Shown: positions 1 to 64,000 of the stretch, piece after piece
How positions within the stretch are numbered: the first letter of the stretch is position 1
Layout of the letters: each line of letters starts with the position of its first letter
Source: Microvirga lenta
Lineage (GTDB): Bacteria; Pseudomonadota; Alphaproteobacteria; Rhizobiales; Beijerinckiaceae
Reading direction: 5' to 3'
DNA length: 64,000 nucleotides
NCBI RefSeq assembly: GCF_020532555.1
Contig: NZ_JAJBBR010000005.1
Span: 62,001 to 126,000 of the forward strand
Notes under the pieces: model-generated
Seen by the model: the letters and a program-made list of their open reading frames with translations, nothing else
Told to the model about the DNA's origin: nothing
Database searches by the model: none
Made by a program: the position numbers and the translations under genes

Positions 1-257
1 CGCGCGTCGTCGAAATCCAGCAGCATCCCGTCGCCGAGGCCCTTGGTGAAATGGCCGTTGAATTCCGGAAGGATCTCGGTCCTGACATGCTCCACGAAGG
101 CGAGCCAGCGGGACACGAAAGCGGTCTCGTCCTGCTCCACGTGGCGCACGGATTCCACGACGTCGAGGATCAGCACGGCTCGGTTGGCCCGCACTGCAGC
201 GGAATAAGGCTCGTCGGGTTGCTGACCGATCTGAGCCAAAGCATCCTCCGGCGACAC
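1..257 (-). CDS. Class III adenylate/guanylate cyclase domain protein (5' part only)
   Basis: The first ~85 residues of a protein that runs off the left edge. After a short lead the chain reads RAVLILDVVESVRHVEQDE and then FNGHFTKGLGDGMLLDFDD, the pattern of the first half of a class III cyclase homology domain. The Asp in the first strand is the usual metal ligand, and the 'KGLGDGMLLDF' hairpin is the family's most conserved piece. By family it would make cAMP or cGMP. I place the start at a GTG (257) because an in-frame stop lies about 50 bases further upstream and no ATG is available; a TTG or CTG is also possible. C-terminal domains are not visible, so the signal input is unknown. Confidence 0.7.
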   Translation of the reverse strand, partial: MSPEDALAQIGQQPDEPYSAAVRANRAVLILDVVESVRHVEQDETAFVSRWLAFVEHVRTEILPEFNGHFTKGLGDGMLLDFDDA

Positions 258-800
258 GGTTGCGCACCGGCAAAGAGGCCCTGCCGGAAAAAGGCGGACG
301 ACAGCGAATAGTCAGTATTACGTATGGTAATGCCGACAGAGGCGTGTTTTCAAGCGTGCGGTGGGTACTCCCCTTTGGTCGCTGCATTGCGCCAGAGGAA
401 TTCTTGCATCGGGACAGGCTCTGCTCCCCCGGGTCCGGGGGCCTGATCGAAGCTCGCGGAGAGCGCCCCCGTGGCTCTCCTCCCCACGGACCTCGGGCTT
501 GCCAGTCGACATCTCGCACCGATGGCGCAACCGGACTCTCCTCCCCACGGACCTCGGGCTTGCCCGAGATCCGCATCCTCTTGCGCAAGTCGGGAACACC
601 CGACTTGCGGTGGGGAGGAGGTGGAGGTGGGGGTGTGAGCGATAGCCTATGAAGGTCCGGCGCCGGCACCCCCACCCTGGCCCTCCCCACAAGGGGGAGG
701 GAAGGAGCTCGCGCCAGACAGCGCCGCATCGACGACGGCTTTTCGCTATGCCGTCCCGAGGAGCCGCGACGAACCAGGCTCGACGACGGCGGCGGAGTGT
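258..800. other. Gene-free stretch filled by repeats
   Basis: 543 bases between the cyclase start and the 3' end of citrate synthase. The part from about 443 to 703 is a composite copy of the dispersed repeat described separately. It includes two tandem 'tcctccccacggacctcggg' units, at about 478-499 and 538-559. Short open frames here have no recognisable product and read through the repeat. The stretch 258-440 must hold the cyclase promoter, but I see no convincing motif in it. Confidence 0.6.
443..703. repeat. Dispersed repeat copy A
   Basis: It opens with 'cctgatcgaagctcgcggag' and carries two tandem 'tcctccccacggacctcggg' units. The core inverted repeat has left arm 'tggggaggaggtggaggtgg' and right arm 'cacccccaccctggccctcc', ending in 'ccacaagggggaggg'. 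The centre between the arms reads 'gatagcctatgaaggtccgg'. In this copy a ~65-base insertion separates the outer 'ctcctcccc' from its partner 'ggggaggag'. Other copies lie near 5.1, 10.5, 20.8 and 28.5 kb. Confidence 0.85.
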
Positions 801-1871
801 CTACGCCGCCTGCGCCGGCCACGGCCCCACATAATCCGACCGGGGCCGGATGATCCTTCCCGTCTTCACCTGCTCCACCGCGTGAGCGACCCAGCCTGCC
901 GTGCGGCCCGCGCCGAAGAGCGGGGTGAAGCCCGCGCGGGGAATGCCCAGCGCCTCCAGCAGCAGGGCGGTGTAGAACTCCACGTTGGTGTCGAGCCTGC
1001 GACCGGGCTTGCGGCGCTCCAGCACCGCGAGCGCCGCCGCCTCCACGGCCTCCGCGAAGGCGATGCGGTTGTCGCGGCCCTTCAGCCGCCCGGCGGCGGC
1101 TTTCAGCACGTCGGCGCGCGGATCGCGCACCCGGTAGATGCGGTGGCCGAAGCCCATGAGGCGCTCGCCGCGGCCGATGGCGTCGTCGAGCCAGCCTTCC
1201 GCATTCTCGACGGTTCCGATGGCGTCGAGCATGTCGAGCACCGGTCCCGGCGCGCCGCCATGGAGCGGACCTTTGAGGGCGCACAATCCCGCCACGACGG
1301 ACGAGAGGATGCCGGCCTCCGTGGAGGCCACCACGCGGGCCGTGAAGGTCGAAGCGTTGAGCCCGTGGTCCATAATGGTGACGAGATAGGTGTCGAGCCC
1401 GGCCGCCTCCCCCGCGTCGGCGGGCGTACCGCGCAACATGCGCAGGAGGTCGGCGGCATGGGCCGCGGACGGGTCGGGCTCGATGGGACCGTTACCCCCT
1501 GCGCCGCGCACCGCCATGGCGGCCGCGACCCCTGCCCCGCCGATCGCGAGGAAGGCCGGATCCTCGTCCGCATCCGGCAGGGCCGCGAGCAGGAGGCGCA
1601 TGCCCTCCACCGGGGTCAGGCCCGCAAGGCGGGGAGCGAGCGGCGCCAGATGGCCGAAGGCCCGCGCCCGCGCCGCGCCGATCCTGCCGGCGAGATCCTC
1701 GGCCCCTTCGGTCACGAGCCCCTCCCAGAGAATTGCCACGGCGCGCTCGAAGGACATGCGGCCCGCCAGCTCCTCGAGGTCGTGGCCGCGGACGATCAGG
1801 CGTCCGGCCTCGCCGTCCACGTGGCTGAGGATGGTTTGTGCGGCGATGACGTCGTCGAGACCGAGCTTCAT
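801..1871 (-). CDS. Citrate synthase / 2-methylcitrate synthase family protein
   Basis: 356 residues with the citrate synthase fold throughout: an N-terminal 'IAAQTILSHVDGEAGRLIVRG' strand pair, 'DHGLNASTFTARVVAST' with the active-site His, 'GPLHGGAP', and 'GFGHRIYRVRDPR' carrying the second catalytic His and the substrate Arg. It would condense an acyl-CoA with oxaloacetate. At ~356 residues it is shorter than the ~430-residue TCA-cycle enzyme and closer to the methylcitrate/short type, so it may not be the main citrate synthase. The ATG at 1871 is preceded by AAGGAG seven bases upstream, which is why I prefer it to an upstream in-frame start. It is divergent from a second homologue whose start lies 79 bases away. 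Confidence 0.85.
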   Translation of the reverse strand: MKLGLDDVIAAQTILSHVDGEAGRLIVRGHDLEELAGRMSFERAVAILWEGLVTEGAEDLAGRIGAARARAFGHLAPLAPRLAGLTPVEGMRLLLAALPDADEDPAFLAIGGAGVAAAMAVRGAGGNGPIEPDPSAAHAADLLRMLRGTPADAGEAAGLDTYLVTIMDHGLNASTFTARVVASTEAGILSSVVAGLCALKGPLHGGAPGPVLDMLDAIGTVENAEGWLDDAIGRGERLMGFGHRIYRVRDPRADVLKAAAGRLKGRDNRIAFAEAVEAAALAVLERRKPGRRLDTNVEFYTALLLEALGIPRAGFTPLFGAGRTAGWVAHAVEQVKTGRIIRPRSDYVGPWPAQAA

Positions 1872-1950
1872 GAGGCTTCTCCTTCTTTGTCGGGGATCAG
1901 CTTCCCGCCGGGATTGCCTGACCGTCAATCTTGAATCAACATATCAACCT

Positions 1951-3108
1951 ATGAGAGCCCATTCCCTCGAACTCACCACGGCCGAAGCCGCCTCGGGCCG
2001 GCTCGGCATCAGCCGCGCGAGCCTCTACGCCTATGTGAGCCGGGGCCTGATCCGCTCCTTCACGTCGCCGCACGATCCGCGCCAGCGGCTCTACGCCCTC
2101 GACGACGTGGAGGCGCTGGTGGAGCGCAAGGCGCGCTTCCGCCGTCCGGCCGCGGCGGCGGCGACCGCCCTCGACTGGGGCCTGCCCGTGCTGGAGACCG
2201 GCCTCACCCAGATCAAGGACGGACAGTTGCTCTACCGGGGCAGGGACGCGCTCGCCCTTGCCGGGTCCGCAACCCTGGAGGACGCGGCCCGCCTGCTGAT
2301 CGGCGACCTGCCCGACCGCGCCGCCAAGGCCGCCCCTCCCCCTGCGGGCGCGGCCTCCGCCCTCGGGCCGCAGGCCTTCGTCGCCCGGGCGATCCGCCTC
2401 CTCTCCGAACCGGCGGACGAGGCGGCAGACCTCGCCGCCGAGAGCCTCGCGATCCTGCGCCTGATGGCGGCCGCCGGAAGCGGGGCCGATCCCGGCTCGG
2501 TTCCGATCCACGCCCATCTGACCTCCGTCTGGAACGCCCCGCCCGAGGCCGGCGAGGCGATCCGCCGGGCCCTGGTGCTCTGCGCCGATCACGAACTCAG
2601 CGCCTCGGCCTTCGCCGTGCGGGTGGCGGCCTCGACCGGAGCATCCCTGCGCCACGCGGTGGTGGCCGGGCTCGCGGCGCTCGGCGGCCCCCGCCACGGC
2701 GGAGCGACGGAGCAGGTGCGCGCCTTCCTGGAGGAGCGCGAGAACTCCGGCGGGGACCCTCCGGAGCGCGGGCCCCTGCCCGGCTTTCATCACCCGCTCT
2801 ATCCGGAGGGCGACCCGCGCGGGACCGCCCTGCTCCAGGGCGTGCCGCTCAGGCCCTCGGACGCGGCGATCCTCGACGAGATGGCCGACGCGGCCGGCGG
2901 AACGCCGACCATCGACGCGGCGCTGGTGATGACGGAGCGGGGCTTCGGCCTGCCCCGCAGGGCGGCCTTCGCGCTCTTCGCCATCGGCCGCACCGCCGGG
3001 TGGCTGGCCCATGCGATGGAACAGCGCAGCCAGGGCTCGTTGATTCGACCGCGCGCCCGTTATCATGTAGCGGAAGAAGCTCCCGAACCCGCGATCCCAA
3101 CCCCATGA
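1951..3108 (+). CDS. Citrate synthase homologue with N-terminal MerR-like HTH
   Basis: 385 residues. The first ~60 form a helix-turn-helix of MerR/excisionase type (TAEAASGRLGISRASLYAYV, then SRGLIRS and a DDVEAL helix). The remainder is a citrate synthase domain with 'LLYRGRDALALAG', 'ADHELSASAFAVRVAAST', 'GGPRHGG' and 'GFHHPLYPEGDPR'. The active-site His positions are recognisable, though the final loop differs from the partner gene (FHHPLYPEGDPR against FGHRIYRVRDPR). The HTH suggests DNA or partner binding; activity of the synthase domain is uncertain. The gene is divergent from the plain homologue at 801-1871, and the two may work as a pair or hetero-oligomer (inference). Its stop overlaps the next start as ATGA. 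Confidence 0.8.
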   Translation: MRAHSLELTTAEAASGRLGISRASLYAYVSRGLIRSFTSPHDPRQRLYALDDVEALVERKARFRRPAAAAATALDWGLPVLETGLTQIKDGQLLYRGRDALALAGSATLEDAARLLIGDLPDRAAKAAPPPAGAASALGPQAFVARAIRLLSEPADEAADLAAESLAILRLMAAAGSGADPGSVPIHAHLTSVWNAPPEAGEAIRRALVLCADHELSASAFAVRVAASTGASLRHAVVAGLAALGGPRHGGATEQVRAFLEERENSGGDPPERGPLPGFHHPLYPEGDPRGTALLQGVPLRPSDAAILDEMADAAGGTPTIDAALVMTERGFGLPRRAAFALFAIGRTAGWLAHAMEQRSQGSLIRPRARYHVAEEAPEPAIPTP

Positions 3109-3554
3109 CGAGCGACCGCCTCTATCCGACCCGACCCATCCTCGCGGCCTCGGTCGCCGTCTTCCGGGACGGGCGGGTTCTCCTCGCGGCGCGGGGAAAG
3201 CCTCCGTGGGAGGGCGCGTTTTCCCTGCCGGGCGGCCAGGTGGAGACCGGCGAGACCATGGGCGAGGCCGCTTTGCGGGAACTTCAGGAGGAAGTCGGGG
3301 TTAAGGCCAAGCTGATCGGCCTCGTGGCTCCCGTGGAAGTGATTGAACGGGAGGCGGATGGCCGTGTAAAGCATCATCTCGTCATCGCCGCCCATGCTGC
3401 CCGCTGGGTTTCGGGCGAGCCTCAGACAGGTCCGGAAGCAAAGGAAATCCGTTGGGTCACGGAACGGGACATCGCCGCCCTGCAAACCACACCGGGGCTC
3501 GCCGGGATCCTGGAGCAGGCCTTCCGGCTCGAGCGGGAGGAGTCGGCCCGATGA
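3105..3554 (+). CDS. NUDIX hydrolase
   Basis: 149 residues with a canonical Nudix box at about residues 38-60 (GGQVETGETMGEAALRELQE followed by EVGV), giving the metal-binding REXXEE. It would hydrolyse a nucleoside diphosphate linked to some other group. An N-terminal strand pair (ASVAVFRDGRVLLAARG) and a 'KEIRWVT' strand near the end complete the fold. Substrate cannot be read from the sequence; the short form resembles ADP-ribose or mutT-like enzymes. Start and stop overlap both neighbours by ATGA, so it is translationally coupled between the HTH citrate synthase homologue and the TIGR02301 gene. Confidence 0.85.
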   Translation: MTSDRLYPTRPILAASVAVFRDGRVLLAARGKPPWEGAFSLPGGQVETGETMGEAALRELQEEVGVKAKLIGLVAPVEVIEREADGRVKHHLVIAAHAARWVSGEPQTGPEAKEIRWVTERDIAALQTTPGLAGILEQAFRLEREESAR

Positions 3555-4156
3555 GGCGCGCCGCGGCCCCGTTCCTGGCGTTCGCCGTCCTGGCGTCTTC
3601 GGTCCAGCCGCTGGCGGCCCAGGGCTTCTTCGAGCGGCTCTTCGGCCCGCCCCGCGACCCCATGGCGCCGCAGCAGGCCCCCCAGTACCGGCCCCAGCCG
3701 CAATATCGGCCCCAGCCTCAGTACAGGCCCCCGCCCCAGCCCCGGCAGCAACCGCAGCCGCAGCGGTCCCAGACGCCGTCGCGCCCGGCCCCTCAGCCGA
3801 AGCCGGAGGAGCCCCAGCAGCAGGCGGAGCCCGCCCCGGTGGCCGAGCCGCCGCCCGCGCCCTACGAGAAGGAGCTTCTGCGCCTGGCCGAGATCATGGG
3901 CTCGCTCGCGCTCCTGCGCCCCCTCTGCACCGCTCCCGACGGCGCCGAATGGGGCAGGCGCATGCAGGCGCTTCTCGAAGCGGAAGGCACAACCCCCGGC
4001 CGGCGCGAGCGCCTGGCCGGAGCCTACAACAAGGGCTATCAGGCCTTCGCCCTCACCTACCGGGTCTGCACGCCCTCCGCGCAGGAGGCCTCGGCCCGCT
4101 ACCTGCGGGAGGGCGAGCAGCTCGCCCGCAACATCACCGGACGTTACGGCGGCTGA
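3551..4156 (+). CDS. TIGR02301 family exported protein
   Basis: 201 residues. The N-terminus is a signal peptide (MRRAAAPFLAFAVLASSVQP, cleavage near LAAQ). A Pro/Gln-rich low-complexity linker follows (repeats of PQYRPQPQYRP, about residues 38-95). The conserved helical domain runs from 'KELLRLAEIMGSLALLRPLC' through 'LAGAYNKGYQAFALTYRVC' and contains two Cys that may form a disulphide. This matches the TIGR02301 family of alphaproteobacterial proteins of unknown function. Probably periplasmic. Its ATG overlaps the NUDIX stop. Confidence 0.8.
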   Translation: MRRAAAPFLAFAVLASSVQPLAAQGFFERLFGPPRDPMAPQQAPQYRPQPQYRPQPQYRPPPQPRQQPQPQRSQTPSRPAPQPKPEEPQQQAEPAPVAEPPPAPYEKELLRLAEIMGSLALLRPLCTAPDGAEWGRRMQALLEAEGTTPGRRERLAGAYNKGYQAFALTYRVCTPSAQEASARYLREGEQLARNITGRYGG

Positions 4157-4221
4157 TTTATCCACACCCTTCGCAGGTTTCCCTCTCGCGTTAACCTCTT
4201 TGCAAGGTGATGCTGGCCGTA

Positions 4222-4280
4222 GGGCAGCGCACCAACTAAGTTCGAATCAACCGAACTCGCGCGCTGCCCCGAAAAGGGGC
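4222..4280 (+). promoter_or_regulatory. Candidate cis-regulatory RNA with two mutually exclusive hairpins
   Basis: Two alternative structures can form in the leader of the small gene at 4288. In the first, GGGCAGCGC (4222-4230) pairs perfectly with GCGCTGCCC (4261-4269), enclosing an inner AGTTCG/CGAACT stem (4239-4244 with 4252-4257). In the second, GCCCC (4266-4270) pairs with GGGGC (4276-4280) around a GAAAA loop and buries the Shine-Dalgarno AAGGGG. The two compete for bases 4266-4269. The pairing is seen directly; switching is inference. It matches no riboswitch class I can name. Confidence 0.55.
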
Positions 4281-4287
4281 ATGGATC

Positions 4288-4551
4288 ATGAACGACAACG
4301 ACGTCCCTCTCTCCGATCTGCCGGAACTGAGCGCCATCAAGCAGGCGGCCCTGAGCTACGTGACCGACGCGTTCGCCGAGGCGGAGCTCGACGGGCTCGA
4401 TGCCGACTGCATGGCGCAGGCGGCCCTGTTCGCGGCGTTCCAGGAGCTTGTCGCGACTTACGGCGAGGAAGCCGTGGCGGAATACGCCGCGGGCCTGCCG
4501 GACAAGATCCGCACCGGCGCATTCTCCATGGCGATGTCGCTGAAGCACTGA
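4288..4551 (+). CDS. Conserved-looking small hypothetical protein
   Basis: 87 residues, acidic and mostly helical (ELSAIKQAALSYVTDAFAEA, then CMAQAALFAAFQELVATYGE). It has no signal peptide, no membrane segment and a single Cys. I do not recognise the family. Codon use matches the neighbours, and the ATG at 4288 lies eight bases after AAGGGG; another in-frame-independent ATG at 4281 is too close to that site. The gene stands alone between convergently unrelated genes, so context gives no function; its structured leader is the notable part. Confidence 0.7.
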   Translation: MNDNDVPLSDLPELSAIKQAALSYVTDAFAEAELDGLDADCMAQAALFAAFQELVATYGEEAVAEYAAGLPDKIRTGAFSMAMSLKH

Positions 4552-4587
4552 TCGTTCCCTCGGCCGCAAAGCGGAGACTTCTGCAGC

Positions 4588-4980
4588 ATGAAAGACGTGA
4601 CGCTGCGCGTCGCGCGGCCGACCGATCGCCTCGACGAGGTCGTTCGCTTCTACCGTGACGGCCTCGGCTTCGAGGTCATCGGCTCGTTCGAGGATCACGA
4701 CGGCTTCGACGGGGCCATGCTCGGACATCCGGGCGCCGCGTGGCACCTGGAATTCACCCACCGGCGCGGCCATCAAGCCGGCCGCGCGCCCACCCAGGAC
4801 AACCTGCTCGTCTTCTACCTGCCCGACCGTGATGCCTGGGAAGCAGCCGTCGAACGGATGCGCGCCCACGGCCATACGCCCGTTGTGTCGCTCAATCCCT
4901 ACTGGGACCGGCAGGGCCTGACCTTCGAGGATCCGGACGGCTACCGCGTGGTGCTTCAGAACGCGGCCTGGGGGAGATAA
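4588..4980 (+). CDS. VOC family (glyoxalase/bleomycin resistance-like) protein
   Basis: 130 residues, one vicinal-oxygen-chelate module pair. The typical start 'RLDEVVRFYRDGLGFEVIGS' is followed by 'WHLEFTHRRGH' and the closing 'NPYWDRQGLTFEDPDGYRVV'. The family binds a metal through His/Glu/Gln side chains. The final 'DPDGYRVVLQ' with a preceding strand is characteristic; the ligand set resembles YycE-like members. Substrate unknown: it could be a lyase, a dioxygenase or a drug-binding protein. It lies 36 bases after the small gene upstream and could share its transcript. Confidence 0.8.
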   Translation: MKDVTLRVARPTDRLDEVVRFYRDGLGFEVIGSFEDHDGFDGAMLGHPGAAWHLEFTHRRGHQAGRAPTQDNLLVFYLPDRDAWEAAVERMRAHGHTPVVSLNPYWDRQGLTFEDPDGYRVVLQNAAWGR

Positions 4981-4992
4981 GGCTTCGGCACG

Positions 4993-5158
4993 GCTCTCCT
5001 CCTCACGGATCTCGGGTCTGATCGAAGCTCGCGGAGAGCGCCGCGCGAACTCTCCTCCCCCTTGTGGGGAGGAGTTGGAGGTGGGGGTGTGAGCGATAGA
5101 CTATGAAGGTGTGGCGCCGGCACCCCCACCCTGGCCCTCCCCACAAGGGGGAGGGAAA
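4993..5158. repeat. Dispersed repeat copy B
   Basis: This copy has the leading 'ggctctcctcctcacggatc' and 'ctgatcgaagctcgcggaga' units, then the core at about 5050-5157. The core's outer stem is 'ctcctccccc-ttgt-ggggaggag'. Its left arm ends in 'ggaggtgggggtgtgagcga', its centre is 'gatagactatgaaggtgtgg', and its right arm is 'cacccccaccctggccctcc' followed by 'ccacaagggggaggg'. It sits between two converging 3' ends. Confidence 0.85.
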
Positions 5159-5236
5159 AGAGGTCTCGCTAAACTGGTTTCAGCTCTGCCCCCTCACCCG
5201 GACATGATGGCCCCACGGGAGAGGGGGATGACACGC

Positions 5237-6571
5237 CTACGGGCGCAGCGTCTCCTCAAACGTCACCGCCTCGCCCTGCGACGGCGTTTCCAGGCCGCCG
5301 TCCCACATGACCACGTTGCCGCGCACCACCGTGCCGATGGGCCAGCCGGTCACCTGCTTGCCGTCGTATGGGGTCCAGCCGCATTTGGAGGCGATCCAGC
5401 CGTTGGTGATCGTTTCCACGCGCTTGAGATCGACCACCGTGAAATCGGCGTCGTAGCCCACGGCGATGCGGCCCTTGCGGGCGATGCCGAACAGGCGCTT
5501 CGGTCCCGCGCTCGTGAGATCCACGAAACGCTCCAGAGTGAGCCTGCTCGCATTCACGTGGTCGAGCATGATCGGAACCAGCGTCTGCACGCCGGTCATG
5601 CCCGACGGCGTGTTGGGATAGGTCTTGTCCTTCTCCTCGCGGGTATGGGGCGCGTGGTCGGAGCCCAGGACGTCGGCAATGCCCTCGTCGAGGCCGAGCC
5701 AGATGCCGTGGCGGTGGAATTCGTCGCGCACGGGCGGGTTCATCTGCACATAGGTGCCGAGGCGCTCGTAGGCGTCGGGCGCCACGAGGGTGAGGTGGTG
5801 CGGCGTGACCTCGACGGAAACGAGATCCTTGTACTCCTTGAGGAGCACCATTTCCTCGGCGGTGGTCACGTGGAGGACGTGGATGCGCGCGCCGGTCTCC
5901 CGGGCGATGCGCACGAGACGCTTGGTGCAGGCGAGAGCGACCTCGGACGAGCGCCAGACCGGATGCGAGCGCGGATCGCCCTCGACGCGGAGATTCTTGC
6001 GCTCGCGCAGCATCGCCTCGTCCTCGGAATGGAAGGCGGCGCGGCGGCGGGTCTTGCGCAGGATGCGGGCGACGCCCTCGTCGTCCTCGACCAGGAGCGA
6101 GCCGGTGGAGGAGCCCATGAAGACCTTGATGCCGGCAGCCCCCGGCAGGCGCTCCAGTTCGGGAATGTCCTCGATGTTCTCGTGCGTGCCGCCGACCCAG
6201 AAGGCGAAGTCGCAATGCATGCGGTGATGCCCGCGCCGCACCTTGTCGGCCAGGGCCTCGGCGCTCGTGGTCTGCGGGTCGGTGTTGGGCATCTCGAACA
6301 CGGCCGTCACCCCGCCCATGACGGCGGCGCGGGAACCCGATTCCAGGTCCTCCTTGTGGTCGAGGCCGGGCTCGCGGAAATGGACCTGCGTGTCGATGAC
6401 GCCGGGCAGGATGTGCAGGCCGCGGCAGTCGATCTCGCGGGCCGCCGAGGCCTTCGAGAGGTCGCCGATATGCGCGATGGTCCCGCCCCGAACCCCCACG
6501 TCCCGCTCGACGCGGCCGTCCTGGTTCACGACGGTGCCGCCCTTGAGGATCAGGTCGTAGGTCTCAGGCAT
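5237..6571 (-). CDS. pyrC: Dihydroorotase
   Basis: 444 residues, an amidohydrolase-superfamily enzyme of the bacterial class I (PyrC/AllB-like) group. It carries the metal-binding 'DTQVHFREPG' (HxxR form), 'GIKVFMGSSTG' with the position for the carboxylated lysine, the metal His in 'HVLHVTT', and the final metal Asp in 'VLGSDHAPH'. It closes the dihydroorotate ring in pyrimidine synthesis; some members of this group are hydantoinase or allantoinase-like, so specificity is not certain. The start at 6571 (MPETYDLILKGGTV) fits the family, and ATG starts further upstream would add a non-conserved tail. The gene is divergent from ygfZ. Confidence 0.85.
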   Translation of the reverse strand: MPETYDLILKGGTVVNQDGRVERDVGVRGGTIAHIGDLSKASAAREIDCRGLHILPGVIDTQVHFREPGLDHKEDLESGSRAAVMGGVTAVFEMPNTDPQTTSAEALADKVRRGHHRMHCDFAFWVGGTHENIEDIPELERLPGAAGIKVFMGSSTGSLLVEDDEGVARILRKTRRRAAFHSEDEAMLRERKNLRVEGDPRSHPVWRSSEVALACTKRLVRIARETGARIHVLHVTTAEEMVLLKEYKDLVSVEVTPHHLTLVAPDAYERLGTYVQMNPPVRDEFHRHGIWLGLDEGIADVLGSDHAPHTREEKDKTYPNTPSGMTGVQTLVPIMLDHVNASRLTLERFVDLTSAGPKRLFGIARKGRIAVGYDADFTVVDLKRVETITNGWIASKCGWTPYDGKQVTGWPIGTVVRGNVVMWDGGLETPSQGEAVTFEETLRP

Positions 6572-6645
6572 GATGAACTCGTCCCTTGAGGCTGGTGCCG
6601 GTTGGGCATATGTCACGCTCACGATCTGAGCAACTGGAGCAGGAC

Positions 6646-7524
6646 ATGCCGTCAGCGCATTTGGCCGACCGGGGCGTGGTAAGAGTTTCCGGCGCGGACG
6701 CCAAGACTTTTCTGGACGGGCTCGTCACCTGCGACCTCGACCGGGTCTCGCCCGAGGCCGCGCGGCTCGGCGCCCTGCTCACGCCGCAGGGCAAGATCCT
6801 GTTCGATTTCATCGTGTTCCAGGCTCCCGACGCCATCGAGGGCGGCTATTACCTCGACGTGCTGAAGGTCCATGCGCCCGACCTCGCCAAGCGCCTCGGC
6901 TTCTACAAGCTCAGGGCGAAGGTGACGATCCAGGATCTCTCCGGGAGCCTGGCCGTTGTGGCGGGCTGGGACGCCCCGAGGCCCGAGGACGAGGCCGGCC
7001 TCGTGGCCGAGGACCCGCGCCTGCCGGCGCTGGGCTGGCGCGCCATCGTGGCGGCGGAGGATGCGGCGGAGTTCGCGCAGGATCCGGCCGAGCGCTACCA
7101 CGCCCACCGCATCGCCCTGGGGGTGCCCGAGGGCGGCAGGGACTTCCTGTTCGGGGACGCCTTCCCCCACGAGGCGCTGATGGACCAGCTCCACGGGGTC
7201 GATTTCGACAAGGGCTGCTATGTGGGCCAGGAGGTGGTCTCCCGCATGCAGCACCGGGGCACCGCGCGCACCCGGATCGTGCCCGCGATCTACGAGGGCG
7301 GCTTCGCGGCGGATCTCGGGGTCGAGGTCACGGCGGGCGAAAAGAGCCTGGGCAAGACCGGCACCGGCGCCGAAGGGCGCGGCCTGCTCATGATCCGCCT
7401 CGACAGGGCGGCGGACGCGCTTGCGGCCGGGGAGACCATCCGCGCCGGCGGGATTCCGGTGGAACTCCGGAAGCCGGAATGGGCCGGTTTTGCCTTTCCC
7501 GGAGAGACGGCGCCCCGAAGCTGA
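6646..7524 (+). CDS. ygfZ: YgfZ/GcvT-like folate-binding protein
   Basis: 292 residues with the GcvT-like barrel and the YgfZ signature 'KGCYVGQEVVSRMQHRG' at about residues 188-204. The Cys in KGCYxGQE is the conserved functional residue. YgfZ binds tetrahydrofolate and supports assembly or repair of certain iron-sulfur proteins; it is cytoplasmic. I choose the ATG at 6646 (MPSAHLADRG) with GGAG about nine bases upstream; an upstream ATG at 6586 would overlap the pyrC promoter region. It is divergent from dihydroorotase. Confidence 0.88.
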   Translation: MPSAHLADRGVVRVSGADAKTFLDGLVTCDLDRVSPEAARLGALLTPQGKILFDFIVFQAPDAIEGGYYLDVLKVHAPDLAKRLGFYKLRAKVTIQDLSGSLAVVAGWDAPRPEDEAGLVAEDPRLPALGWRAIVAAEDAAEFAQDPAERYHAHRIALGVPEGGRDFLFGDAFPHEALMDQLHGVDFDKGCYVGQEVVSRMQHRGTARTRIVPAIYEGGFAADLGVEVTAGEKSLGKTGTGAEGRGLLMIRLDRAADALAAGETIRAGGIPVELRKPEWAGFAFPGETAPRS

Positions 7525-7553
7525 GCCGGCACGAGGAATGGGGCCGACCCGGA

Positions 7554-7578
7554 GGAACCGATCAGCAGCACCTGCGTT
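7554..7578 (+). promoter_or_regulatory. EcfG-type general stress promoter
   Basis: GGAAC at 7554-7558 and CGTT at 7575-7578 with 16 bases between them match the known alphaproteobacterial EcfG sigma consensus GGAAC-N16/17-CGTT. Predicted transcription starts near 7585, about 55 bases before the hybrid kinase gene. The match is direct; function is inferred. Confidence 0.6.
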
Positions 7579-7640
7579 GCTCTCCGTTGAGCTCATTCTC
7601 GAACGAAAGCTCGAATAGCGCCTGAACGGGGAATGTCTGG

Positions 7641-9584
7641 ATGGATACGGGACTAGAGTACGGCTCGTTGAGGAACAAGGAGCCCTTCCAGCTCCTCATC
7701 GATTCCATCACCGATTATGCCATCTACATGCTCGACCCCACCGGGATCATCGCGAGCTGGAATCCGGGAGCGCAACGCTTCAAGGGCTACACGGAGAGCG
7801 AGATCCTGGGAGAGCACTTCTCCCGGTTCTACACCCCCGAGGAACGCGCCGCCGGACGCCCGCTCCGTGCGCTCCGCATAGCGGCAACCGAGGGCAGGTT
7901 CGAGGACGAGGGCTGGCGCGTCCGCAAGGACGGAACCCGGTTCTGGGCCCACGTGATCATCGACCCGATCATCGATCCCTCTGGCCGCCTGACCGGTTTC
8001 GCCAAGGTCACCCGCGACGTGACCGAGCGGCGGGAGGCGCAGGAGGCCCTGAGGCAGAGCGAGCAGCGCTTCCGTCTGCTGGTCCAGGGCGTGACGGACT
8101 ACGCCATCTTCATGCTCGACACGGGCGGCTACGTGGCGAACTGGAATGCGGGCGCCGAGCGCATCAAGGGCTACCGCGTGGACGAGATCGTCGGCCAGCA
8201 CTTCTCCCGATTCTATACCGAGGAGGACCTCGCCGCCGGGATTCCCCGCAAGGCCCTGAAGACCGCCCTCGAGGAGGGCAAGTTCGAGGCGGAAGGCTGG
8301 CGCCTGCGCAAGGACGGATCGCGCTTCTGGGCGAACGTCGTGATCGACCCGATCTACGACGACGAGGGCCGACTGACCGGCTTCGCGAAGGTCACCCGGG
8401 ACATCACCGAGCGGCGGGAAGCCCAGGAAGCCCTCAAGCAGACCCAGGCCGCGCTGTTCCAGTCGCAGAAGATGGAGGCGGTCGGACAGCTCACCGGCGG
8501 CATCGCGCACGATTTCAACAATCTGCTGACGATCATCGTCAACAATCTCGACCTGCTCACCCGCAACGCCAGCAACCCGCGCGACAAGCGGCTGATCGAG
8601 AGCGCCCATCGCGCCGCCGAGCGCGGGGCGAAGCTGACGCAGCAATTGCTGGCCTTCTCGCGCCGGCAGCCCCTGCAGCCCGAACTCAACAACCCGAACA
8701 CCCTCATCAGGGGCTTCGAGCCCGTCTTCCGCCGGGCTTGCGGCGAGGCGATCGACCTGCAGCTCGATCTTGCGCCCGATCTCAAGGCCGCGAACATCGA
8801 CGGGCCCCAGTTCGAGGTTTCGCTCCTCAACCTCGTGGTCAACGCCCGCGACGCGATGCCGGACGGCGGCAGGCTCTCGATCTCGACGCGCAACGTCAGC
8901 TCAGGCGGCAGCGGCAATGCCTGGGTGGAGGCGACGCCGGGCGAGTACGTGGCCATCACGGTCGCGGATACGGGACAGGGGATGCCGCCCGAGATCCTCA
9001 CGCGGGTCTTCGAGCCCTTCTTCACCACCAAGGAGGTGGGCAAGGGAACCGGGCTCGGCCTGAGCCAGGTCTATGGCTTCGTGAGCCAGTCGGGCGGGCA
9101 TGTGGACATCGACAGCATCCCGGGCCAGGGCACGCGGATCATGCTTCTGCTCCCGGCTCAGGACGGCGACGAGGAGAAGGGCGAGGATTCCGAGGAGGAG
9201 CGGCAGATCCGCCAGAGCGCCGGGACCGTGCTGATCGTCGAGGACGAGCCCGAGGTGCTCGACATCGCCGTCGAGATCTTCGAAAGCCTGGGATACGACG
9301 TGCTCACCGCCGGGGACGCCCCGAGCGCCCTGGACGTGCTCAGGCGCGACGTGGACATCGACGTGCTGTTCTCGGACGTGGTGATGCCGCGCGGGATGAA
9401 CGGCCTCGACCTCGCCAAGGAGTCCCGGCGCCTGCGGCCCGACATCCGCATCCTGCTCGCCTCCGGCTACCCCATGTCGACCTTGCCCTTCCAGGGTATG
9501 CCGGACGGGACCTCCTTCATCAGCAAGCCGTATCGCTGGACCGAGCTGGCCGACAAGCTCAGGAGCCTGCGACGGGTCTCGTGA
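7641..9584 (+). CDS. Hybrid sensor histidine kinase with two PAS domains
   Basis: 647 residues, no membrane segment, so a soluble cytoplasmic sensor. Domains in order: PAS 1 (about 19-130), PAS 2 (about 145-262), dimerisation/phosphoacceptor with H290 in '[11 protein letters not shown]', and an ATP-binding domain (about 385-510; N box '[13 protein letters not shown]', G boxes 'DTGQGMPPE' and '[13 protein letters not shown]'). A C-terminal receiver (about 530-645) has phosphoacceptor D579 in 'LFSDVVMP'. The two PAS domains are very similar to each other and share the 'EGWRxRKDGxRFWA' and '[12 protein letters not shown]' segments, a tandem duplication. Neither shows the LOV Cys motif, so the ligand is unknown. 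An EcfG-type promoter lies upstream, linking it to the general stress response. No partner regulator is adjacent. Confidence 0.9.
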
Positions 9585-9679
9585 TCCATCGCGGCGCGTG
9601 ATGGCGGCGTGCTGGAAGATTGATTGGTCAGGCGCCCGGGATTGCGCTTAGCTGGCCCGCGACATTCGACAGGCCCGCC

Positions 9680-10324
9680 ATGTATCAGCCGCCGCATTTC
9701 CGCGAAGACCGCCTCGAGGTTCAGCACGCGCTCATCCGGGCCCATCCGCTCGGCATGCTCGTGACGATGGGACGCTCGGGCCTTCTCGCGAACCCCATCC
9801 CCTTCGTCCTCGACGAAGCCGCGTCTCCCCTGGGGACGCTGAAGGCCCATCTCTCCCGGGCCAATCCGCAATGGCAGGACTTCGATCCGGGCCAGGAGGC
9901 CCTGGTCGTCTTCCAGGGGACCGAGGCCTACATCACGCCTTCCTGGTACGAGACGAAGCGGGAGACCGGAAAGGTCGTGCCGACTTGGAACTACGCCGTC
10001 GTGCAGGCCCGGGGCCGGATGAGGGCGGTCGAGGATCCCGCATGGCTGATGCGCCAGATCGGCGAGATGACCGGGCAGCAGGAGGCGGCGCATCCCGAGC
10101 CCTGGGCCGTGAGCGATGCCCCGCCCGCCTTCGTCGCGGCGCAGCTCAAGGGCATCGTCGGCATCGAGATCGAGATCGCCCGGATCGAAGGCAAATGGAA
10201 GGTGAGCCAGAACCGCCCCGACGCCGACCGCCGGGGCGTGGCCGAGGGCCTTCGCGCCCTGTCGGACGACGAGCCGCGGCGGATGGCCGAGATGGTGGAG
10301 GCGAAGGGCGCGCCTGGGACGTGA
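9680..10324 (+). CDS. FMN-binding negative regulator, PaiB family
   Basis: 214 residues matching PaiB: 'MYQPPHFREDR' start, 'PLGMLVTMGRSGLLANPIPF', 'LKAHLSRANPQW', 'ALVVFQGTEAYITPSWYETK', 'VPTWNYAVVQARG', and the closing 'GIEIEIARIEGKWKVSQNR'. The family has the split-barrel flavin-binding fold. It was named as a transcriptional repressor in Bacillus, but an oxidoreductase role is equally possible. I choose the ATG at 9680 because MYQPPHF is the conserved family start. It follows the kinase gene by 95 bases. Confidence 0.85.
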   Translation: MYQPPHFREDRLEVQHALIRAHPLGMLVTMGRSGLLANPIPFVLDEAASPLGTLKAHLSRANPQWQDFDPGQEALVVFQGTEAYITPSWYETKRETGKVVPTWNYAVVQARGRMRAVEDPAWLMRQIGEMTGQQEAAHPEPWAVSDAPPAFVAAQLKGIVGIEIEIARIEGKWKVSQNRPDADRRGVAEGLRALSDDEPRRMAEMVEAKGAPGT

Positions 10325-10402
10325 GCGGCGCATTCGGGCCGCAGCGGAGTTCCCCGCCGACGGATGCCGGGCTTGGTAAGGCTCACGCGGATGGCGCCGC
10401 GC

Positions 10403-10547
10403 TGCTCTCCTCCCCACGGACCTCGGACGCGCCGACCGGCTCTCCTCCCCCTTGTGGGGAGGAGGTGGAGGTGGGGGTGTGAGCGCCACACCTTCATAGG
10501 CTATCGCTCACACCCCCACCCTGGCCCTCCCCACAAGGGGGAGGGAA
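10403..10547. repeat. Dispersed repeat copy C (inverted centre)
   Basis: The core (about 10440-10547) has the same outer arms as copy B. The centre reads 'gccacaccttcataggctat' followed by 'cgctcac', the reverse complement of the 'gatagcctatgaaggtgtgg' centre in copies A and B. Both arms therefore end in the tgagcg half-site, and the whole core becomes a longer, more perfect inverted repeat. Confidence 0.85.
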
Positions 10548-10598
10548 CAAGGTCGCGCTGAACACCGCCACATCAACGACGGTCTCATCCTCTCCCAA

Positions 10599-10704
10599 CC
10601 TCATCCTGAGGAGCGGCGAAGCCGCGTCCCGAAGGAGGGTCCAGTCCGCTCCTGACATGCCCCACCCTTCAACAAGGTCCTGCGTGACCTCCTCAGGATG
10701 AGGG
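10599..10704. repeat. Second palindromic repeat family, copy 1
   Basis: The left end 'cctcatcctgaggagcggcg' is inverted at the right end as 'ctcctcaggatgaggg'. Between them lies 'gccgcgtcccgaaggagg'. A related element is at 28635-28735. This resembles the 'tcatcctgaggag...cgaagga' intergenic palindromes common in Rhizobiales genomes (from general knowledge). Confidence 0.65.
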
Positions 10705-10790
10705 CTGCGGAGAGGCCGGACGAACAGCGGCGACAGGAACCCGCCTCAACCCCACTTCCCGACTCCGCGAGAGCCCGCTACACCAGCCTC

Positions 10791-11399
10791 ATGACCGACG
10801 GACTGATCCTCCATCCCGACCACAAGGCCCGCTGCTGGTGGCCCGGCACCGACCCGCTCTATGTCGCCTATCACGACACGGAATGGGGCGTGCCGGAGTT
10901 CGACGACCGGGCCCTGTTCGAGAAGCTCATTCTCGACGGCTTTCAGGCCGGGCTGTCCTGGATCACGATCCTGCGCAAGCGCGACAACTTCCGGCAGGCC
11001 TTCGCGGGCTTCGATCCGGCGGTCATCGCCCGGTTCGATCAGGCCCAGGTCGAGGCGCTGATGCTCGATCCCGGCATCGTGCGCAACCGCGCCAAGATCG
11101 AGAGCACCGTGGCGAGCGCGCGGGCCTGGCTCGCCATCCAGGAGCGGGGCGGCTTCTCGCGCTTCCTGTGGGATTTCGTGGATGGGCGGCCGGTTCAGAC
11201 CCATGCCCGCACGCGCGCCGACATCCCCACCGAAACCGAGGTGTCCCGGCGCATCTCGAAGGCGCTCAAGGCCGAGGGCTTCAATTTCGTCGGCCCCACC
11301 ATCGTCTATGCCTTCATGCAGGCGGTCGGCATGGTCAACGACCATCTCACCGGCTGCTTCCGCCATGCGGAATGCGCGGCGCTGGCCGAGACGCGCTGA
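10791..11399 (+). CDS. tag: DNA-3-methyladenine glycosylase I
   Basis: 202 residues matching Tag. It excises 3-methyladenine from alkylated DNA. The zinc ligands are visible: Cys in 'KARCWWPG', His in 'VAYHDTEWG', and His and Cys in the C-terminal 'NDHLTGCFRH'. The substrate-binding 'HDTEWGVPEFDDRALFEKL' and 'LDGFQAGLSWITILRKRDNF' segments are also present. The ATG at 10791 gives the usual family N-terminus. Its stop overlaps the next ATG (TGATG), so the HD hydrolase is translationally coupled. Confidence 0.92.
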   Translation: MTDGLILHPDHKARCWWPGTDPLYVAYHDTEWGVPEFDDRALFEKLILDGFQAGLSWITILRKRDNFRQAFAGFDPAVIARFDQAQVEALMLDPGIVRNRAKIESTVASARAWLAIQERGGFSRFLWDFVDGRPVQTHARTRADIPTETEVSRRISKALKAEGFNFVGPTIVYAFMQAVGMVNDHLTGCFRHAECAALAETR

Positions 11400-12001
11400 T
11401 GACGAAGGAACCCCGCGTCTGGCAGCGGATGCTTTCGGGCAGACGCCTCGATCTCCTGAACCCCTCGCCCCTCGACGTGGAGCTCGACGACATCGCCCAC
11501 GGCCTCGCCCGCGTCGCCCGCTGGAACGGCCAGACGGTGGGCGACCACATCTTCTCCGTGGCGCAGCACAGCCTGCTGGTGGAGGCGATCGCCGAACACC
11601 TGAACCCGGAGATGTCGCGCGCCTGGCGGCTCGCGGTGCTGCTGCACGACGCGCCGGAATACGTGATCGGCGACATCATCTCGCCCTTCAAGGCGGTGAT
11701 CGGCGATGCCTACAAGGTGATCGAAGGGCGGCTCCTCGCCGCGATCCACCTCCATTTCGGCCTGAGCCCGGAGCCTGCCGCCGTCCTGAAGCGCTTCATC
11801 AAGCGCGCGGACAGGCAGGCCGCCTATCTCGAGGCGACCCACCTGGCGGGTTTTGCGCGCGAGGAAGCAATCAGGATCTTCGGCCGGCCGGAGCCCTTGC
11901 CCCGCTCCGTCGCCGCCCTGGTGGAGCCCTGGCCTATTGAAGTGGCTCAGCGGCGCTACCACGAGAGAGTCGCGGTTTTGCACGCGGATCCTTCCGGCTG
12001 A
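11399..12001 (+). CDS. HD-domain hydrolase, YfbR-like
   Basis: 200 residues. HD-superfamily metal ligands are seen as His in 'FSVAQHSLLV', the 'VLLHDAPEYVIGD' HD pair, and a distal Asp in 'KRADRQAAYLEA'. The pattern and length resemble YfbR-type 5'-nucleotidases that dephosphorylate deoxyribonucleoside monophosphates. It starts with an ATG overlapping the tag stop, suggesting an operon for base damage and nucleotide-pool cleaning. Its last 68 bases overlap a convergent small gene on the other strand. Confidence 0.8.
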   Translation: MTKEPRVWQRMLSGRRLDLLNPSPLDVELDDIAHGLARVARWNGQTVGDHIFSVAQHSLLVEAIAEHLNPEMSRAWRLAVLLHDAPEYVIGDIISPFKAVIGDAYKVIEGRLLAAIHLHFGLSPEPAAVLKRFIKRADRQAAYLEATHLAGFAREEAIRIFGRPEPLPRSVAALVEPWPIEVAQRRYHERVAVLHADPSG

Positions 12002-12221
12002 ACATCATCATCCGGATCTCGCCGCCCGGGTCCACCTGCAGGTCGGCATCCACCAGGCGCAGATCGTCCACGAGGTGGAGAAACGCGAGCAGCTTCGCCC
12101 TCGTCTCGTCGGGCAGCCGCAGCACGCGGTTGATGAGTTCGGAACGGAGCACGGACACCACCCTGTCTTTCTTTCCGCTCGCATCGGAGCAGTCGTCGTC
12201 GCTGAAATCGTGAATTCTCAT
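11934..12221 (-). CDS. Small hypothetical protein downstream of the P450
   Basis: 95 residues: an acidic start (MRIHDFSDDDCSD), a helix-forming middle (VLRSELINRVLRLPDETRAK followed by LLAFLHLVDDLRLVDADLQV) and a basic, probably disordered tail. No family recognised. It begins 14 bases after the P450 stop on the same strand, with GGAAAG about nine bases upstream of the ATG, so it would be the last gene of a luxI-P450 transcript. Its 3' end overlaps the convergent HD gene by 68 bases, which lowers confidence in the C-terminal part. Confidence 0.5.
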   Translation of the reverse strand: MRIHDFSDDDCSDASGKKDRVVSVLRSELINRVLRLPDETRAKLLAFLHLVDDLRLVDADLQVDPGGEIRMMMFSRKDPRAKPRLSRGSAAEPLQ

Positions 12222-12235
12222 CGGGGGCTTTCCTT

Positions 12236-13525
12236 TCAGGCGACGGAGGCGTGCAGCCGCGCGGGTTCTCGAATGCGGATCTCGATCTGCATGTCCGGCG
12301 GGATCAGCGTGACCGACGGCGTCGGTCTCGGCGCCGGACAGGGCGTCACCTGCCCGAAGGAGTAGGCGGAGGCGAATTCCAGCGCGATGAGCTGCAGTTC
12401 GAGCATGGCGAGCCCCATGCCGACGCAGGCGCGCGGACCGAGGCCGAAGGGCAGATAGGCCCGGTTGCCGTAAGAACGGTCGAGCCGGAATTTTTCGGGC
12501 TCGTCCCAGTGCCGGGGATCGCGGTGCAACTGCCACGGAGCGATGATGAGCGACGTGCCGCGCCTCAACTTGCGCCCGCCGAACTCGATATCGCGCTTCG
12601 TCTCCCGCGAGAACCACCAGGCGCTCGGATAGAGCCGCAGCACCTCGCGCACCAGGGCGAGACTGATGGGTGCGTTCTTCAACCTGTCGGCAGGGATCTC
12701 GCCGCTCCAATCGGTGATCGAAGCCGCCTCGTCGGCAACCGCGTCCGCAAGTCCCGGCTCAGTGGAGAGATGATAGACGAGCCATGCCGCGACCGAGCCT
12801 GTCGTGTGGTGGCCCGTGAGCAGCATCGTCAGAATCTCGTTCGACAGATCCTCGTCGCTCAAACCGAGGCTTTCCAAGGCACGTAGCACCGATGCGTCAT
12901 GGGCACGATCGCGCACCCGCCGCACCACGAGGCTCATGGCCTTGCGGGCGAACTCGCGCCTTTTTTTCCGCCTGTAACTCTCCCACGGCATGAGTGGCAC
13001 GACACGAAAGAGTTCGTCCGCCAGATCGTCTTCGACGAGCCTTACAGCCGCGACGATAGTCTGTTCATCGGCAGCCGAGAGAACTTGGCGACCGAACAAG
13101 GCGATGCAGGCCATCTTCAATGCAAGCGGCGCGAGCGCTCCATGCGGGCTGAAGCTGCGATTCTTCGCGATCCGTGCGCCGACTGCTCGGACTTCCGCCG
13201 ACATCGGTGCCGTGAGGCGCTCCACGGAGCCCTTCGCCATGTATTTGTGAAGGACCTCGCGGCGACGGACATACTCGTCTCCGCTCATCGTCAACGAACT
13301 AACCCCCACGACGGAGCGCAACTTATGAATGAGCCGCCCCTTGTCGATTTCTCCTTCATCCGCCTTGAGCAGCGGCTTGATGATCTCGGGATCGGTCACA
13401 AGAAACATCGGCGCGGGGCCGAGCGCCATGGGGACCAGCGGCTCGGTCGCGGAGTTGCCTCTTTCCAGAAGGAAGGCCAGAGGATCACGCTGAAAGGCGG
13501 TCAGATCCGAGAACCAGTGTCTCAT
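12236..13525 (-). CDS. Cytochrome P450
   Basis: 429 residues, soluble bacterial type. Landmarks: I-helix 'MLLTGHHTTGSVAAWLVYHL' with the oxygen-activating Thr pair, K-helix ExxR as 'REVLRLYP', the 'WQLHRDPRHWDEPEKFRLDR' meander, and the haem-binding loop 'LPFGLGPRACVGMGLAMLEL' with the thiolate Cys. All catalytic parts are present. Substrate unknown; the fold looks like the group that hydroxylates fatty acyl chains or terpenoids, but that is a guess. The ATG at 13525 lies inside luxI (41-base overlap), implying translational coupling to the autoinducer synthase. No ferredoxin or reductase gene is nearby, so redox partners must come from elsewhere. Confidence 0.92.
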   Translation of the reverse strand: MRHWFSDLTAFQRDPLAFLLERGNSATEPLVPMALGPAPMFLVTDPEIIKPLLKADEGEIDKGRLIHKLRSVVGVSSLTMSGDEYVRRREVLHKYMAKGSVERLTAPMSAEVRAVGARIAKNRSFSPHGALAPLALKMACIALFGRQVLSAADEQTIVAAVRLVEDDLADELFRVVPLMPWESYRRKKRREFARKAMSLVVRRVRDRAHDASVLRALESLGLSDEDLSNEILTMLLTGHHTTGSVAAWLVYHLSTEPGLADAVADEAASITDWSGEIPADRLKNAPISLALVREVLRLYPSAWWFSRETKRDIEFGGRKLRRGTSLIIAPWQLHRDPRHWDEPEKFRLDRSYGNRAYLPFGLGPRACVGMGLAMLELQLIALEFASAYSFGQVTPCPAPRPTPSVTLIPPDMQIEIRIREPARLHASVA

Positions 13526-14144
13526 CGTCTATCTCCACGTCTGCAGCCAGTTTGAGAAGAGCCTCGAAGCGCCAGCCGCGCTGGTTGGCCAGGGGGATGT
13601 CGCCCGCTACGAGCGAGAGAGGCTTACCGGTCTCGTCGAGCCCGACGATCTGCGGCGGGCCGTAGCGCCGCGTCCTGATGCCGAGCTGCGTGAGAAATCG
13701 TTCGTATCGAAGATCGGCAAGGGCAACCAACGCGCTCGCGCCGCACCGGTAGGCAAGATGGAACATGAGGGAATAGAGAAGCCGCGCAGTGATCGAGCCC
13801 GCTTCTGACGGAAGAACGCCGAATCGGCTTATTTCCCAAACGTCATGACGCTGCGGATAGGCTGCGAAGGTCGCCAAGTGAGGAAAGACGGATTGAGCGA
13901 GATAGGGACGGTCGGTGCGGATGGCGCGAAAACCTGCAATCAGATTTCCGCTACGGAATAGAGCACAGTGAATCGTTGATCCCGTATCGAATTGATCACG
14001 TTCGCGACCGCGCTTTACCGTCAGATCCCACCTCAGCGCATCGACGAACAGGGTTTTGCGGAATTGATAGAGCTGATCGACAACGCTAGGATTTTGCGTT
14101 TCGGTACAGAAAACAGCCCGTAAGTGCTTGGACGCGGTTTGCAT
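13485..14144 (-). CDS. LuxI-family acyl-homoserine lactone synthase
   Basis: 219 residues with the conserved LuxI positions. These are Arg and Phe in 'QFRKTLFVDALRW', the Trp that follows, the two Asp of 'RDQFDTG', Arg in 'IAGFRAIRTDRP', Phe in 'SVFPH', and 'WEISRFGV' with the Glu and Arg. It would make an N-acyl-homoserine lactone from S-adenosylmethionine and an acyl-ACP or acyl-CoA. Acyl chain not predictable. The only ATG is at 14144, 14 bases from the divergent luxR start. Base composition is visibly more AT-rich than the flanks, suggesting acquisition by transfer. Confidence 0.9.
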   Translation of the reverse strand: MQTASKHLRAVFCTETQNPSVVDQLYQFRKTLFVDALRWDLTVKRGRERDQFDTGSTIHCALFRSGNLIAGFRAIRTDRPYLAQSVFPHLATFAAYPQRHDVWEISRFGVLPSEAGSITARLLYSLMFHLAYRCGASALVALADLRYERFLTQLGIRTRRYGPPQIVGLDETGKPLSLVAGDIPLANQRGWRFEALLKLAADVEIDDETLVLGSDRLSA

Positions 14145-14158
14145 GAAGGCGGATTTCC

Positions 14159-15001
14159 ATGAATCATCATGAACATCGTCACCCTTCTGAGAGCCGCTCG
14201 GTATCCCGGAAAACCGTGAGGTTAGAATTGGACCTGGACGAGGCCATTGCCGGTATCGAAGCCTGCACGTCGCTCGACGAACTGCGTATTTTTCTCCAGG
14301 ACATCATTGAGAATTACGGATTCTCGGCTTTCAACTTCATCGATGCGGGCCAGCCGCATCTCGACATGCCCTTTCATTTCGGAACAATCAGCGGCGCCTG
14401 GAAGGAGGAATACATCCGCAACAATTTCGTTGTCGTCGATCCCGCAATCGCGAAGGCGCGGAAGATCAACATTCCCTTCACGTGGGGAAGCATACCGCTA
14501 CCGGTCTTCACGGGACGCAGGAAGCCCGGCGCTATCAAGACGATGGAAGCCGCTCGTGATCACGGTTTTACCGAAGGCTTGATGATCCCGTACCACTTTC
14601 GGGATCAACTCGGGCGAGTTCATTCAAGTGCCACGACATTCTTCTGGAGGGACCCGGTTGAAAAATTCCACTTCCTCCTTTCGGAACGGAAGCACGAACT
14701 GCACCTCATCATGATTTACTGGGTGCAGCGCGCGGTGGACATCATCGCCCGGGAACACCGGGCGGGGGTCACGGTCATCCGCCCTCATCAGAACAATACC
14801 GGCATCGCCCTCACCGACCGCGAGCGCGACATGCTGGCCTGGGCCGCACGCGGCAAGACGGTGGCCGATACGGCGGACATCCTCAAGATTTCGGAGGAAA
14901 CGGTCGAGACCCATATCCGCAACGCCATGCGAAAGCTCGACGCCACCAACAAGACGCACGCGGTCGCCAAGGCCATCTATCTCGGCCTGATCGACGTGTA
15001 G
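14159..15001 (+). CDS. LuxR-family autoinducer-binding transcriptional regulator
   Basis: 280 residues. The N-terminal autoinducer-binding domain (about 25-190) keeps the six signature residues: Trp and Tyr in 'WKEEYIRNN', Asp-Pro in 'VVDPAIAKA', Trp in 'IPFTWGSI', and Gly in 'HGFTEGLMIP'. The C-terminal LuxR HTH is 'LTDRERDMLAWAARGKTVAD' followed by 'TADILKISEETVETHIRNAM'. It should bind the lactone made by the neighbouring LuxI homologue. The ATG at 14159 has AAGGCGG six bases upstream. A GTG at 14215 would leave more intergenic space and is the alternative. Confidence 0.92.
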   Translation: MNHHEHRHPSESRSVSRKTVRLELDLDEAIAGIEACTSLDELRIFLQDIIENYGFSAFNFIDAGQPHLDMPFHFGTISGAWKEEYIRNNFVVVDPAIAKARKINIPFTWGSIPLPVFTGRRKPGAIKTMEAARDHGFTEGLMIPYHFRDQLGRVHSSATTFFWRDPVEKFHFLLSERKHELHLIMIYWVQRAVDIIAREHRAGVTVIRPHQNNTGIALTDRERDMLAWAARGKTVADTADILKISEETVETHIRNAMRKLDATNKTHAVAKAIYLGLIDV

Positions 15002-15052
15002 AACGCTGTCCTCCCCCATCTCCGGGGAGAGGTCGGTGTGGAGCGGGATGCC

Positions 15053-15475
15053 TTAGCCCTTGTCGGGCGGTCCGCCGCCCTCGCGCAGCTCTTCCGCCAC
15101 CGCGAGGGCCAGGTCCCTCATGCTCCTGCGGATCTTCGGGCTTCGGAAGCCGGCGAGGAGCTGGATGAAGCTGACCATGTCCGACGACGCCATGATCTGG
15201 CTCCATCGCCGGGCGTCCTCGTCCGTCACGTCGTCCCCGCATCCGGGATTTTCCTCGAAGAAGAACTGGATGGGCACCGTGAGAACCCGGGCGATCTCGT
15301 GCAGGCGCCCGGCGGTGACCCGGTTGGCGCCCTTCTCGTATTTCTGGACCTGCTGGCACGTCACGTTCAGCGCCCGGGCAAGATCCTCCTGGCTCATGCC
15401 CAGTTGGAGGCGACGCAGGCGAATCCGACCGGCCACATGCTTGTCGATAAGGCTGGGAGCTTTCTGTTCCATCAT
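15053..15475 (-). CDS. XRE-family HTH regulator
   Basis: 140 residues. An XRE/Cro helix-turn-helix spans about residues 15-70 (RIRLRRLQLGMSQEDLARAL, NVTCQQVQKYEKGANRVTAG). An acidic and then helical C-terminal part (FFEENPGCGDDVTDEDARRW) is typical of small alphaproteobacterial regulators. Two adjacent ATGs (15475 and 15472) can serve as start. It is convergent with luxR, 51 bases away, and could regulate either the quorum-sensing genes or itself; nothing in the sequence decides. Confidence 0.85.
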   Translation of the reverse strand: MMEQKAPSLIDKHVAGRIRLRRLQLGMSQEDLARALNVTCQQVQKYEKGANRVTAGRLHEIARVLTVPIQFFFEENPGCGDDVTDEDARRWSQIMASSDMVSFIQLLAGFRSPKIRRSMRDLALAVAEELREGGGPPDKG

Positions 15476-15620
15476 TCCGTTCCGGTGTGGAGCAACAATA
15501 TACCACTACCGCGTGCATAAGAACAGTTTCTTACGCCCCTCGATACACCCTTCCCTCATTCCTCCTTATCTTTAAGACAGGATCGGTCTTCCGTTCGATT
15601 CCCACGGCTCAAGGTGGCCC

Positions 15621-16133
15621 ATGCCGACCCTGCACGTCTGTCCCCTCTCCTGCCTGCACGATACCGTCGCCACCACGGGCGCCAGCCATGTGGTGACCCT
15701 CATCAATGTGGGCTCCGCCGTGGAGCGGCCCGCGAGCGTTGCGGCGGACCGGCACCTCTTCATCGGCGTCAGCGACATCGTGGAGCCGCTCGAAGGGCAC
15801 ATCCTGCCGGAGGCGGAGCACATCGAGACCCTTCTCGCCTTCGTCCGCACCTGGGGCCGGGAGAGTCCCCTCGTCTTCCATTGCTGGGCCGGAATCAGCC
15901 GCTCCACCGCCGCCGCCTACATCTCCGCCTGCGCCCTGGCGCCCGAGCGGTGCGAGGACGCGATGGCCCAGGCCCTGCGCCAGGCCTCCCCCAGCGCCAC
16001 GCCCAATGCCCGCTTCATCGCCCTTGCGGACGACATCCTAGGGCGCAACGGCCGGATGGTGGACGCGGTCAGGCGCATCGGCCGGGGTGCGGAGGCCATG
16101 GAGGGAGTTCCCTTCACCCTCCGCCTCGCCTGA
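15621..16133 (+). CDS. Tyrosine/dual-specificity phosphatase-like protein
   Basis: 170 residues with the phosphatase P-loop '[16 protein letters not shown]' (CX5R; nucleophilic Cys and phosphate-binding Arg both present). A '[20 protein letters not shown]' segment upstream corresponds to the general-acid loop region. It belongs to the group of short bacterial protein-tyrosine-phosphatase-like proteins common in Rhizobiales. Substrate unknown. It stands alone, with xseB 73 bases downstream in the same direction. Confidence 0.82.
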
Positions 16134-16206
16134 AGGCGCGGCAAAGCCACGCCCGACTCGAACCTTGCCAGGAGGCTCCACAATCCGCATAACGCGGGAT
16201 CACGCA

Positions 16207-16470
16207 ATGGCGGATGGCAGGATGACCGACACCACTTCGATCAAGACCCTCCCCTTCGAGAAGGCCCTGGCCGAGCTCGAGGAAATCGTGCGGCGGCTCG
16301 AGCGCGGCGATGTTCCGCTGGAGGATTCCATCGCGATCTACGAGCGCGGCGAGGCGCTCAAGAAGCATTGCGAGCAGCTTCTGAAGAAGGCCGAGGCGCG
16401 AATCGAGAAGATCACCGTCGGTCCGGACGGCCAGGCTTCCGGCACGACGCCGCTCGACGTCGCCGAATAG
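16207..16470 (+). CDS. xseB: Exodeoxyribonuclease VII small subunit
   Basis: 87 residues. The family core is clear: '[20 protein letters not shown]' followed by '[20 protein letters not shown]'. XseB pairs with XseA to degrade single-stranded DNA. Start could be the ATG at 16207 or the in-frame ATG at 16222. It precedes dxs, an arrangement common in proteobacteria; here the usual intervening ispA is absent and 105 bases separate the two genes. Confidence 0.92.
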
Positions 16471-16575
16471 CCCGGTTTCCCAAGGGAAACGGCCAAGTCT
16501 TCGGTTTGACCAAGCCCCTTCCCAACCCTATCTGCTGAACAGAAGGCCGCTGCAACCGCTCTGGCGAGAACAAAT

Positions 16576-18483
16576 TTGTCCACACCTCTCCTCGACACCA
16601 TCAAAACCCCGGACGATCTCCGTCAGCTTTCCGAGAACCAGCTCCGGCAGGTGGCGGACGAGCTGCGCAGCGAGACGATCAGTGCCGTTTCCGTTACCGG
16701 CGGGCATCTCGGGGCGGGCCTGGGCGTGGTCGAGCTGACGGTCGCGCTTCACTACGTGTTCGACACGCCCCGCGACCGGCTGATCTGGGACGTGGGACAC
16801 CAGGCCTATCCGCACAAGATTCTCACCGGCCGCCGCGACCGCATCCGCACCCTGCGTCAGGGCGGCGGGCTGTCGGGCTTCACCAAGCGGGCGGAAAGCG
16901 AGTACGACCCGTTCGGCGCGGCCCATTCCTCCACCTCGATCTCGGCCGGCCTCGGCATGGCCGTGGCGCGGGACCTGGAGGAGAAGCACAACAACGTGAT
17001 CGCGGTGATCGGCGACGGGGCCATGTCGGCCGGCATGGCCTATGAGGCCATGAACAACGCGGGCGCCATGCATTCGCGCCTCATCGTCATCCTCAACGAC
17101 AACGACATGTCCATCGCGCCGCCCACCGGCGCCATGTCGTCCTATCTCGCCCGCCTCGTCTCCGGCGGCACCTACCGGGGCCTGCGCGAGACAGCCAAGC
17201 AGCTGGCGAAGAAGCTGCCCAAATTCATCTACGAAAAGGCCCAGCGCGCCGAGGAATATGCCCGCGGCTTCTGGACCGGCGGCACCATGTTCGAGGAGCT
17301 CGGCTTCTACTACGTGGGCCCCATCGACGGCCACAACCTCGACCACCTGCTGCCGATTCTGAAGAACGTGCGCGATTCCGGCACCGGGCCGATCCTGGTC
17401 CACGTGGTGACGCAGAAGGGCAAGGGCTACGCCCCGGCGGAGGCCTCCGCCGACAAGTATCACGGCGTCGTCACCTTCGACGTGGTGACGGGCGCCCAGA
17501 CCAAGGCCAAGGCCAATGCCCCGGCCTACACCAAGGTCTTCGGCGAGAGCCTGATCAAGGAAGCCCGGCAGGACGACAAGATCGTCGCCATCACGGCCGC
17601 CATGCCCACCGGCACGGGCGTCGACATGTTCTCCAAGGAATTCCCCGGCCGCACCTTCGACGTGGGCATCGCCGAACAGCACGCGGTGACCTTCGCGGCC
17701 GGCATGGCGACGGAGGGCTACAAGCCGTTCTGCGCCATCTACTCCACCTTCCTGCAGCGCGCCTACGACCAGGTCGTCCACGACGTGGCGATCCAGAACC
17801 TGCCGGTTCGCTTCGCCCTCGACCGCGCCGGTCTCGTGGGCGCGGACGGACCGACCCATGCGGGCTCGTTCGACGTGGCCTATCTCGGCTGCCTGCCCAA
17901 CATGGTCATCATGGCGGCGGCGGACGAGGCGGAGCTCGTCCACATGGTCGCGACCGCGGCCGCCTACGATGCCGGTCCCATCGCCTTCCGCTACCCTCGC
18001 GGCGAAGGCGTGGGCGTGGACATGCCCGAGCGGGGCGTGCCGCTCCCCATCGGCAAGGGCCGCATCATGCGCGAGGGCAGCCGCATCGCCATCCTGTCGC
18101 TGGGAACGCGCCTCGGCGAAGCCCTCAAGGCGGCCGAGGAGCTGGAAGCGCGCGGCCTCTCCACCACGGTGGCCGATGCCCGCTTCGCCAAGCCCCTCGA
18201 CGAGGAGCTGATCCTGCGGCTCGCCCGCGACCACGAGGTGCTGATCACCGTGGAGGAAGGCTCCGTCGGCGGCTTCGGCTCCTTCGTGCTGCAGCTCCTG
18301 TCCGACAAGGGCGCGCTGGACCGCGGCACCCTGAAGGTCCGCTCGATGATCCTGCCGGACACCTATATCGACCAGGACAAGCCGGAGCGCATGTATGCCC
18401 AGGCCGGCCTGGACGCGGCCGGCATCGTCACCAAGGTGTTCGAGGCCCTGGGCCGCGAGGAGCCGCGCCAGGCCAGGGCCTGA
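16576..18483 (+). CDS. dxs: 1-deoxy-D-xylulose-5-phosphate synthase
   Basis: 635 residues, full length. It joins pyruvate and glyceraldehyde-3-phosphate, the first step of the MEP isoprenoid pathway, using thiamine diphosphate. Seen: '[20 protein letters not shown]', '[15 protein letters not shown]', the thiamine-binding '[18 protein letters not shown]', '[17 protein letters not shown]', '[16 protein letters not shown]' with the catalytic Glu, and '[14 protein letters not shown]'. The start is TTG at 16576: it gives the conserved N-terminus ([15 protein letters not shown]) and no ATG fits. ispE of the same pathway is at 52 kb. Confidence 0.95.
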
Positions 18484-18563
18484 GGGCCGGCTCGCCTCTC
18501 CGGTCGGGGAAGGCCGGAACGCAGATCCGGGTGAGGGCCGCGACATCTTAGAACGTGGTGCCT

Positions 18564-18601
18564 TTCCCTCCCCCTTGTGGGGGAGAGGGCTGGGCGGCGC
18601 C
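18564..18601. repeat. Dispersed repeat, partial copy F
   Basis: Only one arm remains: 'ttccctcccccttgtggggg' followed by 'agagggctgggcggcgcc'. It is the reverse complement of the right arm and rim of the complete copies. It sits between dxs and tlyA, so the element is transcribed within this gene cluster. Confidence 0.65.
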
Positions 18602-18671
18602 ACCCGAACCTGAACCAGAGAGTGCCCATCCCGGCTCGCAACCGACCCGCAATGCAAGCAGCAGGAATTCC

Positions 18672-19400
18672 ATGACCCGCAAGCGTGCCGACGTGGTTCT
18701 GGTCGAGCGCGGCTTCTTCACGAGCCGCGCCCGGGCGCAGGAGGCGATTGCGGCCGGGCTCGTGACCGTAAACGGCGCCGTGATCCGCAAGGCCTCGGAC
18801 GCGGTGCCGGACGAGGCGGCGATCACCGCCGAGCAGCCGCACCCTTACGTCTCGCGCGGCGGCGTGAAGCTGGCTGCGGCGCTCGATGCCTTCGCCATCG
18901 ATCCTGACGGCTGCATCTGCCTCGATGTCGGCGCCTCCACGGGCGGGTTCACGGAGGTGCTGCTCGGACGCGGCGCGGCCCATGTCTATGCGGTCGATGT
19001 GGGCCACGGCCAACTGCACCCGAAGGTGGCGCAGGATCCCCGCGTGACGAACCTCGAAGGCACGGATGCGCGCGCGCTCACGCCGGATCTGATCCCGCGC
19101 GCCGCCGACCTGCTCGTCTCGGACGTGAGCTTCATTTCGCTCAAGCTCGTGCTGCCCGCCGCCGTCGCGCTGCTGAAGCCCCGCGCCACCCTGGCGGTTC
19201 TCGTGAAGCCGCAATTCGAGGCGGGGCGCGACCATGTGAAGAAGGGCATCGTGCGCGACGAGGCCGTGCATCGCGCCGTCTGCGAGGATATGACGGCCTT
19301 CGTCGCATCCCTCGGCTTCACGCCGCTGGGGCTCGTCCCCTCGCCCATCGAGGGCGGGGACGGCAATCGGGAATTCCTTTTGGGAGCACGCCGTGGCTGA
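18672..19400 (+). CDS. tlyA: TlyA-family rRNA methyltransferase / hemolysin-like
   Basis: 242 residues. The N-terminal S4 RNA-binding domain (about 4-65: RADVVLVERGFFTSRARAQE, IAAGLVTVNG) is followed by 'YVSRGGVKLAAALDAF'. The FtsJ-like methyltransferase domain comes next: SAM loop 'LDVGASTGGFTEVLLGRGA', 'LVSDVSFISLKLVLP', 'LVKPQFEAGRDHV'. TlyA proteins 2'-O-methylate cytidines in 16S and 23S rRNA. The ATG at 18672 starts at the S4 domain. It overlaps the next gene by eight bases. Confidence 0.92.
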   Translation: MTRKRADVVLVERGFFTSRARAQEAIAAGLVTVNGAVIRKASDAVPDEAAITAEQPHPYVSRGGVKLAAALDAFAIDPDGCICLDVGASTGGFTEVLLGRGAAHVYAVDVGHGQLHPKVAQDPRVTNLEGTDARALTPDLIPRAADLLVSDVSFISLKLVLPAAVALLKPRATLAVLVKPQFEAGRDHVKKGIVRDEAVHRAVCEDMTAFVASLGFTPLGLVPSPIEGGDGNREFLLGARRG

Positions 19401-20643
19401 ACAGGTGACCATCACGCGTCTCGGCGCGAAGGCTGACGGGATCGCGGAAAGCGCGTCCGGCCCGGTCTTCGTGCCCATGGCGCTGCCGGGCGAGACCGTC
19501 ACCATCGAGCGGGACGGCGCGCGGGCGCGCCTCGTCTCGGTGGATGCGGCGTCGCCCGAGCGCGAGACGCCTTTCTGCCCCTATTTCGACGCCTGCGGCG
19601 GCTGCGCGACCCAGCACATGCGGCACGGCTTCTATCAGGACTGGAAGCGGGACACCCTGGTCCACACCCTGCGGCAGGCGCGGATCGAGGCCCCCGTCGC
19701 TCCGCTCATCGACGCCCATGGTGACGGGCGGCGGCGGGTGACCCTGCATGTGCGCTTTCCCGACCGTGCCATGCGCGTGGGCTACATGGCCGCGCGCAGT
19801 CACGAGGTGGTGGAGATCGCGTTCTGCCCCATCGCGGAACCCGCCCTGAAACATGCCGCGCCTCCGGTGGCGCGGGCGATCGGCGAGCACCTGCGCAGTT
19901 CCCGCAAGCCCCTCGACATCCAGATCACGGCGGTCGAGACCGGCCTCGACGTGGACGTGCGCGGCCACGGGCCGCTCATGGACAAGGACCGGCTGAGCCT
20001 GATCGGCCTGGCCGAGAAGCTCGACCTGGCGCGCCTGTCGATCCACGGGGACGTGGTGGTGGAGCGCCGCCCGCCCGCGATCCGCATGGGCAAGGCCCTG
20101 GTCGTGCCTCCTGCCGGCTCCTTCCTGCAGGCCACGCGCCTGGGCGAAGAGACGCTGGCCGGGCTGGTGACCGAGGCCTGCCAGGGGGCCAAGCGCGTGG
20201 CGGACCTGTTCTCGGGCGTGGGCCCCTTCGCCCTGCGCCTCGCCGAGAAGGCGGAAGTCCATGCGGTGGAAACCGAGGCGGGCGCCATCGCCGCCCTCGA
20301 CAAGGCGTTTCGCGCCACGCCGGGCCTGCGCCGGGTCACGAGCGAAGCACGCGACCTCTTCCGCCGTCCGCTCCTGACGCCGGAGCTCAATGCGTTCGAC
20401 GCGGTGGTCATCGACCCGCCGCGGGCGGGCGCGGAAGCGCAGGCGAAGCAGCTTGCCGTCTCCAAGGTGCCCCTGATCGTCAGCGTCTCCTGCGACGCCG
20501 CCACCTTCGCCCGCGACGCCGCGATCCTGATGGGCTCGGGCTACCGGCTGGAGCGCGTCGTGCCGGTGGACCAGTTCAAGCACAGCCCGCATCTCGAAGT
20601 GATCGGCATCCTGCGGCGCGAGACCGCGAAGAAGCGGCGGTAG
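19393..20643 (+). CDS. Class I SAM-dependent RNA (uracil-5-) methyltransferase, RlmD/TrmA family
   Basis: 416 residues. An N-terminal TRAM-like domain (about 1-55) is followed by an iron-sulfur cluster motif 'CPYFDACGGCATQH' and a fourth Cys near 'FCPIAEP'. The methyltransferase domain has 'VADLFSGVGPFALRLAEKAE', 'VIDPPRAG', and 'IVSVSCDAATFARD' with the catalytic Cys. It methylates C5 of a uridine in rRNA or tRNA; the exact site is not predictable. It starts with GTG at 19393 inside tlyA, so translation is coupled and the pair forms an RNA-modification operon. Confidence 0.9.
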   Translation: MAEQVTITRLGAKADGIAESASGPVFVPMALPGETVTIERDGARARLVSVDAASPERETPFCPYFDACGGCATQHMRHGFYQDWKRDTLVHTLRQARIEAPVAPLIDAHGDGRRRVTLHVRFPDRAMRVGYMAARSHEVVEIAFCPIAEPALKHAAPPVARAIGEHLRSSRKPLDIQITAVETGLDVDVRGHGPLMDKDRLSLIGLAEKLDLARLSIHGDVVVERRPPAIRMGKALVVPPAGSFLQATRLGEETLAGLVTEACQGAKRVADLFSGVGPFALRLAEKAEVHAVETEAGAIAALDKAFRATPGLRRVTSEARDLFRRPLLTPELNAFDAVVIDPPRAGAEAQAKQLAVSKVPLIVSVSCDAATFARDAAILMGSGYRLERVVPVDQFKHSPHLEVIGILRRETAKKRR

Positions 20644-20652
20644 CACCGACCC

Positions 20653-20820
20653 GCTCTCCTCCCCACGGACCTCGCCCGGCTCGAAGACTCACGCCGGAAG
20701 CACCGCGTTGCTCTCCTCCCCCTTTGTGGGGAGGAGGTGGAGGTGGGGGTGTGGGCGCCATCCTGGTTCCAGTCCTGCGCCGGCACCCCCACCCTGGCCC
20801 TCCCCACAAGGGGGAGGGAA
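20653..20820. repeat. Dispersed repeat copy D
   Basis: The core is about 20710-20820. Outer stem and arms match copies B and C, but the centre is of a second type, 'ccatcctggttccagtcctg', flanked by gcgcc. A lead unit 'tctcctccccacggacctcg' lies at about 20654. It sits between two converging 3' ends (rlmD-like gene and yedK). Confidence 0.85.
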
Positions 20821-20913
20821 TAGGCGTCGCGCTGAACACCGCCACATCCGGAGACGTCGCAATCCCTCGCCTGGTCGCAGGGCTAGCGCAGCATGAGGAG
20901 AAAGAGGCGCTCT

Positions 20914-21663
20914 CTAAAACAGCTTCCCCTGCCCGTCCTCGTCGCTGGAGCGCGGCTTGGCGGCCTTGCGCTTCGACTCCCCGACCGGCTTCGCCTCCGG
21001 CTCGGTCAGTGGCTCCTGCACGCCGGGATCGTCGTTCTCGACCTTGTTCACGCGGCTCGACACCGGCACCAGGTCGAGCCAGTCGTCCGGGCACGGGCGC
21101 ACGAGGCGCATCGCGTCCGCGCGCTCGTCGGACACGTCGAGCCATGAGCCGATATCGTCCGGCGACAGGATCACCGGCATCCGGTCGTGCACGGCGGAGA
21201 GCGTGCCGTTGGCGTCCGTGGTCACGATGGCGGCGGTGTCGATCTCGCCGCCGTTCGGGTCCATGTAGGTCTCCCACAATCCGGCGAGCGGCATCGGTCC
21301 GCGATGGCGCGGACGGATGAGGAAGGGCGCCTTCTCGCGCCCGTGGCGCTGCCACTCATAGAAGCCGTCGGCGAGGAAGATGCAGCGCCGCCGCTTGAGC
21401 GCCGCCTTGAAGGTGGGCTTGGTCTCCAGGGTCTCGCCGCGCGCGTTGATGACGAGGGGGAAGTCCTTCGGATCCTTGACCCAGGACGGCAGGAAGCCCC
21501 AGCGCACGAGCATGAAATGCCGCGCGCCCCTGTCCTCCATGACGATGGGCACGGGCTGGGTCGGCGCCACGTTGAAGCGGGGCGGAAAGTTCGGCTGCTC
21601 CGGATAGCCGTAGAACTCCCGATAGGTGTCGGGAGGCAGGGTGATGGCGTAGCGCCCGCACAT
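20914..21663 (-). CDS. yedK: SOS response-associated peptidase / abasic-site crosslinking protein (YedK/HMCES)
   Basis: 249 residues. The N-terminus MCGRYA exposes the catalytic Cys2 after Met removal. Conserved active-site pieces are 'RFNVAPTQPVPIV', 'WGFLPSWVKD', 'LVINARGETLETKPTFKAAL', 'FLADGFYEWQ' with the Glu, and 'AVHDRMPVIL' with the His. The family forms a covalent thiazolidine link with abasic sites in single-stranded DNA, shielding them. The last ~40 residues are a charged, Lys-rich tail of low complexity. I saw no SOS box upstream. Confidence 0.92.
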   Translation of the reverse strand: MCGRYAITLPPDTYREFYGYPEQPNFPPRFNVAPTQPVPIVMEDRGARHFMLVRWGFLPSWVKDPKDFPLVINARGETLETKPTFKAALKRRRCIFLADGFYEWQRHGREKAPFLIRPRHRGPMPLAGLWETYMDPNGGEIDTAAIVTTDANGTLSAVHDRMPVILSPDDIGSWLDVSDERADAMRLVRPCPDDWLDLVPVSSRVNKVENDDPGVQEPLTEPEAKPVGESKRKAAKPRSSDEDGQGKLF

Positions 21664-21774
21664 GGTGGTGTCCTCCGCTCCGTCGTGTCTTACACCATCC
21701 TCATCCCGAGGAGCAGCCGCAAGGCTGCCTCTCCGGGAGAAGTCCCGCGGATCCGGGAGACGCCTCCCGGGACT

Positions 21775-22770
21775 TCACAGCCACCGCTTCCAGCGGAAGA
21801 ACAGATAGGGCAGCACGGCGGCCAGGATCATCAAGCCGATGGCGAAGGGATAGCCGTGCTCCCATTCCAGCTCGGGCATGAGCCTGAAGTTCATGCCGTA
21901 CATGGAAGCGACCAGGGTCGGCGGCAGGAAGATCACCGACATGACCGAGAACAGCTTGATGATGTCGTTCTGCTCGATGGTCACGAGGCCCAGCGTCGCA
22001 TCGAGCAGGAACTGCAGCTTGTTCGACAGGAACGTCGCGTGCTCCTCGATGGACTGCACGTCGCGCAGCGCCGTGCGCCATTCCGCCTGATAGCCGTGGG
22101 AGCGCTGCGGCCGCGGCATCGAGGCCGAGAGGAACAGGAGCAGGCGCTCCACCGTCACCATGCTCTCGCGCACGTTGGAGATGAGATCGCCCTTGCGGCC
22201 GATGGATTTCAGCGCGGCCCGGAAGGCGGCGGCGCGGCGGGTGCCCGCCCGGTCGTTGTCGAAGACCGATTGCGACAGGCGGTCGATGCGCGAGCCCACA
22301 TTGCCGAGGATTTCCGCCGCCCGGTCGATGATGGTCTCGATGAGCCCGTCGAGCACCGCCTCCGGCTGGTGGCGGCAGCCTCCCGGCTTCACGGCGCGGG
22401 ACATGAACATGGTGAAGGAGCGCGGCTCCCCGTAACGCACCGTCACGAGCGCCCTCTCCGTCAGGATGAACGACACGTCGATGAGCTTGGGCACTTCCGT
22501 CTCGGACGAGCAGAGAACGCGCACGGTCATGTAGCGCGCGTTGTTCTCGGTATAGAGGATCTCGGACGGCTCGATATCGGCCATCTCCTCCCGGGTCGGG
22601 ATCTCGATGTTGAGATGCTGCTCGACGAGCCGGTCCTCCTCCCGGGTGGGCTCGATCAGGTCGATCCAGAGGGCGTCGTCGGGGATCTGCTCTCCCGGAC
22701 GCAGGGCATACCTGTCGAGGGATTGCTCCGAGAGCCCTGCCTTTTCCGCCGGCCGGTGAATCAAGATCAT
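21775..22770 (-). CDS. corA: CorA-type magnesium/cobalt transporter
   Basis: 331 residues. A large cytoplasmic N-terminal domain is followed by two C-terminal membrane helices (FSVMSVIFLPPTLVASMYGM and PFAIGLMILAAVLPYLFF) joined by the signature 'YGMNFRLMPELEWEHGY' loop (GMN selectivity motif). It is a pentameric Mg2+ channel of the inner membrane. A long coiled helix (TVERLLLFLSASMPRPQRSH and beyond) leads into the pore. Monocistronic on the minus strand. Confidence 0.93.
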   Translation of the reverse strand: MILIHRPAEKAGLSEQSLDRYALRPGEQIPDDALWIDLIEPTREEDRLVEQHLNIEIPTREEMADIEPSEILYTENNARYMTVRVLCSSETEVPKLIDVSFILTERALVTVRYGEPRSFTMFMSRAVKPGGCRHQPEAVLDGLIETIIDRAAEILGNVGSRIDRLSQSVFDNDRAGTRRAAAFRAALKSIGRKGDLISNVRESMVTVERLLLFLSASMPRPQRSHGYQAEWRTALRDVQSIEEHATFLSNKLQFLLDATLGLVTIEQNDIIKLFSVMSVIFLPPTLVASMYGMNFRLMPELEWEHGYPFAIGLMILAAVLPYLFFRWKRWL

Positions 22771-22812
22771 ACGCGTCGCCCCAGTTGTCCCGCCGAGGTT
22801 CTAGCAGAACTT

Positions 22813-23664
22813 CTATGACGATGGTGAGAGGGGCGGCGTATCGTCCGGCACGAAGAAATCGGGCATCAGCGGCTTCGTCGGATCGACCCGGTACTTCTCG
22901 AAATCCGTCACGCCCTCTCCGGAGAGGAATACGTCGTCGATGAGGAACCGGCCGGTAAAGCCCTTCGAGGGCTTCAGGAAGACCGCGTGGGCCGCATCGG
23001 CCAGGATCTCGGGCGTGCGGCTCGCCTGCACGATCTCGTCGCCGCCGAGCAGGTTCTTCACTGCGCTGGTGGCGATGGTGGTGCGCGGCCAGAGCGCGTT
23101 GACCGCGATGCCCCTGCCCCGCAACTCGCCCGCCAGCCCGAGCACACACAGGCTCATCCCGTATTTCGCGATGCTGTAGGCGAGATGCGGCGCGAACCAT
23201 TTCTCGCTCATGTCGAGGGGCGGCGACAGCATGAGGATGTGCGGATTCTCGGCCTTCTCCAGATGCGGGATCGCGTATTTCGACACCATGTAGGTGCCGC
23301 GCGTGTTGATCTGGTGCATCAGGTCGAACCGCTTCATGTCCGTGTGCGGCGTCGGCGTGAGGCTGATGGCGCTGGCGTTGTTCACGACGATGTCGAGGCC
23401 GCCGAAGGTCTCCACCGTCTTGGCGATGGCGCCCTTCACCGCCTCCTCGTCGCGCACGTCGACCACGAGCGGCAGGGCCTTGCCGCCCGCCGCTTCGATC
23501 TCCTTCGCGGCCGTGTAGATCGTTCCGGGCAGCTTCGGGTGCGGCTCGGCGGTCTTGGCCGCGATGACCACGTTGGCGCCGTCCTGCGCCGCCCGCAGGC
23601 CGATGGCGAGGCCGATGCCGCGGGAGGCGCCGGTGATGAAGAGGGTCTTGCCGTTGAGCGTCAT
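22813..23664 (-). CDS. SDR family oxidoreductase (HSDL2-like)
   Basis: 283 residues. The Rossmann start 'LFITGASRGIGLAIGLRAAQ' (TGxxxGIG), 'DIVVNNASAISL' (NNAS), a catalytic Tyr-Lys in 'LAYSIAKYGMSLC' and a following 'INVNALWP'-like turn (VNALWPRTTIAT) identify a classical short-chain dehydrogenase. The pattern NxP and the 'PPLDMSEKW' loop resemble the HSDL2/SDR13 group, linked in animals to fatty acid metabolism. The start at 23664 lies four bases after the stop of the acyl-CoA dehydrogenase gene, so the two form an operon, probably for acyl-CoA breakdown. Confidence 0.85.
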   Translation of the reverse strand: MTLNGKTLFITGASRGIGLAIGLRAAQDGANVVIAAKTAEPHPKLPGTIYTAAKEIEAAGGKALPLVVDVRDEEAVKGAIAKTVETFGGLDIVVNNASAISLTPTPHTDMKRFDLMHQINTRGTYMVSKYAIPHLEKAENPHILMLSPPLDMSEKWFAPHLAYSIAKYGMSLCVLGLAGELRGRGIAVNALWPRTTIATSAVKNLLGGDEIVQASRTPEILADAAHAVFLKPSKGFTGRFLIDDVFLSGEGVTDFEKYRVDPTKPLMPDFFVPDDTPPLSPSS

Positions 23665-23668
23665 GGGA

Positions 23669-25450
23669 TCAGCTCGCCAGCGCCAGGTTGGCGTCCTGCA
23701 GGAAACCGGCACCGCCCATCACCGTCTCCTCCAGGCCCCTCGCGCCCACTGCGATGTTCTCCGCGAAGAACCGGCAGAGCGCGATGCGCGCCGGATGGGC
23801 CGGATCGCCGTCGCCTCCCGCCATCAGGGCATTGGCGACGAGCGCGCCCTGGGCCAGGGCCGCGCCGCCCTGCGCGAGAGCGAAGAGGCGCAGGTAAGGC
23901 GTCGCACCCGCCAGCGCTTCGGCCGGCGCGTTCGAGGACGCGGCCTTGAGGAGATGGCTCGTCGCCCGGTCGAGGCTCTCGACGGCGTCGCGCAGGCGCG
24001 GTGCGGTGGCGCCGAAGGCGGGCGTGCTCTCCTTCAGGAGCCGGGCGACGACCGCGCGCATGGCGGCGATCTGCGCCTGCACCGTGGCGCCGCCGGAAAG
24101 CGGCAGCTTGCGGGTGACGAGATCGATGGCCTGGATGCCGTTGGTGCCCTCGTAGATCGGGGCGATGCGGGCATCGCGCAGGTGCTGCGCCGCGCCCGTC
24201 TCCTCGATGAAGCCCATGCCGCCATGGACCTGCACCCCCAGCGACGCGACCTCCATGCCCACATCCGTGGAGAAGGCCTTCGCGACCGGCGTGAGCAGGG
24301 AGGCGCGCTCATGGGCCTTCCTGCGGCTCGCCTCGTCCGTCTCCAGATGGGCGCGGTCGAGGGCCTCCGCCGTCATGTAGCAGATGGCGCGGGCGGCGGC
24401 CGTGAGCGCCTTCATGGTCAGGAGGTTCCGCTGCACGTCCGGATGCGCCACGATGGGGCTCATGCCCTCGACGGCGCCCATGGCGGCGCGGCCCTGCCTG
24501 CGCTCGTTGGCATAGCCCAGCGCCTGCTGGTAGGCGCGCTCCGCGATGGCGACGCCCTGCAGGCCCACCGCGAGGCGGGCGTTGTTCATCATCGTGAACA
24601 TGCAGTTGAGGCCCCGGTTCTCCTCGCCGACGAGCCAGCCCACGGCGCCGCCGTTATCGCCGAAGATCATGGTGCAGGTGGGCGAGGCATGGATGCCGAG
24701 CTTGTGCTCGATGGAGTGGCAGCGCACGTCGTTGCGGGCGCCGTCCGGCAGGAATTTCGGCACCAGGAAGAGCGAGATGCCGCGGGTGCCCGCCGGCGCA
24801 TCCGGCAGGCGCGCCAGCACCAGATGCACGATGTTGTCGGTGAGGTCGTGCTCCCCGTAGGTGATGAAGATCTTCTGTCCCGTGATCTTGTAGGCGCCGT
24901 CGCCCGCGGGTTCGGCGCGGGTGCGCAGGGCCGCGAGGTCGGAGCCCGCCTGCGGCTCCGTCAGGTTCATGGTCGCGGTCCACTCGCCGGAGACGAGCTT
25001 TTCCAGGTAGCGGCCCTTGAGATCCTCCGACCCGTGCTTGATCAGCGCCTCGATGGCGCCCATGGTCAGGACCGGGCCGATGCCGAAGGCCATGGAGGCG
25101 GCGTTCCACATCTCGACGCAGGCGGAGTTGAGCAGCGTCGGCAATCCCTGCCCGCCATACTCGACCGGCCCCGGCAGGGCGTTCCAGCCCGCCTCCGTCC
25201 AGGCCTTGTAGGCCTGCTTCCAGCCGGGCGCGGTGGTCACGACCCCGTCCTTGAGGGTTGCGCCATGCTTGTCGCCCTCCCGGTTCAGGGGCGCGATGAC
25301 GTCGTTCGCGAAGCGCCCCGCCTCCTCCAGGATCGTCTGGGCCAGATCGACCGAGAGATCGGGATAGAGGCCGTCTTCGAGGGCACGGTCGAGACCGGCC
25401 ACATGACGCATCGTAAAGACGATGTCGGAGACGGGCGCGCGATAGGTCAT
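23669..25450 (-). CDS. Acyl-CoA dehydrogenase with C-terminal extension (DmdC-like)
   Basis: 593 residues, the long bacterial type. FAD and substrate segments: 'WTATMNLTEPQAGSDLAALR', 'ITGQKIFITYGEHDLTDNIV', 'GLQGVAIAERAYQQALGYAN', and 'RDARIAPIYEGTNGIQAIDL' with the active-site Glu. The extra ~130-residue C-terminal domain places it with the 3-methylmercaptopropionyl-CoA dehydrogenase-like / AidB-neighbouring group rather than short-chain enzymes. It passes electrons to ETF and so to the ETF-QO encoded at 55 kb. The ATG at 25450 has AGAGGAAA as ribosome-binding site. Upstream gene of a two-gene operon with the SDR. Confidence 0.9.
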   Translation of the reverse strand: MTYRAPVSDIVFTMRHVAGLDRALEDGLYPDLSVDLAQTILEEAGRFANDVIAPLNREGDKHGATLKDGVVTTAPGWKQAYKAWTEAGWNALPGPVEYGGQGLPTLLNSACVEMWNAASMAFGIGPVLTMGAIEALIKHGSEDLKGRYLEKLVSGEWTATMNLTEPQAGSDLAALRTRAEPAGDGAYKITGQKIFITYGEHDLTDNIVHLVLARLPDAPAGTRGISLFLVPKFLPDGARNDVRCHSIEHKLGIHASPTCTMIFGDNGGAVGWLVGEENRGLNCMFTMMNNARLAVGLQGVAIAERAYQQALGYANERRQGRAAMGAVEGMSPIVAHPDVQRNLLTMKALTAAARAICYMTAEALDRAHLETDEASRRKAHERASLLTPVAKAFSTDVGMEVASLGVQVHGGMGFIEETGAAQHLRDARIAPIYEGTNGIQAIDLVTRKLPLSGGATVQAQIAAMRAVVARLLKESTPAFGATAPRLRDAVESLDRATSHLLKAASSNAPAEALAGATPYLRLFALAQGGAALAQGALVANALMAGGDGDPAHPARIALCRFFAENIAVGARGLEETVMGGAGFLQDANLALAS

Positions 25451-25575
25451 GGTGTTTCCTCTCAGAAGCGGCTGGCTTTTGATATTGACGCGTGTTGCCG
25501 CGCAGTTAAACCCGCCCAGGCACGCCAATCCCGCCTGGATTGAAGGATAGTTTAGACGTGAACGATCATGGGTCA

Positions 25576-26547
25576 ATGGTGCAGACGCAGCGTCTGGCGG
25601 CCGATGCGGCGGGACTTGCCCACGCGGCGGCGATCCTGCAGGGCGGCGGCCTCGTCGCCTTCCCGACGGAGACGGTCTACGGCCTCGGGGCCGACGCCAC
25701 CAATGCCGAGGCGGTGGCCGGCATCTATGCGGCCAAGGAGCGCCCGAGCTTCAACCCGCTCATTGCCCATCTCGACAGCATCGGGGCAGCCGAGGCCCAA
25801 GGCGAGTTCGACGAGACCGCCCGGCGCCTCGCGAGGGCCTTCTGGCCCGGCCCCCTGACCCTGGTCGTGCCGGTGGCGAAGACCTGCACCATCTCCGACC
25901 TCGCCCGCGCGGGCCTCGACAGCGTGGCCTTAAGGGTGCCGGCGCACCTGCTCGCCCATGCCCTGCTGGAGAAGGCCGGCCGGCCCATCGCGGCGCCATC
26001 CGCCAACCGCTCGGGGCGCGTCAGCCCCACGGAGGCCGACCATGTGCTGGGCGACCTCGACGGGCGCATCGATGCGGTGCTGGACGGCGGACCGGCATTG
26101 GTGGGGGTGGAATCGACCATCGTGGCCTGTCTCGGCGGCGCTCCGCGCCTGCTGCGCCCGGGCGGTGTCGCCCGCGAGGCGATCGAGGCTGTTCTCGGAC
26201 AGGCTCTGGAATCGGGAGCGGAGCCGGGGGCGAGCCCGGTCGCGCCGGGCATGCTCGCCTCCCATTATGCGCCTCGGGCGCGCGTGCGCCTGAACGCCTC
26301 GGCCATCGAGCCCGGCGAGGCCGCGCTTCTCTTCGGCCCCGTCCGGCCAAGCGGGATCGAGGCGGCGCGGGCGGTCGTCAGTCTCAGCGAAAACGGCGAC
26401 CTTACGGAGGCCGCCGCTCGTCTGTTCTCGTCCCTGAGGCAGCTCGACGCCACCGGCGCTGGAACCATCGCCGTGAGCCCGGTCCCCGAGACGGGCCTCG
26501 GCGAGGCGATCAACGACCGCCTCAGGCGGGCTGCGGCGGAACGCTGA
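25576..26547 (+). CDS. L-threonylcarbamoyladenylate synthase (Sua5/TsaC)
   Basis: 323 residues, the long Sua5 form. An N-terminal YrdC domain ('GGGLVAFPTETVYGLGADAT', 'KERPSFNPLIAHL', 'FWPGPLTLVV', 'APSANRSGRVSPT', 'GVESTIVA') is followed by the ~120-residue Sua5 domain beginning at 'SPVAPGMLASHYAPRA'. It makes threonylcarbamoyl-AMP for the t6A modification of tRNAs reading ANN codons. The start is uncertain: ATG 25576 or GTG 25558, the latter with GAAGGA ten bases upstream. Divergent from the acyl-CoA dehydrogenase. Confidence 0.9.
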   Translation: MVQTQRLAADAAGLAHAAAILQGGGLVAFPTETVYGLGADATNAEAVAGIYAAKERPSFNPLIAHLDSIGAAEAQGEFDETARRLARAFWPGPLTLVVPVAKTCTISDLARAGLDSVALRVPAHLLAHALLEKAGRPIAAPSANRSGRVSPTEADHVLGDLDGRIDAVLDGGPALVGVESTIVACLGGAPRLLRPGGVAREAIEAVLGQALESGAEPGASPVAPGMLASHYAPRARVRLNASAIEPGEAALLFGPVRPSGIEAARAVVSLSENGDLTEAAARLFSSLRQLDATGAGTIAVSPVPETGLGEAINDRLRRAAAER

Positions 26548-26565
26548 TCCGCTCCGCCGACAGGC

Positions 26566-27165
26566 TTACTTCGCGAGCTTCGCGGCGATCTCGGCCACGT
26601 GGCGGCCCTGGAAGCGGGCGCCGTCGAGTTCGGCCTGGCTCGGCTGACGGGAGCCGTCGCCGCCCGCGATGGTCGAGGCGCCGTAGGGCGAGCCGCCCTT
26701 CACCTCGTCATGGCCCATCTGGCCGGTGAAGGAGTAAGGCAGGCCGACGACCACCATGCCGAGATGCATGAGCACCGGGATGAAGGTGAGGATGGTCGAT
26801 TCCTGGCCGCCGTGCTGCTGGGCGCTGGAGGTGAAGACCGCGCCGACCTTGCCCACGAGGGCGCCCCGGGCCCAGAGCGAACCGGTCTGGTCGATGAAGT
26901 TCTTCATCTGCGCCGTCATGTTGCCGTAGCGGGTGCCGGTGCCGAAGATGATGGCGTCGTACTCGGCGAGCTCCTCCGGCGAGGCGATGGGAGCCGGCTG
27001 ATCCAGCTTGTAATGGGCCTTCTGCGCCACCTCGAGGGGAACGAGCTCGGGCACGCGCTTCACGACCACGTCCGCTCCTGTCTCGCGGGCTCCCTCCGCA
27101 ACGGCATAGGCCATCTGCTCGATGTGACCCCAAGCGGAATAATACAGGACAAGGACCTTGGCCAT
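26566..27165 (-). CDS. wrbA: NAD(P)H:quinone oxidoreductase WrbA
   Basis: 199 residues with the flavodoxin-like fold. FMN phosphate loop '[20 protein letters not shown]', '[19 protein letters not shown]', '[20 protein letters not shown]', and the C-terminal '[20 protein letters not shown]' are all WrbA signatures. It reduces quinones by two electrons to avoid semiquinone radicals. ATG at 27165 ([10 protein letters not shown]) is the family start. It is divergent from a LysR gene 146 bases away, which may control it (inference). Confidence 0.93.
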
Positions 27166-27311
27166 GACGATGATCTCCAACGGTAAAGGTTGTTTGAACG
27201 TGCCGGAATGCCGGCCGCACCGGAACGTCGCGGAAGCTCCCCAGCCATCCGACGTGCCTTAGGGTAAACTTTCCAAACTGCAAAACTAGTGCTAGAAATG
27301 CAGGGCCGTCA

Positions 27312-28250
27312 TTGCATGGATGCAAGACCTTGGCCAAACAGCAGAATCTCGACTGGGACGATTTCAGGCTCGTGAAGATCATCGCCGAGGCCAACGGCCT
27401 CGCCGGCGCGGCCGAGCGTCTCGGCGTCAATCACTCCACCGTGTTCCGGCGTCTGGGACAGATGGAGGACGGCCTCGGCGTCAAGCTCTTCGAGCGGCAC
27501 CGGACCGGCTACGTGCTGACGCCCGCCGGCGAGGAGATGGCGGCGCTCGCGGAACAGATGGAAGAGAACGTCACCGCCTTCACCCGCAAGCTCGCGGGCC
27601 AGGCCGTGGCGCCCGCGGGCGAGCTGCGGGTCACCACGAACGATTCGCTTCTCATCCACATGCTGACGCCCCTCTTCACCCGCTTCCTCGAAGCCTGCCC
27701 CGAGATGCGCCTGGACGTGGTGCTCGCCAACCAGGCCCTGAACCTGTCGAAGCGCGACGCGGATGTGGCCATCCGCGCCACGGACACTCCGCCGGAGACC
27801 CTGGTCGGCCGCCGGGTCGCCACCATCGCCTGGGCCGTCTACGGACGGGCCACCGAATTTCCCGATGCGGGCACCGTCGATCCCGGTCTGCTGACGAACC
27901 GCCCCTGGGTCGCGCTGGGCGACAACCTGGCGGCGCTCAAGGCCGCCCGCTACGTGCGCGACCGGGTGGCGCCGGAGCTCATCGCCTACAAGGTGAACAC
28001 GGTGCTCGGCCTGGCCGAGGCCGTGGAGGCGGGCATCGGCATCGGCCCCCTGCCCTGCTTCATCGCGGACGGCCGGCCCGGCCTCGTGCGCCTCTCCGAG
28101 ATCAACCCCGAATTCTCGGCCGGTCTCTGGCTCCTGACCCATCCCGACCTGCGCCAATCGGCGCGCGTGCGCGCCTTCATGGACTTCATGGCGACCGAGA
28201 TCGGCAAGCAGCGCAAATGGATCGAGGGCTACGGCCGCAAGGGCGGCTGA
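27312..28250 (+). CDS. LysR-family transcriptional regulator
   Basis: 312 residues. The N-terminal winged HTH is 'LDWDDFRLVKIIAEANGLAG', 'AAERLGVNHSTVFRRLGQME'. Linker helix and effector domain follow, from 'PAGELRVTTNDSLLIHMLTP' to the end. It belongs to the subgroup with a DWDDLR-like start often found beside small redox genes. The start is unclear: no ATG fits, so it begins at TTG 27312 or TTG 27330. Divergent from wrbA. Confidence 0.87.
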   Translation: MHGCKTLAKQQNLDWDDFRLVKIIAEANGLAGAAERLGVNHSTVFRRLGQMEDGLGVKLFERHRTGYVLTPAGEEMAALAEQMEENVTAFTRKLAGQAVAPAGELRVTTNDSLLIHMLTPLFTRFLEACPEMRLDVVLANQALNLSKRDADVAIRATDTPPETLVGRRVATIAWAVYGRATEFPDAGTVDPGLLTNRPWVALGDNLAALKAARYVRDRVAPELIAYKVNTVLGLAEAVEAGIGIGPLPCFIADGRPGLVRLSEINPEFSAGLWLLTHPDLRQSARVRAFMDFMATEIGKQRKWIEGYGRKGG

Positions 28251-28334
28251 TCCCGCAATTCCCTGAGGGAGAGATCGCGCGACACCAAGTAAAGGGTTGA
28301 GCCGATCAAGGGCTCGTACGAATGGCGCCGCGCG

Positions 28335-28583
28335 AACTCTCCTCCCCCGATCTCGGGCCTCGGAAGCGCCGCGCTGCTCTCCTCCCCACGGACCTTGGGC
28401 CTCGGAAGCGCCGCGTTGCTCTCCTCCCCACAAGCTTCGGCAGGTTCGAAGCTCATGCGGGTGGAGCCAACCTGCTCTCCTCCCCCTTGTGGGGAGGAGG
28501 TGGAGGTGGGGGTGTGGGCGCCATCCTGGTTCCAGTCCGGCGCCGGCACCCCCACCCTGGCCCTCCCCACAAGGGGGAGGGAA
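28335..28583. repeat. Dispersed repeat copy E with extra lead units
   Basis: The core (28474-28583) is nearly identical to copy D, including the 'ccatcctggttccagtccgg' centre. Upstream are at least three degenerate lead units containing 'cctcggaagcgccgcg' and 'ctctcctccccac' (28340-28430), a short tandem amplification. Confidence 0.8.
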
Positions 28584-28634
28584 TGAGGTCGCGCTGTACG
28601 CAGCCACATCCACGACGGTCGCAACCAAACTCCA

Positions 28635-28735
28635 CCCTCATCCTGAGGAGCCGCGACAGCGGCGTCTCGAAGGAGGCTCCAGTGCACTCCGGAGACTCCT
28701 TGCCCTTCGAGACGGTCATGGCGTGATCGCCTCCG
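28635..28735. repeat. Second palindromic repeat family, copy 2
   Basis: The left end 'ccctcatcctgaggagccgc' with 'ggcgtctcgaaggagg' matches the element at 10599. The right end is more diverged ('cttcgagacggtcatggcg', 'cctccggatgggg'). Confidence 0.6.
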
Positions 28736-28837
28736 GATGGGGGTTGCTGGCGGGACTGAATCAATGCCGATGACCGGAGCGCGGACGCCCCTCCCCAACG
28801 GAGAGGCGACGAACCGGCGCGCCCTTCGCGTCCCAGG

Positions 28838-29824
28838 TCAGCCGATTTCCACCACGACGCGCCCGCGCACCTTGCCCTCGACGATCCGCCGCCCGGCCTC
28901 CGTCACCTCGTCGAGGGAGACGGTGGAGGTCATGGCGGCGAGCTTGCCCGGATCGAGCTCGCGCGCGATCCGGTCCCAGGCCTCCATGCGAAGCGCCTTC
29001 GGGGCCATCACCGAATCGACCCCGAGCAGGGACACGCCCCGCAGGATGAACGGGGCGACGGTCGAGGGAAGGTCCATGCCGCCAGCGAGGCCGCAGGCCG
29101 CGACCGCGCCGCCGTAGCGGGTCATGGACAAGACGTTGGCCAGCGTGGTCGAACCGACCGTGTCGACGCCCGCCGCCCAGCGTTCCTTGGCGAGCGGACG
29201 CACGGAGCCGGTCAGTTCGCCGCGCTCAATGATTTCCGCCGCGCCGAGACCTCTCAGGTAATCCGCCTCCTCGGGCCTGCCGGTGGAGGCGACCACGTGC
29301 CAGCCCGCCCGGGCCAGCAGCGCCACAGCCACGGAGCCGACGCCGCCGGCCGCGCCGGTCACGATGGCCGGTCCGCGATCCGGCCGCAGGCCGTGCCGCT
29401 CCAGTGCCATCAGGCAGAGCATGGCGGTGTAGCCCGCCGTGCCGATGGCCATGGCCTGATGGGGCGTCAGCCCCTCCGGCAGCGGGATCAGCCAATCGCC
29501 CTTCACGCGCACCTTCTCGGCATAGGCGCCGAGATGGGTCTCGCCGAGCCCCCAGCCGTTGAGCACGACCGCGTCGCCCGGCTTGAAATCGGGGTGGGAG
29601 GACGTCTCGACGGACCCCACCAGATCGACGCCCGGAATCATCGGGAAGCGGCGCACCACCGGCGCCTTGCCGGTGAGCGCCAGCCCGTCCTTGTAGTTGA
29701 GGGTCGAATGCGTCACCCGGACCGTGACGTCGCCGTCCATGAGATCGGCCTCGTCGAAGCTCCGCAATTCGACACTCTGCCCGGCTTCGTTCTTGTCGAT
29801 GACGACGGCCCTGAACGTGCTCAT
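28838..29824 (-). CDS. acuI: Zinc-independent MDR oxidoreductase, acryloyl-CoA reductase-like (AcuI/YhdH)
   Basis: 328 residues of medium-chain dehydrogenase type without structural zinc Cys cluster. '[20 protein letters not shown]', '[20 protein letters not shown]', the NADPH-binding '[20 protein letters not shown]', and '[20 protein letters not shown]' are typical of AcuI/YhdH. The enzyme reduces acryloyl-CoA to propionyl-CoA with NADPH, guarding against a toxic electrophile. Start ATG 29824. It follows the MFS gene by 90 bases on the same strand. Confidence 0.88.
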
Positions 29825-29914
29825 TCCATTCTCCTCCACCACGCCGGACCATTTGTGGCGTGGCGGCCGTTCAGGGCAAGCGCGGGCCGTGTCATTCCTT
29901 CGGCGAAGGCGCCG

Positions 29915-31159
29915 TCACTCCGCCGGCTGCAGGGCCGGCGCGCGCTCGACCGGAGCCTCCTTGATCGGCAGGTTGATCAGCGCGGACGCGATGCCGAGCG
30001 CGATCGAGAGCCACCAGACGAAGGTGTAGCTGCCATAGGCCTCGTAGAGCAGGCCGCCGAGCCAGACGCCCAGGAAGCCGCCGACCTGATGCGAGAAGAA
30101 CGCGAAGCCGTAGAGCATGGCCATGTAGCGCGTGCCGAACATCAGCATCACCAGGGATGATGTGGGCGGCACGGTGGAGAGCCAGAGCAGGCCGATGGAG
30201 ATGCCGAAGGCGATGGACGTGACGGGCGAGGCCGGCAGCAGGATGAAGGCAGCAATCGCCACCGAGCGCCCGAGATAGATCCAGGCCAGCAGCCAGCGCT
30301 TCGACATGCGCGTCGACAGCCAGCCCGAGGAGAGCGAGCCGAAGGCGTTGGCGAGGCCGATCACGGCCAGGGTCCAGCCGCCGATGGCGGCGGACAGCCC
30401 CGCATCCTTCAGGTAGGCCGGCAGGTGGGCGGTGATGAAGGCGAGCTGGAAGCCGCAGGTGAAGAAGCCGAGGACCAGCAGCACGTAGGAGCGGTGCTGG
30501 AACGCCTCCGACAGGGCCTGCCGGATCGACTGACCCGGCGCGGGCGCCGGTCCGGATGCGGACGCGCCGCCCGCATTGGGGCGTGTCGCGAGAGTGAGCG
30601 CCAGGGGCAGGACGAGCAGGACGCTCGCGGCGAAGACCACCAGGGTCTGCTGCCAGCCGAAGGACGCGATGAGCACGTTGCCGATGGGCGGGAACAGGAA
30701 CTGGCCGAAGGAGCCGGCCGCCGTGCCGGCGCCGAAGGCCATTGGCCGCCACTTCTCGGGCAGGAGCTTGCCGAAGGCGCCGAGCACCAGGTTGAACGAA
30801 CAGCCGGACAGGCCGAAGCCGATCAGGATGCCCGCGCCCAGATGCAGCATCCCGGGCGTCGTCGCATAGGCCATGACCACGAGGCCGAGCGCATAGAGGA
30901 TGGCGCCCGCGCACAGAACCCGCAGAGCCCCGAACCGGTCGGCCACGGCGCCGGCGAAGGGCTGGCCGAGACCCCAGAGGAGGTTCTGGAACGCGATGGC
31001 GAGGCCGAACACGTCGCGGCCCCAGCCGTAATCCGTCGTCATCGGGATCTGGAACAGACCGGCCGAGGCACGCGGCCCGAAGGTGATGAGGGCGATCAGA
31101 CAGCCGGAGAGGACGATGACTTCCGGCGAGAAGCGGGAACGATCGGTTTGCGTCGACAT
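29915..31159 (-). CDS. MFS transporter
   Basis: 414 residues with about 12 hydrophobic helices in two halves. The first-half loop 'GAVADRFGALRVLCAG' and the second-half 'SGWLSTRMSKRWLLAW' are the usual MFS loop motifs. N-terminal half resembles oxalate/formate- or monocarboxylate-type carriers (SAGLFQIPMTTDYGWGRDVF), so an organic anion is a reasonable guess. I choose the ATG at 31159 (MSTQTDRSRF); the upstream in-frame extension lacks conserved character. Possibly co-transcribed with the downstream acuI-like gene. Confidence 0.88.
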   Translation of the reverse strand: MSTQTDRSRFSPEVIVLSGCLIALITFGPRASAGLFQIPMTTDYGWGRDVFGLAIAFQNLLWGLGQPFAGAVADRFGALRVLCAGAILYALGLVVMAYATTPGMLHLGAGILIGFGLSGCSFNLVLGAFGKLLPEKWRPMAFGAGTAAGSFGQFLFPPIGNVLIASFGWQQTLVVFAASVLLVLPLALTLATRPNAGGASASGPAPAPGQSIRQALSEAFQHRSYVLLVLGFFTCGFQLAFITAHLPAYLKDAGLSAAIGGWTLAVIGLANAFGSLSSGWLSTRMSKRWLLAWIYLGRSVAIAAFILLPASPVTSIAFGISIGLLWLSTVPPTSSLVMLMFGTRYMAMLYGFAFFSHQVGGFLGVWLGGLLYEAYGSYTFVWWLSIALGIASALINLPIKEAPVERAPALQPAE

Positions 31160-31356
31160 GATCGCGATCCTGAAGCGCGGGCCAGGCCCGAAGAGGCCGC
31201 ACCTTAGCTTGAGTCGCGCATCAGCAGAATTGAAAGTTTGTAGCCTTAGGTATGAGCGGACGTGATGAGTCGTCGATCCAAGACACTCGGAGTCCACTGG
31301 GGGAATAACGAGGGACGGCCCTAGCGCCGCCCCTCAAATTATCATGGGACAGCACG

Positions 31357-32673
31357 TCAGATGAAGAAGAAGTCCTTGTGGGTGAGGGTCTCGCCCTCCT
31401 TCTTCTGGAACTTGAAGCTGGCGATCTCCACCATGGCCTTGCGGCCCGAGCCGTCCACGTCCCAGTACAGCTTCTTGCCCTTGAGGATGAAGAAGTCGTC
31501 CTTGTCCGTGGCCTTGCTGCCCTTCTTGAAGTAGCTCGCCTTGAGCTTGGCCGGCTTGTCGAGCGAGGCGTTCTTTTTCTTCAGGTACTTGGCGATGGTC
31601 TTGTTGGTGAAGGCCGCATCGTCGAAGAACAGGCTGTCGTACTTGGAGCCGAAGTCGTAGATCTTGTCCTTGTTCCGGTTGGCCACGCTCTTGCTGGTGA
31701 GCTTGGTGTCGAACACGAAGGCATCCTTGCTGGTCTTGCCCTTGCCGCCGTAGAGCTTGTCCTTGCCGGCGCCGCCGCCGATGGTGTCGTGGCCGCCGCC
31801 GCCGGAGAGCCGGTCGTTGAGGGCGCCGCCGAAGAACACGTCGTGATCGGCCGAACCGGCGGTGATCTCCGGGTTCACGTCGGTGACGTTGATCACAAGG
31901 TCCTTGGTGAGGCTTGAGCCGGCGCGGTCGGTGACCTTGACCTTGACGGTGTGCGAGGCCGCCTGCTCGAAGTCGAGCTTGAAGCCGTTCGCCACCAGAA
32001 GCTTGTCGCCCTCGATCTTGAAGCGGCCGCCGGCATTGTCGAGCAGCGTATAGGTGAGCGCGTCGCCAGTGGTGCCGACGTTGACGTCGTGGCCCACCAG
32101 CGTGCCCACCACCGCTCCGGCCGCCGCGCCCTCCCGCACCGTGCCGGCGCTGAGCGTCACATCGTGCGGCGCCTTCTCCGGCAGGAAGCGCTGCTGGTAG
32201 ATGTCGAAGTCGCCGCTCTGGCCTGAAGCCCAGCTCACCACCCAGCCGCCATCGGCCAGCGCCGTTACCGAGGGGGCCTCCTTCCAACCATTGGGTGTCG
32301 TATTGACGAGGATGTCGACAGGAGATGCCGCGACACCGTTGCGGTCGAACACCTGCATGTAGACCTCGTCATCGTTATCGTCGTCATAGGACGCCCAGGT
32401 CACGACCCAGCCGCCATCCGCCAGCGCCGTTACGCTCGGGTCGAACTGTTTGCCTGCCACGGTGACGTTGACGAGCCGGTCGGCGGCGGAGGCGGCGTTG
32501 CCGTCGCGGTCGAACCGCTGCTGGTAGATGCCGTAGCTGTCGCCGTCTTGGCCGTCGGAATCCCAGGTCACCACCCAGCCGCCATCCGCCAGCGCCGTCA
32601 CGCTGGAATAGTACTGGTTATTTGCCGTTGCCACGTTGACCCGAGTTTCCAAGCCGATCCTATGTATCGTCAT
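31357..32673 (-). CDS. Secreted RTX calcium-binding protein with cadherin-like domain
   Basis: 438 residues, no Sec signal. Residues 1-170 hold three ~50-residue repeats built on 'SVTALADGGWVVTW' and 'IYQQRFDRDGNAAS'. A cadherin-like domain follows (about 170-270, 'AVVGTLVGHDVNVGTTGDAL', 'VKVKVTDRAGSSLTKDLVIN'). Next comes a short RTX beta-roll ('LNDRLSGGGGHDTIGGGAGK', GGxGxDxLx-type nonapeptides). A ~110-residue Lys-rich end domain finishes in 'HKDFFFI', the kind of C-terminus recognised by type I secretion systems. Probably adhesive or surface-associated. No type I exporter is encoded in this window. Confidence 0.85.
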   Translation of the reverse strand: MTIHRIGLETRVNVATANNQYYSSVTALADGGWVVTWDSDGQDGDSYGIYQQRFDRDGNAASAADRLVNVTVAGKQFDPSVTALADGGWVVTWASYDDDNDDEVYMQVFDRNGVAASPVDILVNTTPNGWKEAPSVTALADGGWVVSWASGQSGDFDIYQQRFLPEKAPHDVTLSAGTVREGAAAGAVVGTLVGHDVNVGTTGDALTYTLLDNAGGRFKIEGDKLLVANGFKLDFEQAASHTVKVKVTDRAGSSLTKDLVINVTDVNPEITAGSADHDVFFGGALNDRLSGGGGHDTIGGGAGKDKLYGGKGKTSKDAFVFDTKLTSKSVANRNKDKIYDFGSKYDSLFFDDAAFTNKTIAKYLKKKNASLDKPAKLKASYFKKGSKATDKDDFFILKGKKLYWDVDGSGRKAMVEIASFKFQKKEGETLTHKDFFFI

Positions 32674-32936
32674 CGCTTACCTCGACAGAAGATGTTCCCC
32701 AGCCCAGCGAGGCCTCGGCCCGGTGGGCATTCAGGCCATACTAGCCGCCATCGGATATGTTACAATGTTTATATTAAGTCTGTCGGCACTCCCGGCAAAG
32801 CGACGGACCTGACACTCCCCTTTGCCTCCTCGGCAACAAGAGGACCGAGCAGGCGAGCCTGAGCTTCCTGGAGCCGCCTCCGAACTGGCGGTGAACCTTC
32901 AGGCCCGGATCCATTGCCAGGCCTGGAGGAACCCGA

Positions 32937-34379
32937 TCAGACGAAGAAGAAGTCGGATGCGGAGAGGGTGGCGCCCTCGCCCTTCTGCAGCTTGAGGCTG
33001 GCGATCTCCACCATCGCCTTCCGGCCGGAGCCGTCCACGTCCCAGTACAGTTTCTTTGTATTCGGGTTCCAGATGAAGAAGTCGTCCTTCTCCTTGGCGC
33101 GATTGAGGGCAAAATTCTCTGCCTTCAGGGGCGACGGGTCGGCTTGGCTGCCCTTGCCGAGCTTCTTGAAGATCCCGTCGTCGAGCCAGATCCTATCCGT
33201 GCCGGGCGCGAAATCCGTGATCTTGTCCCGGTTGGTGCGGCTGTTGGGCTTCGAGTCGAACACGAAGACGTCGGCGCCCGAGCCGCCGGTGAGCACGTCG
33301 TTGCCGGCCCGGCCTTTCAGGATGTCGTCGCCGGCATGGCCGATCAGCCGGTCGGCGCCGCCATTGCCCGCGAGCAGGTTCGCGGCCCCGTTGCCCACGA
33401 GGCGGTCGTCGCCGCGGCCGCCATAGGCGTTCTCGATCACCACGCCCTTGGCGATGGTGTAGCCGCCGGCGATGTCGTCCTGGTGGGAGACGAAGCCGCC
33501 CGCATGCCGGCTCCCCGCCTCCAGGGTCGCGGCGCGCAGGTCGATGGTCACGTCGTCGGTGGCGCGCGTGCCGTTGATCGTGTCCCGCCCTCCCGTGTCC
33601 CAGATGCAGGACCAGCCGGTGCCGGGGGCGTTCCGGCTCGGGAGGCGGTAGGTCGTGTTTCCGTCCGCCGTGGTCGTGTTCTCGCCGTAGAGCGCCTGCA
33701 GGGCGGCGATGTCGAAGGCGCCGAGGCCCGTCTGGGCGCCGAAGGATTCGTCGTGCGGGACCCGGTCCCAGCCGGTGCTGTAGGACATCACGGTCCAGAT
33801 GCCCTGGTTGTGCCCGTGGCGGCCCGTGTCGTCGGAGCCGCCGACGCCCGGAAACTTGGTGCCGTCGCCGTTCAGGCCGCCGTCGTGGGGATGTGCCAGC
33901 CCCAGCCCGTGGCCCAGCTCGTGGACGATGGTGTTGAGCCCGTCGCCTCCGGCCTTGCGGTGCTTCCAGCCCGGGCTCCCGGGATTGAAATATCCCCAGA
34001 CCTGCCGTCCGCCGGGAGGCTCGTGCGCTCCCATGGTGAAGAAGTCGATTTCCGTCTTCCACCACACGATGTCGGCCTCTTCCACCGTCGTCGCGGGAGC
34101 GAAACTGAGGCCGCAGACCTTCTCGTAGAGCGAGATCGCATGGGCGAAGGCCCTCACCTCGCCGCTCGTCCAGGCCTGGGCCCCGGAAGCGTCGACCAGA
34201 TAGTCGCCGTATTGGCTGGTGCCGTGCACCTTGCTGGCGGCGGCGTAGTCGGCCCCCGACCCGAAATAGACCTTGATCGGCCCGCCGGCCGGATCCCAGG
34301 TCGTCCCGCCCCAGATCAGGGAATCGACATAGACATTCCCGTAACCGGAACCGGGGACGGATTTCTTGACGGCCGCCAT
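32937..34379 (-). CDS. Serralysin-type M10 metalloprotease with RTX C-terminus
   Basis: 480 residues. The zinc site is 'TIVHELGHGLGLAHPHDGG' (H153, E154, H157, H163; the metzincin HExxHxxGxxH). The Met-turn is 'TVMSYS' (M198). RTX nonapeptides ('GGRGDDRLVGNGAANLLAGN', 'GGADRLIGHAGDDILKGRAG') follow at about 320-375. A C-terminal cassette ends in 'SASDFFFV' for type I secretion. No propeptide of obvious length is present (MAAVKKSVPGSG start), so activation may differ from classical serralysins. Its last ~110 residues closely resemble those of the RTX gene upstream at 48.9 kb and downstream at 31.4 kb. Confidence 0.92.
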   Translation of the reverse strand: MAAVKKSVPGSGYGNVYVDSLIWGGTTWDPAGGPIKVYFGSGADYAAASKVHGTSQYGDYLVDASGAQAWTSGEVRAFAHAISLYEKVCGLSFAPATTVEEADIVWWKTEIDFFTMGAHEPPGGRQVWGYFNPGSPGWKHRKAGGDGLNTIVHELGHGLGLAHPHDGGLNGDGTKFPGVGGSDDTGRHGHNQGIWTVMSYSTGWDRVPHDESFGAQTGLGAFDIAALQALYGENTTTADGNTTYRLPSRNAPGTGWSCIWDTGGRDTINGTRATDDVTIDLRAATLEAGSRHAGGFVSHQDDIAGGYTIAKGVVIENAYGGRGDDRLVGNGAANLLAGNGGADRLIGHAGDDILKGRAGNDVLTGGSGADVFVFDSKPNSRTNRDKITDFAPGTDRIWLDDGIFKKLGKGSQADPSPLKAENFALNRAKEKDDFFIWNPNTKKLYWDVDGSGRKAMVEIASLKLQKGEGATLSASDFFFV

Positions 34380-34471
34380 GGGGTCTCCTGCTGTGGACGA
34401 GGCTCAGGCCCTTGATAGCCCGCCCGAGCCCTTCCGCAGCGTGAGGCAGCGCACCGAACGGACAAGCTTGC

Positions 34472-35716
34472 TCAGGTCTGCCCCGGCCGCAGCTTATAGA
34501 AGATGTGGCGGCCGATCACGTCCATCTTCTTCAGGCGGCGCGCCCAGTAGGGGCGCACGTAGTTGGCGTGGTAGTGGGTCGATCCGCCCACCTCCGCCAG
34601 ATAGGTCTTGCCTTCGAGCACGGCGCTCGCGACGCGCTTGGCCCGCTCCCAGGATTCGGACTCGCCGATGCGCAGCTTCTTGCCCTCGCAGGCGAAGGTG
34701 AACTGGCAGGCGAGATGGCGGTGGCGGTTCTGGTAGACCACGCCGCAGACGGAGGACGGGTAGAGACCGCTCTTCACCCGGTTCAGGACCACCTGCGCGA
34801 CCGCCGCCTGCCCCTCTTCCGGCTCGCTGCGGGCCTCGAAATAGACCGCCTCGGCGAGGCAGCGCTGCTCCTTGCTCAGGTCGTCGGGATCGATCAGGTC
34901 CGCATAGCGGGGCCGGTCGTCGTCCTTGGGAACCACGGTGCCGTCGAAGCCGCCGTTGCGATCGAGGCGCGGCGATTGCAGGGAGACCGGCGCGGCGGCG
35001 ATCTCGATGGGGGTGGAATCGACCGGCGCGGGCGTGGTCGAGGACAGGGCCACGGCGCGGCGCACGGTCGGGGTCGTGGCGCTTCCTGCGGCGCCCGTCG
35101 AGCCGGCGGCCGCCGCGGCCGGCGATTGCACGGAGCTCGCCCGGCGGGTCGTGGTGTATTCGGGCGCCTCCCAGGGCTCGAAATCCTGCTCCATCTCGGG
35201 GCCTTCGAGCTTGCCTTCCATGAGAATCGTCGGCGGCAGGAGCCGCTCGTCCTGACCGAAGAGCAGCCGCGTCCCGGCCTGTTGGAGCATCGGGCGCAGT
35301 TCGCCCGCGCGGCGGGACAGGGTGATGCGGGGCTGGACCAGCGGATCGCCCTTGCGGGCGCGCTCGACCGCCGGAAGGGCGCCGGCGTCCTTCTTCGTCT
35401 CGTCCTGGAGCGGCGAGCCGTTCACGAGGTCGTCCGGCAGATCGTAGCGGGGAAGCGTCCTGAGCACGCCCAAATCAGCGCGGCTGTCGGCTGGAATGGA
35501 GGGCACGAGGTTCGTCCCCGCCAGGCGGGCCATCGCGCCACGCGGGGCAAAGCTCACGCCGGACTGGGGATCGTTGCTCGCCGACGCGGTGAAGGACACC
35601 AAAAGACCGGCCGCAAGAGCCCAGGGCGCCGTGGTTGCGCAAATCCATCTGACCCGAGAGCGACGATAATGTATACGCACGCGACCACACCCTACCGGAA
35701 CCCGCCAGTGGAGCAT
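34472..35716 (-). CDS. SleB-like cell wall hydrolase
   Basis: 414 residues. A basic N-terminus and one membrane/signal segment (APWALAAGLLVSFTASAS) precede a ~230-residue low-complexity region rich in Ala/Pro/Ser/Thr. The C-terminal Hydrolase_2 (SleB) domain (about 290-414) has 'QRCLAEAVYFEARSEPEEGQ' with the catalytic Glu, 'VVLNRVKSGLYPSSVCGVVY', 'CQFTFACEGK' and 'THYHANYVRPYWARRL'. It would cleave peptidoglycan glycan strands in the periplasm. ATG 35716 is my start; GTG 35680 is a credible alternative giving a shorter basic tail. Confidence 0.85.
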   Translation of the reverse strand: MLHWRVPVGCGRVRIHYRRSRVRWICATTAPWALAAGLLVSFTASASNDPQSGVSFAPRGAMARLAGTNLVPSIPADSRADLGVLRTLPRYDLPDDLVNGSPLQDETKKDAGALPAVERARKGDPLVQPRITLSRRAGELRPMLQQAGTRLLFGQDERLLPPTILMEGKLEGPEMEQDFEPWEAPEYTTTRRASSVQSPAAAAAGSTGAAGSATTPTVRRAVALSSTTPAPVDSTPIEIAAAPVSLQSPRLDRNGGFDGTVVPKDDDRPRYADLIDPDDLSKEQRCLAEAVYFEARSEPEEGQAAVAQVVLNRVKSGLYPSSVCGVVYQNRHRHLACQFTFACEGKKLRIGESESWERAKRVASAVLEGKTYLAEVGGSTHYHANYVRPYWARRLKKMDVIGRHIFYKLRPGQT

Positions 35717-35771
35717 CCCTCGGGAATGCTCCGGCTCGGTATGGTTATCGCCCTTTAAGGTTGATGGGGGG

Positions 35772-36596
35772 TTAAGGCCCGGGATTCCCCCGCCCCTCGG
35801 CCATGCGCCGCAGGAGAAGCGCGGTCTCCGCATCGGCGGGGAAAAAGGCCTCGATGGCGAGCTCCGACAGGGTCACGTCGACGGGCGTGCCGAAGACCGT
35901 GGTCGTGCTGAACAGGGTCAGCACGCCCTCGGGTACCGTCAGTTTCAGGGGCACGACGACGCCGGCATAATGATCGGCCGGCGCAGGCCCGCGCCGCGCG
36001 GCATCGGGTATCGGATAGGCGCTCAGCTCCTCCATCAGGCCGGACAGAACCGCGTCGCCCGTCACGTCCACCTGGTGGCGCAGGCGCGTCACGAGGTGGT
36101 TGCGCCATTCGGTAAAGTTCACGATGCGCCGGGCAATCCCGGCGGGGTGCACGCTCAGGCGCAGCACGTTCACCGGCGGCTTGAGGAGCGCCGGATCGAC
36201 ATCGCCGATCAGCGGAAACAGCGCATCGTTCGCGGCGATCAGGTGCCAGTGCCGGTCCACCGCCAGCGCGGGATAGGGATCGTGCCCCTTGAGCACCAGA
36301 TCGACCGCTTGGCGCGCGCTGCGCAGTTCCGGATCGTCGAGGGATTTCTGCGAATAGACCGGCGCATAGCCTGCCGAGACCAGCATGATGTTGCGCTCCC
36401 GCAGGGGCATGTCGAGCTTCTCGGCCAGATGCAGCACCATCTCGCGGCTGGGCTGCGAGCGGCCGGTCTCCAGGAAGCTGAGATGCCGGGTGGAGATGTC
36501 GGCCTCGAGCGCCAGATCGAGCTGGCTCATGCGGCGGCGCTGGCGCCATTCGCGGATATGGTCGCCGACCGGTTTCGTGGAATTCGTGTTCATCAT
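35772..36596 (-). CDS. XRE-family regulator with MmyB-like ligand domain
   Basis: 274 residues. An XRE HTH at about 10-65 ('IREWRQRRRMSQLDLALEAD', 'ISTRHLSFLETGRSQPSREM') is followed by a PAS-like MmyB domain ('YPALAVDRHWHLIAANDALF', 'NVLRLSVHPAGIARRIVNFT', 'LKLTVPEGVLTLFSTTTVFG', 'TLSELAIEAFFPAD'). Structures of this family bind a fatty acid in the C-terminal domain. It is divergent from a small membrane protein gene (140 bases apart), its most likely target (inference). Two adjacent ATGs (36596, 36593) exist. Confidence 0.9.
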   Translation of the reverse strand: MMNTNSTKPVGDHIREWRQRRRMSQLDLALEADISTRHLSFLETGRSQPSREMVLHLAEKLDMPLRERNIMLVSAGYAPVYSQKSLDDPELRSARQAVDLVLKGHDPYPALAVDRHWHLIAANDALFPLIGDVDPALLKPPVNVLRLSVHPAGIARRIVNFTEWRNHLVTRLRHQVDVTGDAVLSGLMEELSAYPIPDAARRGPAPADHYAGVVVPLKLTVPEGVLTLFSTTTVFGTPVDVTLSELAIEAFFPADAETALLLRRMAEGRGNPGP

Positions 36597-36736
36597 GGCC
36601 GGACGATAGCCCGAGGCAGGATCATCTTCCAATGACCTCCGAGGTAATCGACGGGCCGCACGGGCGGCGCAATCCTTCAGGCACGGTCGATGGCCCTTCC
36701 CGCCATGGACCTCAACCGAGCCAAGAGGAACCTGCC

Positions 36737-37138
36737 ATGCCGACGATCATCCCCTCCCCGCTTCTCCGCCAGGCCCTGCTCGCCGACGCTTCGACCAGCG
36801 CCGCCTTCGCCGTGCTGATGGTGCTGGCCGCCGGCCCCTTGAGCGGCCTTCTCGGCCTGCCGGAGATGCTCCTGCGCCTCGTGGGCGCGGTGCTCGTGCC
36901 CTATGCGGCGCTCCTCGCCTATATGGGCCTGCGCAGCCACCTGCAGCGCCCCCTCGTCTGGGCCGTCGTGATCGGCAATGCCCTGTGGGTGGCGGACAGC
37001 GCGCTGCTTCTCGTGAGCGGCTGGGTCGAGCCGACACGGGCCGGCTATGCCTTCGTGATCGCTCAAGGCCTGGTGGTGCTGATGTATGCGGAGTTCCAGT
37101 ATGTCGGCCTGCGCCGGTCGCAGGCGGCGACCGCATAG
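36737..37138 (+). CDS. Small four-helix membrane protein
   Basis: 133 residues with four predicted membrane helices (AFAVLMVLAAGPLSGLLGL, LVGAVLVPYAALLAYMGL, WAVVIGNALWVADSALLLVSG, AFVIAQGLVVLMYAEFQYVG). I do not recognise a named family with certainty; similar proteins are widespread next to MmyB-type regulators. GAGGAA lies nine bases before the ATG. Divergent from the XRE/MmyB regulator. Confidence 0.8.
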   Translation: MPTIIPSPLLRQALLADASTSAAFAVLMVLAAGPLSGLLGLPEMLLRLVGAVLVPYAALLAYMGLRSHLQRPLVWAVVIGNALWVADSALLLVSGWVEPTRAGYAFVIAQGLVVLMYAEFQYVGLRRSQAATA

Positions 37139-37216
37139 GACATGACGGCCCTGCAGCCTCGCAGGCACTGCGTCTCACCTCTCCTCAGGGAGAGGTGAAC
37201 GTGCGTCTGCACGCCG

Positions 37217-37561
37217 TCAGAAGTTCCGCCCGTCCACCGGGACGAGCTCGAGCTCGGACAGCTCCACATCCTCCAGGCAGCGCACGTTGATCGCCGCCGT
37301 CGCCTCGCCGGTCGGCTTCTTGCCCTCGCCGAAGGGCGCGCAGCCGCAGGTCGAGCAGAACCGGTGCTGGATGGTGTGGGTGTTGAAGGTGTAGGTCGCG
37401 AGATCCTCCTCGCCGCGCAGGATCGTCAGTGCGCCGCGCGGCACGAAGGTCAGGAGATAGCCCTTCCGCCGGCAATGGGAGCAGTTGCATTCGATGACCT
37501 GGTCGAGATCGGCCTCGACCTCGAACGCCACCTTGCCGCAATGGCACGAACCCTTGTGCAT
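37217..37561 (-). CDS. GFA family (CENP-V/GFA zinc-fold) protein
   Basis: 114 residues with the zinc-binding Cys pattern of the glutathione-dependent formaldehyde-activating fold: 'GSCHCGKVAFEV', 'ECNCSHCRRKGYLL', and 'RFCSTCGCAPFGEG'. Family members bind one or two zinc ions; enzymatic activity is proven for few of them. Start ATG 37561. It follows the ppdK and small membrane genes on the same strand by 23 bases and may be co-transcribed. Confidence 0.88.
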   Translation of the reverse strand: MHKGSCHCGKVAFEVEADLDQVIECNCSHCRRKGYLLTFVPRGALTILRGEEDLATYTFNTHTIQHRFCSTCGCAPFGEGKKPTGEATAAINVRCLEDVELSELELVPVDGRNF

Positions 37562-37584
37562 GTGCCCCTTCCCCTATTTCCGTC

Positions 37585-37853
37585 TCAGGTTCCGATAGCC
37601 AGGAATGCGGTGACGATGAGGCCCGCGCCCAGGACGCCGACGAAGCGGTCGCCCATGGTGAGGGGCTCCGCCTTGCCTCGGGCAGCCGCCTGGCCGATGA
37701 CGATGTCGAGAACCAGAGAAACCACGAACGGCCAGGCGGCGGGCGTGATCGCCGCCTCCTGCCATGTCGGGTTCTGCGCCGCGACCCATCCGATCACGAC
37801 GCCCGTGACGATCATCGCGGCGATGTAAAGCAGCCTGCTGCGGGAGAGCGCCA

Positions 37854-37854
<1 letters not shown>
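37585..37854 (-). CDS. Small membrane protein downstream of ppdK
   Basis: 89 residues with three likely membrane helices (LYIAAMIVTGVVIGWVAA, WPFVVSLVLDIVIGQAAA, GVLGAGLIVTAFLAIG). No family recognised. Its ATG overlaps the ppdK stop (TGATG on the minus strand), so it is translationally coupled to ppdK. Function unknown. Confidence 0.7.
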
Positions 37855-40532
<2,678 letters not shown>

Positions 40533-40598
40533 CGCTCGACCCTTTTGGCTTTTCGTCCTGCTGAAGCGCAGGTGAAGGCTTGAAGCATGCGGGACCAA

Positions 40599-40624
40599 AA
40601 CGCAACCTGAACGGCCAAGGTTCC
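40599..40624 (-). promoter_or_regulatory. EcfG-type promoter of ppdK
   Basis: On the minus strand GGAAC (40624-40620), 17 bases, then CGTT (40602-40599): an exact match to GGAAC-N16/17-CGTT. Transcription would begin near 40590, about 58 bases before the ppdK ATG. Regulation by the general stress sigma factor is inferred. Confidence 0.6.
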
Positions 40625-40661
40625 TTAGTCTAAGAAACCAAGGCGCTCCGCCGTCTTCACG

Positions 40662-40710
40662 CCCGGCGTCATTCCGGGCTCCGCTCCGCTCGCCCCGGAA
40701 TGACGCCGGG
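40662..40710. repeat. Long perfect inverted repeat (REP-like)
   Basis: CCCGGCGTCATTCCGGG (40662-40678) is repeated exactly inverted at 40694-40710 around a 15-base loop. It has no T-run on either side, so it is more likely a REP-type palindrome than a terminator. Confidence 0.75.
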
Positions 40711-40894
40711 AACACGACGCTTCGCCTAATGGCCGGGACAGGCTCGGCCAAGACAAATCATTTATACAGGGTTTGTCAGTTCCGGTGAAAATCCGTTGCC
40801 CCATAAGAGTGACCGATGGGCCCTATCAGCGCACGGGCCAGCTAGTCACAGCTCACGTTGACGCTAAGAGAGTGGCAGGCCATTGTCGTTTTGC

Positions 40895-41179
40895 TTAGAA
40901 CAGATAGAGCACGAAGAAACAGAGATAAATAACAAGGAAGCAGACTGGTGCTATCCAGTAGCTATGCCAGCTTTCCAGGACAGGAATGAGGCGCCCTCTC
41001 CTAGTCGCGAGGAGAAGAAGGAAGAGAACCACCCATAGGATCGGTTGGTAATAAAGAATGGCCGCGTAAGGGTCGACGAAGTAACGAGCGAGTACGTCAG
41101 CTGCAAGGAACGACGCGAGGCCGCTCACAAGCGCGTAGAGAATGACGATGCCCGTGGACTTGAGTATGCTCCCGAGCAT
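40895..41179 (-). CDS. Small AT-rich membrane protein, unknown
   Basis: 94 residues, three predicted membrane helices (STGIVILYALVSGLASFLAA, AILYYQPILWVVLFLLLLAT, YWIAPVCFLVIYLCFFVLYL). No family recognised. Base composition is clearly lower in GC than neighbours, with codons rare here (ATA, AAA, TAT), suggesting recent arrival. It lies 28 bases upstream of the L,D-transpeptidase stop side and reads in the same direction. Confidence 0.5.
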   Translation of the reverse strand: MLGSILKSTGIVILYALVSGLASFLAADVLARYFVDPYAAILYYQPILWVVLFLLLLATRRGRLIPVLESWHSYWIAPVCFLVIYLCFFVLYLF

Positions 41180-41207
41180 CGTTTGACCCTCAGACAGTGG
41201 GCAGGCC

Positions 41208-41858
41208 TCAGACCCGGTAGCGCCCGTTGCGCTTCACGTAAACGGTGGTTCCGACGGGCACGCGCTCGTAGAGATCGACGATGTCCTCGTTCAGCATGCG
41301 CACGCAGCCGGAGGAGACCTGCTCGCCGATGCTCCAGGGCTCGTTGGTGCCGTGGATGCGGAAGAGCGTGTCGGCGCCGTTCTGGTGCAGGTAGAGGGCG
41401 CGGGCGCCGAGCGGATTGTCGAGACCGGCCTCCACGTGGCGCGGCAGGTCGGGCTTGAGGCTCACCATGGTGGTGGTCGGCGACCAGGCCGGCCACACGC
41501 CCTTGCGGCCGACCGTCGCGGTGCCCTTCCAGGAGAAGCCCTGCTTGCCGACGCCGACGCCGTAGCGAATCGCCTTGTTGTCGGCCTGCACGAGATAGAG
41601 CATCCGCTCGTCGATATGGACGACGATGGAGCCCGGCTTCTCGGGGCCGTTATAGGCCACGGTCTGCCGGGCGTATTTCGGGTCCATCCTGCTGCGGTCG
41701 ACCAGCGGCACGTTGTGCGGCTTGTCCGGCATGGAGCCGATATACCAACCCGCATAGGGATCGGCTTCCGCCGCGGCCTGGGGAGGCTGCTGGATGGACT
41801 GGCAGGCAGCGAGAGGCGCAATGGCGATTGCGCCGAGCAGAAGACGTCGAGTGAGCAT
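41208..41858 (-). CDS. L,D-transpeptidase lipoprotein (YkuD)
   Basis: 216 residues. The N-terminus 'MLTRRLLLGAIAIAPLAACQ' has twin Arg and a lipobox ending at Cys19, so an exported lipoprotein. The YkuD domain covers about 75-216 with the active-site signature 'FRIHGTNEPWSIGEQVSSGC' followed by VRM; the Cys and His are both present. It would form 3-3 cross-links in peptidoglycan or attach proteins to it. ATG 41858 is preferred because the extra four residues upstream add nothing. Confidence 0.9.
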   Translation of the reverse strand: MLTRRLLLGAIAIAPLAACQSIQQPPQAAAEADPYAGWYIGSMPDKPHNVPLVDRSRMDPKYARQTVAYNGPEKPGSIVVHIDERMLYLVQADNKAIRYGVGVGKQGFSWKGTATVGRKGVWPAWSPTTTMVSLKPDLPRHVEAGLDNPLGARALYLHQNGADTLFRIHGTNEPWSIGEQVSSGCVRMLNEDIVDLYERVPVGTTVYVKRNGRYRV

Positions 41859-41956
41859 CGGCTGTCCCAAGACAGGGTAACGGAGTTGCCCCTGCCTAAC
41901 GCGAAGTAACGAGTCTGGCTGTGCCCTGCTTGCAACAGCCGGACTCGAATGTGAGC

Positions 41957-44062
41957 TCAGCCCTCGATCCGGGAGAAATCGGCCACCGCCCGGGTGGCCT
42001 CGCGGAAGGCGTTGAGGAGCTTCAAGCGGTTCTCGCGCAAGGCGGAATCCTCCGCATTCACGGTCACTTTGTCGAAAAAGGCGTCCACGGGCTGGCGCAG
42101 GCGCGACAAAGCGCGCATGGCGCCCTCGAAATCCTCGTTCTCGACCGCGACGGCCGCTTCCTGCCGCGCTCCGTGCAGAACCACCGCCAGGGCCTTCTCC
42201 TCGATCTGGCCCTGCGCATTCACGATTTCGAGATCCGGCGCCTCGCTGTACGAGCGCCCGTCCTTCTTCTCCTCGATCCGCAGGATATTCGCCGCGCGGC
42301 GGTATCCGGCGAGGAGATTCGCCCCGTCCTCCGTGTCGAGGAAGCGGCCCAGCGCCTCCACGCGCCGGACGATCATGAGAAGGTCGTCCTGGCCCGGAAG
42401 CGCGAACACGGCGTCGATGAGGTCGTGCCGGGCGCCCTGGTCGCGGAGATAGACCTTCAGGCGGTCGGCGAAGAAGGAGAGGAGATCGGCCGCGACGCCT
42501 TCATTCGCCTCGGCGGCGGCGAAGGCGCGGCTCTTCATGACCTGCTGCACGAAATGCAGGCGAATGTCGTTCTCCAGCACCAGCCGGATCACGCCCAAAG
42601 CCGCGCGGCGCAGGGCATACGGATCCTTCGATCCCGTCGGCTTCTCGTCGATGGCCCAGAAGCCCACCAGCGTGTCGATCTTGTCGGCAAGCGCCACAGC
42701 CACCGAAACCGGATCGGTCGGCACCCGGTCGGAGGGGCCCAGCGGCTTGTAGTGCTCCTCGACGGCCGCCGCGACGGACGGGTTCTCGCCCTGCAGCGTC
42801 GCGTAGTAGCGGCCCATCAGGCCCTGAAGCTCGGGGAACTCGCCCACCATCTCGGTGACGAGGTCGGCCTTGGCGAGGCGCGCGGCGCGCTCGGCCAGTT
42901 CGGGATCGGCGCCCACGATGGGAGCGAGGTTGCGCGCCAAGGCCGCGATGCGCTCCACGCGCTCGTGCTGGGTGCCGAGCTTCTCATGGAAGACGATGGA
43001 TTTCAGCTTGTCGAGCCGGTCCTCCAGCTTCACCCTCTGGTCCGTTTCCCAGAAGAACTTGGCGTCGGAGAGACGCGCGCGCACCACGCGCTCGTTGCCG
43101 CCCACGATGGTCTTGCCGCCGTCCTTGGCGACGAGGTTCGAGGTCAGCAGGAACCTGTTGGCCAGCTTGCCGGTCTTGGGATCGCGCAGCACGAAGCACT
43201 TCTGGTTGGCGCGGATCGTGGTGCGGATCACCTCCGGCGGAATGTCCAGGAAGGCCTCGTCGAAGGAGCCCATGAGCACCACCGGCCATTCCACGAGGCC
43301 GGCGACCTCCTCCAAAAGCCCCTCGTCCTCCACGAGTTCGAGTCCCTGCGCGAAAGCGAGGTCCCGCGCGTCGTGGAGAATGATGTCCTTGCGGCGGTCT
43401 GCATCGAGCACGACCTTGGCGCGCTCCAGCGCCGGCGCGTAGTCGTCGAAGCGCTTCACCCGGAAAGCGCCCGGCGACAGGAAGCGGTGGCCGTGGGTGA
43501 CGTCGCCGGAGGCGATGCCGTCGACCTCGAAATGCACCACTTCGGGGTCCTCCGTCTCGGGCCCGAAGGTGCAGACGATGGATTGCAGCGGGCGCACCCA
43601 GCGGAGCGAGCCGGGGTCCTTCGAGGCTGCGCCCCAGCGCATGGATTTCGGCCAGGGGAAGGTCTTGACGATCTGGGGCACGATCTCCGCCAGCACGTCC
43701 TGGGTGGTGCGGCCGGGCTTCTCGATGACGGCCACGTAGAACTCGCCCTTCTTGGGGTCGCTCTCGATCTTCGCCTGTTCGAGCGAGGTCAGCCCCGCTC
43801 CTTTCAGAAAGCCCTGAACCGCCGCCTCGGGTGCGCCGACGCGGGGGCCTTTGCGCTCCTCGCGCACGTCCTGCCCCTTCACGGGCAGGCCCGCCACATG
43901 GAGCGCGAGCCGGCGCGGGGTCGCGAAGGCCTTGGCGCCCTCGTAGACGAAGCCGCGCTCCACGAGCGCATCGGTGACGAGCTTCTTCAGATCCTCCGCC
44001 GCACGGCGCTGCATCCGGGCGGGGATTTCTTCGGAGAAGAGTTCAAGGAGAAGGTCGGGCAT
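41957..44062 (-). CDS. glyS: Glycyl-tRNA synthetase beta subunit
   Basis: 701 residues, full-length GlyS. N-terminal '[20 protein letters not shown]', the middle '[20 protein letters not shown]', '[10 protein letters not shown]', and C-terminal HD-like and anticodon-binding regions ('[20 protein letters not shown]', '[20 protein letters not shown]') match the family. It works as the beta subunit with GlyQ, encoded 49 bases upstream on the same strand; together they charge tRNA-Gly. Confidence 0.96.
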
Positions 44063-44111
44063 GACAGGACTTTGAAATCGAGGAAGGAAGGGATCGAAGG
44101 AGCACGCCGCC

Positions 44112-45053
44112 TCAAGCGGCCACGCCCCCGCCCTCGGTCTTCAGCCATGCGGCGCCGCAGGCCTTGGCCAGCTCGCGGACGCGCAGGATGTAGCTCTGGC
44201 GCTCGGTGACGGAGATCACGCCGCGGGCGTCGAGCAGGTTGAACATGTGGCTGGCCTTGATGCACTGGTCGTAGGCCGGCAGCGCCATGAGGTGGCGGCT
44301 GTCGTTGGCGCCCGGCTTCGGCTCGCCGTCCGCCAGGTACTTGCGGCAGGCGGCCTCCGCGTCGCGGAAATGGCGGAAGAGCATCTCCGTGTCGGCATAT
44401 TCGAAGTTGTGCCGGGAATATTCCTGCTCGGCCTGGAGGAAGACGTCGCCGTAGGTGACCTTCCGATCGCCCTCCAGCCCGTTGAAGTTGAGGTCGTAGA
44501 TCGATTCCACGCCCTGGAGATACATGGCGAGGCGCTCGAGCCCGTAGGTGAGCTCACCGGCCACGGGGGAGCACTCGAAGCCCGCCACCTGCTGGAAGTA
44601 AGTGAACTGCGAGACCTCCATGCCGTCGCACCAGCACTCCCAGCCGAGGCCCCAGGCCCCGAGGGTCGGGCTCTCCCAGTCGTCCTCGACGAAGCGGATG
44701 TCGTGGACGCCCGTATCGATGCCGATGGCCTCCAGCGACTTCACGTAGAGCTGCTGGATGTCCGGCGGGTTCGGCTTCAGGATGACCTGGAACTGGTAAT
44801 AGTGCTGGAGCCGGTTGGGGTTCTCGCCGTAGCGCCCGTCCTTCGGGCGCCGCGAGGGCTGGACATAGGCAGCGCGCCAGGGTTTCGGCCCGAGGGCGCG
44901 CAGGGTCGTGGCCGGATGGAAGGTGCCGGCGCCCATCTCCATGTCGTAGGGCTGGAGGATCACGCAGCCCTGTTCGGCCCAGTAGCGCTGAAGGGTGAGG
45001 ATCAGCCCCTGAAAGGAGCGCGCAGGATTCATATGCGCGGTTTCGCTCGTCAT
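44112..45053 (-). CDS. glyQ: Glycyl-tRNA synthetase alpha subunit
   Basis: 313 residues. Strongly conserved GlyQ pieces: '[20 protein letters not shown]', '[20 protein letters not shown]', '[20 protein letters not shown]', '[20 protein letters not shown]'. It contains the catalytic site for glycyl-adenylate formation. The start at 45053 ([14 protein letters not shown]) is the better fit; an in-frame ATG at 45032 is the alternative. First gene of glyQ-glyS. Confidence 0.96.
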
Positions 45054-45215
45054 TTCGGCGTCCGGTGGTTGGAAATCTCTGTCGAACCCTTGGGAGTTGG
45101 GGCGGCGCAAGTCAAGCGCCGGGGCGGACCGCCCCCTCGTCATTCCCGGCCGGAGGCGGCGGACGGGAAGGGAATCCCCTTCCCGGTCCTTCGGACTACC
45201 AGGGCTGAAATGGTG

Positions 45216-46097
45216 CTACAGCCCCAGCCGCGACCAGGAGGCCCGCTCCTCCAGGGCGCCGATCATCTCGGCCGGGTCGATCAGGCTGGTCTGGCCTCCG
45301 GGCCGGCGGCCCAGGAGACGGGCGAGGAGCGGCTGACGGGCCGGTTCGATCACGCGCAGCTGCACCTTGTCGCCGAAGCGCTCGCGCAGGACCGTGCGGA
45401 TGTCGCCGATGCCGTCCACGAGGCCGAGGCCCCTCGCCTCCTCGCCGACCCAGAAGGCCCCGGAGAAGAGTTCGCCGTTGGCCTGGTCGAGCTTTTCGCC
45501 CCTGCGCGACTTCACGAGATCGATGAAGACGCCGTGGATGTGCCGCTGCAGGTTCTTGAGGCGCTCCACGTCCTTGGGGTCCTCGGGCCGGAAGGGGTCG
45601 AGAATGGCCTTGTTCTCACCCGCCGTATGCACGCGCCGCTCGATGCCGAAGCGCTCGATGAGGCGGTCGAAGCCGAAGCCGGCGGACACGACCCCGATGG
45701 AGCCGACGATCGAGGACGGATCGGCGAAGATCTCGTCCGCCGCACAGGCGATCATGTAGCCGCCCGAGGCCGCCGCATCCTCCACGAAGGCGATGACCGG
45801 AACCTTCTTTTCCTCCGCCAGGGCGCGGATACGCCGGAAGATCAGGTGGGACTGCGCCGGCGAGCCGCCGGGGGAGTTGATGACGAGGGCCACGGCCGAG
45901 GCGCCCTTGATCGAGAAGGCGCGCTCGAGAACCGGGGCCATGCTCGACATGGCAAGGCCCGGCCTCAGGGGCATCACCGCCCCGATGGGACCCGAGAGGC
46001 GCACCACCGGAACGATTGGAACCTGCGGCCTCAGCCGGCCGGGAAGCAGAAAATGGAGGCGCTGGGGAAGCAGCGTCGAGAGGGTGATCTGGCTCAT
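45216..46097 (-). CDS. S49 family peptidase (SppA/SohB-like)
   Basis: 293 residues. The serine protease dyad is visible: the Ser in 'EDAAASGGYMIACAADEIFA' and the Lys in 'HTAGENKAILDPFRPEDPKD'. 'ALVINSPGGSPAQSHLIF' is the usual substrate-binding turn. No clear N-terminal membrane helix, so either a soluble or a peripherally bound signal-peptide peptidase. It lies upstream of glyQ on the same strand in a neighbourhood shared by many Rhizobiales. Confidence 0.9.
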   Translation of the reverse strand: MSQITLSTLLPQRLHFLLPGRLRPQVPIVPVVRLSGPIGAVMPLRPGLAMSSMAPVLERAFSIKGASAVALVINSPGGSPAQSHLIFRRIRALAEEKKVPVIAFVEDAAASGGYMIACAADEIFADPSSIVGSIGVVSAGFGFDRLIERFGIERRVHTAGENKAILDPFRPEDPKDVERLKNLQRHIHGVFIDLVKSRRGEKLDQANGELFSGAFWVGEEARGLGLVDGIGDIRTVLRERFGDKVQLRVIEPARQPLLARLLGRRPGGQTSLIDPAEMIGALEERASWSRLGL

Positions 46098-46262
46098 GAC
46101 GGGAATGTAGTGCGCGCGGCGCAGCTTCCCAAGATGAACATTCCTTTAGGGAATTGGTCGGACTGCGTTCAGCTGGGCCCGTTTAAACCTTCAGCATGAA
46201 CAGCAGCCCTGTCGATACTTCATTTTCAGATCGCAACACGGCGCGGAATTGAGGAGACATCC

Positions 46263-46592
46263 ATGCGTAAACTGCTTCTCGGCCTCTTCGGCCTTCTTGC
46301 CCTGGGCTTCGGCGCCTTCACCGCCCAGCCCGCCGAGGCCCAGCCCTATTATCCCGGCTACCGGCAGCACTGGGGCGGCCCGGCCGTCACCGTGCAGTTC
46401 GGCCCGCCGCGCTACGAGTACCGGAGGCCCTACCGCGCCCGGCGCCACTACCGCCCCTACCGTCACTATCGCTACGCCCGTCCGGTCTATGGCCGCCCGG
46501 TCTATGCGGGTCGGCGCTGCTTCGTGCGGCCGCAGCGGGTCTGGACGGATTACGGCTGGGTCCGGCGTCCCGTGCGGGTCTGCCGCTGGTAA
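46263..46592 (+). CDS. Small exported Arg/Tyr-rich protein
   Basis: 109 residues. Signal peptide 'MRKLLLGLFGLLALGFGAFT', cleavage near AEAQ. The mature part is strongly basic with many Arg-Tyr-Arg and Arg-Pro-Tyr steps (YRRPYRARRHYRPYRHYRYA) and two Cys near the end that could form a disulphide. Many Rhizobiales encode such short proteins; function unknown. GAGGAGA is eight bases upstream of the ATG, and a clear terminator follows. Confidence 0.75.
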   Translation: MRKLLLGLFGLLALGFGAFTAQPAEAQPYYPGYRQHWGGPAVTVQFGPPRYEYRRPYRARRHYRPYRHYRYARPVYGRPVYAGRRCFVRPQRVWTDYGWVRRPVRVCRW

Positions 46593-46615
46593 GAAGGCCG
46601 ACAGGCCGAACGATG

Positions 46616-46639
46616 CGGGCACCTTCGGGTGCCCGTTTT
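46616..46639 (+). terminator. Rho-independent terminator
   Basis: CGGGCACC, TTCG loop, GGTGCCCG, then TTTT: a perfect 8-bp stem with stable tetraloop and T-run, 23 bases after the small exported protein gene. Confidence 0.9.
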
Positions 46640-47379
46640 CATGCGAGGATCACCTCGCCCCGGTGCAGCGCCTCCGCCTGGGCGGTGAAGCGGCCGTCCG
46701 GACCGTTGAGAACGACCGGGGGCAGCACGTCCAAGGGGGCACGGCTTCCCTTGGTGGCCGCCAGCAGGAACCGGATCGCCGGCTTCCCGGCGGTCGGATG
46801 CACGAAGCGCAGCTGCAAGCCGCCCATGCCCGCGCCGAGCAGGCCCAGGCACTCGGCGAGCCGGTCGGCCCGGTGAATCAGAACGAAACGCCCCTTCGGC
46901 TTGAGCAAACCCGTGCAGGCCCTGAGCCAGGCCTCGAGCCCGCCCGCCGGCAGGGCATGGGCGGCGGCCCTGCCGCGGTCCGGCGAAATGCGGGCCTGCC
47001 CCTCTTCGAGGAAAGGCGGATTGGTCAGGACCCAGTCGGCGCTTTCCGGCGTCAGGCCCGCCGTCAGCCGTGCGGCCTTGTCCAGCACGTCGATGGCGAC
47101 GACCTCCCCTGCCACGCCGTTGAGGCCGCAATTGCGGCGGCAGAGTTCCGCGAGATCCGGGTCCCGCTCGACGAAGACGTAGCGGGCGCCCCTCTCCCGC
47201 GCGGCCGCCATGAGGCCGACCGCCCCTGTGGAGGCGCCCACATCCACCACCCAATCCCCAGCCTTGACGGGCGCCGAGGCCGCGAGCAGCACCGCATCGG
47301 TGCCGGCCCGGTGCCCTTTGGCGGGCTGAACCAGCCGGACGCGCCCGCCGAGAAGCGAATCGTCCGTGGTGTCAGGCAT
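46639..47379 (-). CDS. SAM-dependent methyltransferase, TrmN6/YfiC-like
   Basis: 246 residues. SAM-binding 'VVDVGASTGAVGLMAAARER', the acidic loop 'YVFVERDPDLAELCRRN', and the N6-adenine/glutamine methyltransferase motif NPPF in 'WVLTNPPFLEEGQARIS' place it with tRNA1(Val) adenine-37 N6-methyltransferase-like enzymes. Start ATG 47379 overlaps the DUF2007 stop by eight bases; an in-frame ATG at 47406 is possible but would deepen the overlap. Its stop codon sits on the T-run of the convergent terminator. Confidence 0.87.
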   Translation of the reverse strand: MPDTTDDSLLGGRVRLVQPAKGHRAGTDAVLLAASAPVKAGDWVVDVGASTGAVGLMAAARERGARYVFVERDPDLAELCRRNCGLNGVAGEVVAIDVLDKAARLTAGLTPESADWVLTNPPFLEEGQARISPDRGRAAAHALPAGGLEAWLRACTGLLKPKGRFVLIHRADRLAECLGLLGAGMGGLQLRFVHPTAGKPAIRFLLAATKGSRAPLDVLPPVVLNGPDGRFTAQAEALHRGEVILA

Positions 47380-47596
47380 GCCGCAGCTCGGATTCGAGAC
47401 CGGCATCGCTGATCAGCCGGCGGGCCTGGGCCACGTGATCCTCGGGCACGAGGATGCGGCGCGGGAACACGCCGATCATGCCCTCCAGGGCGCTGATATG
47501 CATGTCTGCGACGAAAACCGGGATATTGGCGTTCTCCAACAAGGATTGTAGGAAGCCGATGAGCACGAGGTCGTTCGTCCGGACGATTTCGACCAT
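47372..47596 (-). CDS. DUF2007 domain protein
   Basis: 74 residues. 'MVEIVRTNDLVLIGFLQSLL', 'GMIGVFPRRILVPEDHVAQA' is the complete DUF2007 pattern (ferredoxin-like small domain, sometimes called putative signal-transducing protein). Function unknown. Coupled by overlap to the methyltransferase gene, as in many Rhizobiales. Upstream in-frame ATGs would add a non-conserved tail, so I start at 47596. Confidence 0.85.
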   Translation of the reverse strand: MVEIVRTNDLVLIGFLQSLLENANIPVFVADMHISALEGMIGVFPRRILVPEDHVAQARRLISDAGLESELRHA

Positions 47597-47710
47597 CGGC
47601 GCCTGCCCCTCCCCTACGGCATGCGTTTGCATTGCAGCATGAAAAGTGCCATGCCACGGTGGCTTCATATTCCTACCGGCCCTGCCGGCCGGCAACCCGG
47701 GTATTGAGAC

Positions 47711-48730
47711 GTGGGCGTCGTCGTTCCGTTCGAAGACAAGCATCCTGAGAAGAATGCGAGCATCGAAAAGCTCGTCTCCCTTGTGGCCGCTGACATGGAA
47801 CGGGTCAATGGGATGATCCTGTCGCGCACCGGCTCCGAGGTCACCATGATCCCGGAGGTGGCCAACCACCTCATTTCCTCGGGCGGCAAGCGCCTGCGCC
47901 CCATGCTCACCCTCGCGACGGCGGGCCTTTCCGGCTACGAGGGCGACGGGCACGTGAAGCTCGCGGCCTCGGTCGAGTTCATGCACACGGCCACCCTCCT
48001 CCACGACGACGTGGTGGACGAGAGCGACATGCGCCGGGGCAAGATCGCCGCCCGCATCAAATGGGGCAACGAGGCCAGCGTCCTCGTGGGCGACTTCCTG
48101 CTCGGCCAAGCCTTCCGCATGATGGTGGAGGTCGGGTCCTTACGCGCCCTCGACATCCTGTCCGCCGCCGCGACCGTGATCGCGGAGGGCGAGGTGATGC
48201 AGCTCGCGGCCGCCAAGAACACCGAGACCACCGAGGACGAGTACCTGGCCGTGATTCGCGGCAAGACGGCGGAGCTCTTCGCCGCCGCCTGCGAGGTCGG
48301 ACCCGTCATCGCCGGCCGGCCCAAGGCCGAGCAGACCGCCTGCCGCTCCTACGGCATGAATCTGGGCATCGCCTTCCAGCTCGTGGACGACGCGCTCGAC
48401 TATGGCGGCAAGGCCGCGACCCTGGGCAAGAACGTGGGCGACGACTTCCGCGAGGGCAAGATCACCCTGCCCGTGGTCCTCTCCTTCCGCCGCGGCACCG
48501 ACGAAGAGCGTGCCTTCTGGAAGCGCGTGCTCGAACAGGGCGAGATCGAGGATGCCGACCTGGAGCAGGCCGTCGCCATCATGCGCCGGCACCGGGCCCT
48601 GGAGGACACCATCGAGCGGGCGCGCCATTACGGCGCCATGGCCCGCGACGCGCTGGCCCTCTTCCCCAAGAGCCCAATGAAGCAGGCCCTGCTCGACACG
48701 GTCGATTTCTGCATCGCCAGGGCTCACTGA
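47711..48730 (+). CDS. ispB: Polyprenyl diphosphate synthase (long-chain, ubiquinone side chain)
   Basis: 339 residues. The first Asp-rich motif in 'ATLLHDDVVDESDMRRG', the second in 'IAFQLVDDALDYGG', and 'SSGGKRLRPMLTLATAGLSG' identify a trans-prenyltransferase. Length and the small residues before the first motif suit octa- or decaprenyl products for ubiquinone; chain length cannot be fixed by eye. The start is GTG at 47711, as no in-frame ATG precedes the conserved region. Divergent from the DUF2007 gene. Confidence 0.92.
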   Translation: MGVVVPFEDKHPEKNASIEKLVSLVAADMERVNGMILSRTGSEVTMIPEVANHLISSGGKRLRPMLTLATAGLSGYEGDGHVKLAASVEFMHTATLLHDDVVDESDMRRGKIAARIKWGNEASVLVGDFLLGQAFRMMVEVGSLRALDILSAAATVIAEGEVMQLAAAKNTETTEDEYLAVIRGKTAELFAAACEVGPVIAGRPKAEQTACRSYGMNLGIAFQLVDDALDYGGKAATLGKNVGDDFREGKITLPVVLSFRRGTDEERAFWKRVLEQGEIEDADLEQAVAIMRRHRALEDTIERARHYGAMARDALALFPKSPMKQALLDTVDFCIARAH

Positions 48731-48873
48731 GCAGGCCGGCCCCTCGGCCCTCGCGCTGAAGAGGATCGCTTCGGCAGCCCGTCTCCTGCACGAGGGCGCT
48801 TTCGCTACACTCTGCCCCGTTCCAGGTGCGGCCTTGCGGCCGCTCCCCGGGATGAGGGCGATGCACGCCGCTC

Positions 48874-50721
48874 TCAGACGACGAAGAAGTCGTTTGCGGT
48901 GAGCTTGAGCTTCTTGGACAGCTTGGCGATCTCGACCGCCTTGCCGGCACCCGATCCGTCGGCATCGTAATACAGGATGCCCTTCTTCTTGCTGTAGACG
49001 AGGTAGTCGTCCTTGCCCTTCGCCTTCTCCAGGCTGAAGAACTTCTTGTTCAGCTTCGCCGGCTTGGCTTCCGAGCCCTTCTTGCCCAGCTTCTTGAAGA
49101 TCTTGTTGTCGAGCCAGATCGTGTCGTCGGCCACCGAGAAGTCCTTGATCTTGTCCAGGTTCTTCTTCTTGTTCGGCTTCGTGTCGAACACGAAGATGTC
49201 CTGGCCGGCGCCGCCGGTCAGCACGTCCTTGCCGCTCTTGCCGTAGAGCCGGTCGTTGCCGTCCTCGCCGTTAAGCTTGTTCGCTTTCTTCGTACCGATC
49301 AAAACCCTGCCTGCTGCTTTATCTGCGACACTCGCAAACGACACGGTTCCGTCGGAGAACTGGAATGTTTCGACCCCGAAGACAATGTCTCGCCCATTCC
49401 CGTTTGCACGCTTATCCAGGACAGTGAACGAGCCGTCCGGATTTTTGGTGACGGAATACTCCGCGCGCGCGCCGCTGTAGATGGCCCTGTCCTGATCGCC
49501 TGCCCCGCCGTCGAGAACGTCGTCGCCGGCACCTCCCCAGAGCGCGTCATTCCCGCCCGCGCCGTTCAGCGTGTCGTTATGATAGCCGCCATCGAGCTTG
49601 TCGGCTCCGGCCGTGCCGCTCCAGACGAGACCCGTTTTGTGAGCTGGGCTTGAGTAATGCTCGGTGATCGTTGCGTTGGCAGGCTTGTGCTGTGTGGTGT
49701 AGTCCGTCCACGGCACCTCCCGACCTCCTTCGCTCACGGGGAGCATCGGATTCTCGAAGGAGTAGTAGCTCCAGAGGAATGCTCCCGCGAGCCATTGCCC
49801 GCCATAATTTTCCATCACATGGAAAAGAGCCTCGTAGCAGTCCACCTGCTCCTGGAAGTCGACCTCGCCGCTGCCGCCGAAGATGCCGGGGTCCTTGTTG
49901 TGCCCGTCCATGCTCTTGTAGCCGACCTCGGTGAAGATCACTTTCTTGCCGTACCGCTCGGACAGCGACTTGTAGTAATCGACGACGGATTTGCCCTCAT
50001 AGAGGGTGTCCCGGATCCAGGGATTGAAGTGCGGCTTGACCCAGGCGTCGACGATCTGACCGACGGTCGGGTTGTTGATCTTCGAGGACGGGATGTAGGC
50101 GTCGATTCCGATGTAATCGACCTTGTCCCAGAAACCGACATGGACCACCTCGTCATAGGTGGCCGCATAGGTGACCTTGCCTGAATAGACGGCCCGCACG
50201 GCATCGATGATCTCGACCCATTTCTCCGTATAGGTCTTGCCGTCGCTCGTGACCTTGGTCGGGTCCGTCATGCTGACCATTTCGGTGCCGACGCAGATCA
50301 TCTCCGCGCCAGCCTCCTGCGCCACCTTGGCATACTCGACCATCATGGCCTTGTAGCTGTCGAACCAGGCTTTGGGATCGGTGGGCTCGAATTCGGCGCG
50401 CCAGACGCGGTTGTCGGATTCCACATGGGGCTTGAGCACGACCTTGAGACCGCGTTCCTTGGCCACGAGAATGGATTGCTTCACCTCCGCAAACGTATCG
50501 CTCTCGTTGTCCCAGGGGTAATTATTCTTCCAGAGGTTTAATTTCACCTCACTGCTGAATTGGTCCGTCTGGAAGAAGTTGGGGATGATCGTGACGGTGT
50601 TGGCGCCTGTGGCGATGATCTGCCCCATGGCCAGTTGGCCCTGGGCGTCGGTGATCTGCCGGCCCCAATAGGACGGCTGCGTGATGCTCTCCCACTCGAA
50701 GATCTCATTGGAATTGCTCAT
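48874..50721 (-). CDS. Secreted GH113-like glycosidase with RTX C-terminus
   Basis: 615 residues. Residues ~10-345 form a TIM-barrel resembling glycoside hydrolase family 113 (beta-mannan-active): acid/base candidate E147 in 'MICVGTEMVS', nucleophile candidate E265 in 'VIFTEVGYKS', and 'VDYIGIDAYIP' between. RTX nonapeptides follow ('GGYHNDTLNGAGGNDALWGG' and a second set near 'GEDGNDRLYGKSGKDVLTGG'). A Lys-rich C-terminal cassette ends in 'TANDFFVV', a type I secretion signal. No Sec signal. The start at 50721 has a GGGGGT site upstream. It probably degrades an extracellular polysaccharide. It interrupts an otherwise standard housekeeping neighbourhood. Confidence 0.85.
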   Translation of the reverse strand: MSNSNEIFEWESITQPSYWGRQITDAQGQLAMGQIIATGANTVTIIPNFFQTDQFSSEVKLNLWKNNYPWDNESDTFAEVKQSILVAKERGLKVVLKPHVESDNRVWRAEFEPTDPKAWFDSYKAMMVEYAKVAQEAGAEMICVGTEMVSMTDPTKVTSDGKTYTEKWVEIIDAVRAVYSGKVTYAATYDEVVHVGFWDKVDYIGIDAYIPSSKINNPTVGQIVDAWVKPHFNPWIRDTLYEGKSVVDYYKSLSERYGKKVIFTEVGYKSMDGHNKDPGIFGGSGEVDFQEQVDCYEALFHVMENYGGQWLAGAFLWSYYSFENPMLPVSEGGREVPWTDYTTQHKPANATITEHYSSPAHKTGLVWSGTAGADKLDGGYHNDTLNGAGGNDALWGGAGDDVLDGGAGDQDRAIYSGARAEYSVTKNPDGSFTVLDKRANGNGRDIVFGVETFQFSDGTVSFASVADKAAGRVLIGTKKANKLNGEDGNDRLYGKSGKDVLTGGAGQDIFVFDTKPNKKKNLDKIKDFSVADDTIWLDNKIFKKLGKKGSEAKPAKLNKKFFSLEKAKGKDDYLVYSKKKGILYYDADGSGAGKAVEIAKLSKKLKLTANDFFVV

Positions 50722-50890
50722 GCTCTTACCCCCGTGCAATGTCTCGTGCCAATCGATTGCGGCGAAGCCTGATCGCCGATTCTTTATTATTTTATAACAT
50801 CTCATTTTGGCGCCGTCCTTCGGCCAAACGGCCTAGCGGCATGGGGACGCGCCGCACCACCGTTTCGTTCCATAAAAAGAACAATACGGT

Positions 50891-50896
50891 TGACAT
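50891..50896 (+). promoter_or_regulatory. Possible -35 box of the SAM-II/metQ transcript
   Basis: TTGACA stands about 58 bases before the riboswitch. No good -10 box follows at the ideal distance, so this is tentative. Confidence 0.3.
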
Positions 50897-50953
50897 AAAG
50901 GCCAGGCGATGCGAAAGGTCCTCCTGCCGACCGGCGGTGCTTCCGCCGGAGAG

Positions 50954-51006
50954 CCGCGGTGATTTGAGACGAGCAGCTTGCGCCGCGTCATCAAACGCTA
51001 AAGCGC
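50954..51006 (+). ncRNA. SAM-II riboswitch
   Basis: The conserved SAM-II elements occur in order. P1 is CGCGG (50955-50959) with CCGCG (50983-50987), followed after the 5' strand by TGATTTGA (50960-50967) and CTTGC before the 3' strand. Then come TCATCAAA and the hallmark GCTAAA (50997-51002). SAM-II binds S-adenosylmethionine through an H-type pseudoknot and turns off translation of methionine genes. The next gene downstream is metQ-like, which fits. Confidence 0.85.
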
Positions 51007-51208
51007 CACGAAAGCGGATTCCGCCTCGTGGTTCACGAGGGTCGATGTGCCATGACGAACCTGTTTCCAGACATGACGCGAAACCGGCGGCCTGCCCTGG
51101 CCCTCAGGTGTCGTCCCGCGGCCTGAACCTTCTTCCCGTCACTTCCGAACCACATGTCCGGCTTCGTGTTGAAGCCGAACGACGAACCTTGCCCGAAAGG
51201 CACCTGCC

Positions 51209-52018
51209 ATGTTTGATCTTACCCGTCGCACCCTCCTGTCCGCCTCCCTCGCTCTCGGCGCGGTTCTGGCCGCAGCCCTTCCGGCCGCTGCTCAGCAGAA
51301 GAGCATCAAGGTCGGCGTCATGTCCGGCGCGGAGGAGGAAGTGGCACAGGTCGTGAAGAAGGTCGCGGCCGGAAAAGGCCTCGATGTGGAGCTCGTTCCC
51401 TTCTCCGATTATGCCCTCGTCAACGAGGCCCTGGAGCGGGGCGACCTCGACGCCAATGCCTTCCAGCACAAGCCCTATCTCGATGCGCAGATCGCAGCCC
51501 GGGGCTACAAGATCGTCCCGGTGGGCTTCACCTTCGTGCAGCCGATCGGGCTCTACTCGACCAAGGTGAAGTCGGTGGCCGACCTGCCGAAAGGCGCGAA
51601 GATCGGCATTCCGAACGACCCGAGCAACGGCGGCCGCGCGCTCAACCTGCTGGCGCAGGAAGGCGTGATCAAGCTGAAGGAGGGCAAGGGCCTGTCGCCG
51701 AGCCTGCTCGACATCGCCGAAAATCCCAAGAACGTGCAGTTCTCCGAGCTCGACGCGGCGCAGCTGCCCCGCGCCCTGCCCGATCTCGATGCGGCCGTGA
51801 TCAACACCGACCACGCCCTCAATGGCGGCCTCGACATCCGCAAGGACACGATCGCGGTCGAGAAGCGCGAGGGCAACCCTTACGCCAACTTCGTGGCCGC
51901 CCGCCAGGGCGAGGAAAACCGCCCCGAGATCAAGACCTTCGTGGAATCCTATCAGTCGCCGGAGGTGGCGAAGTTCCTGGAAGAGCGCTTCAACGGCGCC
52001 ATCATTCCGGCCTGGTAA
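51209..52018 (+). CDS. metQ: MetQ/NlpA-family methionine-binding ABC transporter protein
   Basis: 269 residues. Signal peptide 'MFDLTRRTLLSASLALGAVL' with twin Arg, cleavage near AAAQQ; there is no lipobox Cys, so it is a soluble periplasmic protein rather than the usual lipoprotein. Family core: 'IKVGVMSGAEEEVAQVVKKV', 'DLDANAFQHKPYLDAQIAAR', 'IGLYSTKVKSVADLPKGAKI', 'IPNDPSNGGRALNLLAQEGV'. It would deliver methionine to a MetNI transporter, but metN and metI are not next to it. A SAM-II riboswitch lies about 200 bases upstream and probably controls it. Confidence 0.88.
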   Translation: MFDLTRRTLLSASLALGAVLAAALPAAAQQKSIKVGVMSGAEEEVAQVVKKVAAGKGLDVELVPFSDYALVNEALERGDLDANAFQHKPYLDAQIAARGYKIVPVGFTFVQPIGLYSTKVKSVADLPKGAKIGIPNDPSNGGRALNLLAQEGVIKLKEGKGLSPSLLDIAENPKNVQFSELDAAQLPRALPDLDAAVINTDHALNGGLDIRKDTIAVEKREGNPYANFVAARQGEENRPEIKTFVESYQSPEVAKFLEERFNGAIIPAW

Positions 52019-52102
52019 GGCGGCTCGGTTCCGATACCGGCCCTTGCGCACCATGGCCGGCCTCGTGCCGGCCATCCACGTTTTCGTGTGACCGCCGTGA
52101 GC

Positions 52103-52975
52103 CTACCGAAGGCTCGTGGCCTTTACCCACCAATCCGGCCGCCACGCCGCGATCCGTTTGGATGCCGCGGCAGCGGTTTCGCAATCGTCGTAGAGCCCGA
52201 ACACCGTCGCCCCTGAGCCAGACATGCGGACGAGACGGCAACCCTGCGTCTCCGACACCAGCCGAAGCGCCTCGCCGATCAGGGGCTGGACCCGGCCCGC
52301 AGGAGGCTCCAGATCGTTGCGCGCCGCCTTCAGGGCATCGAGCAGGGAGCCGGCCGAACCGCCCGCAACCGCGGGATGCGGCTCCCCGGCGAGAGCCTGC
52401 CCCGCCTGCAATCCCAGCGCCTTGAACACCGCCGGCGTCTCGACCGGCACCCGTGGATTGACCAGCACGGAAAACAGGCGCGGCAGGCTCAGCGCCGGGC
52501 CCAGCTCCTCGCCTGCCCCACGCATCATGCGCGCCTGCGGCTCCAGGCAGACGGGAACGTCGGCCCCGGTCAGGCGGGCGGCCTCCCGGATGGCCGGATG
52601 GGACAGCGGCAGGCCGTTGAGGCGCGCGAGAAGCCGTAAGGCCGCGGCGGCATCCGAGGAGCCGCCGCCGATGCCGGCCGCGACCGGCAGGCGCTTCACT
52701 AGATGAAAGGTGCCGACGGCCAGGCCTTCGAACCGCTCGGTCAGGAGGCGGCCCGCCTTGAGCACGAGATTGTCCGCGTCGCCTCCGGCCAGGGAGGCGG
52801 TCGGGCCGGAGACCCGCAGGGCCAATGCGGGCCCCGGCTCCAGCCGCAGGTCGTCCCCCGTTCCGGCGAAGGCCACGAGGCTTTCCAGGTCGTGATAGCC
52901 GTCCGCGCGCCGCCCCAGGACATGGAGCGTCAGGTTGATCTTGGCGGGTGCGCGGGTGGCGAGGGGCTGGGGCAT
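52103..52975 (-). CDS. ispE: 4-diphosphocytidyl-2-C-methyl-D-erythritol kinase
   Basis: 290 residues, GHMP kinase. '[20 protein letters not shown]' carries the catalytic Lys, '[20 protein letters not shown]' is the ATP-binding loop, '[20 protein letters not shown]' and '[15 protein letters not shown]' complete the site. Fourth step of the MEP pathway started by Dxs. Start ATG 52975 fits the family. Same strand as the TPR gene but separated from it by a terminator. Confidence 0.94.
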
Positions 52976-53040
52976 GACGCCTTTCCATGCCCGAGAGCGG
53001 GAGCGTTGGGAAGGGTCGGGCTGGAGCGGTCCCCTGAACG

Positions 53041-53069
53041 AAAATGGCCGGGCGGATCCGCCCGGCCAT
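53041..53069 (-). terminator. Terminator of the TPR gene
   Basis: A 26-base perfect palindrome at 53044-53069 (left half ATGGCCGGGCGGA) is followed on the minus strand by TTTT, 34 bases after the TPR stop. Very stable hairpin; acts toward ispE. Confidence 0.8.
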
Positions 53070-53102
53070 GAGATCTCACGGGATGCGTTCGGGAGAAACG
53101 GC

Positions 53103-54902
53103 TCAGCCGCCGCTGGCATCCGCTTTCGGCGAAGGAACGGTCTCGGCCGCGGCGGGCTTGGGCTCTTCCTCCATCCCGTGCTCGATCTTCTTGAGGATCT
53201 TCTCCAGATCCTCGGGCTCGGGGTTCGAGTCCTTGGCGTGGTTCCACTGGAACTTGGCCTCGAGCTTGCGGCCGACCTTCCAATAGGCGTCGCCCAGATG
53301 GTCGTTGATGACCGGATCGCCGGCCTTCAGCTCCACGGCCTTCTCGAGTTCGCGCACGGCGTCCTCGTAGCGGCCCATGCGGTAATAGGCCCAGCCGAGG
53401 GAATCGATGATCATGCCGTCGCGGGGCGCGAGCTCCACGGCGCGGGTGAGCATCTTGAAGGCTTCGTCGATGTTGACGTTCTGATCGACCCACGAATAGG
53501 CCAGATAGTTCAGCACCTGGGCCTTGCCCGCCGGCAGGGTGTCCGGAACCAGTTCGAGGGCCTTCTTCAGATCGGCCTCGCCCTTCTCCCACTGCTTCGC
53601 GCGCTCGTAGGACGTGCCGCGATAGAAATAGAGGATCCAGTGGCTGCGGTCGGGGGTGCCGATCAGCTCGATGGCCTTGCTGTAGGTCTCGGCGGCTTCG
53701 GCGAACTGCTTGCGCGAGCGCTGCACGTTGCCCAGCGCCATCACGACCTCGACGTCCTCCGGGTACTCCTTCATCAGGTTCTGGAGGTAGGCGATCGCCT
53801 CGTCGCCACGGCCCATCAGTTCGTAGTTCTGGCCGATGGCGATGTCGGCGCTCGCGCGCACCGGGGCGTCCTTGGGAATGCGGGCGAAGGCCTCGTTGGC
53901 CCGCTCGTACTGCTTCAGGCGCTCATAGACGTCGCCGAGGGTGACGAGGGCCAGCGCGTGGTTCGGGTTGAGATCGAGCCCGAGCTGCAGATAGATGATG
54001 GCCGTCAACTCGTCGCCCTGGCTGTTGCCGACGACGCCGAGCCCGTAGAGCAGCTCCGCGGCCCCGTCCTGGGCGGTCTTGATCAGGGGAAGAAGCGGCT
54101 TGCCCTCCTCCAGGGCCTTGATGGCGCTGCGCACCAGGGGGTGGCGCGGCGCCACCTCGTCGAAGCCCTTGTAGACCGCCAGCGCCTCCTCCTTGCGGCC
54201 GCGCTTGGCGAGGAACCGGCCATAGGCGTCGACCACCTGCAGGGTGTTGCGCTCGCCCTCATAGGCCGCCTTGAAGCGCTTCTCGGCCTCGGCGGTATTG
54301 CCGACCACATCGGCGATCAGGGCGGCGTGGTACTCGCGGAACTGGTTGAAGGCGCGCTCGTTCTTGAGCCGGTCGACGGTGGCCAGGGCCTTCTTGCCGT
54401 CCTTGGACCCGGCATAGGCCCAGGCGGCGAGGAGAGTCCCGGTCAGGTCGGCCCGTCGCGTTCCCGTGGCCTGGAGCAGCCGCTTGCGGACATCCGCGTA
54501 TTTCTGGTTCTTGAGGGCGCGGACGCTCAGGGCGAACTGGGCGAGGTTGTTCGACGGATCGCGCGAGGCCAGCCGCTCGGCGGCGCGGAACGCGTCCGAC
54601 ATCGAGCCGTTGGCGAGGAAGGCCACGAAGGCACGCTCCAGGAGCTCCTGGTTGCGCGGGTCCTCCTGGATCGCCTCCTTGAAGAAGGTCGTCGCAGCCG
54701 CCGTGTCGCGGGCGGCGCCGGCCACATAGGCGGCCAGGAAGTTGCCTTCCAGGCTCATGGCGGGCCGGAGAGGCTCGGCCGGCTCCACATTGGCGGCGGC
54801 CATGGCGGGCGCGGCAAGGAAGCCGGCCACCGAGAGCATAAGCGCGGGCAAGCCCTTGCGGACCGAAGAGAAACTAAAGGTTGGCACGAAGCGCGGCTCC
54901 AA
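53103..54902 (-). CDS. Exported tetratricopeptide-repeat protein
   Basis: 599 residues. Signal-like N-terminus ([20 protein letters not shown]), then TPR helices almost throughout, clearest in '[20 protein letters not shown]', '[20 protein letters not shown]', '[20 protein letters not shown]', '[20 protein letters not shown]'. Probably a periplasmic or outer-membrane-associated scaffold. The family is conserved next to ispE in Rhizobiales. The start is TTG (54902) or GTG (54887); no ATG fits, and a stop lies just upstream of the TTG. Confidence 0.88.
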
Positions 54903-55065
54903 TCATCGCGACATCTCAATGGAACGGAGATGTGCGCCAAATCAGGCCGGAGAATGGCGTTTCCCTGTCACGGCGGCAAGGGGAACATTGACGCTGGTCG
55001 AGGTCTCGTGAAGATCCGAGGGAAATTCGTCGGCTGGATGGCGGCTTGGAGGCACGGATTGCGGG

Positions 55066-55123
55066 CCTGATCGAAGCTCGCGGAGAGCGCCCCCGTGGCT
55101 CTCCTCCCCACAAGGGGGAGGGA
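55066..55123. repeat. Dispersed repeat, deletion copy G
   Basis: The lead unit 'cctgatcgaagctcgcggag' runs into 'ctctcctccccacaaggggg' and 'aggg'. The outer left half is joined directly to the outer right end, so both inner arms and the centre are missing. Looks like an internal deletion between the two short GGGG/CCCC tracts. Confidence 0.75.
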
Positions 55124-55155
55124 ATGAGGTCGTGCTAGGGCCGGAGCCAAGCCCC

Positions 55156-56820
55156 TTACATGTTGATGTAGTTCGGTCCGCCGCCGCCTTCGGGGGTGAC
55201 CCAGTTGATGTTCTGGTTCGGGTCCTTGATGTCGCACGTCTTGCAGTGGACGCAGTTCTGCGCGTTGATCTGGAAGCGCGCTCCCCCCTCGCCCTCGACC
55301 CATTCGTAGACCCCGGCCGGGCAGTAGCGCTGCGAGGGGCCGCCATAGACGTCGTGCTCGGACGCCTTCTGCAGGCCCATGTCCCTGACCTTGAGATGGA
55401 CCGGCTGGTCCTCCTCGTGATTGGTGTTCGACAGGAACACCGAGGAGAGCTTGTCGAAGGTCAGCACCCCGTCGGGCTTCTCGTACCTGATCGGCTTCAC
55501 CTGATCGAGCGGCAGCAGGCATTCGTGATCGGGCTTGCCGTGGCTCATGGTGCCGAAGGGCGACCAGCCGAACAGCTCCGTCAGCCACATGTCGAGGCCG
55601 CCCAGCGCCACGCCCGCTGTCGTGCCGTATTTCGACCAGAGCGGCTTCACGTTGCGCACGCGCTTGAGGTCGTAGCCGATGGGCGAGGAGCGCCAGGCCT
55701 CCTCGTAGGACGCGACCTCGTCGTGGGAGCGGCCCGCCTGCAGCGCCTCGAGGAGGTGATCGGCGCAGAGCATGCCGGACAGGATCGCGTTGTGGCTGCC
55801 CTTGATGCGCGGCACGTTCACGAAACCAGCGGAATCGCCCACGAGGCAGCCGCCCGGGAAGGACAGGCGCGGCACCGATTGCCAGCCGCCCTCCATGATG
55901 GCGCGGGCGCCGTAGCCGATGCGCTTGGCGCCCTCGAACACGTCGCGCACCATCGGATGGGTCTTGAAGCGCTGGAACTCGTCGAAGGGCGAGAGGGTCG
56001 GGTTCTTGTAGTTGAGGTGCACCACGAAGCCGACGGAGACCAGATTGTCGTCGAAGTGGTAGAGCCAGGAGCCGCCGCCCGCGTTGTTCGGCAGGGGCCA
56101 GCCCATGGAATGGCGCACGAGGCCGGGCTGGAACTTGTCGGGCTGAACCTGCCAGAGCTCCTTGATGCCGATACCGTATTTCTGGTGGTCGCGGCCCTGG
56201 TTGAGGCCGTAGCGCTCGACCATCTGCTTCGTCAGGTTGCCGCGCGCGCCTTCCGCGAAGACCGTGTACCTGGCGCGAAGCTCCATGCCGCGGGTGAAGT
56301 TGGCGTTGGGCTCGCCGTTCCGGCCGATGCCCATGTCGCCGGTGGCGATGCCCACCACCTTGCCGTCCTCCACCAGCACCTCGGCGGCCGGGAAGCCCGG
56401 ATAGATCTCGACGCCCAGCTCCTCCGCCTTGCGGCCGAGATAGCGGGCCACGTTGCCCAGGGAGCCGACGAAGTTGCCGTGGTTGTTCATGAGCTTGGGC
56501 ATGAACACGTTGGGCAGCCTCACGCCGCCCGCATGGCCCAGATACATGAACTCGTCCGCCGTCACTGCGGTCTTGAGGGGACGGTCCGGATCGCTGCGCC
56601 ATTCCGGCAGGAGGCTGTCGAGGCCGATGGGATCGACCACGGCGCCGGAGAGGATGTGGGCGCCGACCTCCGAGCCCTTCTCCACCACCACGACGGAGAT
56701 GTCCGCTCCCTTCTCGGCCGCCTGCTGCTTGAGCCGGATGGCGGTGCTGAGGCCCGCAGGACCGGCTCCGACGACGACGACGTCGAAATCCATCGATTCA
56801 CGGGCGGGCAGATCGGCCAT
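55156..56820 (-). CDS. etfD: Electron transfer flavoprotein-ubiquinone oxidoreductase
   Basis: 554 residues. FAD-binding 'DVVVVGAGPAGLSTAIRLKQ', ubiquinone-site region 'GSHNAILSGMLCADHLLEAL', and the C-terminal 4Fe-4S ligands: Cys in 'RYCPAGVYEW', then 'INAQNCVHCKTCDIKDPNQN'. It takes electrons from ETF (fed by acyl-CoA dehydrogenases such as the one at 24-25 kb) into the quinone pool at the inner membrane. Divergent from the HigB-like gene. Confidence 0.95.
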   Translation of the reverse strand: MADLPARESMDFDVVVVGAGPAGLSTAIRLKQQAAEKGADISVVVVEKGSEVGAHILSGAVVDPIGLDSLLPEWRSDPDRPLKTAVTADEFMYLGHAGGVRLPNVFMPKLMNNHGNFVGSLGNVARYLGRKAEELGVEIYPGFPAAEVLVEDGKVVGIATGDMGIGRNGEPNANFTRGMELRARYTVFAEGARGNLTKQMVERYGLNQGRDHQKYGIGIKELWQVQPDKFQPGLVRHSMGWPLPNNAGGGSWLYHFDDNLVSVGFVVHLNYKNPTLSPFDEFQRFKTHPMVRDVFEGAKRIGYGARAIMEGGWQSVPRLSFPGGCLVGDSAGFVNVPRIKGSHNAILSGMLCADHLLEALQAGRSHDEVASYEEAWRSSPIGYDLKRVRNVKPLWSKYGTTAGVALGGLDMWLTELFGWSPFGTMSHGKPDHECLLPLDQVKPIRYEKPDGVLTFDKLSSVFLSNTNHEEDQPVHLKVRDMGLQKASEHDVYGGPSQRYCPAGVYEWVEGEGGARFQINAQNCVHCKTCDIKDPNQNINWVTPEGGGGPNYINM

Positions 56821-56939
56821 AGCGGTTCTCCTGGTACGCGGCTTTCACCTTGAGCGAATAGATGGTTTACATATGAACGACCTATTCGAATTCTCAAGTT
56901 ATTCTAACGCAGGCACCTTCCTAACTTCATTGGTGCGCG

Positions 56940-56959
56940 GCCGAAAGCTCTCTTTCGGC
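56940..56959. promoter_or_regulatory. Inverted repeat 1 upstream of the toxin-antitoxin-derived module
   Basis: GCCGAAAG, CTCT, CTTTCGGC: perfect 8-bp arms with a 4-base spacer. Candidate operator or leader hairpin. Confidence 0.55.
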
Positions 56960-56972
56960 ATAACATTATGCC
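56957..56972. promoter_or_regulatory. Inverted repeat 2, overlapping repeat 1
   Basis: GGCATAA, CA, TTATGCC: 7-bp perfect arms; shares GGC with repeat 1. It contains AT-rich steps that could serve as a -10 region. Confidence 0.55.
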
Positions 56973-56985
56973 GAACTTTCCACTT

Positions 56986-57003
56986 GTTCCCAAATTTGGG
57001 AAC
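56986..57003. promoter_or_regulatory. 18-bp perfect palindrome, candidate operator
   Basis: GTTCCCAAATTTGGGAAC reads the same on both strands. It ends four bases before the ATG at 57008 and overlaps the ribosome-binding region. Such a site is what an HTH antitoxin dimer would be expected to bind for autoregulation. Confidence 0.7.
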
Positions 57004-57007
57004 GTCT

Positions 57008-57358
57008 ATGGTGCTCCCCATGCTTGTGATCGGCGTTCCGAGACTTGAAGCCTATTGGACCCTTCATCCCGAGGCGGAGCCCTCCCTGAGGGCTCTTCAT
57101 GCTCTGCTGTCCGCGGCCTCGTGGGGCAGCGCGGCCGAGTTGGTGCTGCATTGGGCGGCCATAGCCCGTGAGGACAAGGGATGCATCAGGCTCGCCCTCG
57201 TCGACGACGGGTGCGAGGTCCTGGTTCAGATCAACTTCGCCCTCGGAATCGCCCAGATCCAAGCCGTGAATGCCCTTGCGCCCCATGGAGCGACGAGCGA
57301 TGACCGTCAGCGTAAAACCGATCAGATCCCCGGCGGATTACGAGCAAGCCCTGCGTGA
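57008..57358 (+). CDS. HigB-like toxin homologue, catalytic region degenerate
   Basis: 116 residues. The N-terminal half matches RelE-superfamily HigB proteins: 'PRLEAYWTLHPEAEPSLRAL', 'LLSAASWGSAAELVLHWAAI'. In the family this is followed by a strand pair with GNKYRL and a closing THAEYDKI, which carry the basic and aromatic residues of the RNase site. Here the equivalents read 'LVDDGCEVLVQINFALGIAQ' and 'APHGATSDD', so those residues are missing. The C-terminal 20 residues are disordered-looking and overlap the next gene by 59 bases. Probably no longer an mRNA interferase; it may keep only antitoxin binding (inference). The ATG at 57008 is preceded by GGGA; 57020 is an alternative. Confidence 0.65.
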   Translation: MVLPMLVIGVPRLEAYWTLHPEAEPSLRALHALLSAASWGSAAELVLHWAAIAREDKGCIRLALVDDGCEVLVQINFALGIAQIQAVNALAPHGATSDDRQRKTDQIPGGLRASPA

Positions 57359-58433
57359 GATCGAAACCCTCATGGCTGCCCAACCGGGCTCCCACGAGGA
57401 GGACCGACTGGAAGTCCTGGCCGCCCTCGTGGCCGCCTATGAGGCGAAGCAGGGTGTGGCGGCCTCGGCCGATCCGATCAGCGTGCTGCAGTTCGCCCTT
57501 CGCGCGCAGGGCAAGGGGCAGAAGGATGTTGCCGCCACCCTCGGGTCGCGCTCCCGCGCTTCGGAGGTCCTGAGCCGGAAGCGGCATCTGTCGGCCGACA
57601 TGGTCGAGAAGCTGTCCCGGGCCTTCGCCATTCCCACCCATCTTCTGGCCGTACCCTATGAGGTTGCCACGGGGCGCCTGCGCCGGATCATCGGCGGCGG
57701 CTCGGTCGCGACGGTCGTCGTTCTGGGCCTCATGGGCGCCGGAACCGGCCTTCTCTTCTGGCACTACGGCCAGGACCTGCCGGAGGTCGCATCGCTCGCC
57801 ACCTATCAACCGCCCAGCCTGGTGAGGAGAGATGACAACGGGCGCCTCCTGGAGCACCGCAGCTTCGTCCCCCTGACGGAGATCCCGCCTCATGTGGTGA
57901 AAGCCTTTCTGGCGGCCGAGGATCAGGACTTCTATGACCATGGCGGTGTGAGCACGCGGGCGATCCTGCGCGCCTCCCTGCAGAACATCGCCAGTCTCGG
58001 GATCAATCCCGCAGGTGGCAGCACGATCAGTCAGCAGGTCGCCAAGAACGTGCTGCTGCCGGGCCAGCCGCGCTCCCTCGAACGCAAGATCAAGGAAGTC
58101 ATCCTGGCCCGCAGGATCGAGGCGAACCTGACCAAGGACCGGATCCTCGAGATCTATCTCAATCAGATCTATTTCGGCGGCAGCGCCTATGGCATCGCCG
58201 CGGCATCGCAGGCCTATTTCGGCAAGGCACCGCACGACCTCACCCTTGCCGAAGCTGCCTACCTGGCTGCCCTGCCGAAGGCTCCCAACCATTACCGCCT
58301 CGACATGGCCGAGAACCGGGATCGAGCGAAGGACCGGCGGGATTGGGTTCTGGCCCGCATGGCGGACGATGGCCTGATCACGCCCACGGCCGCACATTTG
58401 GCTGCAGGCGAACCCCTGGTGATCTCGAACTGA
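57300..58433 (+). CDS. HigA-type HTH antitoxin domain fused to a GT51 peptidoglycan glycosyltransferase
   Basis: 377 residues. Residues 1-115 are a HigA antitoxin: 'IRSPADYEQALREIETLMAA', 'EEDRLEVLAALVAAYEAKQG', then the HTH 'GKGQKDVAATLGSRSRASEV', 'LSRKRHLSADMVEKLSRAFA'. Residues ~130-153 are one membrane helix (GGGSVATVVVLGLMGAGTGL). Residues ~165-335 are a complete GT51 domain with all five motifs: 'AAEDQDFYDHGG' (E207), 'GGSTISQQVAKN', 'ERKIKEVILARRIE', 'KDRILEIYLNQIYFGG' and 'AAYLAALPKAPNHY'. No transpeptidase domain follows. Predicted topology: DNA-binding part in the cytoplasm, lipid II polymerase in the periplasm. ATG 57300 has GGAG about ten bases upstream. It overlaps and is coupled to the HigB-like gene. 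The reading frame is uninterrupted across the junction, so this is not an obvious frameshift artefact. Confidence 0.9.
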   Translation: MTVSVKPIRSPADYEQALREIETLMAAQPGSHEEDRLEVLAALVAAYEAKQGVAASADPISVLQFALRAQGKGQKDVAATLGSRSRASEVLSRKRHLSADMVEKLSRAFAIPTHLLAVPYEVATGRLRRIIGGGSVATVVVLGLMGAGTGLLFWHYGQDLPEVASLATYQPPSLVRRDDNGRLLEHRSFVPLTEIPPHVVKAFLAAEDQDFYDHGGVSTRAILRASLQNIASLGINPAGGSTISQQVAKNVLLPGQPRSLERKIKEVILARRIEANLTKDRILEIYLNQIYFGGSAYGIAAASQAYFGKAPHDLTLAEAAYLAALPKAPNHYRLDMAENRDRAKDRRDWVLARMADDGLITPTAAHLAAGEPLVISN

Positions 58434-58479
58434 GCGTGACGATCCGGGCGGTCCCTGTCCGGGAGCGAAAGCCCCCGAG

Positions 58480-58508
58480 TTGCCGCCCCGTCTCGGGATG
58501 TCTACAAT
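58480..58508 (+). promoter_or_regulatory. Sigma-70-type promoter giving a leaderless ogt mRNA
   Basis: TTGCCG (58480-58485), 17-base spacer, TACAAT (58503-58508). The ATG is only five bases after the -10 box, so transcription should begin at or next to the start codon, and no Shine-Dalgarno is present. Confidence 0.65.
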
Positions 58509-58513
58509 GAGAC

Positions 58514-59080
58514 ATGCAGGATCATCCGTCCGATCGAGAGGCGTCCTATACGCTGTTCGACACGCCCATCGGGGTCTGTGGGCTCGCCTGGAACGAGCGC
58601 GGAATCGCGGGCTTCCAGCTCCCCGAGGAGGACGTGTCCGGGATGCGCAGCCGCCTCGCCAAGCGCTTCCCCGGGATCCGCGAAACGCCGCCGCCACCGG
58701 ACATCCGGGCCGTCATCGACGACGTGGCGGCTCTGCTCGGGGGCGAGGCGCGCGATCTGTCCGCCGTGCCGCTGGACATGGACGGCGTGCCGGAATTCGA
58801 CCGTCGCATTTACGAGATCGCCCGCAGCATTCCGCCGGGCCGCGTGCTGACCTATGGCGAGATTGCCTCCCGGCTCCGCATCGACAACGCGCGAGCGATC
58901 GGCCAGGCGCTGGGGCGCAATCCTTTCACCGTCATCGTGCCTTGCCACCGGGTCGTGGCGGCAGGCGGCAAGCTTGGGGGGTTCTCGGCCAATGGGGGTG
59001 CCACGACCAAGCGCCGCCTTCTCGCCATCGAAGGCGCCAGACGGGACGAGAGTCCGACCCTTTTCGACCTGATTTCGTGA
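58514..59080 (+). CDS. ogt: Methylated-DNA-protein cysteine methyltransferase
   Basis: 188 residues. The acceptor site 'FTVIVPCHRVVAAGGKLGGF' (PCHRV) with the preceding 'IPPGRVLTYGEIASRLRIDN' DNA-binding helix-turn-helix and the Asn hinge 'GRNPF' is complete. It removes alkyl groups from O6 of guanine in a single-turnover reaction. No AraC-type Ada regulatory domain, so the Ogt type. Its N-terminus MQDHPSDREA is nearly the same as that of the UDG two genes along the strand, and both share a similar promoter. Confidence 0.93.
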   Translation: MQDHPSDREASYTLFDTPIGVCGLAWNERGIAGFQLPEEDVSGMRSRLAKRFPGIRETPPPPDIRAVIDDVAALLGGEARDLSAVPLDMDGVPEFDRRIYEIARSIPPGRVLTYGEIASRLRIDNARAIGQALGRNPFTVIVPCHRVVAAGGKLGGFSANGGATTKRRLLAIEGARRDESPTLFDLIS

Positions 59081-59113
59081 AGGCAGACCGGTCGGGTCCT
59101 GTGCGGGCCCGAG

Positions 59114-59142
59114 TTGTCCGTGCCCCTCGGAATGCTTACATA
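59114..59142 (+). promoter_or_regulatory. Sigma-70-type promoter giving a leaderless UDG mRNA
   Basis: TTGTCC (59114-59119), 17-base spacer, TACATA (59137-59142), then six bases to the ATG. It aligns with the ogt promoter over about 45 bases, including 'cccgagttg' and 'atgcagga'. Confidence 0.65.
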
Positions 59143-59148
59143 CGATTC

Positions 59149-59976
59149 ATGCAGGACGCCCCTTCCGACCGCGACGCTCTTCAGGCGCTCCTCGACTTCC
59201 ATGTCGAGGCGGGGGTGGACCTTGCCCTGGACGAGACGCCGCACAACCGCTTCGCCGAAGCCGCAGCGCCGCCTGCCCCCGCCAGGGCGCCGGAACAGCC
59301 CCGTGAAGCCCCCCGCCCCGCCGCGCCTCCTCCCCGCGCGTTGCCCAAGATGGCGGCGGCCGCGCCGGAGGACGTGGCGACCATGGCGCGCGAGCTGGCG
59401 CGCGACGCCCAGTCCCTCGAGGAACTCGAAGCCCTCCTGCGGGAGTTCGACGGCTGCGCCTTGAAGTTCAGCGCCAAGAATCTCGCCTTCGCGGACGGCA
59501 ACCCGAAGGGGCGCGTGATGCTGGTGGGCGAAGCGCCCGGCGCCGACGAGGACCGGATCGGAAAGCCCTTCATGGGCCGCTCCGGCCAGCTCCTCGACAG
59601 GATGCTCGCCGCCATCGGCCTCGACCGCAGCAACGTCTACGTGGCCAACATCGTGCCGTGGCGACCGCCGGGCAACCGCACGCCCACGCCGCAGGAAATC
59701 GCGATCTGCAAGCCGTTCATCGCCCGCCAGATCGAGCTCGCGGGTCCCGAGATCCTGCTCTGCCTCGGCGGCCCGGCGGCCCAGAACCTGCTCAACGTGA
59801 AGGACGGCATCCTGCGCACCCGCGGCCGCTGGTTCACCTACAAGACCGAGGCCGGGCGCGAGCTCCGCGCGATGCCGACCCTGCATCCGGCCTATCTCCT
59901 GCGCCAGCCCCTGCAGAAGCGCCTCGGCTGGCGGGACTTCACTTCCCTGCGCCGCGCCCTCGACGGTCGCGAATAG
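59149..59976 (+). CDS. Uracil-DNA glycosylase, family 4
   Basis: 275 residues. A ~60-residue Pro/Ala-rich linker (about 40-75) precedes the catalytic domain. 'DGCALKFSAKNLAFADGNPK', 'VMLVGEAPGADEDRIGKPFM' (motif A, GEAPG), and 'TLHPAYLLRQP' (motif B) are family-4 hallmarks. This branch normally holds a 4Fe-4S cluster; I see Cys in 'GCALK', 'AICKPF' and 'LLCLGG', which leaves the cluster incomplete or rearranged, so it may be a cluster-free variant. It removes uracil from DNA. Confidence 0.88.
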   Translation: MQDAPSDRDALQALLDFHVEAGVDLALDETPHNRFAEAAAPPAPARAPEQPREAPRPAAPPPRALPKMAAAAPEDVATMARELARDAQSLEELEALLREFDGCALKFSAKNLAFADGNPKGRVMLVGEAPGADEDRIGKPFMGRSGQLLDRMLAAIGLDRSNVYVANIVPWRPPGNRTPTPQEIAICKPFIARQIELAGPEILLCLGGPAAQNLLNVKDGILRTRGRWFTYKTEAGRELRAMPTLHPAYLLRQPLQKRLGWRDFTSLRRALDGRE

Positions 59977-60063
59977 GCCAAGCTTCTCCTTCTCCCCGGA
60001 ACCGGGCCAAAAGATCCGCTTTAAGACTGTGCGGCGCAGGATGCCGCTCGTTGCAGGTGGATC

Positions 60064-60927
60064 ATGCGCTGGGAAGATTTTCGAACCTCGTCCAATGTGG
60101 AAGACCGTCGCGGCATGGGAATCGGCGGCGCCGGCGGCCTCGGGATGGGGACGATCGTGATCCTCGGCCTGATCGGCTGGGCCTTCGGCATCGACCCGCG
60201 CCTTCTCATCGGCGGGGCCGAGATGCTCGCGGGCGGCGGCTCCGGCTACGAGCAGCAGCAGGGCCGCCAGGGCGCCCCCGACGACGAGATGGGCCGCTTC
60301 GCCGCCGCGATCCTCGGCAATACGGAGGATGTGTGGACGACCGTGCTGCCGCAGCAGGTCAACCGCCAGTACAATCCGCCCAAGCTCGTGCTGTTTTCCG
60401 GCGCGACCCGCTCCGGCTGCGGCGGCGCGCAATCGGCCATGGGTCCGTTCTACTGCCCGCTCGACCAGACCATCTACATCGATCTCTCCTTCTTCCAGGA
60501 AATGCAGCAGCGCTTCCGCGCCGGCGGCGATTTCGCCTATGCCTACGTGCTCGCCCACGAGGTCGGCCACCATGTCGAGAACGAGCTCGGCATCCTGCCC
60601 CGCGTGCAGGAGCGCCAGCGGCAGGTCGGGCAGACGGAGGCCAACCAGCTCTCGGTGCGCGTCGAGCTGATGGCCGACTGCCTCGCGGGCGTCTGGGCGC
60701 ACCATTCCAACCAGCGCTGGCACTCCCTCCAGGAGGGCGACATCGAGGAGGCGATCCGGGCCGCCGAGGCCATCGGCGACGACCGCCTGCAGAAGCAGAG
60801 CCAGGGCCGCGTCGTGCCCGACAGCTTCACCCACGGCTCCTCGGCCCAGCGCATGCGCTGGCTCACCACGGGCCTGAAGAGCGGACAGGTCCAGGCCTGC
60901 GACACGTTCCGGGCGACGCGGCTCTAA
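60064..60927 (+). CDS. Neutral zinc metallopeptidase (YpfJ family)
   Basis: 287 residues. N-terminal cytoplasmic stub, one membrane helix (GMGTIVILGLIGWAFGI), and a periplasmic peptidase domain with 'YVLAHEVGHHVENELGI' (HExxH zinc site) and a later Glu in 'VRVELMADCLAGVWAH'. 'SGCGGAQSAMGPFYCPLDQT' is typical of the family. Substrate unknown. Start ATG 60064. Confidence 0.9.
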   Translation: MRWEDFRTSSNVEDRRGMGIGGAGGLGMGTIVILGLIGWAFGIDPRLLIGGAEMLAGGGSGYEQQQGRQGAPDDEMGRFAAAILGNTEDVWTTVLPQQVNRQYNPPKLVLFSGATRSGCGGAQSAMGPFYCPLDQTIYIDLSFFQEMQQRFRAGGDFAYAYVLAHEVGHHVENELGILPRVQERQRQVGQTEANQLSVRVELMADCLAGVWAHHSNQRWHSLQEGDIEEAIRAAEAIGDDRLQKQSQGRVVPDSFTHGSSAQRMRWLTTGLKSGQVQACDTFRATRL

Positions 60928-61026
60928 TCGTCCCTGCCCCACGCCCAGGCCCCGGAATTTGGCCATACCACCCATCGGCAGCCTTGAGCTATGTTGAAGG
61001 CCTCGAGCCTGCACGGAGGCAAGGCG

Positions 61027-61608
61027 ATGGCTGGAAAGGCGTTCAACGGCGGCAGGCGTTTCTGGAGGCTGGCGCCCTGGGCGATCTCGGCGCTCCTTCT
61101 GCTGCTGCCCCTGGTGGCGATGCAGTTCACCGATGAGGTGGCCTGGGACGAGACCGACTTCGCCGTCTTCGGCGCCATGCTGTTCGGCGCTTGCGGCACC
61201 TACGAACTGGCCGCCCGGATGACGGGAAGCGTTGCCTACCGGGCCGCCGTCGGCGTCGCGGTCGCGGCGGCCTTCGTCCTCATCTGGATCAATCTCGCGG
61301 TCGGCATCATCGGATCCGAGGACAACCCGGCCAACCTGATGTATGGCGGCGTGCTCGCCGCCGGGATCGTCGGCGCCCTCGTCGTCCGCTTCCAGCCCCG
61401 TGGCATGGCGCTCGCGCTGGCCGCGACGGCGCTGGCTCAGGTGCTGGTCGGCGTGATCGCCCTGACCGCGGGGCTTGGCTCCACCGGAGAGAACTGGCCA
61501 AGGGTCATTCTGGTCCTGACCGGATTCTTCGCCGCGCTCTGGCTCCTGTCGGCCTGGCTGTTCCGGAAGGCGGCGCGGGAGCCGGCCTCCACAGGCGCGG
61601 CATCCTAG
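61027..61608 (+). CDS. Membrane protein of unknown function
   Basis: 193 residues with six likely membrane helices (APWAISALLLLLPLVAMQF, DFAVFGAMLFGACGTYELAA, AAVGVAVAAAFVLIWINLAV, NLMYGGVLAAGIVGALVV, ALALAATALAQVLVGVIALT, VILVLTGFFAALWLLSAWLF). A similar domain is found in many proteobacterial hypothetical proteins. ATG 61027 has GGAGG eight bases upstream, which decides against the in-frame ATG at 60991. Confidence 0.8.
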   Translation: MAGKAFNGGRRFWRLAPWAISALLLLLPLVAMQFTDEVAWDETDFAVFGAMLFGACGTYELAARMTGSVAYRAAVGVAVAAAFVLIWINLAVGIIGSEDNPANLMYGGVLAAGIVGALVVRFQPRGMALALAATALAQVLVGVIALTAGLGSTGENWPRVILVLTGFFAALWLLSAWLFRKAAREPASTGAAS

Positions 61609-61700
61609 ACGAGTCCCGGCCATGACGGGGTGAGAAGCCCGTTCTGGAACCCGCTCCCGTGCCGCGCTAGATGAAGGCAGGATCCACCAGAGCGCTCCCC

Positions 61701-62255
61701 ATGCCCGGCATCGACCAGAATCTCGATTTCGTTCCCCTCTCCATCGCGGTTCTGACCGTTTCCGACACCCGTTCCCTGGAGGACGACAGGTCCGGCAACA
61801 CCCTGGCCGAGCGCATCGCAAAGGCAGGCCACAGGCTCGGCGACCGGGCCATCGTGACGGACGACATCGAGGCCATCCGCGCCAAGGTGAAGGGCTGGAT
61901 CGCGGATCCCGCCATCGACGTGATCGTCACCACCGGCGGCACGGGCTTCACCGGCCGCGACGTGACGCCGGAGGCCGTCGAGCCCCTGTTCGAAAAGCGC
62001 ATGGAGGGCTTCTCGGCGGTGTTCCACCGCATCTCGTACGACAAGATCGGCACCTCGACGATCCAGTCCCGCGCCACGGCGGGGCTTGCGGGCACTACTT
62101 TCATCTTCGTGCTGCCGGGCTCTCCCGGCGCCTGCAAGGACGCCTGGGACGGCATCCTGGAAGCGCAGCTCGACTACCGGCACCGGCCCTGCAACTTCGT
62201 GGAGATCATGCCGCGCCTCGACGAGCACCTGAAGCGCGGCAAGCTCAAGGCCTGA
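61701..62255 (+). CDS. moaB: Molybdenum cofactor biosynthesis protein MoaB
   Basis: 184 residues. 'LSIAVLTVSDTRSLEDDRSG', 'VIVTTGGTGFTGRDVTPEAV', 'ISYDKIGTSTIQSRATAGLA' and 'FVLPGSPGACKDAWDGILEA' are the MogA/MoaB molybdopterin-binding signature. It adenylylates molybdopterin before metal insertion. ATG 61701 (MPGIDQNLDF) is the usual start. It converges with the glycosyltransferase gene, three bases between stops. Confidence 0.92.
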   Translation: MPGIDQNLDFVPLSIAVLTVSDTRSLEDDRSGNTLAERIAKAGHRLGDRAIVTDDIEAIRAKVKGWIADPAIDVIVTTGGTGFTGRDVTPEAVEPLFEKRMEGFSAVFHRISYDKIGTSTIQSRATAGLAGTTFIFVLPGSPGACKDAWDGILEAQLDYRHRPCNFVEIMPRLDEHLKRGKLKA

Positions 62256-62258
62256 GCC

Positions 62259-62762
62259 TCAGCCGAGGGCCGGGTCGCGCTCGATCATGGCCGCGAGGCG
62301 CACGGGCCTTCGCGCCTTGGCGCCTTCCATCAGGACCCGGCGATGCACCAGGTCGCCGGCGCGGATCGTCGCCCCTCCGGCCAGGCCGCGCACCGCATCG
62401 ACGATGCCGCTGAACGGGCCGGACTGCCGATGCCGCAGGCGGGCGACGCCGCGCTCGGGCCTGCTCACGCTGACGAAGCGGTCGAGGACCCGGATCCAGC
62501 CCTCCTGCGGAATGTCGCCGTCGTCGAGACACAGGAGCCATTCCCGCCGCGCGGCTTCGGCCCCGCGCCGCCATGTCCCGTCCTTCGTCGTGACCAGGGT
62601 CGCTCCGGCCGCATCGGCCACGTGAGCGATGGCCTCGTCCGGCTCTCGGGCCAGGATGACGGCATCGCCGACGAGCCCCGCCGCAACGGCAGGCACGAGG
62701 GAACTCAGGGTCGCGGCCAGGGCCTCGGGCCCGTGACCGACACGGATAAGAACGCTGATCAT
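62259..62762 (-). CDS. Small glycosyltransferase-like protein
   Basis: 167 residues. 'ISVLIRVGHGPEALAATLSS' and 'REWLLCLDDGDIPQEGWIRV' (DDG where family 2 has DxD) follow the GT-A pattern, but the protein is shorter than typical family 2 enzymes. A functional acceptor region may be lacking. Role unknown. Divergent from the radical SAM gene. Confidence 0.65.
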   Translation of the reverse strand: MISVLIRVGHGPEALAATLSSLVPAVAAGLVGDAVILAREPDEAIAHVADAAGATLVTTKDGTWRRGAEAARREWLLCLDDGDIPQEGWIRVLDRFVSVSRPERGVARLRHRQSGPFSGIVDAVRGLAGGATIRAGDLVHRRVLMEGAKARRPVRLAAMIERDPALG

Positions 62763-62817
62763 GCGGTCACCATAGCGGCTTCCGCAGCGTCCGTCGCCAT
62801 CAAGCCGTCTTGATTTC

Positions 62818-62832
62818 GTTCCATTTTTGTTC
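62818..62832 (+). promoter_or_regulatory. SOS (LexA) box
   Basis: GTTCCATTTTTGTTC: two GTTC half-sites separated by seven bases, the alphaproteobacterial LexA site GTTC-N7-GTTC. It lies 45 bases before the radical SAM gene and 55 bases before the divergent glycosyltransferase gene. Confidence 0.7.
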
Positions 62833-62877
62833 TTTGTTCATCATCCGTTCTCAAGCTTGGATTCGTTCGAGGCTCCC

Positions 62878-64000
62878 ATGACTGTCCGTGCCAAGGATAC
62901 CGCCCGCGATCCTGTCCGCTCCCGGCCCGTGAACCGCAGTCCCATCGAGGCGGCCGAGGCGGCGCGCCGCCGCATGGACGACCCGGCCTACCGCGTCGAA
63001 GCCGACCTGCGCCGGGGCCGGGGCGCCGTGTCGAACCCGACCGGCCGCTACGAGCCCGCACAGCGCGAGACGTTCGACGACGGCTGGGATCTGGAGGAGG
63101 CGCTTCCTCCCCTGCCGACCGAGGTCATCGTCGAGAAACCGCGCACGGTCATCACGAAGAACGATTCGCCCGATATCGGCTACGACCGCTCCATCAATCC
63201 CTATCGCGGCTGCGAGCACGGCTGCTCCTATTGCTTCGCCCGCCCGACCCACGCCTATCAGGGCCTGTCGTCGGGCCTCGACTTCGAAACCAAGATCTTC
63301 GCCAAGCCCAGCGCCCCTGAGCTGCTGGAGAAGGAGCTGCGCGCCCCGAACTACCAGCCGGGCACCATCGCCATCGGCTCCAACACCGACCCCTATCAGC
63401 CGATCGAGCGGCGCTTTCGCATCATGCGCGGCATCCTGGAGGTGCTGAACCGGGCCAATCACCCGGTCGGCATCGTGACGAAATCGGCCCTCGTCACCCG
63501 CGACATCGACATTCTCGCCCAAATGGCGGACCGGCAGCTCGCCAAGGTCGCCATTTCCATCACCACCCTCGATCCGGCGCTCGCCCGGAAGATGGAGCCC
63601 CGCGCCGCCTCCCCGGCCAAGCGCCTGGAGACCGTGCGCAAGCTGACGGAGGCCGGCATCCCGGTCTGCGTGCTCGTGGCGCCGGTCATCCCGGCGATCA
63701 ACGACCACGAGATCGAGGCGATCCTCAAGGCAGCCTCCGCCGCGGGCGCCACCGAGGCGGGCTACGTGCTGCTGCGCCTGCCGCACGACCTGAAGGAGCT
63801 CGTGCGCGACTGGCTCGCGGAGCACTACCCGGACAAGCTCAACCACGTGTTCTCGCTGCTGCAGGAGGCGCGCGGCGGCAAGGACTACGATTCCAACTGG
63901 GGTGTGCGCCAGACGGGCGTCGGCCCCTATGCCTGGATGATCGGCCGCCGGTTCGAGACGGCGGCGGAGAGGCTCGGCCTGAACAAGCGCTCCCTGAAGC
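62878..64000 (+). CDS. PA0069-family radical SAM protein (3' end outside window)
   Basis: 374 residues visible. The radical SAM cluster motif 'NPYRGCEHGCSYCFARPTHA' (CxxxCxxC) and the following 'IGSNTDPYQPIERRFRIMRG' identify the PA0069/spore-photoproduct-lyase-like group. 'VAISITTLDPALARKMEPRA' and 'VLVAPVIPAINDHEIEAILK' continue the barrel. Family members are of unproven function; relatives repair UV-damaged thymine dimers. The ATG at 62878 starts a basic N-terminal extension of ~70 residues before 'NDSPDIGYDRSIN'. The SOS box upstream supports a role in DNA damage. The gene runs past 64000. Confidence 0.88.
   Translation, partial: MTVRAKDTARDPVRSRPVNRSPIEAAEAARRRMDDPAYRVEADLRRGRGAVSNPTGRYEPAQRETFDDGWDLEEALPPLPTEVIVEKPRTVITKNDSPDIGYDRSINPYRGCEHGCSYCFARPTHAYQGLSSGLDFETKIFAKPSAPELLEKELRAPNYQPGTIAIGSNTDPYQPIERRFRIMRGILEVLNRANHPVGIVTKSALVTRDIDILAQMADRQLAKVAISITTLDPALARKMEPRAASPAKRLETVRKLTEAGIPVCVLVAPVIPAINDHEIEAILKAASAAGATEAGYVLLRLPHDLKELVRDWLAEHYPDKLNHVFSLLQEARGGKDYDSNWGVRQTGVGPYAWMIGRRFETAAERLGLNKRSLK

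Follow-up and report, generated by a model that had tools for sequence, protein, structure and literature searches.

HigB-like proteins paired with HigA-enzyme fusions have been described before: according to the sections of Vassallo et al. (2022; PMC9519451) that deal with it, PD-lambda-2 comprises a HigB-like protein, a HigA-peptidase fusion that is toxic on its own, an effect relieved by the HigB-like protein, and a third protein. Autoregulation is also described in parts of PMC2814082, and for E. coli K-12 HigA and HigBA the relevant passages of PMC11980606 describe autoregulation via promoter palindromes. The section of the latter article on ToxM-ToxR (Gerdes 2025, PMC11980606) presents a type II toxin-antitoxin (TA) system with one member anchored in the membrane, its N-terminus cytoplasmic and its C-terminal domain periplasmic; this member is a BECR-fold toxin. 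The operon that we describe here lies in a 64,000-nucleotide stretch of Microvirga lenta DNA (the window) and resembles PD-lambda-2 in that a HigB-like gene comes first and is followed by a HigA helix-turn-helix (HTH)-enzyme fusion, with matches to the same PADLOC HigA and HigB families; the fused enzyme of PD-lambda-2 is, however, an ImmA/IrrE-type peptidase, whereas here a transmembrane (TM) helix and a GT51 peptidoglycan glycosyltransferase domain take its place. With type II HigBA of E. coli K-12 (PF09907) it shares the gene order, the HigA domain, the HigB fold, and a palindromic operator before higB, but its HigA bears a membrane helix and an enzyme, and its HigB-like protein lacks conserved C-terminal residues. 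In contrast to ToxM, the membrane-anchored member is the antitoxin/repressor, and its outer domain is a recognized enzyme. Like class A penicillin-binding proteins (PBPs) and MtgA, the fusion has a membrane helix followed by a GT51 domain with the full motif set, and it differs from them in having no transpeptidase domain, in its HigA cytoplasmic tail, and in forming its own branch beside PBP1a-like sequences. Our searches of an open-access library showed no description of a HigA-TM-GT51 protein. An earlier sequence-only reading of this DNA had held that no such system was described, which needs narrowing, PD-lambda-2 and ToxM being, as far as the sections cited above go, published relatives in design; the pairing of a HigB-like protein with a HigA-effector fusion is already known, and TM-GT51 as the effector is what appears to be new.

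The frame that encodes the fusion is open on the + strand over 57270/57300-58433, and ATG 57300 is the conserved start (MTVSVKPIRS...), so that the HigA-TM-GT51 protein occupies 57300..58433 and has 377 aa. Its HigA domain (residues 1 to 120; 57300..57659, + strand) was recognized by HigA chains, by PADLOC, and by its identity to non-fusion matches: chains 5ycl/5ifg matched the N-terminal 158 aa with an E value of 3e-4 (five-row profile) and the full-length fusion with an E value of 4e-6 (ten-row profile), and the domain is 38 to 48% identical to the 29 best non-fusion matches of a family scan. The HTH within it (57501..57638, + strand) contains the segment LGSRSRASE, invariant in all ten fusions compared; the Pfam model PF01381 (HTH_3) scored 22.2 bits on the 387-aa ORF (E = 1.5e-4, cutoff 23) and 24.3 bits on the N-terminal part alone (E = 3.2e-5). 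Hydropathy gave one clear peak, at residues 135 to 153 (57702..57758, + strand). The stretch of 15 residues that precedes this helix holds three K/R and the 15 that follow hold none, and the ten fusions are alike in this respect (three or four before, at most one after). These charges suggest a cytoplasmic HigA half and an outside GT51 half, in support of the membrane-tethered, N-in topology proposed by the sequence-only reading, and, together with the order of HTH, membrane helix, and outer part, they would fit a membrane-tethered one-component regulator.

The GT51 domain (residues 185 to 354; 57852..58361, + strand) matches PF00912 (Transgly) with an E value of 1.6e-61 in Pfam and carries the motifs EDQDFYDH (with E207, codon 57918..57920, + strand), GGSTISQQVAKN, RKIKE (an RKxxE motif with E266, codon 58095..58097, + strand), and ILEIYLNQIYFGG, as well as the LAALPKAPN block. 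E207 and E266, which we take from the GT51 literature to be the first and second Glu of the catalytic pair, are invariant in 10/10 fusions, the motifs are intact throughout the alignment, and the fusion is predicted to be an active polymerase. The best fold match of this part is Aquifex PBP1a; a structure prediction of the full chain was middling (mean pLDDT of 69, with HTH blocks at 54 to 67). A transpeptidase domain is absent from the fusion, as the PBP1a-family match covers positions 1 to 184 of 535 and the 387-aa ORF ends four residues later. Pfam, HigA profiles, hydropathy, and motifs thus bear out the initial observation of a HigA HTH, a membrane helix, and a GT51 domain with all motifs in a single frame.

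The fusion is present end to end in at least 10 genomes from four families, with 59 to 87% identity to the window protein over the whole length, which rules out an assembly or frame artifact; at least nine genomes besides that of the window keep it with intact HTH and GT51 motifs, so that the outcome which would have refuted the sequence-only reading, absence of the fusion from every other genome, did not occur. Within Microvirga it was found in 5 of 48 genomes, that of the window included, the other four carriers being Microvirga sp. 3-52, M. lupini Lut6, M. rosea, and M. puerhi. A scan of the order detected the full-length fusion in at least 6 of 397 genomes, again counting our own, when the best four candidates per genome were scored, and the five new ones came from three other families. 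The class scan (best five candidates per genome) detected it in at least 1 of 385, namely our own, and scans of other families found it in 2/4, at least 1/103 (best 19 candidates per genome), and 2/12 genomes, with no additional carriers. In our own family, 49 of 298 genomes matched a HigA-TM query at an E value of 0.01 or better, and at least four fusions, all from our own genus, were found among the best 13 candidates per genome. At 24 of the 26 non-fusion HigA loci fetched from the family, the protein ends no more than 33 residues past the match, at one (L097) it runs off the locus, and at the remaining one (L101) it is a HigA-peptidase, described below. At L089 (1186-1878, genome G162), HigB and HigA form one continuous frame, apparently a natural HigB-HigA fusion. 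A match on a Methylorubrum AM1 megaplasmid (residues 79 to 375) was rejected, the frame read there being a PBP without a HigA domain. None of the 806 matching plasmid records covered 80% of the query, and the seven pattern matches obtained with one query among viral contigs included no relative.

In a tree of HigA domains that took in 11 of the 26 stand-alone loci, the HigA parts of the fusions form one clade against the stand-alone HigAs (99/96), and in a quick tree of GT51 domains a branch with an SH-aLRT of 94, just below star level, separates the ten fusions from 58 PBP sequences and places them beside a PBP1a-like group and outside the Microvirga PBPs. Both trees fit a single origin of the fusion. 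Estimates of dN/dS by the Nei-Gojobori method for ten Microvirga pairs, rough because several dS values exceed 1, were 0.07 to 0.135 for the HTH, 0.07 to 0.11 for GT51, and 0.09 to 0.17 for the whole HigA part, and reached about 0.46 to 0.57 in the membrane helix and linker; by these values, HTH and GT51 are under strong purifying selection.

In the window, the operon lies between genes for an ETF-ubiquinone oxidoreductase (ETF-QO; 55156..56820, − strand, PF05187) and an ogt-like O6-methylguanine-DNA methyltransferase (58514..59080, + strand, PF01035), both of which we regard as flanks outside the system. The same position between ETF-QO and ogt is seen in four of the five Microvirga carriers, and ogt adjoins the operon in all five, an ogt-like ORF being next after the fusion in G066, G027, G031, and G001, the four carriers other than the window genome. 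In M. lupini the contig that bears the operon is 5.7 kb long; the ogt-like ORF lies downstream of the operon there, and upstream of it is a transposase-like ORF, presumably of the IS110 type (L007 23-859). Among 27 ETF-QO loci of noncarriers, the 1.5-kb flank held an ogt motif in 22, a UDG motif without ogt in 4, and neither in 1. The operon is missing from 43 of the 48 genus genomes and is therefore dispensable. An ETF-QO tree of 26 rows (G066 twice), in which the window and G066 represent the carriers, separates these two on starred branches although the operon has the same site in both, which suggests either repeated loss or a transfer in which the flanks recombined. Flanks vary between families, the neighbors tested in the other families being an alanyl-tRNA synthetase, CobU with a histidine kinase, FtsJ, an MFS protein, and a 3-dmu-9_3-mt domain protein, and operator, HigB-like gene, and fusion remain together. 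In the window and at L125, PADLOC gave no match for the next co-directional gene after the fusion; at L126 to L129, the gene predicted next is convergent.

The HigB-like ORF (57020..57358, + strand; 112 aa) shares 59 nt with the fusion, the two being read in different frames, and a HigB-derived ORF is directly upstream of the fusion in 10/10 carriers. Its homology to HigB emerged from profile-profile comparison, fold, and PADLOC, and the HigB fold is kept, with residues 1 to 86 confidently modeled. Pfam, PF09907 (HigB) included, gave no match in the five Microvirga proteins; of four tested from outside the genus, two matched PF09907 below the cutoff (best E = 0.014) and two did not match, and matches to PDB sequences were confined to designed proteins and chaperonins. 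Eight C-terminal positions, including G84, H86, Y89, and D90, that at least eight of the nine stand-alone HigBs compared have in common, in an alignment that is rough at this end, are kept in none of the ten HigB-like proteins, and R66 of HigB is kept in three. The dN/dS of the ORF is 0.18 to 0.48, and for the tail that overlaps the fusion start, most Microvirga pairs, on very few sites, give no sign of constraint in the ORF's own frame. The HigB-like protein thus appears to be disarmed yet under selection, which would be best explained if it is a partner of the HigA half. Without the conserved C-terminal residues in its neighbor, an antitoxin function of the fusion is doubtful.

A 20-bp putative operator, TGTTCCCAAATTTGGGAACG (56985..57004), ends 15 bp before the HigB-like start and contains the 18-bp perfect palindrome GTTCCCAAATTTGGGAAC (56986-57003) already noticed in the sequence-only reading. 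In the 100 bp before the HigB-like ATG, the pattern TGTTCC-N8-GGAACA was found with zero to two mismatches in all ten fusion operons, 10 to 16 bp before the ATG, and no more than 6 of 300 shuffles were equally good. Fourteen of the 26 stand-alone HigBA loci were oriented and read. In 9 of them the half-sites recur with N7 between them and zero to two mismatches (equaled in no more than 10 of 300 shuffles), 3 have a different 19-bp palindrome that was no better than shuffles by half-site score, and 2 have none. As the half-sites are common to both kinds of operon, they look inherited from HigBA, and the difference in span (20 bp in 10/10 fusions versus 19 bp in the nine stand-alone operons) suggests an altered dimer geometry. 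At one non-Microvirga locus (L125, G411), tandem operators of the 20-bp type, TGCTCCCCGAAATGGGAACA and TGTTCCCAAAATTGGGAACA, precede the HigB-like gene (7145-7164 and 7178-7197). A second inverted repeat, TTCGGCATAACATTATGCCGAA, is present at 56954-56975, between ETF-QO and the operator; its counterpart in G066 (L042) is TTCCGCATAAGGTTATGCGGAA, with both arms altered jointly, and it was not seen in the stretch shown of G031 or G001. No sigma-70-like site turned up on the + strand at the operon in the promoter scan, and a laxer script found no consistent promoter.

Our preferred reading, to which we would give nearly even chances, is that a higBA operon has here been domesticated: it would encode a membrane-tethered lipid II polymerase under autogenous control, with a dead toxin as the partner of its HigA half. 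In a single event, a HigA antitoxin/repressor would have become joined to a GT51 lipid II polymerase through a membrane helix, and the cytoplasmic HigA half would still bind the palindromic operator before the operon and repress it. Through the polymerase's own DNA-binding half, the cell would then gauge how much of the membrane polymerase it has, and perhaps also its working state, and if the fusion represses its own operon, the level of the membrane polymerase would feed back on transcription. The HigB-like protein would have lost its ribonuclease toxicity and would now serve the HigA half as its dedicated partner, with co-repressor or release factor as the likeliest roles. Such a protein would amount to an autogenous trigger enzyme anchored in the membrane. 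Trigger enzymes such as PutA, BirA, and NadR likewise combine an enzyme and a transcriptional repressor in one chain; to our knowledge, none of them is a wall polymerase that spans the membrane, and none descends from a TA pair. We speculate that engagement of lipid II could alter DNA binding by the HigA half. A more elaborate version, which we consider possible but doubtful, is a TA pair turned membrane switch, with a peptidoglycan polymerase for a repressor: a single chain would couple the engagement of lipid II on the outer side to operator binding in the cytoplasm, and the dead toxin would inhibit the polymerase, the roles being inverted in the manner of PD-lambda-2. Both transcription and glycan synthesis would then be set by the state of the wall or by phage attack.

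An inverted TA or phage defense system in the style of PD-lambda-2, in which the HigB-like protein restrains a HigA-GT51 effector, appears unlikely to us. Phage or wall damage would free the fusion, and unpaired GT51 activity would spend lipid II or make uncrosslinked glycan, so that growth stops. There is a precedent, as the HigA-enzyme fusion is the toxic half of PD-lambda-2 in the experiments described in the relevant sections of PMC9519451, and the patchy distribution of our operon would suit a defense role. PADLOC models PD-Lambda-2_B and PD-Lambda-2_A match the fusion (E = 3.5e-30; positions 3 to 117 of 402, the HigA part only) and the HigB-like ORF (E = 3.1e-7), respectively, but stand-alone HigAs match the former at least about equally and stand-alone HigBs match the latter better, so that these matches indicate kinship with HigBA only. 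A full-length PD-Lambda-2_B does occur in the same family, in G159 (L101 619-1848, − strand): it is a HigA-peptidase with Peptidase_M78, matching positions 1 to 397 of 402 (E = 1.9e-138), which indicates that such HigAs do become fused to effectors here. Membership of our operon in PD-lambda-2 was rejected, since the fused peptidase is absent, the PADLOC matches are common to stand-alone HigBA, and this true PD-lambda-2_B differs. The third gene that defense by PD-lambda-2 needs, PD-lambda-2_C, kin to a P4 phage antitoxin, was not seen beside the operon in the window or at L125 to L129. PADLOC on the five neighbors scanned gave one match, of the FtsJ-type methyltransferase at L128 to mad2 (E = 6.5e-14, against 2.9e-56 for FtsJ), and the surroundings of the operon, next to ogt in the five Microvirga carriers, form no recognizable defense island.

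Less likely still is a sensor of lipid II or antibiotics that governs wall genes elsewhere, with GT51 as receptor and the HTH as a regulator of a wider regulon, although the presence of an HTH and a receptor-like domain in one chain invites this view. Our own genome has a single perfect copy of the 14-bp core, at the operon; with up to two mismatches allowed there are 10 core sites versus 2 in the control, and the 18-bp pattern with up to one mismatch occurs 19 times versus 9. Counts of the 18-bp near-matches in three further carriers also exceed control (G066, 16 versus 11; G027, 23 versus 18; G534, 5 versus 4), which leaves room for further targets, but they fall below control in 6 of the 10 carriers. 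Among the listed near-match places that were inspected in five Microvirga genomes, no convincing second operator was found, and the HTH therefore most likely represses its own operon. The three one-mismatch core sites (L130 to L132) lie within an ORF, within a weak ORF, and before a small predicted lipoprotein gene, the last of them about 63 bp before that gene (L132 about 3711; G000:C27:32210) and either a second target or chance. A second perfect 18-bp site in our own genome has a GC-rich center and is inside a 1161-aa ORF. At the rho start codon, a one-mismatch operator-like palindrome is present in all five Microvirga carriers (G000:C14:77611-77628; G066, G027, G031, G001), and conservation of the rho start may account for its recurrence. 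The control of other wall genes suggested by the sequence-only reading found no support, as the only perfect core is at the operon itself and the inspected near-matches lie in or next to genes with no recognizable wall role.

It is improbable that the HTH serves as a protein adaptor, with the HigA half binding the cytoskeleton or another protein and thereby positioning a monofunctional glycosyltransferase. The model for such a role is RodZ, which combines HTH_25 with the RodZ C-terminal domain and whose HTH binds MreB. RodZ has the same order of HTH, one membrane helix, and periplasmic part and acts in wall growth, but our fusion has a different HTH family and a different outer domain: the HTH_3 and HigA profiles match, and only HTH_3 and Transgly, with no RodZ-type HTH, were found in Pfam at E values up to 1. 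An operator conserved in 10/10 operons and common to stand-alone HigBA also predicts DNA binding. Highly improbable, too, is an ordinary HigBA pair, a toxic HigB-like protein neutralized by a membrane-bound HigA; HigB fold, gene order, and operator are all HigBA-like, but none of the eight conserved HigB positions is kept in the ten proteins and matches to PF09907 are absent or below cutoff. A decaying or accidental fusion without function is hardly credible, patchy as the operon is, since at least 10 genomes retain the fusion, enzyme and HTH alike have a dN/dS of about 0.1, and nothing disabling was seen in the alignment of the ten fusions, where a TGA inside the G375 match proved to be the normal stop after EPL.

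On the preferred reading of a domesticated, self-regulating operon, a HigA half that binds the operator while GT51 sits in the membrane would let a wall polymerase read its own level without a separate sensor. With a one-base shift in the operator and a stripped HigB, the passage from TA pair to regulator becomes testable. The operon also adds a membrane polymerase to the HigB-like/HigA-enzyme design, in which PD-lambda-2 has a peptidase, and the finding that both have become fused to HigA suggests that HigA-effector fusions may be a general theme.
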